Of a DNA stretch of 64,000 nucleotides, positions 1 through 64,000 are shown one piece after another. The stretch spans positions 13,211,001 to 13,275,000 of the forward strand of contig NC_092673.1 in NCBI RefSeq assembly GCF_964355755.1, written 5' to 3'. Position numbers and translations under genes: made by a program. This stretch comes from Antedon mediterranea. Taxonomy: Eukaryota; Echinodermata; Crinoidea; Comatulida; Antedonidae. Numbering within the stretch: the first letter of the stretch is position 1; each line of letters opens with the position of its first letter. The notes beneath the pieces were generated by a model. That model was given only the letters and a program-made list of their open reading frames with translations. It ran no database searches and was not told the origin of the DNA.

Positions 1-200
1 AATGAATAAAGGTCAATGACCTTTGACCCGACTATCTGACCAATGGCACAAGTAACCCGAAATTTGCAAAAACTTTATTTTGTTGTTTGACCACTAAAAC
101 ATAGATTTAGACACCACAGTTGTCTTTTTAAACCCAGGAATTGAGGAGTTATGAGCCATCAAATGCCACAAAAAGGTCACTGACCTTTGACCCTCAATAT
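1..200. repeat. Two copies of an AGGTCA-rich repeat
   Basis: Two near-copies of a segment reading AAAGGTCANTGACCTTTGACC lie about 162 bases apart, around 9-30 and 172-193. Each holds TGACCTTTGACCC (17-29 and 181-193), which on the other strand is GGGTCAAAGGTCA, a perfect direct repeat of the nuclear-receptor half-site with one-base spacing (DR1). The surrounding bases also match loosely (TATCT followed by GAC or CAC), so this looks like a dispersed or tandem repeat. Use as a receptor site is inference only. Confidence 0.5.
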
Positions 201-545
201 CTCACTAACGCAGCAACTAGAAGGCTGCAAAATTTTTTTGGTATTTATTCACACCTAAAGCTACAAGAAAATACCAAAAGACCTTTTATTAGAATTTTTT
301 CAAGGTTACATAGGATAAATGTCACATATAGCCTGTACTATTATTCATTATATTAAGTACAATACTACAATACAAGATAATTATTATAATCATTATTACT
401 ATTATTTTATCACATTAATATTGGAAAATATAGACAAACTGGAAGAAAGCTTTACTTTCGCTTTTGGTAGTTGTAGTGAACTAGCATTATTCACTCTGCA
501 TCTAAATCCTATGAACAAGACTGGTTCTTAAAAAAAAAGAGGGAA
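201..545. other. Non-coding stretch, no gene seen
   Basis: AT-rich sequence with short open frames of no protein-like character. Nothing recognisable is present before the minus-strand pseudogene that ends at 546. Confidence 0.6.
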
Positions 546-1108
546 TTAAAACTCAGAATCAAAATGTTCATTACTGCCAAAATAAATAAAATAATTCTTA
601 TAAGCTGGTTCAATGGATAGATAATCTTTTAAATGATAAGTTCTGCCATTAGTTGTTAACACTTCAAGGTTAGATTTAAAAACAAAACGTGAATTTATTG
701 AATCAATATCGTCGGATTGAGGCCACTTTAAAATCCCCCCCTTTCCCCGTGTCATAAATTGTACAGTGGCTTCTTCAGAAATTATATTAATAACGGAACC
801 AACAAACCAGTCTTGTTCATAAGCTACAGCGACAAACTCACCATGAGAAGTAAAGGTAAAGGGTTTAAGTTTTTTAGCAGGTGGTTCAGAGGAAATAAAG
901 GAAGATGAAGTAGCAGATGGTGATGTAACAAAAGGTGAATTAGAAGAAGATGATGGTTTGTCGCTTTCTAAAAAAGTTGCAAGAGTCCGCTTTAACCCAG
1001 AACAGCTACCAATAACGGTTTTCAAGATTTCTTCCAGTTCACACGCCAATTTATTTGAAAATGTGATTTCTTTTACACCTAATGTTTTTAAGTATCTCAA
1101 TCCATCTT
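546..1108 (-). pseudogene. C-terminal part of transposase-like protein (copy 1)
   Basis: Open frame of 184 codons from 1100 to 546. It continues the protein encoded upstream at 1109-2458 but in another frame. If the frame is shifted near 1125, the protein reads on as CAILKDGLRYLKTLGVKEI, so the ATG at 1100 is probably internal. A Ser/Pro-rich linker (about residues 48-75) precedes a compact C-terminal domain with GEFVAVAYEQDWFVG, then a KWPQSDD core and NGRTYHL. Similar GDWV-type domains with a central KWP motif end many invertebrate transposon-encoded proteins, from memory. The stop at 546 looks like the natural end. I infer a transposon protein tail broken by one frameshift. No host function is visible. 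Confidence 0.6.
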
Positions 1109-2458
1109 TTAGAATAGCACATTTTCTGTTTTTCCCTTTCCCTTTAATACCCGTTTAATGTCATCAATGGTGCAGCATGGTCCCCCATGTTCCCCTATCC
1201 TTTCCCACAAAGCCTTTTCCGTTTGTTGTTTTTTTAAGTCTTTCTGAATCTTGGTTTTATTTGCCTCCTCTAGTTTTGCTTTTACTCTAGTTAGAACTTC
1301 ACACTCTCTAATCTTCTGTCTTTCCTTTACACTTTCTACTTTTTGACGTGCGAACTCAAGTAATTTTTCTTGATCACCTTTGGATTTTTTAACTAACCAT
1401 TGTGATATTGTTTTGTTTCTTTTGATCATTTGAATGCTTGAATGATAATAAATGGAAGCATTTCTGCGTTTAAACAAACTAAAATATAAATCACCAAACT
1501 CAAACTCGCTCACAAGATTAGTTAATTGAGCACCCATCTTCTCACGCAATTCTTCACTCGGTTCCTCACTAAAACTCCCTCCCTCAACAAAATCATTCAA
1601 CTGTCTCTCTGTCACCTCAACAAACCCTTTCATTAACTCTCGCAAAACATTTTCTGTCATTTCATCAGTCCCTTCACTTTCTCTCAATTTCATCCAAACT
1701 TCATTTTCTTCATTCAACTTAAAATCATAAAAAATTGAAACTGGTGTACTTAATAATAAATTGCTGTCTTCAGACCATAACTTAAATGAATTTAACATAG
1801 CTTGAACATATTTAAAGAAATCAACATATTGTGTATCACTACGTAAAAGTAACCAAAATGGACCAGTAACTGAAAAATAAATTAATCCTAATGCCCTAAT
1901 TAATGACATAATTTCACAACTTAAACAATCATGCAAAACATTTTCTACTTTTAAATTCAAATTATCTTTAAAATTAGTAATAAAATCAATGATATCATGA
2001 TGATGAAAATAAATAGTACCAGCACCTTCAAAAAAATTATTAAATCGATTCATTCTAAATGAAGAAACTAAAGATTTAATACCCTTTTTAAAACAATAAC
2101 CCTCCCACTCTTGTCTTATCCCATTCTTTTGATCCCCATGTGGCCCTAAAATATCACAACCCATCCTAATCAATCTTGAAGTAGCAGATTCCCCCGCAGA
2201 TTGAAACCTGGCAAACTTCCCCAAACAATCCCTACCCAACCTTGTACCTAATTGTTTAATTAAAGAACATTCAAAGTTTTTAAAAATAAAATCTGACTTG
2301 TTGGACAAACCTAACAAAAAATGTGCATTACAAAACAAGTACTTCAAATCATCAACACTATCACCACACACATCATTCCTATATTCACTCAATAACTTAG
2401 TAAATTTCTTATTCACACTCGCTCTGTCATTCATCGTCGCTCTCAACTTGCTCAGCAT
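1109..2458 (-). pseudogene. Central part of transposase-like protein (copy 1)
   Basis: Open frame of 449 codons. It holds, in order, MNDRASVNKKF (near residue 9), CNAHFLLGL (near 42), a basic stretch with FARFQSAGESATSRLIR, GPHGDQKNGIRQEWEGY, FRMNRFNNFFEGAGTIYFHHHDI, HDCLSCEIMSLIRALGL, TGPFWLLL and FKLWSEDSNLLLS, then a Glu/Lys-rich helical tail. This motif order matches an uncharacterised DDE-type transposon protein family common in cnidarians, echinoderms and fish (recalled, not searched). It overlaps the upstream frame (2427-3692) by 32 bases in a different phase. Relatives keep a spacer of roughly 40 residues between the two parts, so a small deletion plus a frameshift is likely. The same central motifs recur in decayed form at 14.6-15.1 kb. 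Confidence 0.65.
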
Positions 2459-3692
2459 CTCTCTCTAATAGAGTAGCAGAATCATCACTGGCAATTGACG
2501 AGAACCCACCTGATAATATTTGTCCATTGTTAAAATTTACTTGTTTTCCCCAGAATTTTTTCCCTCCCCTTGAAGTCCCATCCCCATGTAGGTCCCAACT
2601 CTCACATTCCTTCATGCTCTCCTTCAATTGCAATTCACACAAAACATAAGCTCGATCAATAATATTATTTGCTGTTGAAGCACAAGGTACATTTTTCAAA
2701 TTAACATCAAATAAATCAGTTGCCACTCCTGCCATCACCTGCCCTACTTTCTGTGTCCCCACCCCTTGCTCACCACACAATCTTATCACACTAATATCAA
2801 CACAATCTTTATATCTTTTACCCTCCTTCATTTCCTTTTCACTTCCATCATCTACTCTCTCCTGTAAAACATCTAATTCTTTCATCAAAAAATCCTCATG
2901 TCTTTGTAACTTAATTACCTGGTCACTTGATTTTTTTTTGGATATTTTTAAATTATAGTTTCTAATTTTTAGCGTTTTTATCTGCTGTTTCCATTTACCA
3001 ATATTTGTAACAACTTTTTTTTGTTTTTTAACTATTTTTTTTTCTAATATTACAAGATTTCTTTTTTTCCTATCTAATATTTTCCCAGCTTTTCTACTTC
3101 TGAATCCTTTTAACTCTTTCTTCCTTTCTTCCAACTGATTTATATTAACCTTTCTTTCTTCTTCAAGTTTTTTCTTTTCAATTGTTAGTATGTCCACCTT
3201 GCTCGCTATCTCCTCACATTTCCTTTCCTTTTCTTGGTATAACCCTTTCACAACTCCTAACTTCTCTCTCATCTTTTCCATCTCTTGTGTCATGTTAACT
3301 AATTTTTCTTTTAGTCTATATGCCTCATCCTTTGAATCATCATCACTGGTGCTGCAACTTGCCACATTTTCAGTCTGCTCTTCTTCTCTGTGTATTTCTT
3401 CTTCTAAAAACTCTCTGCCACCCTGGCTCCACCTCCTGTCTTTATTCAGTCTTGCATATACTTTTTTTGTGTGTTTAGCTTCTTTTTCGATAAATTTCGC
3501 TGTGAACTCCCCTGGCCATAGCATGTTTACTCGTGTAAACAGGTCATTTCCTGTATAGACCAGGAAGAGTTCACGTAAAATTCCTCTATTCAATGAAGGC
3601 AATGGTGCTTCCGGTGGCTGATTGAAAGTTGACCGGTTGATGCCTAAGGCATTGCATCTATCACGTTTTACAAACAAACAATAGGAAACCAT
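2427..3692 (-). pseudogene. N-terminal part of transposase-like protein (copy 1)
   Basis: Open frame of 421 codons. It begins with a basic region (FVKRDRCNALGINRSTFN) and a segment RELFLVYTGNDLFTRVNMLWPGEF that recurs in copy 2 near 15.6 kb. An acidic Ser-rich linker follows, then a long Glu/Lys/Arg coiled coil (about residues 120-290). After that come SVIRLCGEQGVGTQKVGQVM and SWDLHGDGTSRGGKKFWGKQ. The Asp in HGDGTS sits where relatives of this family have the first putative catalytic acidic residue (family memory; unverified). The frame runs upstream without a stop for a few codons, so the ATG at 3692 is not certain. The gene continues in the frame starting at 2458. An upstream exon may lie at 4281-4466. 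Confidence 0.65.
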
Positions 3693-4063
3693 CAGGTCTA
3701 GACATTTTTGTATAATTTTTAATAAAATTTTGTTTAACTCAATTTAAAGGATTTAATCATCACTTAAAATAGTCCATAATATAATTGTGTTATTTTGTTA
3801 TAGCCAAATTGAAAAAAAAGCAAGCGAATGTTGATTAATTCTAATCAAATTAAACTAAAAAATATCACATGAAAGTGAAATTGTTTAGTTTAATTGTTAA
3901 AGAAATAAACATTGCTGTATTATTGTTTGTTTGCAACCAGGTTAAATATATATTTTGAAATATACTGAACACAGAACAAAATAAAACTACCTAACCTAAC
4001 ATACCCAAAAAATAAATAATAATTTCTTCTGTCCAATGTTGCCAAAGGCAAATTAATGACAGC
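3693..4063. other. AT-rich spacer, probable intron or 5' flank of copy 1
   Basis: About 370 bases of AT-rich sequence between the broken transposase-like gene and the upstream exon candidate. I see no protein-like frame. By comparison with copy 2 (15.69-16.26 kb), which keeps a similar gap of about 570 bases, it is probably an intron or leader of the element. Confidence 0.4.
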
Positions 4064-4218
4064 ATGGTTGATGAGTCCTCGCCATTTATTCTCATAAACA
4101 GGCTCCAACCGATCAGGAGCCAACGTACATCTGCCCAAAATGTGACAAATCATGCCGCTCAAAAATTGGACTTTTTAGTCACAGCAGGCGCTGTGACCCT
4201 GCACCGAATGACGGATAG
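4064..4218 (+). pseudogene. Zinc-finger scrap, C-terminus of a non-LTR retrotransposon protein?
   Basis: In the plus frame 4117-4218 the sequence encodes YICPKCDKSCRSKIGLFSH followed by SRRCDPAPNDG and a stop. The spacing C-x2-C, then H and C, is a C2H2/C2HC finger of the kind with a SKIGL or SRIGL core that ends several non-LTR retrotransposon ORF2 proteins (family memory). A second frame just upstream (4064-4116) reads NRLQPIR, also typical of that junction, so one frameshift separates the two. The fragment runs opposite to the flanking minus-strand element and is a small independent scrap. Confidence 0.45.
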
Positions 4219-4280
4219 AGGGCGCATACCTATTGTCTCTCGAGACAGACGGCTGCCAACAATCTATCATTTATTATTTA

Positions 4281-4466
4281 TCAACTAAAGCAATCCGTAA
4301 AACCAACCTTCTCCCAGGAATATCCTCCGTCTTCTTTCACTAAAAAAATGCTTATTAAATATTGATTGGTTACCCTCCCTCCCTTAATTTTGGCTGGCCT
4401 TCCCTTTCCTTTCTTCATATCTTCTGATAATAATTTGAAATCTTCGCTACTTGTTGTATAAAACAA
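4281..4466 (-). pseudogene. Upstream exon candidate of copy 1
   Basis: A 61-codon frame with SSEDFKLLSEDMKKGKGRP, KIKGGRVTNQYLISIFLVK and SWEKVGF. A diverged version occurs at 16255-16400 (KGAVAGQW, KLFIHFAKDASGKPWQRV) and a weaker one at 16740-16870. Both times it lies about 0.6 kb upstream, on the minus strand, of a copy of the transposase-like gene, so it is probably an upstream exon of that element. The functional motif is unknown to me. Confidence 0.45.
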
Positions 4467-4704
4467 TAATTATTGTGATTAGTAATGTGTTATACATTCT
4501 ATCATTCAATTAAATTACAGAATTTTATATTTAATAATCGTCAAACCATCAACAATATGGGGATCCCTAGCTAAGGTCCTGGCTAGGCCTAAATCGCCGA
4601 GCAGATTACGACCACCCGATAATACCTAACTAACAATACGGGACAAGAAGCGAAGAACAAGGCGACACAGCAACGCAGGCTGTAGGCCTAGGTTTCGAGT
4701 CTAT
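4467..4704. other. Flank left of the LTR element
   Basis: Non-coding. From about 4560 the base composition becomes less AT-rich and two AGGCCT words appear. No target-site duplication of the LTR element could be recognised here. Confidence 0.4.
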
Positions 4705-4957
4705 TAAAGAGATTGCTAGTCTCTTGGTTTAGTTACTTAACTACTATAAAAGACTACAACGTAAAGTACTCACCATTATAATATAGTCTTTGACTGTATG
4801 ATAATACAAGTGAGTAATAATAGTTTACGTCTAGGTTCCGTCGCTGACTTATCCAAGTGCCCTCAACGTAGTAGACGTTCCAAGGTATACGCACAGCGGA
4901 TCGCTTCCAGGTGTTTAGAACGACGCGCTCCACTTAAGCATTTGTAGCGGCACTACA
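4705..4957 (-). repeat. 3' LTR
   Basis: This is the downstream copy, in element orientation, of the 253 bp repeat. It matches 8993-9245 end to end with about six substitutions and no gaps. It begins TGTAGTGC (at 4957 on the minus strand) and ends CTCTTTA at 4705. It is preceded directly by a purine tract. Confidence 0.88.
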
Positions 4958-4966
4958 TTCCTCCTT
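4958..4966 (-). promoter_or_regulatory. Polypurine tract
   Basis: On the minus strand AAGGAGGAA lies immediately before the 3' LTR start TGTAGTG. This is the standard position for priming of second-strand synthesis in LTR elements. Confidence 0.7.
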
Positions 4967-5230
4967 GTTTTATTTTTTTGTCTTCCCTCTTGTTCTTCTA
5001 CACACGTTGCTCTTACTTTCCTTTCTTCCACTTCATTTTTCTTTTTTTTTTTTTTTTTAAACACAACAATAACACAACATACATAACATAGAATTCCAGA
5101 AAAAGAACTACCAAGAACCTGATAAGAATTAAAAAAAAAAAAAAAAATGAACTAATTGGAATTAATTTTAAAATAACTTTTAAATAAATTTTCATTAATT
5201 TGGTCTTGGATTTTTTTATTTTTTTTTTTT
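4967..5230. other. Homopolymer-rich internal 3' region
   Basis: Contains a poly(T) run near 5041-5058, a poly(A) run near 5131-5147 and a poly(T)-rich run near 5211-5230. The last lies directly after the stop codon of the minus-strand frame and reads as a poly(A)-rich tail on that strand. Confidence 0.6.
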
Positions 5231-6471
5231 TACTTATTCATAGGCAAACTGGGCGTGGAAGTGGAGGTTTTCTAAGAATCCCTCCAACATCCTAACCGCC
5301 GCTGCCCTCAGCTGGCCACTTCCCGGCTGAGCCAAACGCTCCACCACCTCCCGATTGGCATTGAATGCCGACCGCAGAGCAACTCTGTCGGCCCTCCTTA
5401 ACTGATATAACAGAGTCGTGGGTGTATGGATGTTGTTTTCCGACGTTTGGCTGCTGCCACTTTGCTTGACGTGGTGATGGTCCGGTGTGTTGACGTAGTG
5501 GTCCAGTTGGTTTCGGAAATCGACGGCGTCTGGGCTCCGCCGAGGTAGGCCTACTATACCTCTGGCACAACTCCACAAATGCCCTCTTATTATCCCTAGT
5601 GGCTCTTGCCACCAGGAAGAGGAGACACCGAGTGTGAAGCACACCCAGCGGTGACACTAACGACGATAGAGTGTTCGACTCGGGCATCTCAAGCCCCGCC
5701 GCCTCGCCCATCGACTCCATCATCCTTCTTAGTGATTTTGTGAAGAAGAATCCAGGTTGGATTCTCCTCTCGGCGTTGAAAAGTGCCACCGCCTTGGTAA
5801 CACTCTCGCCGCACTCTGGAACGAGTTTCACTAACTCCTGGATGAAACTCCAGCGCCGAGATGAGGTGGTCGATGATACCTCCGGCGATGTTTCCGTCAT
5901 GAATGGCGGTATGTGGTGCGCCAGGTGTTGTTTTGGGTTTTCGGGCACCCGGCCACATCCTGCCACTGGACACAGGAATGCCCGACATGACCGCTTACCC
6001 GATTCCCTCTGACCGCCTTCAGGATGAGGTCTTTTGTTGTCTTTTGACCGTTTGTCGGCTTTTTCCTGAGGTTTTACCTTTGGTACCGCCCCAGCACTAA
6101 TCGGAGCAGCACTGGTCGCCGTACCACTGAGACGGATGTCTTGATACTCAAAGTCCGACTCCTTAGTCCCTGGAGTTCGCCATACCTTCACGGCTGGCGC
6201 GGCGGGAAGCAACCCTTCACAGAGAATGGAGGGGGACTTTGGCCTCTCCGGCGATTCCGCCAAGACCTCTGGCGTCTCTCTGCCCTCTACTACTGGCGGA
6301 TCTAGGTCCCCGACCTCCATCGCCACATCATCTTCTCCTTCCAATCCAGTAGGTGAGGGTGGAGACTTCCGTGTCGCAGTTGGTTTGCCCAACGGCGGGA
6401 AGTCTTCCACCTGAAGCAGGAACAATTCCTCCTCCACCGTTACTTGATCGGAAGTGCAGTTATCCGTCTGT
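5231..6471 (-). pseudogene. Zinc-finger ORF inside the LTR element, frameshifted
   Basis: A long minus-strand frame opens after a consensus 3' splice site: TACTAAAC branch-like word, pyrimidine tract, TTTTACAG, exon from 6471. The ATG at 6485 therefore lies in the presumed intron. The product starts acidic (TVEEELFLLQVEDFPPLG), passes through a Pro/Ser-rich linker and reaches a C-x4-C...H-x3-H cluster (FLCPVAGCGRVP, KQHLAHHIPP). A helical part with FFTKSLRRMMESMGEAAGLE follows. Near 5540 the protein-like reading switches to another phase, ending LRAAAVRMLEGFLENLHFH and stopping at 5234, right before a poly(A)-rich run. GC content is higher than in the surroundings. This may be an extra ORF of the element or a captured, retroposed gene. 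I do not recognise the family. Confidence 0.5.
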
Positions 6472-6533
6472 AAAATAAGAGGCAAAACACAAGTTTAGTA
6501 CAAGATAGTATTTCTACCCCTCGATTACAAATT

Positions 6534-6599
6534 GTTGGAACGGAAACTCTGGCGCCTGTAACAAATAGTGATCATCGTTTCCGCCAGAGGAGTTCCAAC
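6534..6599. repeat. Imperfect inverted repeat between the two internal ORFs
   Basis: Arms at 6534-6554 (GTTGGAAC...CTCTGGCG) and 6582-6599 (CGCCAGAG...TTCCAAC) pair over most of their length across a 27-base loop. It sits exactly where gag-like coding ends and the unrelated zinc-finger frame is about to begin, so it may mark a junction. Confidence 0.55.
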
Positions 6600-6615
6600 A
6601 TCTCTTCAGAGCTAG

Positions 6616-7353
6616 TTACCGAGTTATTTGTGATGTAACTGCCATGAAGAATGTACCACGTAAGTAGTACATGGCTGCTTTTCTCTTCTTACCTAAGTGA
6701 AAAGCCTCCTTCTTCTCCGCCATGTTCCATCCACTAATTCGGGCATACCCCTCAAATCTATTCCAGAAAATGTACCAGTCATTTTGACCGAAAAATTCCA
6801 GGTTTTTCTGAGGGCGGAAAGGTAGTCCTTCCTGACGCTCACCTCGCCATTCTTCATTATGACCGTATCGACCACGCGAGTGGTCCCTATCCACATAATG
6901 AACCCGGCGTGGCTCACGCCCAAAACTTTCGCCTTTGCTCCCTCTTTGGACGCAATCGTTCGTATTGTCCTCATTGTCGGGGTAGTAACACCCACGATCT
7001 CGATCATTATAATCAAAACCTCGACAATCAGTCCGAACTTGACCGACATCGTCCGAGTAGCGTTTATAGCGATCACCGTCGATGTACCCCCGTGGCGACA
7101 TTCCCATTCTACGACCCCGATTAGGATACCGTCGTTCGGACTCTCGATCTCTTGCGTCCCCTTGACGATCTATTGATCGCCAAGGAACTCGACCACGTTC
7201 CATAGGCACAAACCTATTGGACTCGCCGCCAGCTCGTTCATCGAAACGCATGCCATCGTCTAGATAATGAGAGTCGCGATTACGAACATCCTCGTTAGGA
7301 GTACCATAGTTAGAATAGGAATTAAACCGCTTATCTGTGGTTACGTTTGACAC
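6616..7353 (-). CDS. gag: Gag-like protein of the LTR element, truncated
   Basis: 245 codons. The first 170 residues are very rich in Arg, Asp, Gly and Tyr and look disordered and RNA-binding. The C-terminal 60 residues (LEFFGQNDWYIFWNRFEGYA, GWNMAEKKEAFHL, AMYYLRG) match the pattern at the start of the Ty3/gypsy gag capsid region, where FxG-x2-DW-x2-F-x2-RFE and a Trp-x4-K motif are usual. Capsid proteins normally continue for another 150 residues or more, and a CCHC knuckle follows; both are missing. The frame ends CGG-TAA, and GGTAAC there could also be a weak splice donor, but joining it to the acceptor at 6471 gives the wrong phase. It is the only structural gene left in the element. Confidence 0.6.
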   Translation of the reverse strand: MSNVTTDKRFNSYSNYGTPNEDVRNRDSHYLDDGMRFDERAGGESNRFVPMERGRVPWRSIDRQGDARDRESERRYPNRGRRMGMSPRGYIDGDRYKRYSDDVGQVRTDCRGFDYNDRDRGCYYPDNEDNTNDCVQRGSKGESFGREPRRVHYVDRDHSRGRYGHNEEWRGERQEGLPFRPQKNLEFFGQNDWYIFWNRFEGYARISGWNMAEKKEAFHLGKKRKAAMYYLRGTFFMAVTSQITR

Positions 7354-8978
7354 AGAATTAACGTTAGGAATAACTGCTCCACCTCCCCGTTAAAACTAAT
7401 CGACGCATTCTTTGAAGTCACCTGATTATTAGGATTAACCTCAAGATCAGACCCTTCAAAGACCTCGTCAGTACTATCCTTTTATGATTTTCGCCGATGT
7501 CGGCGCATTACTCTTTTTAACAGAGCCGGTGCTTTCTTCGTTATAAGCAAACACCGAATTAAGCGCGTAGCTGATGCCATATAGCTATCTAGATCCGCAA
7601 CTAATGTTACGTCTCCCGATCGCGTGCAACAACTCGTTCCGACCTCTAATCATTTCCCTCAGTCTTCTTACATTGAGCGAACTAGTTTACCATAAAACTC
7701 GCCCTTCTTCTAGTATACTTGTTCAGAATTACCGAGTCATACTGTGACTGAACTAAATTTACCGTTGGAATCTTTCGATTGAATTGAATTAGTCACCAAT
7801 GAATATAGTAGACACATTTAGAAAGAACATACAGAACAATATCACAATAAGCTAATAATAAATTCTTTATAATCTCAAATAAATGTCCACTTCACTGATT
7901 CCTAAAACAACTACAACCCAACAGTAAATAACTGCGTAATAATAGAATTCTGAGCATTCGCCAGAGCATACCGGCGTGCGTATAACTAAAACTCACATCC
8001 ACATCCTAAAAATAGTATTCTAAAAATAGGATGTTTCCGTAAAGTAAATAGCCAATCAGAAACTATTAGTACATAGAATTCTTTCATTGCTCAACCAATC
8101 AGAGTACGCACGTAACTGCGTCATCATCGCTTGCATTTTCATTCCCTGGATAATGCACAGCTCGCACTGCACGACCCTCTCAGGTAGCGAGTATGCAAAT
8201 GCAATGATCTGATTGGTTGCTGTAGCCTAGCCAATCGTATGATGCCTAAGAACTGCGCGGCAGTTTGTTTGAATGGAATAAGACTTGGATGAGATCTGAA
8301 ACAATATCGAAAAACTATCGCCCAAGTCTCGGAGGATCTATAGGCCTAATACAATTGACCAGTATACCTTAAATACATTTTCAACCATCTTCCCTCTAAT
8401 GAAAATTTTTTTTCAAAAAAGGCAAAGTTTTTATTTATTTTTGTGGTTCATGATAAACTAATAAAATAAATAAATAAATTCTTCCAACACTGCCGACTTC
8501 CAGTGAAGGAATGACGTAAACAACTGGCCCACTAATATGATAACTAATACTTCCTAGCCTAACCTAATCGTATATTTTCCGAAATCGGACATGAAACACG
8601 GGCTATGTCGTTTCGTTCTGGAATCACGAGTCCAGCGGGTTAACATACAAAACCCATTCACGTCACGACGTTGAACATTCATGTCACGAGCATGAATAAT
8701 AATATTCTTATACTACAGTTTCATCTAGTATAGGCCAATCGTTCATTCGTCGAATATTAAATATAAAAAAAATAAAAATAATAAAATCCTAATCTACTAT
8801 TCATCCCCAACTCTCGGAGAGAACATGAACTTATAAGAAACATTCACGTTCTTATCCTCGAGACGGTGATGAATTGGCGAGGGCCGATACATTGAATGTA
8901 AATAAATAAACAACGCACGTCCAGATTCGCGTATTTTCGGCGTCATATTTCGGCAGAAAAATATCGCGTTTAATTTTA
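7354..8978 (-). other. 5' leader of the LTR element
   Basis: About 1.6 kb between primer-binding site and gag with no protein-like frame. It is AT-rich with scattered CpG-containing words. No second LTR or nested element was recognised. By position it is untranslated leader or unrelated inserted DNA. Confidence 0.5.
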
Positions 8979-8991
8979 ATCCTCGTCGCCA
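8979..8991 (-). promoter_or_regulatory. Primer-binding site, tRNA-Ser type
   Basis: The minus strand reads TGGCGACGAGGAT directly inside the 5' LTR. This is the exact complement of ATCCTCGTCG plus CCA, the 3' end of animal tRNA-Ser(GCU) as I remember it. It fixes the right repeat as the 5' LTR. Confidence 0.8.
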
Positions 8992-8992
8992 A

Positions 8993-9245
8993 TAAAGAGA
9001 TTGCTATTCTCTTGGTTTAGTTACTTAACTACTATAAAAGACTACAACGTAAAGTACTCACCATTATAATATAGTCTTTGACTGTATGATAATACAAGTG
9101 AGTAATAATAGTTTACGTCTAGGTTCCGTCGCTGACTTATCCAAGTGCCCTCAACGTAGTTGACGTTCCAAGGTATACGCACGGCGGAGCGCGTCCAGGT
9201 GTTTAGAACGACGCGCTTCACTTAAGCATTTGTAGCGGCACTACA
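8993..9245 (-). repeat. 5' LTR
   Basis: Upstream copy of the 253 bp repeat, beginning TGTAGTGCCG at 9245 on the minus strand. It should hold the element promoter; CTATAAAAG-like words occur on the plus strand, but I cannot identify a clear minus-strand TATA box. Confidence 0.88.
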
Positions 9246-10917
9246 ATATATTTTACACTACCAGGCTGTTAATTCATAACAACGACATATTGAGTATGTA
9301 ATACATTTATTGTAAAGTAAATCGGAATGAAATATTTACCCATTTCTTCTCGAACTTCTTTCAAATCTGCCATTTTACAATAATATTTTCGCTTGCGAGA
9401 TGCAATTTTAAACGGACGACTTAATACGGTGACGTCATTCAAAAGGAATATTCCATTATTATCGAGGGTTAATTCCATTATTACTATAACCTAAATTATT
9501 TTAAGGCCATTCCAACACGTGCGCTTAACGAATATTTTATTTTTCCTTTCCTTGACATAAAATGGTCGAATCATGAATTTTTAAGGAAAATTCCGCTCAA
9601 TACGCCAGTTAAAAAATGTAGATCGCTTGACGACCATAGAAAATACATTAATAAATGATGTTTTATCGAATAAAATAATGATTTCGCTTCAATTTATTAC
9701 CAAATTCGATTTGTTTTGATCATGCGCAGTGGGTCAAAATACAACTTTTTTCACGAAAATTGATATTTTAGACTGATAAACCTGTCCGTACCAGCCTTTT
9801 TACGCATCAAATTAAAGCTTATTCAAAATCTGATAACATACAAAAGAAATCACTCCGCTAGCTCTGACGGCCATCAAGCAATCGTGTTTTGAAAACAGGC
9901 TAGGGGTTTTCCGAAAATTTTTTATCGCGCAAAAATTCGCCGGTTTGCGTTTTAGACTAATTTTGAAATGATGTTTTCGCTGGAAATACTTAATCAATTT
10001 TAATAAATAACACATGTAAGTAAACAATAAAACATACTCTTTCAATATATTTAATTTTTATTAAAATACAATCAAAATTAGTGTAGACATTTTAACATCA
10101 AAGTTATATCACTTTATAGGATTTCGTCACTTTTTCAAAACTGTCACAACGCATCGCGCGTTCATTGGGATACCTACTGGTAGCAGAATACAGTTTTGTG
10201 CCGCAAAATTTAAGAGGAAATGAACGAACAACTTGAAGTTTTTAAAGCTGATATGGTTTTTCCTCTCCTTCCACCTAGAAATAAATTCAGTAATTTTAAG
10301 CATCATAATTGTATTGAAATTATTTTCATTCAAAATAAAACGAAGAACCAAAGAATTGTACACACAAGGAAGAGCTTCTACACCACAGGCATAGGCTCGG
10401 TGCTGTGGGGGTGGGGGTTGTGCAAAAATTAACCTCCTGACAAATAGAGCTACTAGGTCCCTGGAAATTGCACTTGTACCTATACATTAAAATATGAAAC
10501 AAAATTAAAAAATCTATATGGGTTATAGTACTGAAATAAAATCATTATTAAGTGCCAACTGGCCACCAGCCTGTAAAACCATGATTGAAATTTTATCCTC
10601 ACAAGCAAGTGAATTTTATATAAAAAAATGTTAGATAATTAATTTTTTTCATTTAAAAGGTATAATTACCTGATTTCTTGCGGCAAGGTACAAGGCCATG
10701 TGTATTGTACCATTGTTTTAAGTTTTTTAAATTTTCTGCACTAATACCTATTAGATGGAAAAAAGTGAATCAGCATATTCGTTTTCGAAAAAAGTACTAT
10801 TGTTGTCTGGTTACATAACACAGTAAGTAGGTAGTTTAATAAATTATAATCTTTATTATGAAAAGACATTTTTATTTAAACAAAAACTGTATTTAAATTA
10901 GCATCTTGTACCTCTAG
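9246..10917. other. No confident gene
   Basis: AT-rich sequence. A minus-strand frame at 9345-9478 begins with ATG, encodes basic residues (KIASRKRKYYCKMADLKEV) and ends at a GTAAAT that could be a splice donor, so it might be a first exon. There is no second exon to support it. Nothing else protein-like is visible. Confidence 0.4.
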
Positions 10918-11256
10918 TTATAATGTAAATTTAAAACAATTTGTTTTTATATTAATTAAAGTTTTTATATTTTGTATGAACCTTATCTCTTCTTGTTCTT
11001 CCAGTGTGAATTGCCTATTGCATTTGTCCCCATTGTTCAGGGAACCGTTGCATTTGCATTCTTTCTTTTGAGGTTCAATGTTCTCCACGTCTTCTGCAAT
11101 ATTGATTGCTTCTTGAAACTCCTCATCTTCACTTTCTTCGTTAATATTAATTTCATCTTCTATGACATTCCTTTCTTCTTCTTCGCCCTCTTCATCTTCC
11201 TCTTCATTCTCGTAATCTTCACTTAATAGAGGAGGTAAATTTTCAATTAATGTATA
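10918..11256 (-). pseudogene. Acidic N-terminal fragment of a transposon-type protein
   Basis: An open minus-strand frame without a leading ATG encodes LPPLLSEDYENEEEDEEG, a long Glu/Asp-rich stretch, then KKECKCNGSLNNG, DKCNRQFTLEEQEEIR and a stop at 10918. The CKC...C-x-QF...EE-IR pattern is one I associate with the N-terminus of a widespread invertebrate transposon protein whose later part has FDFAQQ-HYP and PRKCGLFGV (found separately at 47 kb). The opposite strand is a low-information Phe/Leu/Ile frame and is a shadow. The rest of the gene is not visible nearby, so this is a fragment or an isolated exon. Confidence 0.5.
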
Positions 11257-13474
11257 TTAAAATTATTTTAAAATTTATTTTGTTTATTTTATTATTAATT
11301 AGACCCTGGCCTGTATATTTTGTTAAAACTCTGGAATATCTATTTCTCAAGTGCGTGCTTCGTTTAACATTGTCGATAATTTGTTATCGTCATTTTCAGA
11401 CATAATTGAGGACTGTGGTACACAACGTCAAACAAAAATAACACAAAATCTAAGTAAGAATTATTGTCTGCAATGATGCTTAAATTTCCTGCAACGCAAA
11501 TAAAAAACAGTTGCGCGCGGCAAGTCTTGGCAACATACCCAGTTGTCGCCTTCGAAAAAACTTCGGGGCAGATTTTTCCGAATGTGTTTGTCATAGTAAA
11601 ATGAAATTCCATTGGCCTATTGTCATAGTCTCCGCCCCAGAACTTCTATATTTGGAAAGTCAAATGCTATAAGCTTTATTATGATGTGCGGCTCGTGGTA
11701 ATGGCGGCTTACATTGTGATGGTAGAATGCAGTAAAAATTTGCATGTTTCAACAGTTTTCACACATATATTAGTATGAAATGAAGAAATGTTATTACTAT
11801 CAAGTAAACTACATGTTTTAAAACACATTATTTTGACACATTTTTATAAAGATTTCAATGAAGGTAGATGTATTCTTAAATAGTTCAATATTTTGAAAAT
11901 GAAATATGCCTGGGTAGCCGATTTTGACATATATTGGCTGATAATGTGGTTTTCGAAATGCCGACAACGAGAGGGTTTTGCCAGATCGGGTCACAATTAT
12001 TTTTTTTCATATAAAACGATTTTATTAGGCCAGTTAGTGCCACATCCATTTTTAAAAATTGATTATATTTATTATGTTTTATTTATAGTGGGGCTCCTAG
12101 ACCCAAATTACTTCAAATTTGGGTAGAAGCATGACATTTGGTATGACTCGTAAACCGTACATCCTAGAACTACGAAAATAATGGCAAATGATGCAGAAGT
12201 ACTACTTTCTATTCATTTTTAATATAAACATATGCATTTAATTCATTATGTGAGTTAATAACAAATAATAGATCTGGGCCTATCGGGTAAACATTCAAAA
12301 TGGTAAAAAGATGCACTAATGTGATATTTGACCGTGTTGACACCGTATTGGTGAATGGTCATAGAAATATTAAAAAGGAAACTTTTTCATTAATATGTTG
12401 TTGGTTTAACGCTCCGGCACAAAAGAAATAACAATTAAAATAGATACTGTATAAAACATTTGGTACCCAAATCAAATATGTGTAATGAAAATTATGCTTC
12501 CATACCTATTTGATCCGAAAAAATTACTAGGGTAATAATGTGCAATAAGCGCTATATAAGAATGAATATTATTATTTATTATTAACTTTAAATTACAGCT
12601 ATATGTTAATTACTGGTTGCTGGTCATAATCTATACCATACCATGCTTGGGCAACTGCATAGGTGACTACATGGTAACTTTGACCCAATACACTTGCACC
12701 GACCATGACAGTATTACAACCACATTTTGCACATTGAAGCTAGAAGTAAATGATCAGACCAATGTATGACCCATTTATTGTCTACTTCTTTGTTGAGAAA
12801 GGTGCAGGATTGGTCAAATGGGCAGTGGGTCTACTTTTAGCAGTGTTGTAGGATGGGTGTTTTTTTGCTTATTTGCTGCTTTTTTTATGAAAAAAAAAAC
12901 AAGCTAATTTGCTTATTTGCAGTTATACTGTGTAAGTATGCTGTTTTTGAGCTGGTATTGTTGTGCAAGGCCTTGGTTAGGATAGGTCGGAAATGTGGTG
13001 GGGCGCTTCCTTCTGTTTGGTGTTGTTTTCCGGCCCTCTGTAACCTTTTCATAACTGAACATCTTTCTTAAGCTGCTATTCCTGCTTATTTTCCTGTAAA
13101 CGCTACGATCTTTTCATTGTTGAACTTGTTGTTTTAGCTGTTAATTCCGCTTAAGCACTAACAACACACCTGATTGCTGTCTTGGTGCTGTAAATGCTAT
13201 TATCTTTTCATTTCTGAACTAATTTGGTGGTGACGTATTGCTGGTGTCTGAGTACCACCAAGGTCACCAATGCTTTAGAGTAGATTTATTAAAGTCGTTA
13301 TTTTGAAACTTATTAATTTTCAATAAAAACAATTATGTGGAGAAAGAACTGCAACTCTTTCATGCCCTACATTACTTTACTTCACTTTACAAATCATCAA
13401 AATAATGACACATTAACTACAGAAGTCATTTATCATTCAATGCATTTCACATTAATCTTTAAAACAAATTTGAA
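11257..13474. other. No confident gene
   Basis: About 2.2 kb of AT-rich, low-information sequence. Short open frames on both strands show no domain-like composition, and splice-like words are not linked to coding potential. No repeats of note were seen. Confidence 0.5.
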
Positions 13475-14266
13475 TTACAAACATACAAATTTAAAAAAAT
13501 CAACAGTCATGCAAAAGAAAAAGACCAAAATGCTGTTCCATTGTGTTGTAGTATTTACTAATTTGAACAGTTGTCGGTGTCGTCTATTCAGAGGTAGTTG
13601 GGAGCTTCCTTTTTTTGGAAGAGCATGTGTTGTAATCTTCCTCAGTGATGTTGAGGGACAGAAAAACCTGTCTGGTAAATCAGTAAAGGTACATTTAACA
13701 AAACGCTGCACACCATTGTCACTTAAGGAAATTCGGCCAAATCCAATTTCTGACAATTTCCTCTGGCATTCCACTGTGCTAGACGTGGGATACGCATTCC
13801 ATTTAGCGGATTTGTCCGAACTGTGGGCTACATCTGGTCTTGCTGTAGGTGGCATCAAATTTACCAGCAACCAGCTTTATATTCTCGCTCAGGGATGAAT
13901 TTGGTCAACAATTTGGCAACTTTACAGGGGTGTTTCTTGGTGATATTACCGAAAATTCCTTTATGTTTCTCTTCTTCTGCTGCAAGTGCTACTCCTGCAG
14001 TTGGCGCCATATTTTTGAATTTATGCTCAATGCACAATTCGACTGTTGCAATGGCATACTTCATTGTGGATTCTTTAATTTCTGTACATGACTGTGTGTC
14101 TTCGCTCACCCAAGGCTGACTCGGTGTAGGAGTCGACTGTACATCGTCCACTTCATTTTCTATGTCCAGTATTGAATTGAACAATGCTTCTAACACCATG
14201 GCTAGTCTTGCTACCTGGCCCGTGAGATTTTGCTAAAACCCCTTTGTGGTCGTCACAAAATTCTAA
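13475..14266 (-). pseudogene. Unrecognised exon, frameshifted
   Basis: A strong 3' splice site (TTTTTTCTGTTTTGCAG) opens an exon at 14266. Its first phase reads LEFCDDHKGVLAK, after which the protein-like reading shifts to NLTGQVARLAMVLEALFNSI. It continues through a Ser/Pro-rich part to MKYAIATVELCIEHKFKN and HPCKVAKLLTKFIP. Near 13865 it shifts again and goes on as PDVAHSSDKSAKWNAYP, SEIGFGRISLSDNGVQRFV and LPDRFF. Two shifts over 0.8 kb indicate a decayed gene. I do not recognise the family. It lies downstream, on the same strand, of the decayed transposase-like copy 2. Confidence 0.45.
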
Positions 14267-14634
14267 CTGCAAAACAGAAAAAATGAAATGCAATTTATTT
14301 ACAGACTGAGAAAGGTGGAGGAAGATTACCTTGTTCAAAAAATATTATATTGGTCACTAGTGAATGTTCAGAGGAATTACATTGGTCATACATTATATGG
14401 GTATTGCTAAACTTTGAAAAACTTGCTAATCAAGTTAGTTTTTTTATTTGGTGTTACATTGACTAAACTTTGCCTACCCAAGATTTCCATCAATAAACAA
14501 CACTGGGGTTCATTAAATAATTTAAATATCTTTATTTTTAATGTTTTTTGTACATGAAATCTGATCCATTAAAAAAATATTTGAACACAGTTTGTTGTTG
14601 CTGTTATCTTTAACATTGGTTGAATATAAAAATA

Positions 14635-15690
14635 AACGTATTGCGTATTACTATGTAACAATAACCAAAATGGACCAAAAATAATGCTCTTACTAAAGAA
14701 ATTATTTCAGAGGACATACAATCATGTAATACACTCTCTACTTTCAAATTAACCTTTTCTTTAGAATTACTTATGAAATCAATTATATCTTTATTATGAA
14801 AATAAATAGTACCAGCACGATAACAATTTTTAATAAACTTCATTCGAAATGAAGAAATGACAGATTTTATTTTCCTTTTAAAACAATATCCCTCCCATTC
14901 TTGCCTAACCCAATTCTTTTGATCCCCTTGGCCCTAAAACTTCATAAGCTGTTCTGATTACCCTAGATGTTGCTGATTTCCCACCTGATTGAAACCTTGC
15001 AAACTTCCCAAAAGCATCCCAACCCAATCCTACGTCTAATGAATCAATTAATTCTTTTTCAGAATTTTTAAAAATAAAATCTGATTTATTTGTTCTTGTT
15101 TAAGACAAAAAATGAGCATTACAAAAAATATCAAATCAGTGCATTTGATTTTTTTAAATTTTCTTAAATTATAATATATTTGCTCAAGATTTGTTACAGA
15201 TTTATCCCTCTTCAATAACCTTTTTTCCATAATGGAAATATGTCGTTGCTTTCTTGTTAAGGCTTTCCAACCCTTCCTACTTTTTATTCCTTTTAATGTT
15301 GTATTTTAAATTTTAACTACTTCACACAAGATATTACAATCGTCATTTTTATGCTTTAGTTCTTTTTCTTGGTTTACCTCTTCCAACTTACATTCCATGT
15401 CTTAAAATGTCACATCTATTACTTTAAATTCTCAAGCATAATTTTCTGTTCTTTATTTAATCTGTACTCTACTTTTGGCTTTTCTAATTTACTTGTTCTG
15501 TTTCGTTCTACCACACTCTAACGTTTGCCTCTTGGTCTCCGTTACTCCCCTCTTTATACCAGACTTTGTAAATCTCTCTGGCCACAAGTTGACTCGGCTG
15601 AATAGAGTAAACCTATGAAAGTTCATAAAGAACTCCCTCGTTATTGGAAGAAACTGATTTTCTGGTTGTTTTTTTAAACGACTGATGATC
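14635..15690 (-). pseudogene. Decayed transposase-like copy 2
   Basis: The stretch aligns by eye with 1820-3620, same strand and order. The best block (14640-15120) keeps AGTIYFHNKDIIDFIS, KVNLKVESVLHDCMSSEI and LVRAL against AGTIYFHHHDIIDFIT and its neighbours in copy 1, and on the nucleotide level CCTCCCATTCTTG, TGATTGAAACCT and TTGCAAACTTCCC. The far end (15570-15690) matches the WPGEF region of copy 1 (CTGGCCAC, AGTTCA). The coiled-coil and GDGTS parts are largely missing, and many stops are present. This copy is older than copy 1. Confidence 0.7.
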
Positions 15691-15998
15691 TGAGATTAGT
15701 ATGAAAGGAAGAACAAACTCAAAATGTTTAACCACAGTAGGCCTATCTACATACCCAAAAACAAGAGATCATGTTCTAATACTCTTGGCGCTTTTCTGCT
15801 GAATTTGGAATCTTTGAAAGCATCCTAACGATCATGCTCTTCCAGCTAATAAACTCATTTTCTGGTTACATTTTATACAAAATGTCTTCAATCTATAATA
15901 TAAAAATATTTCAATGCTACAGTGTACGTTTTTAAATAGAACAATGAGTTTATAGTAATATTAATAAAAAATATACTGGTTAGGCCTAGTTTTCATCT
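15691..15998. other. Spacer between copy 2 and its upstream exon
   Basis: AT-rich, no frame of interest. Equivalent in position to 3693-4280 of copy 1, and partly occupied by the retrotransposon tail that follows. Confidence 0.35.
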
Positions 15999-16150
15999 AC
16001 TTTATTTATTTATTTTATTCAATTTTTAGGCACAAAAATACATGACAGCAAGATAGCGGTGCAGCACCCTGAGGATTGCCATGAGTGCAAAGCACTCTCG
16101 AGATGGCTCTCCATATACTGCACTTGAACATATAAACAATAAAAATACAA
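15999..16150 (-). mobile_element. 3' end of a non-LTR retrotransposon
   Basis: On the minus strand, a moderately GC-rich segment (GAGAGCCATCTCGAGAGTGC) leads into TTTTTGTGCCTAAAAATTG, then AATAAAATAAATAAATAAA. A short conserved tail of this kind ending in an (AATA)n run is usual for CR1/L2-like elements (inference). It is a 5'-truncated fragment without coding sequence. Confidence 0.5.
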
Positions 16151-16254
16151 AGATATAAAAATTTAAAAATTGCAAGGCATCAAATTGAACAATCATTAAA
16201 ATTGAATCTAAAAATATATAAATATTATGTACAGATATGAAATGAAATATTATT

Positions 16255-16400
16255 ATTATTATTTACCCTTTGCCATGGCTTTCCAGATGCATCTTTTGCA
16301 AAATGAATGAATAATTTCTTTAAACGTAACTGTTGCCTTCCTCGATACCATTGGCCTGCCACTGCCCCTTTAAAAGTGTGTGTTAAAAAACACCAAACCA
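16255..16400 (-). pseudogene. Upstream exon candidate of copy 2
   Basis: Encodes KGAVAGQWYRGRQQLRLKK, then LFIHFAKDASGKPWQRV, followed by a GTAAAT donor-like word. It parallels the exon at 4281-4466 (KGKGRP...VTNQYL...YSWEKVGF) in content and in its distance of about 0.6 kb from the main body of copy 2. Confidence 0.45.
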
Positions 16401-16739
16401 TCATCATCTGTGTAGGTGTTTAATAAAGTATGTCTATTTAAAACAAATAATTAGAGGAAACGTATAGAGACCAGGCATCAAGTAGTAGTACTTAAACCAA
16501 TGCTTCTGGAGTTTTTTTCCTTTCCTAAAATATTGGAATGATTATTCTTTTGTATCATTCATCAAGTATACCTGCAATAGTACCCGTCATCAGGATTTAC
16601 TTCTTTAAATTCTTTTTCTCATCCTCACTCTCTAAATCAGATAAATCATCCTGAAAGTGACATTTTGAAGAATCATCGCTTACATTTTGTGTAAACCGCC
16701 TGAACTAAATTATTGTCAAAATTGAATTGCTTTCTCCAA

Positions 16740-16870
16740 CATTTCATTAGCCCCTTTGATGTCTATGAAGATCAGTTATATGAATAAATTTCTTTTTTGA
16801 TACTGATGTCTTTTCTAATTTAACTTGCCCGGTCTGCCACTGCCTTTGTTAAAAAAAATCCCATTATCTG
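16740..16870 (-). pseudogene. Second, weaker duplicate of the same exon
   Basis: The plus strand reads GGTCTGCCACTGCCTTTGTT, close to GGCCTGCCACTGCCCCTTTA at the neighbouring exon. The minus strand gives GSGRPGKLN in the matching position, and stops follow. I take it as a tandem, older duplicate of the 16255-16400 exon. Confidence 0.35.
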
Positions 16871-18914
16871 TATTGTTTTTTTTAAAGTAGTCTTACTATC
16901 TATTAAATAAAAATTAACCACTACCCCTGAATGGAGCTACTACTAGGCCTAAGGTTGAAGTCATTTATTAGCTCTACCAGAATCAAAGAATTATTTCCAG
17001 ATGAAAAATATTGTCGTCTTTTCCACTTAATTGTTAGTAATTGAGGTTGCAAAGTTACAAATATATCAGAACCTTTCAAACCATACCTTCATATAATTTT
17101 CTGTATTCTTTTGCCTCTGTAGTTCTGTTTTTTTGTTTGTCCCTTTTGGCCTTGTATTGCAATGATCGCATAAAAGTATGCCTCAAAAATGTTAGTTTGC
17201 AGTTAGGGTGTACAGATAATAAATTTCTTTTTGTGTTAACATAGAAACATAGTAGAAGCAGCAGAGATAATATTTTTTAATGAACAACATTATATTTAGA
17301 TTTGAAATTTGTTGGAGTGCAATTGTTTTATATGGTTTTATATTTGATGGCATTGCTCTTGAATCCCATTATCTCACAGATTTTCAAAATACCAAACTTA
17401 CCAGCTCTGTGGAATGAGTTGCAATCCCAAACAAGAAATTCAACTAATTAAGTGAAGGACTGCATTTCAACATGAGATGAAAATGACTGTTTAAAGGCAA
17501 TTATTTGATCCTAACCAGAGTCTTCTCAATATGTGATGGTTTCTGAGATTTTGACTACTGTATAATATAAAGAACAGAAGAAAGAGGTCGACTTAAATGT
17601 TCTACAACGATACATACGAATATGAATTTCAAACCAAAAAGTATCAACTGAAAAAAAAAGGAATACAAAATGTAACAAATTCAATTTGTGCTATAAAATA
17701 CAGTCGTTATGTGTTCTTCAATCAATTAATCAAGGACATGCATCTTCATCAATTGAGGTATGAAATAGCATGTGCCAAAGAGCTTAATAATAAAAAGACT
17801 CTAGCATAAACTTCTATATGGTATCTGAAGGACTTAAAAAGTACACATATGTATTCTCTCAAGTTATGTTGCACAATAGAAGAAAAAAAAGAGGTTGGCT
17901 TAATACAGAAATGCATAGCAATTTATAATTTAGATGGTTTCACAGAGTGGAAGTTGTTATTGAAAAGAGCTGACATTGTCCCTTTATAAACACTACTCAA
18001 TCACAGCCATGCTGTCTCCAGTATTGAAATGGAAAGTTACCACATTATATACAAATACATACAATTTGAGATGGTCTTAAAAAAGTGGAAGTTGAGTTTA
18101 AAAAAGAGCCAACATGTTTCTCTCGCAAGTGCACTTCACCAAAGTCTAATCAAATCATTACAAGTTGTAAAAAAGATGAGATATTGGGGTCTTAAGAGCT
18201 TTGCTTAAAATTAACCATTTATTACAATACATATAAGAAAGTATTAAATACAAATTATGCTATGGAAAAATAATAAATATACAGCTATGTAATAACATAA
18301 TTATCTGAAAATGTGATTTTACTTAATGAAAAAAGGAATTTTAGCATAACATTGTACATAAAGAAATTTCAAAACAAGAGGCAAAAATATAAAATGTAAT
18401 AATCATTGCAATACTGGCTGAAATTTAACAACACCTTCTGTTGAATCCTTTCAGATACTTTCCCACTTTCTTTTCATGTTTTCTTTGGGAGTGAAATTCG
18501 AATTTTTGTTTTCTTTTAATCGGTGCCTTAAGATTGATCTTTAATTGGTTATCACCTAAGATGACACCACACTATGCTTATCCTGACAAATTCAGATAAG
18601 TTAAATATTATTTTTGGATTTAAGAACAAACCCACAAGTTTTGTTTTCATTTTATTAAATTTTGTATATATACAAAGCAAAAATGTGTAAGAACCCAAAC
18701 GTAACCGAGTTAAAATGGGAACTTAAGAAACGAATTAATGTTAAAACATACTCTTGTACTATAAATCAAAATAAGACATCCGTTTTAAACAAGAGTATTT
18801 TTAAATATTCTTTGTGGCTTTCGGAGGCAGAATTATTAAATGATATTTTACTGTATTATCCATGCCAAAGTGTACATTCATTCTTTGTTTCCTATGTATA
18901 CTTTTTAATATTTT
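16871..18914. other. No gene recognised
   Basis: About 2 kb of AT-rich sequence. The short open frames at 17041-17244, 17597-17809 and 18662-18934 (plus) have no domain-like pattern. No strong repeats or structural elements were found. Confidence 0.5.
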
Positions 18915-19075
18915 TCTTCTTGTCTTTCAAATGATTCATATTAATCATTCTTTCTTCTTCAACTTTTTTTTCATTTTACTTGTTAATATCTCAACCTTGC
19001 TCATTTTCTTTGTATAGCCCAGTGAACTTTCCTGGGCATAGTGTAGCATAGTCATCTCTTGTATAAAAGTAAAAC
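18915..19075 (-). pseudogene. Scrap of the transposase-like family (copy 3)
   Basis: The plus strand reads TGATTCATATTAATCATTCT, TTCTTCTTCAACTTTTTTTTC and TGTTAATATCTCAACCTTGC. This parallels TGATTTATATTAACCTTTCT, TTCTTCTTCAAGTTTTTTCTT and TGTTAGTATGTCCACCTTGC at 3135-3205 of copy 1, in the coiled-coil region. Similarity continues to about 19075 (CATCTCTTGT). It is too short and decayed to code. Confidence 0.5.
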
Positions 19076-20103
19076 GCTGGTTGGCTTTAAAAAAAGAATA
19101 ATAATCTCTTCTAACCAATTTTGCTATAGAGAAATTTATTACTGTGTTGTTGATCAACGTTTATTCACCATTTATTCTGCAGATAGTGTGGCTCCTTGTT
19201 TTTCACGTTGTAATAAGATACAATTTTGTCTGATAATTTACTGTTTATCACTGCAATGATGGTGCACATACTTTAGCCACAACTTTTTATCTATGAATTT
19301 ATAAACTCGCATTCTTTCTTTATTTCTTGCTCACAATAAGCTGCAATAAAACAATATTGAACCAAGGGGCTAAAAGTACAGTTCATATGAATCTCTTGAG
19401 CAACGAAATAGCAAATTGCATCAACACACTCCACTGGGACATGAATACCACTGATTTCGCATCGTGATATTCTACAAAACACTTGATTTTCATGTTCCCA
19501 CCTAAATATCTCGGCTATTATAAATCGGATTCTTTTGGTTAGTAGCTCAAAATAAACTGTAGACAATACTGAACATTATTATATATGTTTGAAATTGTAA
19601 AGTTACAAAAAGTACGTGTCATTTTACGTTTTAAAACTTGCCATCCATTGCCCGCTGACAGTGTGAGGTCAATTTTTTACCTATTTTCTAAAGCACCATA
19701 GTGTTTTATTTGCAATTTAAGATCACTTGTATGTCATCAATCATTTTGGTTAGTTTCTTAAAAGGAAGCTGAATATTCATAGATTCCTTACATACTTTTC
19801 TTATGAGCATTGGCTTAAAATAGACTGTGTCAAAATAGCAAAATCTATTTTGAACAAATCTAAAAAATCCTCAAAAACGTGGCAAAATTCAAATAGGGTT
19901 TGCCTGTGTTATCAAGCCTTCACTTGACAGACCGTTGGATTGTAGCTAAGTTTGGGGTTAACTTTTCATTATATAATTTGTAAGTAGCATTTTAATTTTT
20001 ATATCATTCTAATGTTTGATATATAAAGAACAATTATTAGGTGTTATTTAGTTCTATATATCGTGTTTTATAATCACAATTGCAAAATTAAGATACCTAT
20101 TTT
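19076..20103. other. No confident gene
   Basis: A minus-strand frame at 19291-19566 (91 codons, FRWEHENQVFCRISRCEI, VECVDAICYFVAQEI) has a balanced composition and could be an exon, but it lacks recognisable splice partners and a known motif. The rest is AT-rich spacer. Confidence 0.35.
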
Positions 20104-20775
20104 TTAATGCCAGCGAGCTCGTGTAGATATCTCGACATCCTTTGGGCTCAACATATGTCTACCTGGATGATCAAATATGATATGAACTTCTAAAGCTCTA
20201 TATTTATCAAATGGTTTTTTAACCCATTGCCTGAAAATGAAATTGAAATAATCAATTCATTTGTCATGGGTTGGTAGGTAGAGGCTTGTGAGTATGAATG
20301 ACAATCATACCTTATGCTATGTAAGCTGTTTCTGTATCTGTGCTAACATATGTATCTGCAAAAGATTCTCGATATACATATTATTTTTTCAGGGGGACAG
20401 TATATCTCCTAATTTTTGTCTGCTCGTTGAATTTTTCTTTTTGTTCTATGCTTGATAGAACGGCTGGGATTTTCTTGGATAAAGACAGAATTTTGTCCTT
20501 TCCTGATATAAAAATCTTACAATCTGGCAATATGAGTAAGATTAAGTATGGTGGAAATTAGGCTAAGTTTTTTTTTCTTATTCAGCAGTCTGGTTTAGTG
20601 GCCGACTGTTTGTAAAATAAAATCTTCAATATCACCTTTAAATGCTTTTCTTACACGGCAGCATCAGTTGGTGTCCATCTTGTATTGCACAATTTGTTAA
20701 AAACCTCATTTTGGTCTGCTTGTTGAATATCACTGAAAAAAGTTTTATCTTGTGTTTTGATAGCCTTTGTTATTT
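20104..20775 (-). CDS. Two-exon coding segment, family unknown
   Basis: Exon A (20775-20655) follows AATTTTAG and ends at a GTAAGA donor. Exon B (20230-20104) follows a strong acceptor, TTTCAATTTCATTTTCAG. The intron phases agree exactly: GT plus G makes a Val codon. The joined protein reads ITKAIKTQDKTFFSDIQQAD, NKLCNTRWTPTDAAV, then QWVKKPFDKYRALEVHIIF, DHPGRHMLSPKDVEISTRAR and a stop. The in-frame join with no stops across about 82 codons strongly suggests a real or recently lost gene end. I do not recognise the family; TRWTP-x-DA and FDHPGRH-x3-PKDVE are its clearest motifs. An upstream exon may lie at 20965-21317, but I could not find a phase-compatible donor for it. Confidence 0.5.
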
Positions 20776-20964
20776 CTAAAATTAAAATATCAACAAAATA
20801 ATTGTTTAACTTTTGTGAGTGATAACAATAATATCGACTCCATATGCAATAATAATTTCCAGTTACATACTTACAGTTTTGCTATTTAATTAAGGTATAT
20901 AAATGAATTTTATGTAAAATGCCACCTAAAAAACAGTATCGAGCTCTGCTTAGGAAATGGTCAA

Positions 20965-21317
20965 CTACCCAGTCTCCCTTTGGGTGATATTTAGATTCCC
21001 TCGACCATAGCAACTGTTGTAGATAACCAAGATAACTTCATCCGTAAAGTTTACCCATCTCTTCATACCAACTATAAAATCAAGTGTTGCAGGCCAAAGA
21101 GCAGTACTTGAACCAAGAAATGATGCTGGATGATATGAATTTTCAGCTTTTACAGGAAATCCTATTTTTCTATTGACACTGCACCTGAACTCTCTTTCCT
21201 TGCCAGGTGTACCACAACACAAACTTACTTTACGAGTTGGTGCTCCCATTATGCTGCTTAGAAATTTAGATCCACCGAAAATAACTATGTAACGGCACAA
21301 GACTTTCAGTAAAAGCA
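20965..21317 (-). CDS. Hypothetical exon-like ORF at the edge of the inverted-repeat structure
   Basis: An open minus frame of about 117 codons with mixed composition: IVIFGGSKFLSSIMGAP, KVSLCCGTPGKEREFRC, KAENSYHPASFLGSSTALWP, FIVGMKRWVNFTDEVILVIY. It has no ATG at the edge and runs right up to the terminal repeat at 21318, so the structure may have inserted into it or next to it. It sits upstream of the two-exon model on the same strand. No family recognised. Confidence 0.35.
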
Positions 21318-21338
21318 CCCGCTGAAAAAAAGTTCGAC
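21318..21338 (+). repeat. Left terminal inverted repeat
   Basis: CCCGCTGAAAAAAAGTTCGA plus C. It is matched in inverted orientation at 28941-28961 with a single mismatch. Confidence 0.6.
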
Positions 21339-21345
21339 GTCGAAC

Positions 21346-22639
21346 TTGCAGTTAGTTACCGACAGTAATTCGATAGTATTTAGACAATGCGTCGATACTA
21401 AATCGACAGTATTTTAAGGATCTTTAAACAATAGAAGGAAGCAAAAACTAATTGGATTTACTATAAATAAACAGTTGGCACGCGCTATCCTAATTAAGGC
21501 GGTTTATTCAAAAGCAGTGTTTTCTTTGAAGAATGACAATACGCCGTCACATCGGTGACTTCCCTTACCCGCCTGATAAGATGATCCGCCCACACCATGT
21601 GCCGCATGTTGACCGACTATTAGCGTCCGATGTTTACAATTACAATCTTTGTGCGAGAAAATAAAACTTGGACCGTTCGACGAGCCTGTACAGAGCTGAC
21701 GTCTTTTTTGTATATATACAATACACGTATAGGCCTAGCTTGCCGAGTACCTAGCCTACACTAGTATTAATAATATATTTATATAATGTATATTAATAAA
21801 AAATATAAAAAAATATATCAAATACTGTACATCACAGGACACGGTACAGAATTCCATTACGTTCTGTATAACTCCCAACCCAACACGTTTTATTAGCAAG
21901 GGCATGCCACGTTTGCATTAGCCTGTCCAGGGAGTTACAACTCCCTGGCCTGTCTATTTGCATGTTTCCTCGATTTTCAACTTAACCACCGGCAATTACA
22001 GTATTGTGAAAAAATATATATACCCGATAACGTATACATAGTCTTACGGTTCTTTTGAAAATGTATTCATAAACACGCCCCATATCATTATCATAACAAC
22101 CCATCCTCTTTATAGTTTCGTAAAATAGTATAGTCCATTTTATAGACCTAACATGTTCCTAGCGCAGCACATGGTTTAACAGCAACGCATAGACTTCTCC
22201 CTTTTTAGCGGCGGCGTGTTAAAGACATTTTTGGCATTCCAGGAAATAGCCTATCCACTACTGCAACGTCATACTTCGTCACTAAATTTCTGTGTTTTTT
22301 TTATATTTTGAGTTCGTTTGGCTCAATCTCACTCAGACCAGGGAGTTGTAAAATAAGACAATATTTTTATTGTTAACAACAAACAGTAACGTAGGCCTAT
22401 GTATGATTATGAAACTAATTTTAAATACATTTTGGTAATTAAACATTTATTAATTAAGTATATTTCTTCTATCCAGAGAATTCGACTAGAGCGCAAAACA
22501 CATGTGATCGCCGCTGAGCTAGCGCGAAACTATAGCCTACTGCTGACACTGTTGATGAAAAAATGTTAATGTTTTGCCAATTTTGTCAGCAGAAACGGAC
22601 AGGTACTATACAGGCATGAACACACATGTTAATTTTTTA
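21346..22639. other. Non-coding interior, left part
   Basis: No gene. The first 80 bases contain several TCGATA and TCGACA words that echo the terminal repeat. Around 21780-21830 it is nearly pure AT. The phrase GGGAGTTACAACTCCC near 21930 forms a short perfect hairpin. Confidence 0.4.
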
Positions 22640-23345
22640 GGGTGCGTGTGTGTACGTCAAATGGAATGTCCACAATAATCGTTCGTTCGGCGGCGAAACT
22701 CGCATGATGAACACACGTGGTAATTTCTTACCAGAGGGGCGCGTGTACATCAAGTGGAATTTTCACAGCACTCGTTGGTTCGGGCAACAAACTCGCATGG
22801 TGAACACACGTGGTAATTTCTTAAGCGTGGTTCCCACTGGAACGCAACGCAGCGACGTATTTGCGTAATCACAAGTGGGAACAAAATACAACAGTGCTGG
22901 AAACATCGCAGGTTTGATTTCATGCAGACGGGGCAAACACAATTATTAGAAGGGCATTTGCTTACGTTGCGCAAATTGCGTTACATTGCTTCGCCAGTGG
23001 GAACCAACCTATACCAGAGGGGTACGTTTACATCAAATGGAATTTCACAAGTCGTTTTATTTGGCGTTCGGATAACAAACTTGTTACTTGCATGATGAAT
23101 ATACATGTGGTAAATTCTTAACAGAGGGGTACATGTACATCAAATGGAATTTCACAACAGTCGTTCGGCGTTCGGGCAACAAACTCGCATGATGAATATA
23201 CACGTGGTAATTTCTTACCATATGAGTGCGTGTACATCAAATGGAATTTCTACAACAATCGTTCGGCTCGCTCGGATTTGTTTTTCTAACGATTGGTGCG
23301 GCTCACGAACAGTAACACACATGGTAGTTTCTTACTTATGGAATT
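22640..23345. repeat. Tandem array, unit about 95-105 bp
   Basis: About five to six diverged copies of a unit containing GTGTACATCAAATGGAATTTC, CGTTCGG, GGGCAACAAACTCGCATGA and CGTGGTAATTTCTTACCAGA. Copies start near 22647, 22742, 23025, 23131 and 23231. The gap between the second and third is a nested MITE. Open frames reading through the array are a side effect of the repeat. Confidence 0.75.
22824..23010. mobile_element. 187 bp MITE nested in the tandem array
   Basis: The ends form an inverted repeat: left TGGTTCCCACTGGAACGCAA, right the complement of CGCCAGTGGGAACCA. Neighbouring array copies show the empty site (TTTCTTACCAGAGG). Here the same site reads TTTCTTA, then the insert, then TACCAGAGG, so the borders are set to within a base or two. 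A three-base duplication (TTA left, ATA right, one change) fits PIF/Harbinger-type insertion (inference). Confidence 0.65.
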
Positions 23346-23639
23346 GTTTTTCTACAAAGATTCGCATTAAATACACGTACACTATTCTATACCATGATGA
23401 TAGGGTTATTTTAAATAAAAAAACAATAGCCTACATTTATAAGTATAAAGCGTGAGAAAATTGTGATTTTTTATTGTAAATATTTAGATCAGACCAAAAA
23501 AAAATTTACAATGAAAATATGATAAAATATGTAAAACTATCATTACTGCACTTTACTATACTAAAAATAACATTGTATACAAAAACAGTATGTATGTACG
23601 TATGCATTTGTTTGTTTATTCATTTCAATGAGCATTAGC

Positions 23640-26330
23640 GAATTTACACAAATGTCACAGATCGTTAAGCTCATACCATTTATAAAAATGTTTTACTAAA
23701 AAGCTCACTCAATATTAAAATTGATTTTCAGTTATAATATCTCTATGGATGCAGATAATGATTAAAAACGTAATTAAGTCACATTACTACCGACAAACAG
23801 CGATCGGAAAAACATCCATTTCTTATTCGCCTTCCTACCAGTATACCAGCAACATTTGTGAATACAATTAATTGATTGGATCATTATAAACATTGTGCAA
23901 ATGTCACGCATCGTCAAGCTCATTCATTCATAAAACGAATGCAGTGTTTTATTTTACTCACTAAAAGCTAATTGAATATTAAAGTTGGTTTTCAATTTCC
24001 ACTGCAGTAATGACTATTAATTATTGATTTTTAAATCGGGTTTTTTTTTTTCGAAAAAGTATTTTTTAAATATTGGAATAAATTATATATTTATGAACAA
24101 ATTCTTCTAAATTTTATATTATATATAATAAATATTAAGTGAGACCTATCGGTTAAATTGATTGTATTGGTTTTATTATTATACTATTAATTATTGATTT
24201 TTAAACCGGTTTTTATTAAGTATGACTCAAATTTATTTTGACCCCCAAAAACCTGCTTGCGCTATACATTAAGTCACACAGTGTTACGTCACATTACTAA
24301 CGACAAACAGCGATCGGAAATCCATTCAAATTTCTTATTTGTCTTTCTATCTACCAGAATGTATACCAGCAACATTTGTAAATACAATTAATTGATTGAA
24401 TCATTATAAACATCGTGCAAATGTCACGCATCGTCAAGCTTCATAAAACAAATGCAGTGTTTTATTTCACTCACTAAAATCTAATTGAATATTAAAGTTG
24501 GTTTTTAATTTTCACTGCAGTAATGACTATTAATTATTGATTATCATACCGGGGGGTTTTTTTTCAAAAAAGTATTTTTTAAATATTGGAATACAATTAT
24601 ATATATATAAACAAATTCTTCTAAATTTGTTTAATTTTCTGTTTAAAAAATATTAAGTGAGACCTATCGGTTAAATTGATTGTATTGGTTTTATTATTAC
24701 TATTAGGCCTATAATTATTGATTTTTATGTCGGTTTTTTTTTTAAAGTATTTAATAAATATTGGAATAAAATTATATAGGCCTATATTTCAACAAAATTA
24801 TTCTAAATTTGGACAAATAGTTTTAATTTTCTGTTTAAAACAAATATTAAGTATGACTCAAATTTATTTTGACCCCCAAAAACCTGCTTGCACTATACAT
24901 TAAGTCACACAGTGTTACGTCACATTACTAACGACAAACAGCGATCGGAAATCCATTCAAATTTCTTATTCGCCTTCCTACCAGTATACCAGCAACATTT
25001 GTAAATACAATTAATTGATTGAATCATATAAACATCGTGCAAATGTCACGCATCGTCAAGCTTCATAAAACAAATTCAGTGTTTTATTTCACTTACTAAA
25101 ATCTAATTGAATATTAAAGTTGGTTTTTAATTTTCACTGCAGTAATGACTATTAATTATTTATTATCATACGGGGGGGTTTTTTTTTCGAAAAAGTATTT
25201 TGTAAATATTGGAATACAATTATATATATATAAACAAATTCTTCTAAATTTGTATAATTTTCTGTTTAAAAAATATTAAGTGAGACCTATCGGTTAAATT
25301 GATTGTATTGGTTTTATTATTACTACAGTATTAGGCCTAATTATTGATTTTTATGTCGGTTTTTTTAAGTATTTTATAAATATTGGAATAAAATTATATA
25401 GGCCTATATTTCAACAAAACTATTCTAAATTTGGATAAATAGTTTTAATTTTCTATTTAAAACAAATATTAAGTATGACTCAAATTTATTTTGACCCCCA
25501 AAAACCTGCTTGCGATTAAGTCACACAGTGTTACGTCACATTACTAACGACAAACAGCGATCGGAAATCCATTCAAATTTCTTATTCGCCTTTCTACCAG
25601 AATGTATACCAGCAACATTTGTAAATACAATTAATTGATTGAATCATATAAACATCGTGCAAATGTCACGCATCGTCAAGCTTCATAAAACAAATGCAGT
25701 GTTTTATTTCACTCACTAAAATCTAATTGAATATTAAAGTTGGTTTTTAATTTTCACTGCAGTAATGACTATTAATTTGATTATCATACCGGGGGTTTTT
25801 TTTTTCGAAAAAGTATTTTATAAATATTGGAATACAATTATATATAATTTAATAAACAAATTCTTCTAAATTTGTGTAATTTTCTGTTTAAAACAAATAT
25901 TAAGTATGACTCAAATTTATTTTGACCCCCAAAAACCTACTTGCACTATACATTAAGTCACACAGTGTTACGTCACATTACTAACGACAAACAGCGATCG
26001 GAAATCCATTCAAATTTCTTATTTGTCTTTCTATCTACCAGAATGTATACCAGCAACATATTTTGTAACAATTAATTGATTGAATCATTATAAACATCTT
26101 GCAAATGTCACGCATCGTCAAGCTCATTCATTATGATTGAATATTAAAGTTGGGTTTCAATTTTTTACTGCAGTAATGACTATTAATTATTGATTTTTAT
26201 ATCGTTTTTTTTTTTAAAGTAGTTGGAATTAAATTATATATATATATGAACAAATTCTTTCTAAATTTTGTAATTTTCTATTAAGTGAGACCTATCGGTT
26301 AAATTTTTCACATTGACAACATGGTATTTT
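23640..26330. repeat. Higher-order tandem array, main period about 620 bp
   Basis: The marker AATGTCACGCATCGTCAAGC or a variant recurs near 23650, 23897, 24418, 25040, 25661, 26103 and 26515, giving spacings of about 250, 520, 622, 621, 442 and 412. A second marker, GACCTATCGGTTAAATTGA, occurs near 24142, 24661, 25284 and 26289. A third, TGACTCAAATTTATTTTGAC, occurs near 24220, 24852, 25476 and 25907. The 24.4-25.9 kb units are the most alike. There are no coding frames. Copies differ by insertions and deletions of whole sub-blocks, as in a satellite evolving by unequal exchange. Confidence 0.8.
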
Positions 26331-26939
26331 TTAAGTGGTCATGTTTTAACATGACAAAAAGTATTTGATAAGTTAGAAATAAAGAAACATTCAAAATGAA
26401 TTAAAATAACAATTTTGAAACAACGTTCAAGTAATTTCCTTAGAAAGGAAGTTATACAATAGACCCATCTATCAGCCAAATGTGCAAAATACAATTAATC
26501 ACATAAACATTTTGCTAATGCCACGCATCGTTAAGCTCATGGCTGTTACGATACCCCTTCATGGTGACTTCTTTTCACTACTCCAATTTTTTTTAAATTT
26601 TTGTATCATGTCATGTGAATAAATCGATTGGTCAAACTTGCTTGATCAATATAATAAAGCATCATGAGTGTTTTATTTCACTAAAATGTTAGATTTATAA
26701 ACACGAATGTCAATAATTCAAAATGAAATTTTTTTAAAGCAAAATAAATTCTTTTCAAGCCCGGTAAAGGTTAACGTTTGCATGGGGTTGTGTTTAAAAT
26801 GTATTTAAAACATGTTTTTAACATGACAAAAAAAATGTAAAAAATAAAACAAAATTCAAAATGAATTCAAATGATAATTTGAAAACAACGTTAAAAAGAA
26901 AATTGAAAAAAAAAAAATGAAACAATTAAGGTTATTATC
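26331..26939. other. Degenerate repeat-derived spacer
   Basis: AT-rich. It contains one more degraded marker (GCTAATGCCACGCATCG near 26515) and a repeated phrase TTTAACATGACAAAAA (26340s and 26817). No gene. Confidence 0.45.
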
Positions 26940-28160
26940 ATATCGTACATGTGACCCTACCATGGAGTAATCACTCCATGGTACAAAATAGTCGATAACA
27001 TTTCGACATCGAATTGCTATCGTCTGGCTTTACGTAATGATCCATGACGCTCATTCAGGGTACAATTTAAAAGTAAAAATGAATCGCTTGCTTTTACCAA
27101 ACCCATCCCGAAATGTGTGTCCTGTATAAATAAAACAAGTATTAGGATTAATAATAATCTTAAGTTAACTCGTCGTAGAACTGTGATCCTGTTCTACTAT
27201 GGAGTAATAGAACACAATGTCGATAACATTTCGACATCGAATTGCTATCGTCTGGCTTACGTAACAGAATCCACGACGCTCATTCAGGGTACAATATAAA
27301 AGTAAAAATGAGATCAGTTGCTTTTACCAAACCCATCCCGAAATGTGTGTCGTGTATATATAAATAAAACAATTATTAAGATTAATACTAATCTTTAGTT
27401 AACTCGTCGTAGAACTGTGATCCTGTTCTACCATGGAGTAATAACTCCATGGTAGAACACAATGTCGATAACATTTCGACATCGAATTGCTATCGTCTGG
27501 CTTACTTTTAACTATCTTCGAAATGCGTGCCGCGTATAAAAAAAATTAAAGGAATAATTAAGAATAATAACCTTCAGTTAACTCGTCGTTAAATCAGAAA
27601 AAAAAAGAAACAAAAAATCATTAAGATGAATAATCTTCAGTTAACTGTGACCCTGTACTACCATAAGTATAATAACTCCATGGTAGAACACAATGTCGAT
27701 AACTTTTCGATATCGAATTGCTATCTGAATCCTTAGCTCTAGTACAATACAAAAGTCAAAATTAATGAGATCGCTTGCTTTTATTATACCCAACTATCCT
27801 CGAAATACATCGGAACAAAATGAAACTTAGTTAAACAGTTAACTTAGAATTGCGACCGTGTTCTTCAATAAAGTCATCACTGACTCCATTGTAGAACACA
27901 TTATCGATAACTTTTCGACATCGAACTGCTATCGGCTAATCTAGCTAACGAAATCGTACTACACGACGCTTCTGGTCAGGGTAGATACACGTCAATGAGA
28001 GCATGTTTTATCACCCATCCTAGAAATGGATATGGGGTAAACTATATAAAAAAAATATTACAATAAATTGTAGGTTAACTCATCATTAGTTGCTATTAAT
28101 AACTTAACAGTTCAACAACAATGTCGATCAATTTCCGACATCGAATTGCTATCGTTTATT
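26940..28160. repeat. Tandem array, unit about 210-245 bp, with hairpins
   Basis: Six copies of GTCGATAACATTTCGACATC followed by GAATTGCTATCG, starting near 26991, 27216, 27462, 27690, 27901 and 28121. Most units also hold an inverted repeat around ACCATGGAGT...ACTCCATGGT. The clearest is 27425-27458: 15-base arms, 4-base loop, perfect. Copies decay towards the right end. The TCGA-rich core resembles the terminal repeats at 21318 and 28961. Confidence 0.8.
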
Positions 28161-28940
28161 AAATGGAATAACCAGGGCAGGGAGGTATAACAATAATATG
28201 GAAGGAGCTAATTTTGTATGTGTTTGTTATCGAAATGTGTAGTATGGAATACACAAAATAAAATTTTATTAAGGCTGTTTCAGTGTGCGGTTACATTAAA
28301 AATTGTACTCATTTTCGAGGTACTGTAGGCGCGCCTATGTTACAGCCACCACGCGTCGATACGTTCGTATTCGTAGACTACACTACTGACTGCACTCTGG
28401 CCACCGCCGCCGTGGCGACATCGGCCGTGGCGACATCGAACTGTCATCGTTTTGCTAACGAATCTGCTTAACAGTGCTTACCAATACCAGTAAAATACTG
28501 CTTTTTTTCATTATTTAATTAACTATTTTGAACTAAAAACATTTAAATAGCTAAAATCTAGTCTTATTCTTAGGCCATGGCCAGGTTTATAATACACACA
28601 GACCTAGGCCTAGCCTTGATTAAGTTTTCTTCCAAGCCTAACGTCGTGGGCCTGAGGAGGCTTAAAAGATAGCCTGATAATATTTGCGTAGCCTATAATT
28701 TTCGTTGTTAAACAAATATAGGGGGCACAATTGATGGAAAATAACTATGTTTAAGTCTTGTAAATGAAAATCTGTCAATCAAAACATAACACACCCAACA
28801 ATTCGAAGGGAGATAAACAACTTATCAGCTCTTATCGGGTGTGAAGTGTGCCTGTATCGGAGCTTCCTGGCAACATATATTTGGTGATTTCCCTAATCTA
28901 CAAAAAGACGTCGACGCGGTAGCGCGTTTGTGTCGAAACT
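28161..28940. other. Non-coding interior, right part
   Basis: No gene. A GC-rich patch near 28330-28450 contains two copies of GCCGTGGCGACATCG. The final bases before the right inverted repeat again hold TCGAC and TCGAA words. Confidence 0.4.
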
Positions 28941-28961
28941 GTCGAACTTTTTTCCAGCGGG
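28941..28961 (-). repeat. Right terminal inverted repeat
   Basis: Complement of the left end with one mismatch. The plus strand reads GTCGAACTTTTTTCCAGCGG followed by G. Confidence 0.6.
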
Positions 28962-30003
28962 CATCTCATGACAAATGATATTGAGGCTAAAACAAAACAA
29001 CAAACATAGCATATAAAAAAAAACTGTACCATCAGAAAGTTTGAATCTATAATGTATATTTAATACATTGTTTCTTTTTTAATACATTTAAAAACTTTTA
29101 TCATGCCAATATATATATATACGTATTTACCATTATCATTGTTTTCGTTCATTACTACTGGTAGGTCTTTGTTTGGCAAGATGGAAATGTGGATTGCCAT
29201 TATTGTTTGGCAGCAACGTTTTGGCCTGTACTAGAGAGTACCACCACTGCGATGAACGCATCTAAAGCAACTTTTTATTACGCTGAAACACCTTTCTATA
29301 ACGTTTCTTGCCTGTGCATGTCTGTTATAATTCATTCTCTGTATTGGGATTATTAATTGGTGTCATCAACCACTCACTAAAAGAATAAAGCATTACCTTA
29401 ATAATTGATTGTGAAATTTAAAACATTTTAAATATATTTAATTTGTTATTAGTAGGCCTATTATATTATTATTTACATTAAATTCTAAACCACCTGGTAA
29501 TAATGAAAATTAATTTGGAAACGAGGAAAATGAGGTGAGGTGCAAAAAAAAACTTTCTGTTTAACAAATTTCTACTTTTTTTTTCTTTTTGTATTTTCTC
29601 TTCCAGTTCTATCTTTTCTGTCTTTCTTTTCTCTCTTCCTTTTTACCTTTCAAAATAGGATGGGGTGCGGAGCCTGCTTTGCCCCTTGATATGCCTATGA
29701 ATAATAATATACATCATGCATGATGCAAATGCATACGGGAAAACACTACCCAAAATAATTGTTGAGTTTATAGTGTGGTGGCTAACTTTGCACTTGATTT
29801 GTAGGACTTTTTTTTTTTGTCTTACGTGGGTTCCTCCCACTTTTAATTCCATAAATACATACTGTATATATATACATTAATACATAACATGTATATTCCG
29901 TCTATTAACATTTGTTTTAATCATGCATATTTGCTTTCTTTTTGAGTTCATCTTTTTCATTATTATCTCTTAACACTTATGTTCGTCTTGTTGTGTTTCC
30001 CTA
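28962..30003. other. No gene recognised
   Basis: About 1 kb of AT-rich sequence, including a pyrimidine-rich run near 29570-29645. Open frames are short and low in information. Confidence 0.5.
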
Positions 30004-30009
30004 TAGTTA

Positions 30010-30021
30010 CAGGGTTCGTAC
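30010..30021 (+). repeat. Left terminal repeat of the hAT element
   Basis: CAGGGTTCGTAC, matched in inverted orientation by GTACGAACCCTG at 33856-33867. Confidence 0.85.
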
Positions 30022-30519
30022 GCGTCCTTAAATTCCTTGAAAGTCATGGAAAAATAAATCTCTTTTTTCAAGTACTGGAAAGTCCTTGAAATTGGCATTT
30101 GTCCTTGAATGTCCTGAAAATTTTTAAAATACAATAAAGTTATATGAATTCTTTTTAATAAAGTTTTGAAAACACTGAACAATAAAAGTATTAAGTATGA
30201 AAGTACATGGAAGATAACAACGTTTGTACGTGCCGACTTTTCCGCCGCCGATAAATGCTCGTACATGAAATAGGCTTTCTTATCAGGTTGGTTGTTGACT
30301 GCAGAACGCCACTGGCCAGTGATGTTCAGATGACAATCACCTTGAAAAAACTTTGCCCAACTATTCTTTTGTTCCCCCACAGTACATTATTGCATAATAG
30401 CTATTACTATTGAAATAAATACTTGGCCCTTTTTGTGTTCCGATTTTGTTTAAACATTAATTTAACGAATGTAATATTGCAAACATGCATAGCATTTTAG
30501 CATTACACTTTAATTAGTG

Positions 30520-30578
30520 ACTATACTCGCATTCTATTTATAGCCTCTGATAAGCTATAAATAGAATGCGAGTATAGT
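30520..30578. promoter_or_regulatory. Perfect 25-base palindrome with TATA boxes upstream of the transposase
   Basis: Arms 30520-30544 and 30554-30578 are perfect reverse complements (ACTATACTCGCATTC..., 25 bases) around a 9-base loop. Each arm carries TATAAATA in its own orientation (CTATAAATAG at 30555-30564 on the plus strand), about 130 bases before the first ATG. A TATA-type core promoter is a reasonable guess, and its symmetry would allow firing in both directions. A cruciform or transposase-binding role is equally possible. Confidence 0.55.
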
Positions 30579-30690
30579 GACCTCTCTCAGCGAGGCTCTC
30601 TCACACCGCAAGCGCGTATATTAGCGGTCTCTATATGGCTGCCGATGAGTTTTTTATCGTGCGTTTCTCGTCAGTGGAAATCTATCCAAC

Positions 30691-33253
30691 ATGCCGCGTA
30701 CATGCTTTTTTCAAGAGTCCTGGCTTTTTGATAGCAAATTTTCCCCGTGGATTAACCGTGCGTCAATAAAAACGGAGGCAAAGTGTAAACTATGTAGAAA
30801 AACATTAGATACTGTATCTCCAACATGGGACGGTCGGCGTTAATATCTCATCAAAACGGAAAAAAAGCATAAACAACAAATGGAGTTGAGGTTTAACAAT
30901 ACGACGCAAGAAGTTAATCAATTTTTTAGTAAGTCCAACCCAACAACATCCACCAGTAAATCTAATAGTACCATCACCAGTATTGAACAACAAGACATAC
31001 CAGGAACTAGTGTTGATAATAGTATACCGAAACGTACGAACCCAAGTGGCCCGGCGACGATGCAGTATTTCAGTAGTAGTGAGGAGATTCGTAAAGCAGA
31101 AATATTGTGGGCCTTATTCATGACTAACCGGCACTATTCGAACAAGTCGATGGATGAAATAAATGAAGTATTCCAGGCAATGTTTCCAGATAGTGGAATA
31201 GCTGCAAAATTTAGTTGTGGTGAAAAAAAGTCTGCTTATGTTGTTAATTATGGGTTAGCGCCATATTTTAGGTAAGTTTTGTTTGATATTGATTGATATA
31301 GGCCTACAATTTAGATTAAATAAATAATTGTAATAGGCATTTCTGTATTGAGTAATAGCCTGGTGAGTATGAAAAACAAATGTTTTTAGTCTAAGTTTTG
31401 TTCATTTTAGGTCATTACTTCTGAAACGTGTTACGGATGAGTCAGATTACGTTCTACTATTTGATGAAAGTCTAAACAAAGGTACACAACTAAAGCAAAT
31501 GGATATCCATGTCCGATTTTGGGCTAACAACCACGTGGAAACTAGATTCTTTGATAGTACATTCATGGGTTATGCTACTGCTGAGAAAGTCGTCACCGAT
31601 TTTAAGATATGTGCAGACAAACTAAATCTCGCAAAATTACTTCAAATCGGTATGGATGGTCCAAACGTCAATTGGAAGTTTTATAAACTTCTCTCTGCCG
31701 ATATAAAGACGAATTACAATACATCAGTTCTCAACATTGGGTCGTGTGGCCTTCATGTAATGCACAATGGGTTTCAAAGTGGTGTGCAGTCAATTGATTG
31801 GAAGGTCTACGACATACTGTCTAGTTTACAAATACTGTTCAAAGACACCCCTGCTCGTCGGGAAGATTTTGAGAACGCTACTGGCACACATGTGTTTGGC
31901 CTTAAGTTTTGTAAACACAGATGGGTGGAGAATGCTGCAGTTGCGAAGCGGTTTCTCAGTGTTTTTCCGCACCTTAAAACGTACATCAAGCAGGTGACCG
32001 AAATGAAAATAAATGACTCAAAAACAAAGTCGTATGACACTCTGAAGGCTGCTTCAGTAGACTTATTTACGGTGCCCAGAATGCACTTTTTTGTGATGGT
32101 GGCCACACAAATGGAAACGTTTCTTAAAAAATATCAAACAGATCAACCAATGATACCGTTTCTTGAGAAAGATCTAGTGGCATGTTTGAGAGGGCTATTG
32201 AGATTGGTCATTAAACCAGACGTCCTTTCCGGGCTCGTGAATGGCCAAAGTTTCACTAACTTTAATATAGATGAAACGAAAAACCATTTACTTGCTAACA
32301 AAGTAGACTGTGGAATATTAGCTTCAGAGCATATAAAGGAGTTGATCAAGAAAAAGAAGGTGTCTGAGTTACAAGAACTCAGGTTTAAAAATGAGTGCAA
32401 GACCATGGTTCTTACAATTGTTAAGAAAGTGCTATCTAAATGCCCACTTGGTTTCAGAATCGTTCAAAAAGCGAAATTTCTCGATCCAAGAAATTTTTGT
32501 TTAAGTGGTAATGCGCGATCTCTTAATGTTGGTAGACTAAAGGCTGTATTAAAAATATTAGCAGACAACCAAAAAATCAACCATGACATGTGTGATGAAA
32601 TTGTTAATCAGGCAAACGAATTCTATGATTTTGTTGTGTTAAATAATTTATCAGATTTCACTGAATACGATCCTAAATGTAGAATTGACGAATTTTACTA
32701 TGACCGCCTTAGCAAAACCACTAAGTATCACGCATTCTGGGGGGTAGTAAAATTGATTCTAATGCTTTCCCATGGCCAGGCGACTGTTGAGAGAGGTTTT
32801 AGTGTAAACAAGGAGGTAGCGGCTGTCAATATGTCAGAGAGTACATATGTTTCGAAGCGCGTTGTATGCGGTCACATAGCTTCAGTTGGTGGTGTTTTGT
32901 CTGTAAAGATAACGCCCCAATTAATTACTTCTGTGAGTGGGGCTAGGCAACGCTATAATCTCCATCTTGATAATGAAAAACGTAAAGCGGCAGAATCTTC
33001 AAAGGCTATTAAGAGAAAATCGACGATCGATGAGTTAGATAACTTAAAGAAAGCCAAAAAAAGATGTATTGCTGATATTATGGGTTTAGAAAAATCGTCT
33101 GCAAAGTTTTCCGATCAAGCTGAAAGTAAAGGTAGTCTTACCCTCATTGCCAAAGCTAATAGCTTGCGTAGAACCGCTTCTGAAAAAAAAGAGCAATTAG
33201 CTCAACTAGAGGAAGACATTAGACATAAATTAGAGGAAATCAAAAATAGCTAG
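30691..33253 (+). CDS. hAT transposase, two exons, frameshifts in the BED finger
   Basis: Exon 1 (30691-31271) ends TTTTAG/GTAAGT. Exon 2 (31411-33253) follows TTCATTTTAG, and the join restores an open frame (PYF-R-SLLLKRVTDESDYVL). The 139-base intron is therefore well supported. The N-terminal region encodes a BED-like zinc finger (AKCKLCRKTL, then SNMGRSALISHQNGKKH), but reading it needs two compensating frameshifts, near 30825 and in an A-run near 30865. Exon 2 continues LLFDESLNKGTQ, MDIHVRFW, QIGMDGPNVNWKF, NIGSCGLHVMHNGF, FKDTPARREDFE, LKFCKHRWVENAAVA and ends with the hAT dimerisation motif LSHGQATVERGFSVNK plus a coiled-coil tail. This motif series is a known hAT-like family in fish and invertebrates (memory). 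AATAAA lies at 33339. Excision and integration at the terminal repeats is the expected role. The finger damage may make this copy inactive. Confidence 0.82.
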
Positions 33254-33855
33254 GCTATTGTGTAGATTAAATTAGCAGAAATTGCTAAGTTGTAAAAAAT
33301 AAACAATGTAAAAATCTCATGTGTTTATGATCGTTTTGAATAAAGTTCAGAGTGAATTAGAATATGGTTTGATTTCTTTTATTTATACCTTCTAAAAAAA
33401 ACATACGATATACAGAAACGGCATTTAAACTCCGAATTCCGAACGAATTGTAGAACGTCATCCTATAGTAGTATCAAATTACCAAATATCGTCGACAGTG
33501 CAGTGACTATGGAAACATCAGCCTTTGTTCAATACACACCGTGACTACCCTCGATAGGCGCGGAAGTCTGGCGCGGTTCCACAAAGGCTTTACCAGGGAG
33601 TTGTTACAACTCTTTACGCTTTACTACCGTTACGTGTCATTTTACTCGATTTCCCACGCCTATGTTTTCAGTACTGTATGTTTTTTTAGTGGCTACAGTT
33701 AGTACTTGAATTTCTGAAAAACATCGTAACTACGAATTCATTTTTTTTTATTAATCTGTTGAACTTAATATTTAGGTATAATAATGTCCTTGAAATTTTA
33801 AAATGTTGACATTGAATGTCCTTGAAATGTCCTGGAATTTTACTAGCTCACAGGT

Positions 33856-33867
33856 GTACGAACCCTG
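33856..33867 (-). repeat. Right terminal repeat of the hAT element
   Basis: GTACGAACCCTG on the plus strand, the inverse of the left end. Followed directly by the TAGTTA duplication. Confidence 0.85.
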
Positions 33868-34103
33868 TAGTTATTATACAATCCCTTTTGTTCTCATTTA
33901 ATTTACATAGCCTTGATATCCTTTGATAACTTTGATACTCAATACTTACATAACACATAAATAATATTGTATCTTGTAGCTACTGATTGATTGACTTTTT
34001 TTTATGGAAATTTTTTGCATAGTAATATTAAACTAAATTACCGTAATGTTATTATATATTATATGTTATATTATTACTGGCTACGTAATTTTGGCCCTCC
34101 TAC

Positions 34104-34397
34104 CTAACAAAAATCCTCATCCTTAAAAATCAATCCATCCTGAAAGCGACGTCCAATGTTTAGTATGTGCGCACGTTGGAATGTAGAATCATAGCCAATA
34201 TAATAATGTGGTGGGCCCGGCTTTTTTTTTGCACCTACACAAATTTTGCAACTAACCAATATTTCCAATTCTTTACTGATGCCAAGTAGGACACAGTGCA
34301 TCCAATTTATTGGAAAAGGTGTCGTCATGTCCTGCAATTTAGATAGCATGGTACGGTAAGGAAAGCAATCAATAATTTTATTTTTTCTTACCAACAA
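34104..34397 (-). pseudogene. CACTA-like transposase fragment
   Basis: 97 codons with FPYRTMLSKLQDMTTPFPIN, WMHCVLLGISKELEIL and IGRRFQDG. The D/N-x-MH-x-V-x-LG-x2-K motif, placed after a Pro-rich turn, is typical of CACTA/EnSpm-like transposases (Transposase_21-type; memory). A second version with an internal stop is at 40085-40175. No other part of this copy is obvious in the next 2.5 kb. Confidence 0.5.
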
Positions 34398-37034
34398 AAT
34401 TGGGGATGGTAACCAAATGAGAACTTAACGTACCGCTTCTCCCTTTATGACTGCCATTTGTGAATTTTCCTTAAAGCCATCATTTGTTCGTAGCAACGAT
34501 GTTCCTCCCATACAACCTTAGGCATATTTTGCACCCAAATGTTGTACTGCTTCATTTTTCAAAATAGCCGCCTATAAATAACAACACATTCACATATATC
34601 TCAGTAAAGATAGAGATGTATATTTGGTTCAAAATGTTCATAATCTATTTACTCTAATGGATCATTTTTTCCTAAAATGACAGGAAATATCGTTTTATGA
34701 CCAATTGACCATTAACCTGAACTCATCAGTATTTTGCTAACTACTGGTCATGGATACCTCAAACTGGTCTCAATTTGTTCAGAATATTTATTTTTATATT
34801 TGCATATAACAATAGAACTTTTTCTCCAGCTGTTTTTTCAGCCCAGAAAATAAAGCCAACTCAATCAAGTCTGTTATACAAAATAAAAGATGGTATCATT
34901 AATATTGCATTATAAATAAATGAGTGAAAGCTTGGACATAAAAGCTCATCATTGATTTAATAAAATATGTTTTATGTGAAGATTTAATTTAATACCTGTG
35001 AGGCATAAAGTGCATTGGTATAATGTGTATAATTTAATACTCAACCTCTCTTTCCAAGATTAACACTTGCACCATCTGCTCCAAACCTACTACTTTCGAC
35101 TTCCATCTTTCACCACAGCCTGTAGTAGAGTAGATTAATATAATAGAATATAATACTGTTCTGTGATTACTATCCAGGCCCAGGCTAAAGAATTTAATTA
35201 AACTTACCAGCTGCATGAGCATGTTCTACTTCTGTTCAACCAAACGATTTACAGGCAAAAATTACTATGAACCATCATAAAAATTTGATAGTGAAAAAGT
35301 TAATTTGCAGCCCTGCCACTTGACTGGGTTGGTCCAACTTTGTCCTGGTCCACATCGGGCTGCAATTACCATACGCTTGAATATGACAACCAGAGATAAC
35401 CTCACAATTTCGTATTTTAGCCTATGATCAGGACCTCCGTATACAGAATCAAGACTGGTTTAGATAAATGTAATTCTCTTGTCAATGATGCTGCATGGCG
35501 GAATGGTTAAGATGCCTGAAAGACAGCATCATTCAAAACAACAGCGCACTGTAACAGCAATAATACACGAGGATGTGTGAGTGTGATGGCGCAGAAACTT
35601 GGCCAGTGTAAAAACTCTCATCGACTGTTTTTGGAATGTCCACCTGAAACGAAACTGATGTTGTTAAATTTCCTTCGCTGTTATGATCATTGGCAGCCAG
35701 AGTTGTGTTGATCCAGGCAAAAAGGCTGTATAATGGTTCCTCAATTCCTCAAGATTGTATACTTGTACAGTGCTGCACAGGAGTGATTTTCTGGATGGGT
35801 GGTTCTTAACTGTCGCTTTTGAAGATCAGAAATATTAAAATGAACACAGAAATATTGGGAGGGAGAAAATGTCACAAATTGCAATAAAATCAGTAGTAGA
35901 GTACAGAAATTATAACAAATTGTCTTACCCGTATCTTATACTGTACAGAAAATCTATTAGTAAAACTCATGGCAGTATGACTGAGAGTGTTGCGGGGCAT
36001 AAACTGATAGATGGCACTGCTGTTCCCTCTTGGTATTTTTAAATTATCCTTTTCATCAGATCTGCCATTGCCATGAAGAGACAAATATATTACTTTTTTG
36101 TTAAACCAGTTTCCAAGTACTTACTTGCTACGTTTTGGCTATTTTCAGTAGCCTTGGTCACGCAAATGACGTTGAAATTTTTCGTCATTCGTCATGGTTG
36201 GGTGAATTGCGCTATCTCTCGTCTGATGTTCAGCTTTCTGCTGGTGTCCCCCTTTGGATGCTCGTGTGTCTCTTTTTATTATATCATTGTAGATATGGCT
36301 CAGTTGAATTATACCTCCACAAATCAGCAATGATGCCCATTTGCCCCTCAAGTATCACCTAACACACTCATCCATCACCGGGTTTTGGTCTGTTGAGGCA
36401 TCAAGTGTTTGGTCACTGTATATAGCACGCATCAGATGTGATGGAATGTTTGCTAAGCGCGAAAATCTGCAAAGTATTGAAGAAAAAATAAATGTTTCAT
36501 TAATATTTCATTCCAACCACCATTTATCATCGTTTCAAATGTATACTTTATATATACCAAAATATTAAAAAATTGGCCCTACAGTTTATTTTTTTAATGA
36601 AAACCTTTGCCTAAACTGCCTTTTCATCTTAAAGGAATAAAATTCTGGCAATTTTGAACACACAGATATACCATTTTACTCCATCCTGTGTTACTTCAGT
36701 TTGGGTTCAGTTTCTCTTACATGTTCAAACACAATTGTTGTGTGGCTGCCACAGTATCTAAAAACTCTGGAGCACTATTTTTACTCATTTTAAGCTGTAC
36801 GTCAAAACTACAAAAAGAGGTGCAGTTTGTATTCATATTATTTATTAACATCTAACTTTATATCTAAAACGAAAAATATGGCAAGGTAATAAATATTCTT
36901 TTTAGGAATTAAAAAATATAAATTTTCAAAAGTCATTTTCTAGTTTAATGAATGCCATTGAAAACTGAATTTAATCATAACCTGTACGAACCTTGTTTAT
37001 ACTTTACATTGTAAATAAATAAAATATGTTTTTT
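34398..37034. other. No confident gene
   Basis: Mostly AT-rich and unreadable. A minus-strand stretch near 36395-36470 reads RFSRLANIPSHLMRAIY, protein-like but unassigned. The plus frames at 36073-36362 are hydrophobic and overlap in three phases, so none is convincing. A GGCGGAATGGTTAAG word near 35498 resembles a tRNA A box but has no matching B box. Confidence 0.4.
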
Positions 37035-37350
37035 TAAACTGCATCCTTCGTGGATTAGCTGACTAAAGAATTGACTGCCTCTGAGACATCGATATCAATG
37101 TTGAAGTGGATAATGCCGTCAATCAATCCTTATTCATGGTACCTGCATTAAGTTTAAACTGAAGTACACGCCAGTTTTAAAAGAACAAAGATGTTCAGGA
37201 ACATTTCACTATTGAAATAGCATAAGAGGATGGTATGGCCGCTTTCTCCATGAACTTAGCCCTCCACCTGATCATTTCTGCAGAGACCAGTTCCGGTGAT
37301 GGCAGATCATCCTCGTAAAGAGCTACCGTTGCAGAAATATCCACTTGCCT
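37035..37350 (-). pseudogene. hAT dimerisation-domain remnant
   Basis: Minus-strand reading gives ALYEDDLPSPELVSAEMIRW, RAKFMEKAAIPSS, then in another phase NIFVLLKLACTS, and in a further phase LIDGIIHFNIDIDVSEAVNS. This order (LYxDDLPSP-x7-E-x2-RW, PNIxVLLxLACT, then LxLIHxNxDIxxxxAVxxF) is the C-terminal part of a ZMYM1/TTF-type hAT-like family (memory). The central ERSFS region is deleted. It belongs to a different hAT lineage from the element at 30-34 kb. Confidence 0.55.
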
Positions 37351-37664
37351 CTCTATTATTACTGACGGAATTAAACCAAGCAGCTTTGAACTATTTCCAG
37401 GTCAGTAAAAATTATCATATTGAGTGACAATGTACAGCAAGAAGATTATCTTAAAAGCTACTGTTTACTGTAATAAATTACCTTTCTTTTAAATGTGAAG
37501 TCTGCAGTGTTTCTTTGAATTTGCTGACTTGGCTTTGATAATATCAACAAACAGATCTTTCGCGTATAAATCCAATCCAACGGCAAGGCTCTAGGCTCAG
37601 TATAGCACAATACTATAGGTTATCTTAATACAATAGGTTCTATTGTTCTCTAGTTCTTCCAAAG
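37351..37664. other. Spacer, nothing recognised
   Basis: AT-rich, without a protein-like frame, between the hAT remnant and the zinc-binding exon. Confidence 0.4.
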
Positions 37665-37944
37665 TTGTGTAACTGGTTGGTTGGTTTGGTGCATTCAACT
37701 ACAGTTCGACAACATTTACATGTCACATTTAAAGACAGATAACATTGGGCAAATATTGGTTGTACAGCAGTAATAGAGGAAAATGGCCAGGAGTGTAACA
37801 AACAAAACACTGAACTGTGTCAGTATCCTCATAAAGAGGCTGACACAGGTTTGTAAGAAGTTTACAAATATTACATTTAAAAGAATTCATAGTATTACTT
37901 GGCACAAATGATGATGGTACTGGAATGAAAATGGGTGGATGCAA
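37665..37944 (-). pseudogene. Zinc-binding (RING-like) exon, copy A
   Basis: Reads SFKCNICKLLTNLCQPLYED, TDTVQCFVCYTPGHF, then in a shifted phase FAQCYLSLNVTCKCCRTVVE and C. The same pattern occurs at 42.8-43.3 kb (CKSCVQPLYDEADSVQC...CQCCRTVVKC), so the two are homologous copies. The cysteine pairs, QPLY-x-(D/E) and CxCCRTVV core look like a treble-clef or RING-type zinc region of a transposon protein. I infer it belongs to the FGDYEYL family because copy B has both parts. Confidence 0.5.
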
Positions 37945-39299
37945 GTTATTGAAATGTTTTGTTGTGTTTTATTTATTGGGCGATGTCTGTTTGTGGAAGG
38001 TCTTGCTTCTTTTTCGGGGGTCTTCCTTCCTTTTTTGGTCCTCCAACAAAACACACGCTTCACATGATATTCTTTTGTGTGGTGCCCACTCAGCTAATCT
38101 TCTCAATGATGTATTATTGTCTATTTTTTGGAACAGAACCTACACATGTATCAACATCAAGTGACACATCCAATCCGCTTGTCTTTATTTTATTTAATTT
38201 ATCACCTACATAAAAAATTAATACAATTAAACCCGTTTTTATACAAGGACAAACATTTAAAATGAATATTTATCAACAAAATAGAATATGTGATTTTTTC
38301 TTGAAAACTAGAGAAACTCTGTGCGACTTGTGTCAAATATGTGCGTATGAGCTACCAATACATTTCTACGGGAGCCGCTGATAATGTCCTCTATTTTATC
38401 GAAATCTAAATTTCCAAACAATCGCACTTAACATGACTTGCGTGTTGATGAAAATGTTGACGATATCAATAAACAACAAGAAAAGTAAGTAAGAAGCGTC
38501 CGTACAGTTACTACTTCCATTGACTGTTAACTTAATTATAATTGTATAATTAAAACTACAGTAAAAAGACAACCATGCCTAATCAACTTGGTTATTCGTA
38601 AGGTTATACATAATTTAATTTTTAAAAAAAGCCACAAACATAAATTCATTTAAATAAATAATGTTAATTTTAGTTTCAGCAGGGAAAATTGAAAGCTGTT
38701 TCTTTACCTCATTGAATACGTTTATGAATTCTTTAATGGAATTCATCATTAAATATGTGGATATAGTACTGTAGAAGTAATTGCACATAACTAAACGGTA
38801 AGTTAAACTTTTTAGAAATCACGCAGAAAAGTTGATAATTAATGCCAATTAAGACTTTTTTCCTGAAGCTTAATTTATTATTATCTATGAGTTAATCCCA
38901 TATTGCCAAAATATTGTCGATATCCTAATATCTTTCAAAAATGTTTAATTTAATTCAGATCTAATTTTATGCATGCAGGAATCGGGAGAAACATCGCAAA
39001 TTCGGAATCTCACCAGCGCATTGGTGCGATTTGTTAACCTTTTTTTTAATTCCTCAGTGTATTAATTTCATGGAGATCTTCAGGATGTACAGTAATTTGT
39101 AACTCTTGTTGAGGGTATTACGCTATTGATTTCCTAGCTGATGAGTGCAATAATAGTTTTTATGCAGGAGATCCTATCAATAGTCACTGCCTATTTATAA
39201 CAGTAAGGATCGAAATAGCCATTGCATCATCGATATTATAGTAAATGGCCTAGTCCATTTCAATTCAATTAATACAAATCGGCTTGGATACTATAGAAA
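37945..39299. other. No gene recognised
   Basis: Hydrophobic plus-strand frames at 37925-38213 overlap each other in two phases and look spurious. The rest is AT-rich, without repeats or structures I can name. Confidence 0.45.
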
Positions 39300-39440
39300 T
39301 GAAGCCCTGTTGGCTAAATATGATTCCTTGGAACAGAAACAATAATGTCACCCGATATGTGCATAAATATACCATGATTTTGGATATGATTAACTGGTAT
39401 CAACAAAATCCCTGACGGCTTAACTACTACAATCATACAA
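39300..39440 (-). pseudogene. C-terminal exon of CACTA-like copy Y
   Basis: Reads VVVKPSGILLIPVNHIQNH, then GIFMHISGDIIVSVPRNHI. It is a diverged duplicate of 40900-41152 (QVVKPSGIVLVPKSLDIYAH, ISGDINVSVPRN). Placed downstream of the other CACTA-like pieces at 39.7-40.7 kb on the same strand, it would be the C-terminal end of that copy. Confidence 0.45.
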
Positions 39441-39719
39441 AGTTATGAATGCTCTACTGTAGATGTTTGATTGACAATTGTTTAACTGACTGCGGTAGTG
39501 AATGCCATTCCGATAGCAAACAATATCTGAAAACAATTATTTAAACATATTCCTATGTAATGGTCATATTACTAGGCCAACAATGCAACTCGACAGATAA
39601 TGTATTTATAAAGCTCATGCATATACTATGTCGGCGTCGCTAACAAATGCTTGTGTCATTAGGCATATCCTTGATACGAACATACAAAAGTGGTAAAAAA
39701 TAACCTCTTAAAACCAGTA
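39441..39719. other. Spacer within decayed CACTA-like copy Y
   Basis: No protein-like frame. Probably a former intron. Confidence 0.35.
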
Positions 39720-39941
39720 CTAAGAAATTCTCTGTACTCTGAAGCTGTGACACAAAGTAGAATAAGGCACCCACATACGGGCCAAGTTATAGATTTTTAA
39801 TAGATTACTATGTTTACGTTTCCAATGCTGGCAATCATCTAAAGTTGTCTGACGCCATGCAATAAAAAAAGGAAGTTTACTATTTAGAAACCGCCTATTC
39901 AAAAGAGCAATCTGAATAAAAGCGAACAAGTTAATGTGCAT
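39720..39941 (-). pseudogene. CACTA-like transposase exon (HWK region)
   Basis: 73 codons with NRRFLNSKLPFFIAWRQT and DDCQHWKRKHSNLLKIYNLA. In CACTA-like transposases a stretch of this type, usually HWKASE followed by a WLLxYSLP segment, lies C-terminal of the MHxVxLG motif (memory). The order here (40.7, 40.1, 39.8 kb on the minus strand) is consistent with that. Confidence 0.45.
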
Positions 39942-40084
39942 AGTTTAGTTACAAGTTTTTAACGGTGTTATTTGCCTATTAATAATCCGCTAATTTCTAT
40001 GCTAACAAATTTTTGTAGTAATTTGGGTCTACCAGACCTCTTTCAAGATATGCCTACCTTTGATCCCATATAAAATTGTTTTCT

Positions 40085-40175
40085 TTTTGAGTCCTTACTA
40101 AACCAAAGATTTACCTTTCCCTTAGCTCCAAGAAGAACACAATGCATCTAGTCGACTAGAAATATGGTCACCTCG
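40085..40175 (-). pseudogene. CACTA-like transposase exon (MHCVLLG region)
   Basis: Reads TIFLVD, a stop, then MHCVLLGAKGKVNLWFSKDS. It is the counterpart of PFPINWMHCVLLGISKEL at 34.3 kb, with a stop in place of the Trp. Part of the decayed copy Y. Confidence 0.5.
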
Positions 40176-40504
40176 CACCTGCATAGATAAATAAGTAGTA
40201 TATAAAAGTGTAATTATGTTTTATATACTACAGTATTGCTCTACTTTATACTATATTGTACGGACTACGTTTGTCTGCAAGCCCTAGCTTCATGGTTAGT
40301 TCATACAACTCTCTTTTAAGTTAGGCCGATAAGATTAATGCGTATGCATGTTGAGGAGAAGATACAGAGTTCCAGTCCTGGATGGGTGCTTTTTTTTTAA
40401 TTCTCACCACATGTTTTCATATTTCGTATAAATTAAGTTCGTTCTTTCATTTATAGCTCATAAATTACGGTATGAATATAAAAATAACTTACAGAATCTC
40501 TTGA

Positions 40505-40741
40505 TTACGACTTGTCTCGCATCGCACTATGAAGATAATATCGATGCAACAGACAATTTGTTGCCGTGGCTCCCTCAGCAAAGCACACATGGCAGCCAAA
40601 CTTGCCATTGTACTGTTTCATATTGCAACAATTGCCTTTGCTGGTAAGTCTACTGCCACAGCCAATAGCCTCGTCTTTTCTACCATAGAATGTCATCATC
40701 TCAATGCCTAATAATATGATATTGTACCATTCATGATTCAA
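40505..40741 (-). pseudogene. CACTA-like transposase exon (NMKQYNGKFGC region)
   Basis: 78 codons containing IGCGSRLTSKGNCCNMKQYN followed by GKFGCHVCFAEGATATNC. The (L/C)NMKQ(F/Y)NGx(Y/F)GC-x2-C core marks the middle of CACTA-like transposases (memory). With 40085-40175 and 39720-39941 it forms three co-linear pieces of one decayed minus-strand gene. Confidence 0.55.
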
Positions 40742-40899
40742 TATACTATATAAGGTACTGTAATGTAATTGTGTTGCGTTGTTAAGTGTTTATCAAACAA
40801 AAATTGCTATTTTTCAATAAATAAAAAAAATCTCGTTTTTAATCTATGATTAATCAATATATGGTTGAGCGTTTAGTCATGCTCCAATAGATTTCTTGG
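40742..40899. other. Spacer
   Basis: Short AT-rich interval between copy Y and the C-terminal exon of copy X. Nothing coded. Confidence 0.35.
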
Positions 40900-41152
40900 A
40901 ACAGAAACATTAATGTCACCTGATATGTGCATAAATATCCAATGATTTTGGTACTAACACAATTCCTGACGGCTTAACTACTTGAATATGGTTGACAATT
41001 GCATGACAAGATTTAAATTTCTCAATTAATCCAAATGGAGACGTCATTGTAAATAGAAAAAGGAGAATTTTTCCGGTGTCACATTGATCCTCATAATGAA
41101 ATACAATCACCGTATTGCTACGAGTTTTGTTTTCGCCTCCTTCCCTCTGCAT
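40900..41152 (-). pseudogene. C-terminal exon of CACTA-like copy X
   Basis: Reads TRSNTVIVFHYEDQCDTGKI, TSPFGLIEKFKSCHAIVNHI, QVVKPSGIVLVPKSLDIYAH, ISGDINVSVPRN. It is homologous to 39300-39440. Because it lies upstream of the copy Y pieces on the same strand, it must come from a separate element arranged in tandem. Confidence 0.5.
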
Positions 41153-41355
41153 GTCAACACGGAATTTCCTTAGGTGAATCTGTAAAATTTTCCTGTATAT
41201 TGATAATATTGATTTAATATGTCCATATGTGTATCATCTTCTTTGATGGAATGTATATTGCTTGTATTTCTCATTCTCTTCTCTTGTTCATTTGATATAG
41301 TAGTATGCATTCATGTATACCATTACTTAAATTATGCATGGCATTCACACATGCT

Positions 41356-41390
41356 ACTCTAATATATATATAATATATATATATTAGAGT
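41356..41390. repeat. Perfect AT-rich palindrome
   Basis: A 17-base arm (ACTCTAATATATATATA), one spacer base, and its exact complement. It continues into more AT dinucleotide repeats to about 41417. It may simply be a microsatellite end. Confidence 0.7.
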
Positions 41391-41639
41391 ATATTATATA
41401 TAAATATATATTATAAAATTAATACAGAATGTACACTATCATACAAAATTACAAATGTTCTACCGTAGAAGTTTGGGTGACAACTGTTTGGTGAGTGCTG
41501 TGACGGTTACTTCCTTAACTGACTGTAGTAGTGACCTCAGATTTTGTATAATTGACGGTATTTTCCAAGGCTGCACCAATTTTTTTAGTAGCACCTGATC
41601 TTCCCCCAACCCCATCCCCAACAGCGCAGATCCGTTTCT

Positions 41640-41665
41640 AATAGTAGGGGGGGGGGGGGGGGAGA
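41640..41665. repeat. Poly(G) run
   Basis: A run of about 18 G residues starting near 41645. A matching-length C run occurs at 52567-52585. Such runs are prone to sequencing and assembly error. Confidence 0.8.
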
Positions 41666-41702
41666 CACGTATAAAAATGAAATACTTTGCGATTTTACTT
41701 AC

Positions 41703-41779
41703 AATTAGCTACTGTTAGCCCATATATGCGTGTTAGATATTCATAGTCTCCGAATATGAAAACAGTAATTTGTTTGTCT
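41703..41779 (-). pseudogene. FGDYEYL exon, copy B
   Basis: A 77-base exon with a TTTTATAG acceptor and GTAAGT donor encodes RDKQITVFIFGDYEYLTRIY, GLTVANC. The exon in copy C (57860-57936) has exactly the same length and phase (KQVKVFVFGDYEYLARICGL). The FGDYE(Y/F)L-x3-YGL-x-GA motif marks an uncharacterised transposon-associated protein family found in many invertebrates and fish (memory). Confidence 0.65.
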
Positions 41780-41879
41780 CTATAAAATGAAACGAAGTGA
41801 CAAATTTAGTTTTATCTTATTTAATATATTTAATATGGGTCACATGTTGTAAAAGAATAATTATACAACTATGTACTAA

Positions 41880-42125
41880 CCTTATTACTGCATGTTGCAA
41901 ATGTTTAATTTGATTCAAATGCCTTTGTAGGCCTGTCCTCAGGTTTTGTGTAGTGTGTTGCCTCAAAACAATCCACAACAACAGTATTTTGGAGTGAGTT
42001 TGGGTGGTCAACATTTGCAATTTGAATCATTTGTTTAAAATTCCCACCCCACCTTATCACCGCCAACTTTTATCCAAAATTGAGAGATGGGAATTTTTCC
42101 GTTGTGCCATGTAAGTAGGTTAAGC
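41880..42125 (-). pseudogene. GGD exon, copy B
   Basis: Reads LTWHNGKIPISQFWIKVGGD, K, then after a one-base shift GGNFKQMIQIANVDHPNSL, QNTVVVDCFEATHY and, in the first phase again, NLRTGLQRHLNQIKHLQHAV; a GTTAGT donor follows. It aligns residue by residue with copy C (58045-58300) and with copy D (55563-55785). The GGD may hold a catalytic Asp (inference). Confidence 0.65.
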
Positions 42126-42234
42126 CTATACAATAATTATTTTTATATTAATTACCACCTTTTTCCAGCCTCAGATAAATATATAATGTAATGTTAATTT
42201 TTTAGTGTTAATTGTTTTTTACAATATTCACTTA

Positions 42235-42375
42235 CTTATCCAATTCATTAATTTGTTGTTCCATTAATTCGTCTGTGTGGATTATTGACAAGTATTCAGA
42301 AATTAAGTTTCCACTGATAATATGTTCTTGCTGTCCACTCATATTGGCCTCGCATTCTGTTTGTATGCCATAATT
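42235..42375 (-). pseudogene. TECEA exon, copy B
   Basis: Reads NYGIQTECEANMSGQQEHII, SGNLISEYLSI and MEQQINELDK. The counterpart in copy C is YGVRTECEAKMRHQKNIIID, DNLISQYVPMEYS. It lies immediately upstream of the GGD exon in both copies. Confidence 0.6.
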
Positions 42376-42419
42376 CAACCTGTTAGTGGCGGTTTCATCA
42401 CTGTTGGTTGAATCTAGCC

Positions 42420-42720
42420 AGCACTCTCAGATATGACATGGTCCCAGCTGTATTGTAAATGAGAGTTCTCTGTTTCGTTTCCAGGTCAAACACAGGATAG
42501 TTTGAATAGCCAATAAGTCGCCGATTGGTAATTTGAAAGGTGTAGATAAGAGTTTTTGCAATTCTTTTGGCATGGATTTGATCTCGTCTGCCTGTTGAAT
42601 ATTGGTCTCTTCACCATTGACCTGACCCGATTAACAAATTTGGTTGTGTTTCGAATGGTCCTTTTACCAGCAAGTGAAGAATCTATCCTAGCCTTTGGAA
42701 CATTGAACTGTCTGGATTGT
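42420..42720 (-). pseudogene. Helical exon, copy B
   Basis: Reads VPKARIDSSLAGKRTIRNTT, KFVNRVRSMV, then in a shifted phase EETNIQQADEIKSMPKELQK, LLSTPFKLPIGDLLAIQTIL, CLTWKRNRELS. This is protein-like over 90 codons with one frameshift. It lies between the zinc region and the TECEA exon. Confidence 0.55.
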
Positions 42721-42829
42721 CTGAAATGATGATTTACACTACTGTAGCCAAAATTGCATTTTTTAAAAATAAGGTGGGGTGGGGGTTGGCAAAAATAATT
42801 TTATGCTGGTAAGTTAATAGTAAGAACGC

Positions 42830-43320
42830 TAAATTAAGATCATGTACATTTGGAAGACACACATTTCCCTTTACACAAAAGTTGGCAGTTGTCTTGTCGT
42901 TTGATTGGGCCAACTTGGTTTTTATAATGTGTTGACCTAGTTCCTCCATTATTGGTGTTAGTGGAATGTGTGGAGGATGATGTAATGTCATCAATTGTAG
43001 TATTGTTTGAAAGGCTGGTGATATGTTGATGCATTGTGATGTAGACGGGCTAAAGTAATCGTGGTCCAGAATACAAACATGACTGGATTCGTCCCAACAT
43101 TTAACAACAGTTCGACAACATTGGCATTGTGACAACAGACGACAAATAACACTCTGCAAATATTGGCTGAGCTTCAGTAATAGATTCAAAGTGCACAGGA
43201 ACATTATATACAGCACATTGCACTGAATCGGCCTCGTCATAGAGAGGCTGAACACAGCTTTTACAAACAATATGTTGACATGGTGGAACAACAGCACATT
43301 ACAATTACAATTTTAAACTA
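42830..43320 (-). pseudogene. RING-like zinc region, copy B
   Basis: The best reading is CAVVPPCQHIVCKSCVQPLY, DEADSVQCAVYNVPVHFE, then after a shift QSVICRLLSQCQCCRTVVKC and WDESSHVC. This gives a C...C-x-H-x2-C-x2-C cluster like a RING core, followed by a second C-x2-C...H-x2-C cluster. RAG1 and RAG1-like transposon proteins also have a RING followed by extra zinc fingers; the similarity here is in pattern, not proven. The 3' part (42840-43034) is a Ser/Thr/Asn-rich linker. A homologous segment is at 37665-37944. Confidence 0.5.
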
Positions 43321-43917
43321 ATTAAATACTGTAGTTCATTTGTACATTAAAAAAATAAATTAACATGTTGAACATACATGTCATACTCTGTTAGGTAGCT
43401 AAAAACATGATCTTTTATGTTTGTCAATCTGACAACAGCAACTTCTTCTAGAGACAATCCTTCGATTGAAGAAGCCCCTTCACATTTCACGATTATGTAT
43501 TTATGCGTTTAGACCAAATGGTCCTTAATTATGTCCTTTTGCTCAACCCGCATGACCCGAACATTATATACAGCACATTGCACTGAATCGGCCTCGTCAT
43601 AGAGAGGCTGAACACAGCTTTTACAAACAATATGTTGACATGGTGGAACAACAGCACATTACAATTACAATTTTAAACTAATTAAATACTGTAGTTCATT
43701 TGTACATTAAAAAAATAAATTAACATGTTGAACATACATGTCATACTCTGTTAGGTAGCTAAAAACATGATCTTTTATGTTTGTCAATCTGACAACAGCA
43801 ACTTCTTCTAGAGACAATCCTTCGATTGAAGAAGCCCCTTCACATTTCACGATTATGTATTTATGCGTTTAGACCAAATGGTCCTTAATTATGTCCTTTT
43901 GCTCAACCCGCATGACC
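43201..43917. repeat. Exact tandem duplication, 360 bp period
   Basis: Bases 43201-43557 recur at 43561-43917 with no difference seen in a base-by-base read; the period is 360. The unit starts ACATTATATACAGCACATTG and ends CTCAACCCGCATGACC. It includes the start of the zinc-region exon (43201-43300 and its copy), so that exon segment is duplicated. Perfect identity inside otherwise heavily decayed sequence means a very recent event or an assembly artefact. Confidence 0.92.
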
Positions 43918-44325
43918 TTTTCAGAGGCAAATAACCCAGGACAGAATCTAAATGTTAGAGAATAGTATGTTATTTGTTTTGCAAAATCTTTTATTTATGA
44001 TCAAAAGCTTCAGTATATCAAATTGAGCACTAATTTAATGTGTTAATGTTATTGATTATTTATGCTATTATTAATAATTACTAAGCAAATGAATTACAAC
44101 AATTTGTCATAATTAAAACAATAATATGATTAACATACCTTCGCAAATTGCGTTGCTGATTCCAATTAATGTGGCATCCGTTCATTATTGCAATTCAAGG
44201 CATTTTGTTTTTTGCATCCATCCGGCTGTTGTGTAGGGCAGACTTCAGTAAAGTGACTAGGTATTCACAATTTCTCTAACTACACTTTGTATTGTCATAA
44301 AGGCGCGTTCTTATGAAAGCCCATT
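43918..44325. other. Spacer, nothing recognised
   Basis: AT-rich sequence between the tandem duplication and the inverted-repeat unit. No frame or repeat of note. Confidence 0.4.
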
Positions 44326-45525
44326 AATGCCATTTTAAGTATATGTTTTTCGAATCAATCCGTTCTAACGAATTAGTAATTTGTAAAAAATGTCCATGGT
44401 TAATGTTTACTGCTGAGTTAGAAGGTATAATCAAATTGTGAGTTTCTAATAAATAAAGAAAAGGCAAAAAAAATGTGGTCAGATATGGGCCGTAAAAATT
44501 TAGCAAGGTATAAAATTAACGTTTATATATTGATATTTAGGTAAAGTAAAATATAACTATTTTTTGATTGCCTAAAAGAGATAAAAAGAGTTATAAAATA
44601 AAGAATTCTGTGGTGAATTATACTTACATTGTAAGGATTGAAAAATGTGCAAGAGTGTATAACATCAAGAGAGCGTACAAAACTTTGCAAGTATGTGGCT
44701 GTTGAACTCTCATTTACCAAAATCAGATCTTGGAATTTCATCAATGAAACAACTTTTTTGGTGTTTGGCCAAAGGTCTTCATACATTTTGAACAAAGATT
44801 CCTTTGTGAAGTTATCCTTTAAAGGAGAAAGAGCGGGACGCATAGCATCAGCTATAAACATTGGTTTCTGTATTATCTCTTTGTGGCCCAACTCGTTTAC
44901 TATTCTAAATATGTTTTCTTTTGACACTATCTTTCTGCAATCATGCCTGATTACAGAGACTTTAAATGTGTCGCCAATTGTCAGTCGGTGAAAAAAATCT
45001 TGCCAGAACTGTGTAAGAGCATCTTTAAATACACCACTCCCAGAACCTGCCTCGATATCTCCGTTTGGTAAAATCATGTGAAAGGCCGAGTGCATATTCA
45101 TAATGTTTTCATTTGTGAAAACGTTTATCATGTCTTCTATAACAAAGCTTCTCCGGATAAGAACTACTTCAACAACTTCATTAGGAATTGTATCATCTAA
45201 GTGAATTGTGTTATCATCTTAGTTGGGGTGTCTGGTTGCTGAAGACGAGACTGTGGAGATTGTGGAATTTCAATGTTAGTGGCAATATCAATAAATGGAA
45301 AGTCAAACAAATTACTAATCCGCTTGAACGGATTCCTAATTTATTTGAACAGATTATTAATCTGTTTAAACAAATTAGTATTTCGAAACGGATTAGTAAT
45401 CCGTTCAAACAAATCACAACATATACTTTAAATGGCACTTGTTGTATATGTTGCAATTCGTTTGAACGGATTACTAATTCTTTAGAACGGATTACGTTTG
45501 AAAAAAATATACTTAAAATGGCATT
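44326..45525. mobile_element. 1.2 kb unit with about 60-base terminal inverted repeats
   Basis: The left end (44326-44390) reads AATGCCATTTTAAGTATATG, TTTTTCGAAT, AATCCGTTCTAACGAATTAG. The complement of the right end (45465-45525) reads AATGCCATTTTAAGTATATT, TTTTTCAAAC, AATCCGTTCTAAAGAATTAG. Inside the right end an extra, shorter end-like copy (ATATACTTTAAATGGCA, 45421-45437) and several AACGGATTA palindromes lie in tandem. The unit encloses a HECT-like exon. The target-site duplication is not clear. Probably a DNA transposon or MITE-like derivative. Confidence 0.65.
44628..45218 (-). pseudogene. HECT-like domain exon
   Basis: Open frame from 45218 to a strong donor (AAT/GTAAGTAT) at 44628/44627. 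It reads NEVVEVVLIRRSFVIEDMIN, NMHSAFHMILPNGDIEAGSG, SGVFKDALTQFWQDFFHRLT, FKVSVIRHDCRK, NELGHKEIIQKPMFIADAM, STATYLQSFVRSLD. The EAGSGSG-V-x-DAL-x2-FW-x2-F and (V/P)-x-(L/I)RHD pattern is the N-lobe of a HECT-like domain found in many uncharacterised invertebrate and fish proteins related to G2E3-type ligases (memory). The catalytic-Cys lobe of a real HECT ligase is not seen, so ubiquitin ligase activity is unlikely from this piece. Upstream, an in-frame stop at 45219 and a shifted phase hint at decay. No following exon could be recognised. Confidence 0.55.
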
Positions 45526-46992
45526 GTAGTACAGATGTGTTTTTTAGTAATTGCACTTTATTGGCACATTGCTTCAACCACAAGTAACCATAAAGGTGAT
45601 TACATTGAGTTGCTATGCTTGTTAAGGCACATAACTTTGTAACAGATGTTGCGTTGGTAAATATTAAACATGTCTTCATTTTCCAAGGAGAAGTTGTTGG
45701 TCAATGCCGTGCTCTGTGTTACTTTTTTATTGACAAATTGCCCCCAATTTTTCTTTTCATTTTATTTTGTTTTGATCTTGGCCTAGTTAATAAGAGAGAT
45801 TTAGGAGATAACACGTCAAACATTTGAATGTATGTAGATTGAAAACATACGCTGTTTGTTTGACTATGTCCAAGGGAACCTCTTGAATGGCAGCTATTGT
45901 TATATGTTCTCTGGATGAATGTTTCCCTTCTCTTCTCGTACATTGATAGATAATAATTTTTTAAAAGTTGTACTCTAAATTTGCAACCTTGTACTTTTTG
46001 TCTTTTTCCTTTATCTTTTTGCCGCATATAGGCGACATAACTCCAAAATTGCATGTTTGTGAAATTCCATAGTTACTGAGGGTGAAAAAATATGAATACA
46101 GAATAGTTTGTGAAGCTGCAGTAATATTACACTACAACAACCAAAATAATTGTGCTTAAATTGAGGCTTAGGTAATATATATAGGTAAAATATTTCTTAC
46201 AAAAAACGCTGCTCGACATTTTAAAATTAATCATTGTTCTTTCTTCAGATATATTTATGATTAATTATTAAAATAATGTCCTTTAATCGCAAAAATACAT
46301 ACAAATCAAAGATAGTTCTTTAATTATGATTCACATGACCATTTAAAATTGTCAATTTTAAACTTTAGTGTGCTGTGTGTGTGTGACCTCAACCTGTTGG
46401 CATGCAACTGAATACCCTCTAGAGACAACGTGACTTCACGTAAATTCTTCCCAGTCTGTTGATTCGCGTCGACCAATCAAAGGGCAAGAATCCAAAATCG
46501 TTCAACCGTGAGCCCTTATATACTCTCTTTTTCCAGACGTTTTTTGGGTCCAGCAGCTGGGATCTATAAATTATAGTCAAGTTTACAAAGTCGCAAAACT
46601 GTTTCCGTTTTTTAGTTTTTATATTACCTTGTTTTGTTTATTATCTTCATGAAACACATGTGTGTAAAAACATGGTTCTACAACAATAGACTTCACGAAC
46701 CTTCGGCGAAAGTACAAGAAGTGAATTCAAAGTTCGCGCGACCTGCGAGCTCGCGACGTCTGCTATCAAAGTGCGGTAAAAGAAAATTAAGGCCGTGCTA
46801 GTTCTTGGAAATTTAACCATTATCGGAAACCGATGTGTCCACTAGAACCCGCCACAACAAATACCACAGCATGAATTTATTCTTGTTCTGTCCTGAACAA
46901 ATGAAAATGATGGATATAACTAATGACAGCATTACTGCCTTTAGCTATTGACATTCCTTCGTCAATCAAGTAATTAACTTGCTGGGGAATAC
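45526..46992. other. No confident gene
   Basis: About 1.5 kb. Plus and minus frames at 45615-45827 and 45719-46054 are low in information. A patch near 46430-46580 is less AT-rich and has a CCTTATATACTC word that could be a TATA box, but no gene starts after it. Confidence 0.4.
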
Positions 46993-47358
46993 TCTAACAA
47001 GCTACTCCAAATAAGCCACACTTCCGGGGAAAAAGAAAATACATTGGGCCAGGTTGCATGAGGTTACAGGGTAATGCATCTGTTGTGCGAAATCAAATAA
47101 GTAGTGTATACTTACCTGTCTGCTGCAATGTGGAGTCTTACCTACGTTTACATTACCACCCACCATCTGTTTTGCATCTGCAATCATCTGGTTGTACATG
47201 GTTCTCTCCTGTTGAACCTGCTTCAGATGATCCTCTTGTAATTTAAGCTTTTGTGCATCGGGTAAATTAGCAGACTTTATGATTAAATTGTTGTCCAGCA
47301 GAGGTCTGTCATTGGTTTGGCACGTACGATATGGGGGCACAGCTGATTCCAGAGCTTT
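46993..47358 (-). pseudogene. Transposon-protein exon (HYP...PRKCGLFGV type)
   Basis: The exon opens after TACTTTTAG at 47358 and reads KALESAVPPYRTCQTNDRPL, AQKLKLQEDHLKQVQQERTM, YNQMIADAKQMVGG, then HYLFDFAQQMHYP. After a shift of phase it continues NLMQPGPMYFLFPRKCGLFG, VAC and a stop. The FDFAQQ-x-HYP then QPGP-x-YF-x3-PRKCG-x-FGV signature belongs to a widespread transposon-encoded family of cnidarians, echinoderms and fish (memory). One frameshift near 47060 separates the two halves. The domain that should follow (LHxDNC region) is absent. Confidence 0.6.
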
Positions 47359-48131
47359 CTAAAAGTACTGCATTTTGCCTTTCTGCATCCTGGATATCAA
47401 AATAATATTTTATATAATAGAAAATTGCAATTTTAATATGATAACAAGATATTTTGGATCACTAATGTTGGGATGGATCAGTCATTGACTGATATATTTT
47501 GCTAAAAATTTGTGTTGCACTTACCTTGACTCTTTCATTTTTGCTCCAAACACTACTTTTAGTTTCAGTACACGTATCCGCGACTACAGACACAGGTAAT
47601 ATAGGATTACTGCGCGTTCGTGACACGCTTGGCTACGCTCTGTTATGAAATGTATTTTTTGCCGGAATTTTTGCACGGAATAACCCTATTTAAAGCACTG
47701 ATTTCACTCCAATTAGATTTCCCGAGATAAAAGTAAGTAACTGAATTTATTTATTATAACCTATTTTCAAAAATGTGCATGAAAAATGAATTATATTTAA
47801 TTTAAATCTAAATACCTTACTTAAAAGAAAAATTCCTGATCAGAAATTATAAACATTACTTTTCGTATTTCAAGTAAGGTTTATATTAAATTTCAATGCC
47901 TACCACTTCAAAATTGCTACGTTAGGAATGTGCAATAATTATATATATATTTATTTATTTACGTTTCTTCCGATGTATAATGTGAGTTCATATGCCTATA
48001 TGATTAACATGTTTAATGGCATATTATGCATTAGACTTTTTTTAGATACAAAATGTTTTTGTTGACATTTATTTTTAACATGGTATAATAGATAACAATT
48101 TTTAAAATAATTGCTAAATTTAATTTTACAG
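47359..48131. other. No gene recognised
   Basis: AT-rich sequence. The last bases form a good 3' splice site for the next feature (TTTAATTTTACAG). Confidence 0.5.
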
Positions 48132-48412
48132 ATATGGAAAAACATAAAACAATCTTAAAAACTCTCTGCATGGTGTGCAGGACAAAAATGAGTAAGGATG
48201 ATGCATGTGCCAAATTAGTGGAGCAGTACTCTGAACAACTTGGTGTTGACAGAGATGATATTGATAAAAATATACATCCAACTTCTTTTTGTCATCTCTG
48301 CTTCACCAAGTATGTTTCACAGAAAAAAAACTGCTCCACTAAACCCATGGCTTCCAAACAAGCGAACTGGAACTTGTGAGATTTGCAAGTTAATTTTTAA
48401 CATTGTTGTTTA
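48132..48412 (+). pseudogene. Exon resembling the RAG1 N-terminal zinc-binding region
   Basis: The exon follows TTTAATTTTACAG and reads TLCMVCRTKMSKDDACAKLV, EQYSEQLGVDRDDIDKN, IHPTSFCHLCFTKYVSQ. After a +1 shift near 48340 it reads NPWLPNKRTGTCEICKLIF. This order (C-x2-C, about 35 residues, IHPT-x-FCH-x-C, then W-x-P...C-x-IC) parallels the zinc-binding part of the RAG1 N-terminal region that precedes its RING. Some mobile elements (N-RAG-TP type in molluscs, and relatives) also encode a RAG1-like N-terminus, so a transposon origin is more likely than a host RAG1 gene. It lies on the opposite strand to most neighbours. No RAG1 catalytic core or RAG2 was found in the window. Confidence 0.6.
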
Positions 48413-48645
48413 GATAAAACAATTATATTTATATTTTTATAGTTTGTAAATTTAATATTGTGTTTATCGACCTAAATTGTTTAATCATCGACCTAAATTG
48501 TTTAATCTATTGCGAGAATGCCAATGGGGATATTTCATCAATGAAAACGCATCTTGGCTTGAGTGGGTTGAGGACACGGTACGGTTACAGTATGTAATAT
48601 AAAATAATTAATTACAGTTGCACTGCTTTAAGAGAACAGTATTAT
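48413..48645. other. AT-rich spacer
   Basis: Contains the short direct repeat CGACCTAAATTGTTTAATC (48470s and 48490s). No gene. Confidence 0.45.
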
Positions 48646-49025
48646 TAATTTCTTTTTTCAAAAATATTGAAATCCCGCAAAAATCCCGCCCAATATTCCG
48701 ATCTTTAAACGGGATTCTAATCAGGATTATCGGCAAAACAAACTTGATATTTAGCGGGATTTTAGCCGGGATCCGCCAAGAATCAGGATCGGGAACGGGA
48801 TTTTTTAAAGTGAAGTTTAGACGGGATTTCAGCCGGTATCCGGTCCCGGTGGGGAAAAATGTTCGGTATTTCCGTTCCCGACCGGGATCATGTCAAGAAT
48901 CCTGCTCATGAGCGGGATTTTTTTTAGTTATATATAGACGGGATTTTAGTAGGATTTCAGCCGGGATCCCGTTCCGACGGGATGTATGGATTTCCGCTGT
49001 CAACTGGGATCCCGGCAAATGGCCG
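48646..49025. repeat. Degenerate CGGGATTTTAGC repeat
   Basis: Many copies of CGGGATTT, AGCCGGGATCC and CCGGT-type words in both orientations over about 380 bases. A related scrap occurs at 51660-51695 (GGTCGGGATACCGG). It is much more GC-rich than the surroundings. The open frame 48618-48911 is a by-product. Confidence 0.65.
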
Positions 49026-49592
49026 AGACTTTTAATTGGTTATTATGAAAGGACTAGATGCAAAAAAAACCAATTCAATTAATTAACAAACAAAAAGTGA
49101 TCACACTGAAATATCATAAACAAACAAAGTTTATTATCTTTCTTTTTTTTTTTTCAGATTTTATATTTTTTGTTACGAATTGCCCGAATCTTATCATTTA
49201 ATTTTTTTACTACTTGGTCCCAGACTTTTTCAACTTCTTCGACAAGATAGACGTTGAACAGGTAGCCTGAAAATAAAATATAGACAAATTTAGTTTATTT
49301 GAATAATAATAACAGCATCACATTAAAAAATATATATATATAAATATATATATACGCCTACGGTGGTACGATATTTTTTATAGAATGTTTGTTTTTATTT
49401 TTGTATCATTATTCTATTTCACAATACCATTATTCAGTTGTTTTAGCAATGTTAAAGTTGACTAACAAAGTTAATTGATTAATAATGTTGATTTTACTAA
49501 CAATCGTACGTTTCTATTGTAAATAAAAATTAGAACTATATGCTTATTAATATTTTTAAATAGTATAATTTAATTTGTAAAAACAATAACAT
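49026..49592. other. AT-rich spacer
   Basis: No coding sequence recognised. A TA microsatellite lies at 49330-49355. Confidence 0.45.
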
Positions 49593-50368
49593 TCAATACT
49601 GGCGATGATGATAACTGTCCTGGGATAAACCCAGTTGTTTTTTATGTGATCTTTTGATGACTTCTTTCATTTTAGCAAATGCATTATATGAACAAAATTT
49701 GGGTATGTATTTCATTGCATAACAAACGTACTCACTTTGTAATGCCTTTCTTTTTGCTTCGTCCATCTGTATGTTTCCCTTCCCGTGACCATAAATTGTT
49801 AACTTGTTGTAGCATTGATCTTTAGTAATTACTAATTCAAGTGTGGATAACGCCAGTTTTTCAATGTTGTTTGCAAACATTTCGCATCGTTTAAGCGATT
49901 CCCTCTCAACCTTAACCCCATACTTGGCGTTACCCAAATATGTCATATCTGTTAATAGTAAAAACCAACATTCTCAAGGTTTATAGAGGAACACACAATA
50001 AGAAATAATATTGATATTGCCATTGACTGTATCCGCCAACATGCACATGTGCTCATAACTTTGAAGACAAGAATGTAAATTGTATAGTGAATTATCTTTG
50101 CGCACACATATTATAGATGTAGCGAACTGGATGTAATTTTTTTTTTAAATACACTTACCATCTAAAGAGTTTTCGTTCTCCATGGCACTTTTGATGAGCA
50201 GAAGAGTAGGAGTTGATGGCAGATGAAGAGTAGGAGGTGGTGATGGCGGAAGAAGAGAAGAAGGAGATTGTTGGGGCAGAAGGGGAGCATGAGGTGGTGG
50301 TGGAATTAGAGAGGGTAGGAGGGAAGAGGCGATGTCGGAGGGAAGAGGCGATGTCGGAGATTTTATGC
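49593..50368 (-). CDS. Two-exon gene end, possibly BEN-domain protein
   Basis: Exon 1 (50368-50159) follows TTTATTTCAAG and ends DG/GTAAGT. It is Pro/Ser/Leu-rich (SLLPSLIPPPPHAPLLPQQS) with a small tandem duplication at its start, and closes with SAMENENSLD. Exon 2 (49948-49593) follows TATTAACAG. The phases fit exactly: G plus AT gives Asp, then MTYLGNAKYGVKVERE. Exon 2 continues SLKRCEMFANNIEKLALSTL, ELVITKDQCYNKLTIYGHGK, MDEAKRKALQSEYVCYAMKY and ends with a stop. The helical pattern around NIEKLALSTLEL...KLTIYG-x-GKG...DEAKRKAL recalls a BEN domain, a DNA- and protein-binding module of chromatin regulators and some mobile or viral proteins. I cannot confirm this. Intact splice sites and the absence of stops make this one of the better gene candidates in the window. 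Confidence 0.5.
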
Positions 50369-50910
50369 CTTGAAATAAATAGAAAGAATAAATATAAATT
50401 ATGTAAAAACTACTCGATCCTTCAGTATTATCCAATTTTGTGAAAAGAAAGTTGCAGTTAAAAATAAAATAATCAGACCTATGCGGAACCAAGGTTGCAA
50501 AGATACAAAGATGCAAAGAATTTTACCGATTATATATAAGTCTCCAGTTGGGTGCTGTTTGGTGAATTATTATTATTATTATATTTCATAAATTAAATAT
50601 ATAAAACCCCTATACATGGAATGTACCATTTTCCGGAATATAGTTTTTTTTTGACAGTTTAAATTTAACTATAATATAAATGAATTCTAGAGATATTTCA
50701 CACATGTTTCTGTAGGCTAGGCGCATATCTCTCTATCCGACGCCGCAGTGTATATGATGAAGGCACCGTTATTAAAACGTTTGTATACACAATGTTTAGG
50801 CTGATACAATCATCGAAATTACGATGTGGTGGTAACATTTTTCCTATTAATAATAATGATATTAATAATAATAGATATTAAATAATATTAAATAATAATA
50901 ATAATAATAC
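50369..50910. other. Probable intron or flank
   Basis: AT-rich sequence with a TAA/TTA microsatellite (50855-50908). No coding sequence. Confidence 0.4.
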
Positions 50911-50997
50911 TTCATCTCTACACATCTTCTTGTTTTTGTTGCGGATTTTCTCCAACAACTCCTTGCGTCTTTCCCATGTATGTTCTTTGTCGGAGAC
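50911..50997 (-). CDS. Possible upstream exon
   Basis: After AACAGTTTCAG the frame reads VSDKEHTWERRKELLEKIRN, KNKKMCRDE and meets a GTATTA donor-like word. The charged, helical content is protein-like. The phase does not match the exon at 50368, so an intervening exon or a different donor would be needed if it belongs to the same gene. Confidence 0.35.
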
Positions 50998-51074
50998 CTG
51001 AAACTGTTTAAGCCTGTATGTAAATAATTTGACTAGGCCTACATGTATATTAATATGGGCTTTGCTATTACCGT

Positions 51075-51300
51075 ATTTATTTGAATAAACGCCCCGCTTT
51101 GAATAAACGATGTTAATTATTATAATTTGTCCATATCTAGGAGGTATTTATTTGATTACACTATACTTTTGCCATATTACACCCACACAAATAAACTCCT
51201 CCCAAACAATAAACTCCCCGGTATTTATTTGATTACACTATACATGTTCCATTACACCCAAACAAATAAACGCCTCCCACAAATTTTTCGGAGACCCAAA
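51075..51300. repeat. Tandem repeat with TTTATTTGATTACAC and AATAAACGCC words
   Basis: GGTATTTATTTGATTACACT recurs at about 51143 and 51221. CAAATAAACTCCTCCCA and CAAATAAACGCCTCCCA occur at about 51190 and 51262, giving a period near 75. Related words (TTGAATAAACGCCCC) lie at 51080-51110. Looks like a decayed short-period repeat or transposon end. Confidence 0.6.
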
Positions 51301-52079
51301 ATTGTGTACATACTACATGCTTGAGCAGTCGCAGCCAATCAGCGTTGAGTAATTTAATGACGTCATTATTTTTTCTGAGTTGAGCCTCTATCCTTTTTCC
51401 AAACTAATTGCCAATCAGCGTCGAGCATTTCACTGACTTATTATTAGTTTTTAAAACTTTTCTCAAAAAACAACTTACCATCACATTTTTGACCAACTTC
51501 TCAAATTCTGAGCCGCTTTATATGTCTAAAAATGCTTTTTTCATTGTTGAGTCTAAATATAAAATAAATATAATGTTGAATACATCAGAATCGTATAAAA
51601 GCCAATATATGTCACACTGAAAACATATTTGATTAATTATATTGTTAAAACTACAATCACGGTCGGGATACCGGTCATCCCGACCGGGATTGCCAAACTA
51701 GCTTAAGTATTATTTAATATTATCAAAAAAAAGGAAGAATAGCCTCTAGGTCTAGCTAGGCTAAGGCCTATTTATTTTAAATCGATAATAAAATATTTTG
51801 GTCCATAAACAGAGCATGTAGCCAAGGCTAACCTACATAATAGGCCTAGTCTGGGGAACTAGAACTCCTACCTCCAGTTCTTCCAATCACACCTTCCTGG
51901 ATCCCAAATCCAGGGCATCTCGCTTTAACAATAGTGCCGACAGTTAATGGCACTTTACTGATGATAGCTGACAGCAGCTAATCGGTGGGATTCAAAACAA
52001 ATCTCATCGTGATGTCGCTAAATATAAAAAATACAATTTCGAGAAAAAATCCATAATTTCCATGAATTTATTATTTATG
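51301..52079. other. No gene recognised
   Basis: Contains two copies of the phrase CCAATCAGCGT (about 51335 and 51410) and a fragment of the CGGGAT repeat at 51660-51695. No coding sequence. Confidence 0.45.
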
Positions 52080-52665
52080 GGGGAGTGAATTATAAAAAGG
52101 AGACGGGAAGATACTGACGATGGAAACCGGTTAAAGCATAAACAAACAAAGAATAACCAAAGAACATGTATTTTCTGTTCAGCGGTTGGAACAAGTAAAC
52201 TACATGAATGTGCAACTTTGAACATGGACATCAATTTAAGAAAGATTGTGTGTCATTGAGTCCTTTTGCCAAGATATCTGAAGGCAATGTCATAGCAATA
52301 GAAGCCAAGTATCACCTTGAATGTCAACAACTTACAGAAACCTCTACAGTCTACAGAAGTTTAAACATTTCTAGTACAACACGTACATGTACTGAGCAAG
52401 AAATACTTGAAGCCTAAGCATTTACAGAACTAGTTTTTCATATTGAAAATTGTGTAGTTACCTTAATACTCGTTTTTAATGAAGTTATGAGAAAGCTGTG
52501 GAAGCTCGAGATATTAAGGACGATGTTTTGTCAATGGCAAAGGCTGCAAAAATTAGAAATGAATACACTGAACCCCCCCCCCCCCCCTTTTACATTTGAA
52601 GTTTCTTGTGTCAATGCTGCTTTACGGACACCACTGTTTCAGTCTATGCAATCACGATTAACTAA
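52080..52665 (+). pseudogene. Transposon-protein remnant (IAIEAKYH type)
   Basis: Three phases together read RTCIFCSAVGTSKLHECATL, NMDINLR, then SPFAKISEGNVIAIEAKYHL, ECQQL, then AFTELVFHIEN, then YEKAVEARDIKDDVLSMAKA. The pattern CxFC-x6-LHE-x-(A/S)T-x3-D-x2-(V/L)R, then (V/I)AIEAKYH-x2-C, then AF-x-ELV-x-(Y/H)IE marks the start of a transposon-associated protein family common in fish and invertebrates (memory). At least three frameshifts make it non-functional. A C-run at 52567-52585 interrupts the tail. Confidence 0.6.
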
Positions 52666-54122
52666 GTAGGACGCCCTCAGTTTTCAAATCGTGATTTAAG
52701 TAAACATGCTTGTTTACCTTTAACTTTAAAATGACCAATGATAGGGGTTATTCTCGAAAAATAATTTATTATTCATGAGTTATGTTCCAAGGATATTTAA
52801 ATTTCACGAGAAACCCGTCACATTTTAATAAACGTATTACAAGCATGGGTTTTTCGGTGGAGAAGGTAGGAGCATATTTTTTCACTGAAATTCAGAAAAT
52901 TTTCATCTGCAATTTTAATTAAGGACATTAAAATAATCCGAAATAATTAAGGGGGCTGGTGTACATCTTGTATGGAATTAACTCTGATATTTTAACGTTA
53001 AAAAAAATGCGATGTAGTGTTCTGTAGTTTTCGAGCTATGACATTATTTGCATTGCTACCAGGTAGAGGCCCATTTGGGTTTTATGATATAAAATGTACT
53101 ACTGTACTTGGTAACATTTTATATCATAAAATTAAAACCCTACCACAACCTGGCGATACCGGGCGTAGATGACCGACCACACTGATCATTTTAATTCTAC
53201 ATGTATGTTATATATTTTATGTTTATGTACATGTATGACTAACAATTTCTTACCAAATGTTGTTTTTCTACGCTTTGGCTGCCTGGCCTCATTCTGGATA
53301 ATTGGAATTGTTCAAGTGAAGCGACTCTTCATTATGGACCGGTTCTTTTTCACCTTATACACTGACAAACCTTCTACGTTTATTGAAAACCGCATGAATG
53401 CCTTCTCCACCCTGCTCTCCTAAGAGGCCCAGACCATAATTCCACCTGCAGAGTTGTTCTACTACATGGAATTTCAACAAGTGGAGTTTTAGTGAAACCA
53501 GAGTGGATACTGATCTGTAAGCCGTCATGAATTTCTTGATCTGATGTCTGTATATGGTAACAGTTTATTCAATCATTCAGTCCTACATATTGTTGGAAGA
53601 TCGTAGATTGTATATTATGCGATAAATATTATTTAATAAATTTTTGATATAATATTATTATTATTATATTAATAAAAATATATTTGTTAGTATAAATTAT
53701 AAAAATATAGATATAAGGAAGAAAAGCAAAGAGAATATACTAAAGGAAATTTAGGCGATCTTGTCAAAGATCAAGCGCCTTCAGCCTTCCACGTTTTGAT
53801 ATTCAATACTTGACCTGACGTGGTTCCACAATATCTTTATATGAAAATGGTAGAGTGGATAGAAATATTAATTAATTTAAATTTAAAATGTTTACCTTAA
53901 ACTGGTTTTGAACTGAATCGGTTGATGTCTTATCGTTGTATGTATGATTTGGTTTGGTTTAAATTATGTTCAATAAAAGTGCGTATGCGTATAGAATGAA
54001 ATGCTCGCGTTACGACGCGTGTAATGTTGTTTATATCGTATAATAGATAAAGGATGAAAAATAGAAGGTATGATGGTAGAAAAATAAAAAAGTAGTTTAG
54101 GATGTAGAAATAGGAAATCATT
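52666..54122. other. No gene recognised
   Basis: AT-rich sequence. The only structure is the inverted repeat at 53080-53131. Open frames at 53169-53423 (plus) and 53930-54121 (minus) lack domain-like composition. Confidence 0.5.
53080..53131. repeat. Perfect 18-base inverted repeat
   Basis: TTTTATGATATAAAATGT (53080-53097) is the exact complement of 53114-53131, with a 16-base loop. Sequence just outside still pairs loosely (GGGT and ACCC), so the ends of a small MITE or hairpin element are possible. Confidence 0.75.
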
Positions 54123-56330
54123 TGCCATCAACAAGTTTGATTTTTGCAATCCCAACTCTGTTTTGCAGTTGACTTTCCCCAAGAACTTTTTTCGGAATAA
54201 ACTCTTCAATGACTGGGACCTATAAAGAAACAAAAATAGAATTTGTTGGTAATCCTGATATTTTGTTGTGATTACTTAAAGATGTATTGTCCCCCTGAAA
54301 AAATGGGATTGAAAAAAAAATTTATTTACTTGAAAAAATGTAATTTAAAGCAAAAAATGGTCAAATTGGCTGCAGCCAATGGATGGAAAAATCATGAAGA
54401 CATGGGTTTTTTTATGTTTTTTTCTCCTACAAAATAACATATTCAAAGTCTGATTTAATTAATCTTCATTTTTCATGTTTTTTAGGGAACAATACATCTT
54501 TAACCTTGAAATAACAAAACTAAACAAAATATACCTGTAGGCCTTTATGCACATGGTTGCCATTAAAGGCCATGAAATTGCTGTCTTTGGATTTTGTTTT
54601 CCTTAAGATAGTTATCAAGAGCGGTAACAATAGGTCCCGTTTCAAAAGCTAATTCTGTTGTCATCTGCTGTTTCTATTGGAGGAAAAACTATTCAGTTTT
54701 TATGTTTATTAATTTCAATATTGTATTTGATATAAAAATATATATCAATAAACCTAAATATTTTGTTATTTTTGTAGTGCAGTATCATACTGTACATACA
54801 ATATTGACAATAGTTTCATTGGCTTTCATTATTTTCTTTATGTCTTTATCAATTTCAGCCCGGCCACCTCCATTGTAAAAGCCTAATGAGAGTTGGTCTT
54901 CCATTTCCTCGATTTTTTCTTCTACTTTTTGTTTTTTTCTTTCTTAGTTCTGTAATAGAATTTTTAAATTGGTAAAGTGTAAAATTATGAAACATAAATG
55001 TTGGCATCAAACAAATTACAGGACCCACTACTTGCCTGCTTGTTCTTCTTTTATTATTTTTCCAAATTCAGATTCTTTGAATCATCGTCGTCATTGGATT
55101 CTGCAATCTGTAGTTGCGACTTAAAGATAATGGAGTCAATTTCATGCGTAGCATTTTATAAAGTTTCTTAAAAACACCCAGTGATATGTGCAATGATGAA
55201 ACAGATACCTATATAAAATCATAAAGCATTTGTAAATAAAGCTGTCCTTGTATTCAAATAAAAAAAGTTGGCCAAACAATAAAATCTTACATGGTCAATG
55301 GGTATTTCCATCAATGGTGCCATAACAATACACCTTGATGTTTCTTTAGCCCTCTCTCTTCTCATGCCAACTTTCTATGGGATGTTTTCCTTCTGTGATT
55401 TCATCGTTTTTTTTAATGTACAGAATAAGCATTGATAGCGACCTAGAAAAATGCAATATTTATATTTTTTTTATTATCTTTTTGTGTGTGTTACGGGAGA
55501 CTGTTTTTTGGTTGGCAATTTGTAAGTAACAATGAAACTCAATTATAAAACGAGCATTATGTACCTCTATTTAAGCCATTCATCTCTAGTACTGCATGTG
55601 ACACATTTGGTAAAGTTTCCTGTATGTTGAACATGCAGTCGGGACCTTCAAATATGAGGACTACAATTACATTTCTTGTAGCATTTGGATTTCGGACATT
55701 TAAAATTTGAACCTCAAATTTAGTTGATCGTCCTCCTTGATCACCCCCAAACTTTAGCCAGATTTTACCATTAAATGTATTAGTACATCACAGCCACTGA
55801 TCACCAACTGGGCCCTCTGGGAGACCAGTCTTTTGACTGAAGAGGTTACCCAGTATAAATATATATTTCAATTCAATTCAATGGATCAAGGTTATTTAGC
55901 CTGTGAAAAAAAAATAATGTGCTTTTTTTTTTACTGTTTCCAGATTGAATGTATGACATTTTCACTAGATGTAATACTTACTCAAGATGCTGTTCCAGAT
56001 GATTCATGATATGTTAAGCCACACAGTTTGTCAGTTCGTGTGGATTTTGTCATCACCTTTAACGATGTTGCAATGAATCTATCATCTATAAGTTCACCTT
56101 GTCTTTTGCGAATTTAATAAGATGTATAAAACAAGTAAGAAGTTGCCTAAATCACAGGCACAGAATGAATTCTCAACCACCCGGTATTTGAAATACATAC
56201 ATACGTACCGGTTAATTTTTCTTAACTGCTCCCACGTAATGTTGCAGTACAAGGGCTTTATCGGTTGACATTGCTGGTAAATCTTGGCCTGCCTGCCTCA
56301 ATTCGTCTGGAGATGCATCTTGAATGTTTT
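54123..56330 (-). pseudogene. FGDYEYL-family gene, copy D, exon remnants
   Basis: Minus-strand pieces in N-to-C order: 56330-56215 (IQDASPDELRQAGQDLPAMS, TDKALVLQHYVGAV); 56105-55985 (RQGELIDDRFIATSLKVMTK, DKLCGLTYHESSG); 55785-55563 (GKIWLKFGGDQGGRSTKFEV, QILNVRNPNATRNVIVVLIF, EGPD); 55440-55280 (GRYQCLFCTLKKTMKSQKEN and RERAKETSRCIVMAPLMEIP); 54955-54795 (EKIEEMEDQLSLGFYNGGGR, AEIDKDIKKIMKANETIVNI); 54672-54535 (KQQMTTELAFETGPIVTALD, QRQQFHGL, NGNHVHK); 54222-54123 (VPVIEEFIPKKVLGESQLQN, VGIAKIKLVDGK, after TTTCTTTATAG). The order matches copies B and C and the family as I recall it (GGD, CLWC, GNHVHK). Few stops fall inside the exons, so it is moderately well kept. Confidence 0.65.
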
Positions 56331-57639
56331 ATGCGATGGATACTTGAGTCGTGATTTTGTTGGTCACGCTGGATTTCAGGCGATTTCTTTTTTGAAAGGT
56401 TTTTTAGTAACCTCTGAACTTTTAAAGGTTGAATTTGTGATCAGAGCAATTTAACCTTTGGCTGTTGGAATTGATAACCACAATTTATGTAATGAATATT
56501 ATTGCAGGAATTCAATTGGAATAACATTACATACAGTTTTATATAAACACCAACATGCACAGAACATTAATTCTAAACCGCCTAAATTAAATAATTTGAA
56601 ATGGATGTGAGAATGAGAAAAAGTCGTCAAAAAAAAAAACCCTCTACTTGATATGCAGATGTTCTAACCATTTTTCAAGTTAAACTATATAAATATTTGA
56701 GATAAATTTATTCTTACCCTTCCTTGTGTGTAGATTTTGTGTTGGCTTGTTCGCTTTAGTATGCAAGTCAATATTAGCCATCTAAAAAATAACATTTTAA
56801 TTATTACTAACATTTTTAAACGTATTTTCTTAATTTAATTATACATAGTAGTACTGGTAGTAGGCTAGAAAGCCACTCCGAGAGTGCATACCTGGGCCTA
56901 CTGTAAAATTCTCCTACATAAGATTTCTCCGGTAAAAATATATAAAATAGGTTTTTTTAAACTACTCACATCAAAAAACGTGCACATTAAATAAAATTAT
57001 GTTTTGAAATTACAAATCATAAATTATAACTCTTGCCTCTTGTACAAAAATGAAGTTTTTTGGACAAGTAGTTTTCGAGAAAATGGAATTACAGATTACT
57101 TGTTACTTTAAGACTGCTCGCCGGCTTTTGAAAAAATTTGTCCTATCTTTTAACACTAGCAGGTCTGAAAAGTATACTAAAAAGTGGTCCAGAATTGGGA
57201 CCGTGGTCCAAAATGGTCCCAATAATCTGATTCTTCAGAGACAAAAAAAAATATGTAAAAATTTAACTTAATATATTTACAAAAATATTGTTGGTGCTGA
57301 AAGAAACTCATCAGTTGTTCCACTGGTGTCACCTAATAGCATAAAGACACTTAAGTAAAGACACTTAAGTAATCTTTCAGTTGGTCTATTCCATTGTGTA
57401 TGTCTTCTGCCTTGTTTTCTAGGTCTTTGATTTCATTTGTCATGGCAACGACTACCAATATCCCCACATTCTTAGTTTTGAAGCAATGCACTATCAGTAG
57501 ACTTTAAAATGATCCAGTCTGACAAGTTGCCTCAAGACTGGTGAAATGTTTTAAATATAAGCCTAGGCTTATATGTAAGCCAGGAGCATCTATATAAAAA
57601 TGTGAGGGAACAAAATAATTACCTTGTTTTATGAAATTT
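56331..57639. other. No confident gene
   Basis: AT-rich. A plus frame at 57050-57271 (73 codons) has no recognisable motif. Downstream exons of copy C could have decayed here, but I cannot point to any. Confidence 0.4.
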
Positions 57640-58870
57640 AAGAGTCACGCAAGCTCTCTGAACCTGTCAAAGTCTTCCTTCAGAGTGTCCAGTGTCCTTG
57701 GAAGTTTTGATTTGGTTTTTTTTTGGTTGCATGGCACCACAAGCAGTAATGTCGTCCTTGAAAACAAAATTTAATACACATTTGCTTTCAAATATCCATC
57801 ATTTATTAATTGCTAATATTTGCAGTACTGTACCTGTAATACATATATTTTTTGTTTACCGTTTGCACCTGTTAGGCCACATATACGAGCCAAATACTCG
57901 TAGTCGCCAAATACGAACACTTTGACTTGTTTTCCCCTATTAAGAAAATGAAGCCAGTTAATAATTTGTCTTAATTCACACAAATATATTTGTAAAATTG
58001 TATTTGTGCAATATTTTACTTTGACAGATAAATGGTATATTTACGTTAATGTGGAATTTTGCAGCTCTTCGAGTTGAGGCAAATCCTTGAGACCAGTTCT
58101 TAAGTTAAAACTAGAATCGGTTGCCTCAAAGCAATTGATGATGATGGTATTATTTTGGGCATTGGGGCGTAGTACATTGCAAAGCTAAAGCATCTGCTTA
58201 AAATGTCCACCACCCTTATCCCCTCTGATCTTTATCCACATTTGATCTGATGGAATGTGGCCATCGTGCCATGTTAGAATATTTAATCTGTAAAAGGTAT
58301 TGATATTTATTTGATTCATTTTAAAAATTCAGTAACTAAATTAAATCTGTTAATGAAAGCAAATATAAAACCTACTTTTCTAGTTCATCATATTGCTGGC
58401 AGATTTTGTTGTTGAGACTTGCAACAGAAACACATGTCGTTGCATGAATATTCCATAGGGACGTATTGAGAAATTAGGTTGTCGTCAATAATGATGTTTT
58501 TTTGGTGCCTCATTTTTGCCTCGCATTCTGTGCGGACGCCATAATTTTTTTAGCTACTGTAGCTTTAAAAAAAAAATAAAAATATTAAAAACTATAATGT
58601 TGAGGGTGTTCGATTCAGATACTGCAGAATGCAGATACTGCAGAATGTTGATTTGTTATTTACCATTTCAGTTCTCTGCTTTTTTTATGTTAGGCCAAGA
58701 TTGGTTTTTAAAGATAGCAAACACCAGTTGGAAGATGTGTCGGACTTTTAAATTGAGAAAACTCACCATCTCTTTGAGAACCGAACATCATCGATGAATT
58801 TACTTCTGTTGTGAACAGTTCTCCAACCTTTTTCTTGTTGGCATCGCCATTGCTTTTAGTTTCTGGTTTA
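57640..58870 (-). pseudogene. FGDYEYL-family gene, copy C, exon remnants
   Basis: In N-to-C order on the minus strand: 58868-58770 (ETKSNGDANKKKVGELFTTE, ending at a GTGAGT donor); 58545-58400 (YGVRTECEAKMRHQKNIIID, DNLISQYVPMEYS); 58300-58045 (LTWHDGHIPSDQMWIKIRGD, KGGGHFKQML, NNTIIINCFEATDSSFNLRT, GLKDLPQLEEL); 57936-57860 (KQVKVFVFGDYEYLARICGL, TGAN); 57765-57640 (RHYCLWCHATKKKPNQN, then after a shift PRTLDTLKEDFDRFRELA). Splice sites around the 77-base FGDYEYL exon are intact. A stop inside the GGD exon and a frameshift after CLWC show decay. The same exons are found in copy B. Confidence 0.7.
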
Positions 58871-59236
58871 AAAAAAAATTAATACATTTCTATAGTTGGT
58901 GTTATTTTTAGTAATAAATTTAAGTACAGTTGTTAGTTTTTATTAAATTTAAGTTTTAAGTTTTTCTAATACTGTAATTAACAATTTGATTATAAAGTAA
59001 TAACCATTAAAAAAGTACTTTTCCTTTAACACTAAACTCAGTTGTGTTTGTTCGACTGTTTAAATTTTGCTTTTAGGATGTGTAGACCAACTTATAATAA
59101 ATACGTTCTCCTTACCATGTATTTCCAATTCAATTGGTAATGCTAAATCCTCTTCATCTAAAAAAAAACCAAACAAATTAGAAAAACAAAAGCATAGCAT
59201 ACAAATAGCATAATTTTGTATTCTTAATTTTTAAGG
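58871..59236. other. AT-rich spacer
   Basis: No coding sequence recognised. Confidence 0.45.
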
Positions 59237-59561
59237 TACGTCAGGATAAGTCCAGAAAGATTAAATGAACTTCTGAAGATAGTAGCGCCCCACATCAAAG
59301 AAAGAAAAATTAGAGGGCGCATACAAATTTCTAAGGAAGAATGACTTGTTATGATGATAAGGTACCTTTCTACTGGTCTTACAATCGTTCAATTTCAGAA
59401 TGGGGCGATCGACAGTAGCTAACATTATTAAAGAGGTGTGTGATGCTATCTGGTTGGGCCTAAAGTTTAAATACCTACGAATGCCAAACATACAAGAAGA
59501 ATGGCTTGAAATTGCTCAGAAGTTCGAAAAAGATTGGAATATTAGACAACTAAGATGCTAA
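59237..59561 (+). pseudogene. PIF/Harbinger transposase fragment
   Basis: The first phase (59237-59395) reads YVRISPERLNELLKIVAPHI, KERKIRGRIQISKEE, a stop where relatives have Arg, then LVMMIRYLSTGLTIVQF. After a shift the second phase (from about 59396) reads RMGRSTVANIIKEVCDAIWL, YLRMPNIQEEWLEIAQKFEK, DWN and stops at 59561. This is the HARBI1-type order: (F/Y)(V/R)(M/I)(S/T)PE...L...(I/E)-S-x-EERL...RYL(A/S)TG, (V/M)G(R/K)ST(V/I)...(I/V)xEVCDAI, P-x2-EEW-x2-IA-x2-F(E/K)-x-(D/K)WN (memory). The catalytic GAIDG core that should come next is lost. Confidence 0.75.
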
Positions 59562-59712
59562 GTGAGTGAACAGACGTGGATAGTTTGCTCCGTCTAAATA
59601 TATAAATAATACATGCTACACTAATACAACGTTGGACAAATAAACCGTAAAAAAACTGTAAGTGCATTTAACTAATTGAATCTGACTTTAATAGAGAAAT
59701 CAAGCACTCAAA

Positions 59713-60115
59713 ATGGGAAAAAAAAAGCCAACAGACGTAGGCGCAAAATCACAGGAGTCGCCCCCGGTGCTTGAAGCAGCCGAGGCGCCCAGCACGGAAG
59801 CACTGAGGCGCGAAATCCAAAAAACAGACGTAGGCCAACAATCACTGGAGTCGCCCCCTGTGCTTGAAGCAGCCGATGCGACCAGCACTGAGGCGCGAAA
59901 TTCAACAAATAGCAAGAGAATTGTTTGGTATACGTAACCAGCTGGACACGGTCCTAACAAATCAGAATACCATACTTGGAAGGATAGACAAAATTGAAAA
60001 CAAACAAACTCAACTTGAAACATCAATTGAATTTGTTAGCAGTACGATATCAGAAATGGAAATCAAAATGAAAAATGTAACTACAGAGCTTAGGCGTATC
60101 ATCTACTGTTGAAGC
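59713..60115 (+). pseudogene. LINE ORF1 N-terminus, frameshifted, with internal duplication
   Basis: Starts ATGGGAAAAAAAAAGCC (MGKKKPTDVGAKSQESPPVL). A unit of roughly 95-105 bases (ACAGACGTAGG through GAGTCGCCCCC to GCACTGAGGCGCGAAAT) occurs twice in tandem (59731-59818 and 59824-59905). At about 59885 the reading switches phase to LRREIQQIARELFGIRNQLD, TILGRIDKIENKQTQLETSI, a coiled coil typical of ORF1p trimers, ending with a stop near 60110. The RRM part continues in another phase from about 60175 (SFNLRFGGLPEEI). Confidence 0.6.
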
Positions 60116-60185
60116 TGAAAAATCAAAGTGCTTATCGGTACAAAATCAACTGAACAAGTTTGAACGCTATTCAAGGTCTTTTAAT

Positions 60186-62585
60186 TTGCGATTTGGTGGC
60201 TTACCGGAAGAAATCAATGAAAATACAGCCCAGAAAATCACAGACCTGATTGAAAATGAGTTATGCATTCCTAATGTTAAAATAGAAAATGTGCACCGGT
60301 CCGGTAAGCCGCGAGGACCTAACGACAAGCCCAGGCATATCATCGCCAAGTTCATATATCGTCCCCAGCGACATCAAGTTCTCTCCAAGTTCTCTCTCAC
60401 CCTAAAAAAGAGTAGCGTTTACTATTACCAACATGTGAAGTGCAGCACGCGGGAATCTGTTACCCTTGACGTATGTTATTCAAACGTAAAACACGCATAT
60501 TTAGCAAGAAAATTGCCGAAACTTGGTAAATCTGACCATAATTTAATTATACTACAACCCAAGTATCGTCCATTAGTACAACGGCAGAAACCCAGGGTAA
60601 TTACTGTAAAGAAGTGGACTCAAGATGCAATAGAACAGCTGAAATGCGAATTTGAAACTACGGACTGGAGTGTTTTTACGGAAAATTCAAACGGGTCAGA
60701 CGAGGTAACGGAAGCGGTCAGTGCATATATTAACTTTTGTACTGAAAATGTAATACCAAAAAGGAAAGTAAAAATCTACGGAAACCGTAAACCATGGATA
60801 AGTAGGGAGGTGACAGATGTTATTAAGAAAAAGAGACAGGCCTTCGATCGAGGTGACGTAAATGAACTAAATAAAATCCAAAAGGAACTTAAACGAGTAA
60901 TACGTAAAAGTAAACTAAAGTACAAACGTGAAATAGAAGAACATTTTGTAGGTAATGATATGAGTAAGGTTTGGAGGGGAATGAGGCAAATGAGCGGATA
61001 TGCAAAATCGCCACAAGGAAGTGGAATTGTGTCAAATTTGACTAAACAATATGCTAATGAATTAAATACTTTTTTTAATAGGTTCGATCGCTATAATTTT
61101 TCTGATGAACAGATCTTAATCAAAAGTAGGTTGGCCTTACCAGATGAAAGTGGTTTTGACCTTAAGACAAATGCGGATGAAGTTACCAGCCACTTTAAAG
61201 GTCTGAAAGCATCCAAATCAGCTGGACCAGACCAAATTCTACCCAAAGTTCTTAAATTATGCGCAACCCAATTGGCAGATATTTTTGTATATATTTTTAA
61301 CTTGATTTTTGAAACACAAACCTTGCCAGAATCCTGGAAAACGTCATGCATCATCCCAATCCCTAAACGACAAAATATACAGTGTTATAACGATCTTAGA
61401 CCTGTTGCGCTAACATCCGTCCCAATGAAAGTCTGTGAAAAGATTGTTCTAAAAAGCCTGAAACCATTAGTTGCAGATTTTTTGGACCCACATCAGTTCG
61501 CTTATCGGAGAAACAGGAACACTGAAGACGCATTAATATACAAAAATGAAAAAATGTATGCCCATCTTGACAATTGGAGAACATCCCCGTCTGTTAGGAT
61601 TATGTACTTCGACTTTAGTTCAGCTTTTAATACCATCCAACCACACATTTTAATTAATAAGTTGTTCGGCATGAATATCCCCAATTTACTAATTTCGTTC
61701 GTTTTTAACTTCCTCGTTGGACGTCTCCAGTTTGTTAGGCTAAATCAAAATGTCAGATCGGACATTATTCGGACAAATACGGGAGCACCACAAGGTACTG
61801 TACTTGCACCGTTTTTGTTCACATTGTATACGTCAGATTTCCAACCTAGATTCCCGGACTGTCCAGTAATTAAATTTGCAGATGATTCTGCTATGATAGG
61901 TTTAATAAAAGAGGATGACGATACAAATTTCAAATCTGAAATAGTTAGGTTTACGAAATACTGTGATGAAAATTTCCTGGAACTTAATGTAGCAAAAACC
62001 AAAGAAATGCGAATAGATTTCCGCCGTAAAAAAAGAAGGGAAATTGAGCCTGTCCAGATTAAAGGACATGAGGTAGAAATCGTTAAAACATATAAGTATC
62101 TTGGGGTAACGTATGACAATAACTTATCATGGGGAGAGCATGTAGATCAACTAATTAAAAAATTAAATACTAGACTGTACTGTTTGAGGAAAATGAACGT
62201 TTTTAGGGTAAGGGAAGAGATACTTACTATGTTTTATTCATCTGTTATTTTTTCAATCTGGGATTATTGCCTATTAGGCTGGGGTGGGAACATAAACAAA
62301 GGAGATAAGGGCCGCATATGTAAAGTGTTAGAAAGGGCATTAAGAGTGATTGGCTCGTCGGCGCTGACAGCGGACTCAGTCTACAATTGTCACTACGGAG
62401 AACGATTGAAAAATGGTTTACAGGCGGTCATGGAGGAGGAAAGCCACCCCCTTCATTCGGATCTTCTTCGCTGCCACATTGGTAGAAGTGGTAGACTGAG
62501 GCCGGTGTTGGCGCGGACGGGTCGATACTCAAATTCGTTTCTCCCAGCTGGGATTAAAAAATTTAACGATGACTTTAAGAGGTAA
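60186..62585 (+). CDS. LINE reverse transcriptase fused to ORF1 RRM and endonuclease tail
   Basis: 799 codons, open throughout. Residues 1-80 (RFGGLPEEINENTAQKITDL, VHRSGKPRGPNDKPRHIIAK) are an L1 ORF1p-like RRM. From about 80 (YYQHVKCSTRESVTLDVCYS, then LGKSDHNLIILQPKY) it is the last part of an APE endonuclease. The reverse transcriptase follows: ASKSAGPDQILPKVLK, SWKTSCIIPIPKR, YNDLRPVALTS, QFAYRRNRNTEDAL, motif A FDFSSAFNTI, motif B TGAPQGTVLAPFLF, motif C FADD (about residue 564), YKYLGVTYDNNLSW. It primes cDNA synthesis at the target in active elements. The direct ORF1-to-endonuclease junction removes the ORF1 C-terminal domain and the endonuclease active site, so this copy cannot be fully autonomous, although the RT motifs look complete. 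The ATG at 60186 is internal to ORF1. Confidence 0.85.
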   Translation: MRFGGLPEEINENTAQKITDLIENELCIPNVKIENVHRSGKPRGPNDKPRHIIAKFIYRPQRHQVLSKFSLTLKKSSVYYYQHVKCSTRESVTLDVCYSNVKHAYLARKLPKLGKSDHNLIILQPKYRPLVQRQKPRVITVKKWTQDAIEQLKCEFETTDWSVFTENSNGSDEVTEAVSAYINFCTENVIPKRKVKIYGNRKPWISREVTDVIKKKRQAFDRGDVNELNKIQKELKRVIRKSKLKYKREIEEHFVGNDMSKVWRGMRQMSGYAKSPQGSGIVSNLTKQYANELNTFFNRFDRYNFSDEQILIKSRLALPDESGFDLKTNADEVTSHFKGLKASKSAGPDQILPKVLKLCATQLADIFVYIFNLIFETQTLPESWKTSCIIPIPKRQNIQCYNDLRPVALTSVPMKVCEKIVLKSLKPLVADFLDPHQFAYRRNRNTEDALIYKNEKMYAHLDNWRTSPSVRIMYFDFSSAFNTIQPHILINKLFGMNIPNLLISFVFNFLVGRLQFVRLNQNVRSDIIRTNTGAPQGTVLAPFLFTLYTSDFQPRFPDCPVIKFADDSAMIGLIKEDDDTNFKSEIVRFTKYCDENFLELNVAKTKEMRIDFRRKKRREIEPVQIKGHEVEIVKTYKYLGVTYDNNLSWGEHVDQLIKKLNTRLYCLRKMNVFRVREEILTMFYSSVIFSIWDYCLLGWGGNINKGDKGRICKVLERALRVIGSSALTADSVYNCHYGERLKNGLQAVMEEESHPLHSDLLRCHIGRSGRLRPVLARTGRYSNSFLPAGIKKFNDDFKR

Positions 62586-62853
62586 CTACAATAATTTTGA
62601 TAACAATAATAAATAATATAATATAGTAATTAATAATGAAATATAAGATACTTTTTAAACCGTTTTGTAATGATCTGTATTTTTAACTTAAATATTTTTG
62701 AGCTGTAATTTTATGATGTACTTTTTTAATCATTGTGTATTTTTATATTGTTATTCTACATTTTATACTTTATTTTTATACGATATTTTTATACGATATT
62801 TTTATGTGATAAGTGAGCAAATGCAATTTCCAGTTTATTTGGACAATAAAAGT
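62586..62853 (+). other. LINE 3' UTR
   Basis: AT-rich and non-coding. It includes three near-copies of TTTTATACGATATT (62770-62805) and ends in GGACAATAAAAG before the tail. Confidence 0.6.
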
Positions 62854-62877
62854 TATCTGTATCTGTATCTGTATCTG
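62854..62877 (+). repeat. (TATCTG)4 LINE tail
   Basis: Four tandem TATCTG units directly after the 3' UTR. This is typical of LINE clades with short microsatellite tails in place of poly(A). Confidence 0.8.
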
Positions 62878-63045
62878 AAGTCATCACTAAAAAGCAGTAA
62901 CATATATGTCATCGATGATCTCTGTGAGGCGGACCTAATTAAAAAACGAAGCCTGAAAGACACAATGGCCATAGCTTATAGAGAGGGGAAAAGGCCGTCC
63001 TTCAGAAATGGCAACTTGTACATAAACGGAAGTTTGCACTCTTAG
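62878..63045 (+). pseudogene. LINE ORF1 C-terminal domain
   Basis: Reads KSSLKSSNIYVIDDLCEADL, IKKRSLKDTMAIAYREGKRP, SFRNGNLYINGSLHS and a stop. The pattern (DD-x2-E-D-x3-KR..L...M..A..EGK...FRNG-x-LYING) is the ORF1p C-terminal nucleic-acid-binding domain of LINE elements (memory). The upstream part is cut off by the first LINE's tail. Confidence 0.65.
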
Positions 63046-63452
63046 GCAGGACAGTCAAACCTAACGTTATTATTATTATTTTATAACTAACATTACTTAT
63101 TTAGTAGCTTTTTCTCCACATAATAATTTAAAAGATATTTTCTTTTATCACATTCGGTTAAACGTAGACGAGAGTAGACTCTGATACCATTGTTTATTAA
63201 ATAACTGTTTTTTTGTTAACTTTTCCTTGTAGATTACAAATGCAACACTTTAAAAAAATTTACTCCATTAGAAGTTTGGAATATTTTAATTTACATATTA
63301 AAGGCATTTTACTTTTTTTTTCTATTTTCGTCGTTTATTTTTATTATATATGTATATATATATTTATTATTATTTGTTGTGCATGGCAATATACTCTTAT
63401 GAATATATTATGTCCCTTGAGACAAAACGAACACTATATTTTCTAAAAACAA
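63046..63452 (+). other. LINE inter-ORF spacer
   Basis: AT-rich and non-coding, with an ATATAT microsatellite near 63350. Confidence 0.5.
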
Positions 63453-63704
63453 TTGCTTATTAATATGATTTGTATTGTATGTAGAAACGCTCTCATGAGT
63501 GGCGATATTAATCTAAACAGATGTGCATTATGTAATGGGTACGCACATGCCCAATGTTCTTCCATAGATCCAGAATGGTACTGTACGTCATGTAATATTT
63601 CTCTACTTCCGTTTAATCATATACTCAATGATGATGAGTTTTTACATGAAATAAAACAATTTCACGTAAACCAATTTAAATACATCCATTCCTTCTACAT
63701 GTAG
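63453..63704 (+). CDS. LINE ORF2 N-terminus with PHD-like finger
   Basis: 83 codons: MICIVCRNALMSGDINLNRC, ALCNGYAHAQCSSIDPEWYC, TSCN. The spacing C-x2-C...C-x2-C-x4-H-x2-C...C-x2-C is a PHD-type finger, known at the N-terminus of some CR1-like ORF2 proteins. The stop at 63704 is probably a frameshift: the endonuclease reading resumes in another phase from about 63690 (PSTCRYHLSDNFNSS). Confidence 0.65.
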   Translation: MLINMICIVCRNALMSGDINLNRCALCNGYAHAQCSSIDPEWYCTSCNISLLPFNHILNDDEFLHEIKQFHVNQFKYIHSFYM

Positions 63705-64000
63705 ATATCATCTCAGCGATAACTTTAATAGTTCAATTGAAAATATTAATAACAATTTTAGTTTTATTCATTTTAATTCACGTAGCCTGGTAAAAAACTT
63801 TACTGAAATAACTGAATATCTTGAAACTCTTAATCACAAATTTAATATATTATGTTTCACTGAGACCTGGTTTAGTTCAAATACTGTACATACTTTATAT
63901 AACATTCCTGGTTATACATTAATTTATTGTGATAGAGTAGATAAGAAAGGTGGTGGCGTCTGTCTTTATATTATGGACGATATTAATTTTAGAATGAGAG
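63690..64000 (+). CDS. LINE APE-type endonuclease, N-terminal part, cut by the window edge
   Basis: Open to base 64000: FSFIHFNSRSLVKNFTEITE, KFNILCFTETWFSSNTVHTL, YNIPGYTLIYCDRVDKKGGG, VCLYIMDDINFRMR. The early Asn of HFNSRSL and the Glu in FTETWF correspond to conserved metal- and DNA-binding positions of APE-like LINE endonucleases (family knowledge), and the KKGGGVC(L/I)YI stretch is standard. It nicks the target DNA for primed reverse transcription. It would continue beyond the window into a reverse transcriptase. Confidence 0.8.

Follow-up and report, generated by a model that had tools for sequence, protein, structure and literature searches.

RAG1 is a protein of antibody making. Its catalytic core is derived from Transib, as stated in passages of Kapitonov and Koonin (2015; PMC4411706), and its central non-core domain (residues 87-217) binds two zinc ions and double-stranded DNA, according to a part of PMC3124419 that also describes mutants of C110/113, C175/178 and C210/213 made in this two-zinc domain. 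The same passages of Kapitonov and Koonin report a Chapa domain in Chapaev transposons, with a RING behind it in two of the subgroups; they recognize Chapa plus RING in no other known transposable elements and Chapa itself in no transposons beyond the Transib/Chapaev group (PMC4411706). The signature D-D-C(2)C-H(3-4)H-E is given in a portion of PMC12730594 as common to EnSpm, Mirage, Chapaev and Transib. A further mobile element with a RAG1 N-terminal-like sequence, N-RAG-TP of Aplysia californica (Panchin and Moroz), is cited in a passage of PMC8355894.

We analyzed a window of 64,000 nucleotides from the crinoid Antedon mediterranea, the whole stretch of DNA considered here, whose features are collected in Table 1. 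The first-pass annotation had read in it an exon with zinc motifs in the order of RAG1, the third after a one-base shift, behind a clean 3' splice site, and these readings hold, as do their coordinates. The splice site TTAATTTTACAG occupies positions 48120-48131, and the exon starts at 48132, with an ATG at 48134 (+). The frame 48134-48379 (+) is translated as MEKHKTILKTLCMVC...DKNIHPTSFCHLC...QANWNL* and encodes C-x2-C and IHPTSFCHLC; W-x-P...CEIC is encoded in a different frame, downstream of a run of A that counts eight in the window exon versus seven in the C5 copy. Against the C5 copy, the only close copy found, the one-base shift looks like a lesion of the window copy. For the searches and for fold prediction, the exon was also read through the frameshift once, which places cysteine pairs at residues 12/15, 53/56 and 81/84 and a tryptophan at residue 72 (W72); these are three C-x2-C motifs in the order of the RAG1 N-terminal zinc domain, with the shift preceding the third. 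An AlphaFold2 model of the read-through exon alone (mean pLDDT 45.5, pTM 0.28) was discarded. Dense GGGATTTTAGCCGGGATCC-like repeats, recognized by eye, lie just 3' of the exon at 48661-49020, and part of them recurs at C2:23479862.

Table 1. Features of the window and P-type relatives elsewhere in the genome, as assigned from sequence comparison
Feature	Position	Strand	Remarks
5' terminal sequence CACGTATCCGCG of a transposon copy	47571..47582	+	Identical to the family A 5' end (C3, C6, C7)
Non-coding 5' part and intron	47603..48131	+	Ends in the 3' splice site TTAATTTTACAG at 48131
Very probable first coding exon with the Chapa (RAG1 N-terminal) zinc domain; one-base shift within the A-run	48132..48389 (3' end approximate)	+	
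Third-coding-frame remnant GDISSMKTHLGLSGLRTR	48526..48579	+	15 of 18 residues as in the family A third frame
Chapaev relic: Chapa end (EWAPHKRISCEAC), damaged RING, post-RING zinc segment	37691..38091	-	tblastn
Chapaev relic(s): RING, post-RING zinc segment, D1 (GGDK), D2 (GDYE), internal repeat	41698..43940	-	tblastn
Chapaev relic, another family: D1, C-x2-C, H-x4-H, GEQGGE	53370..55766	-	tblastn
Chapaev relic: D1, D2, C-x2-C regions	57357..58588	-	tblastn
P-superfamily (PF21787) transposases with a RAG1/ZAD-like start: L036, L037, L039, L046, L040, L044	C5, C3, C6, C11		

We compared the exon with RAG1 as a single sequence and as part of a profile. With the RAG1 model of Pfam (PF12560, cut-off 23.3 bits), the exon alone scored 17.2 bits (E 0.0039) and the read-through exon 16.3 bits, both below the cut-off, and in a phmmer search of the exon alone RAG1 (E 0.048) ranked behind a repetitive protein at 1e-5. 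A search of the exon against its own assembly, with an E limit of 10, gave 22 places including the window: three copies 50% identical to the exon over query residues 1-71 (E 3e-13), the C5 copy, 66% identical over residues 10-61 (E 2.3e-11), and 17 remaining matches at E 0.0029 or worse. On a profile of three relatives from which the window exon had been excluded, the exon scored 60.7 bits, whereas no shuffle out of 10,000 exceeded 16.3 bits, and none of 10 shuffles of the exon had a RAG1 match in Pfam up to E 1. In a profile search with four rows including the window exon (profile A1), RAG1 came out at the top of the PDB (E 1.7e-9 and 1.2e-7), with the next unrelated chain at 0.65. In the A1 alignment, the first and third C-x2-C pairs fall on C110/C113 and C210/C213 of RAG1, and the middle cysteine pair lies within the aligned HPTEFCHDC. 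The PF12560 cut-off was passed by two of the three relatives scanned (L015, 33.5 bits; L012, 25.0 bits); the exon of family A stayed below it at 17.7 bits. The 315-residue frame of L015 aligns to residues 106-374 of the RAG1 chain of 6oem, which we take to be the mouse protein, and thereby covers both zinc domain and RING. A scan of NCBIfam gave no match for any of four proteins, and none of 37 pattern matches among viral contigs (IMG/VR) was confirmed. At the level of sequence, the profile comparisons confirm the exon as a RAG1-type zinc domain despite its weak single-sequence match.

Chapaev elements have CAC...GTG terminal inverted repeats and a 4-bp target site duplication. Such CAC...GTG ends occur in EnSpm too, according to a portion of PMC12730594. 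Among the better preserved relatives of the window copy, family A is a young family of 6.56 kb: its C3 and C7 copies are 99.95% identical over 6,559 bp, and near-identical copies sit on different chromosomes. The C6 copy runs from CACGTATCCGCG to CGCGGATACGTG, the end being the inverse of the start in the two parts read, with CCAG on either side; the 4-bp duplication is clear in one of the three family A copies, the C3 copy having an altered 3' end and the C7 copy being cut short. The frames of family A encode, in order, Chapa, a RING-like segment, a further zinc segment, GGDKGGG, GDYE, HFCLYC, HILCEH and GEQGGES, and the same plan is found in families C and D and in that of L042, with the catalytic motifs D-D-C(2)C-H(4)H-E in order. 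The C5 partner copy shares with families A, C and D the cysteine pattern of a RING after Chapa. The Pfam RING models were passed by none of the three scanned (L015, 19.6 versus 27; L042, 15.7 versus 21; L013, no hit), and L015 matched RINGs of known structure (E 1.8e-6). By their description, families A, C and D fit the Chapa + RING Chapaev elements as published. As a side observation, the D1 region matches DUF1280 (PF06918) in L013 (58.2 bits), L015 (71.2 bits) and L034 (49.8 bits), and since these scores exceed the cut-off of 25, DUF1280 appears to be a fragment of the transposase of Chapaev-type elements.

The window copy retains much less. Three blocks (47603-47780, 47881-47955 and 47940-48308) align to the C5 copy at 72-80%; among the matches listed, this copy, itself interrupted and with three of four bases of a target duplication, is the sole genomic partner of the window copy, at 72-85% identity per block. 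No 3' partner of CACGTATCCGCG with two or fewer errors occurs in the window, where the 3' end of the copy was not found. The RING frame, which lies between the first and third frames in the relatives, is missing from the window copy, and all the catalytic frames are gone. The element seems to be old. The window copy is dead and makes no transposase. Barring rearrangement, the minus strand of the window holds relics from at least four further Chapaev-like copies. The RING-like segments noticed nearby in the first-pass annotation are present at 43298-43215 and 43658-43575 (-), within these other Chapaev relics.

We conclude that the exon is very probably the first of the coding exons in a Chapaev DNA transposon that is dead and has suffered internal deletion. 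That the window holds relics of mobile elements with the RAG1 zinc domain, as had been proposed from the letters alone, is borne out by the profile results, by the copies related to it and by the domain architecture in the literature; the suggested kinship is refined to Chapaev, not to a RAG1-like or Transib element, and the copy has turned out to be dead and internally deleted. Any tie to RAG1 proper is via the common domain only. In the relatives, where we infer the exon joins, the exon would open a multi-exon transposase consisting of Chapa, a RING-like segment, a further zinc segment and the D-D-C(2)C-H(4)H-E catalytic region. By analogy, the N-terminal domain may bind zinc and DNA, as in RAG1, and might aid in finding the element ends or in nuclear entry; the RING might act as a ubiquitin ligase, and the catalytic region would cut at the CAC...GTG ends.

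An origin of the exon from a RAG1-like element (TransibSU / ProtoRAG) or from a domesticated RAG1-like gene would provide the same zinc domain, and RAG1 is indeed its best solved relative. However, the related copies carry the GDKGGG / GDYE / GEQGGE region and a RING-like segment, TransibSU is without a RING as described in passages of PMC4411706, and the window copy is frameshifted and deleted, which together make such an origin very improbable. A genome-wide search with PF12940 (RAG1 core, Transib-type catalytic) gave no match, but its control was likewise silent, and the result is not taken as evidence of absence. Slightly less probable still is an exon of a host zinc-finger gene, such as one with a ZAD, whose likeness to RAG1 goes no further than resemblance: the front half of the domain is zf-AD-like in the P-type relatives described below, but the ATG lies 563 bases downstream of the transposon end, the frame is broken, and the window exon, alone or read through, has no zf-AD match in Pfam up to E 1. 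A chance match of motifs, in keeping with the weak single-sequence Pfam score, has a negligible probability and is refuted by the score on the leave-out profile; the shuffles without a PF12560 match and the three genomic copies 50% identical to the exon also speak against it.

Besides the Chapaev copies to which the exon very probably belongs, other transposases were found to start with a related, RAG1/ZAD-like zinc domain. P transposases usually carry an N-terminal THAP. The genome search with PF12560 gave six matches, five of them over the cut-off (two of these only with in-frame neighbours), and two of the six fall on P-superfamily transposases, L036 and its copy L037. The 621-residue frame of L036 matches PF21787 at 7.9e-25 and PF12017 at its cut-off; on PF12560, its first 119 residues score 26.6 bits and the whole frame 16.9 bits. 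L037 passes the same model with 27.4 bits and L039 fails with 18.0 bits. L039 and L046 (617 residues), on C3 and C6, are 99.5% identical along 6,493 bp and have the same 39-base repeat at their ends, seen whole at one end of each. Further P-type places are L040, in which the third C-x2-C is absent, and L044, in which the catalytic match sits in a separate frame; L041 has an N-terminus like those of the P-types but no P catalytic match in its frame. In the genome search with zf-AD (cut-off 28), 4 of 14 places passed (L039, L046, L040 and L045); in the protein scan, the 119-residue start of L039 passes with 28.1 and its whole frame fails with 25.8. A five-row profile of these N-termini (A3; L036, L039, L040, L041 and L044) found RAG1 first (E 1.2e-5) and 7po9 (LD30467p), presumably a Drosophila ZAD, second (E 0.0015). 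In its matches, the P-type domain lies between that of RAG1 and the insect ZAD.

We then compared the P-type and Chapaev N-termini with each other. The profiles A1 and A3 align with a probability of 97.2% (hhalign, E 3e-11), and the Chapaev profile gives 20.2-32.2 bits on the five P-type N-termini, while their shuffled versions, 2,000 of each, reach at most 7.4-12.1 bits. In the other direction, the P-type profile gives 36.2 bits for L012, 32.5 bits for L015 and 23.4 bits for the window exon (best of 10,000 window-exon shuffles, 16.4 bits), but only 16.0 bits for family A (L013), within the shuffle range; the reciprocal profile test of the link is uneven. Of the 36 PF21787 matches listed, at least nine are preceded on their own strand, at a distance of up to 10 kb, by a match of the L036 domain, and at least two by a THAP. 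Six of the nine are firm, lying 868-940 bp away with E 2.7e-8 or better, and two are weak (E 0.11 and 0.36); the ninth, on C4, is the Chapaev-type copy L006, 4.2 kb away, whose position is probably a coincidence. Among the matches listed, no THAP lies on the same strand in the 10 kb preceding the P-types with a RAG1/ZAD-like start. From these counts, a RAG1/ZAD-like zinc domain occupies the usual place of THAP in P transposases here. The window itself yielded no P-type copy with the zinc domain (L036 protein, best E 0.76). As a separate observation, L051 (C1:2821501-2824700) is a P-type frame of which 773 residues were read and which runs off the stretch end, with equal matches at three places; by eye, the part read opens with neither a THAP nor a C-x2-C-rich stretch.

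These observations raise the possibility that two unrelated superfamilies, Chapaev, which is the lineage tied to RAG1, and P, share the N-terminal zinc domain of RAG1 as a mobile module that replaces THAP in P, a proposal that we consider tentative and slightly short of probable. Its standing is lowered because four P-type places pass zf-AD and because the whole frame of L036 falls below the RAG1 cut-off. A literature search, covering sources outside Repbase and outside most subscription papers, found no P element described with a RAG1-like domain. If the proposal is true, the original job of the module would probably have been the recognition of transposon DNA, RAG1 may retain the vestige of a domain that bound transposon ends, and the ZAD of insects may be of the same domain family. 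A related N-terminal domain on P-types would make the module exchangeable and would suggest a role in DNA recognition at the THAP position.

Other open frames in the window include an 834-residue frame at 60081-62585 (+) with a reverse transcriptase match (PF00078, E 2e-27), which belongs to a retroelement. Three overlapping frames at 546-3743 (-), of 202, 451 and 438 residues, match no Pfam family over its cut-off and are perhaps another mobile element, and a 626-residue frame at 31373-33253 (+) has no Pfam match up to E 1.

Compared with known systems, the P-type relatives share the catalytic domain PF21787 with the P element and THAP9 but start with a RAG1/ZAD-like zinc domain instead. Their matches include both ZAD and RAG1 models, unlike those of the window exon, for which zf-AD gave no match up to E 1; to our knowledge, the ZAD is without the third C-x2-C. 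The exon has its three C-x2-C motifs in the order found in the N-terminal region of vertebrate RAG1, where the linkers are longer. The likeness to N-RAG-TP, by its description in part of PMC8355894, is that of a RAG1 N-terminal-like sequence on a mobile element. The closest counterparts, Chapa + RING Chapaev elements, are already published (passages of PMC4411706), and the window copy is very probably another such element. The relatives found here are like them in having Chapa, then a segment resembling a RING, and a transposase with the C(2)C / H(3-4)H signature, as far as these are described in the portions of PMC4411706 and PMC12730594 used here; the window copy differs in being a 5' remnant without the RING and the catalytic exons, and its exon extends by one genome the range in which Chapaev with the RAG1 N-terminal domain is known.
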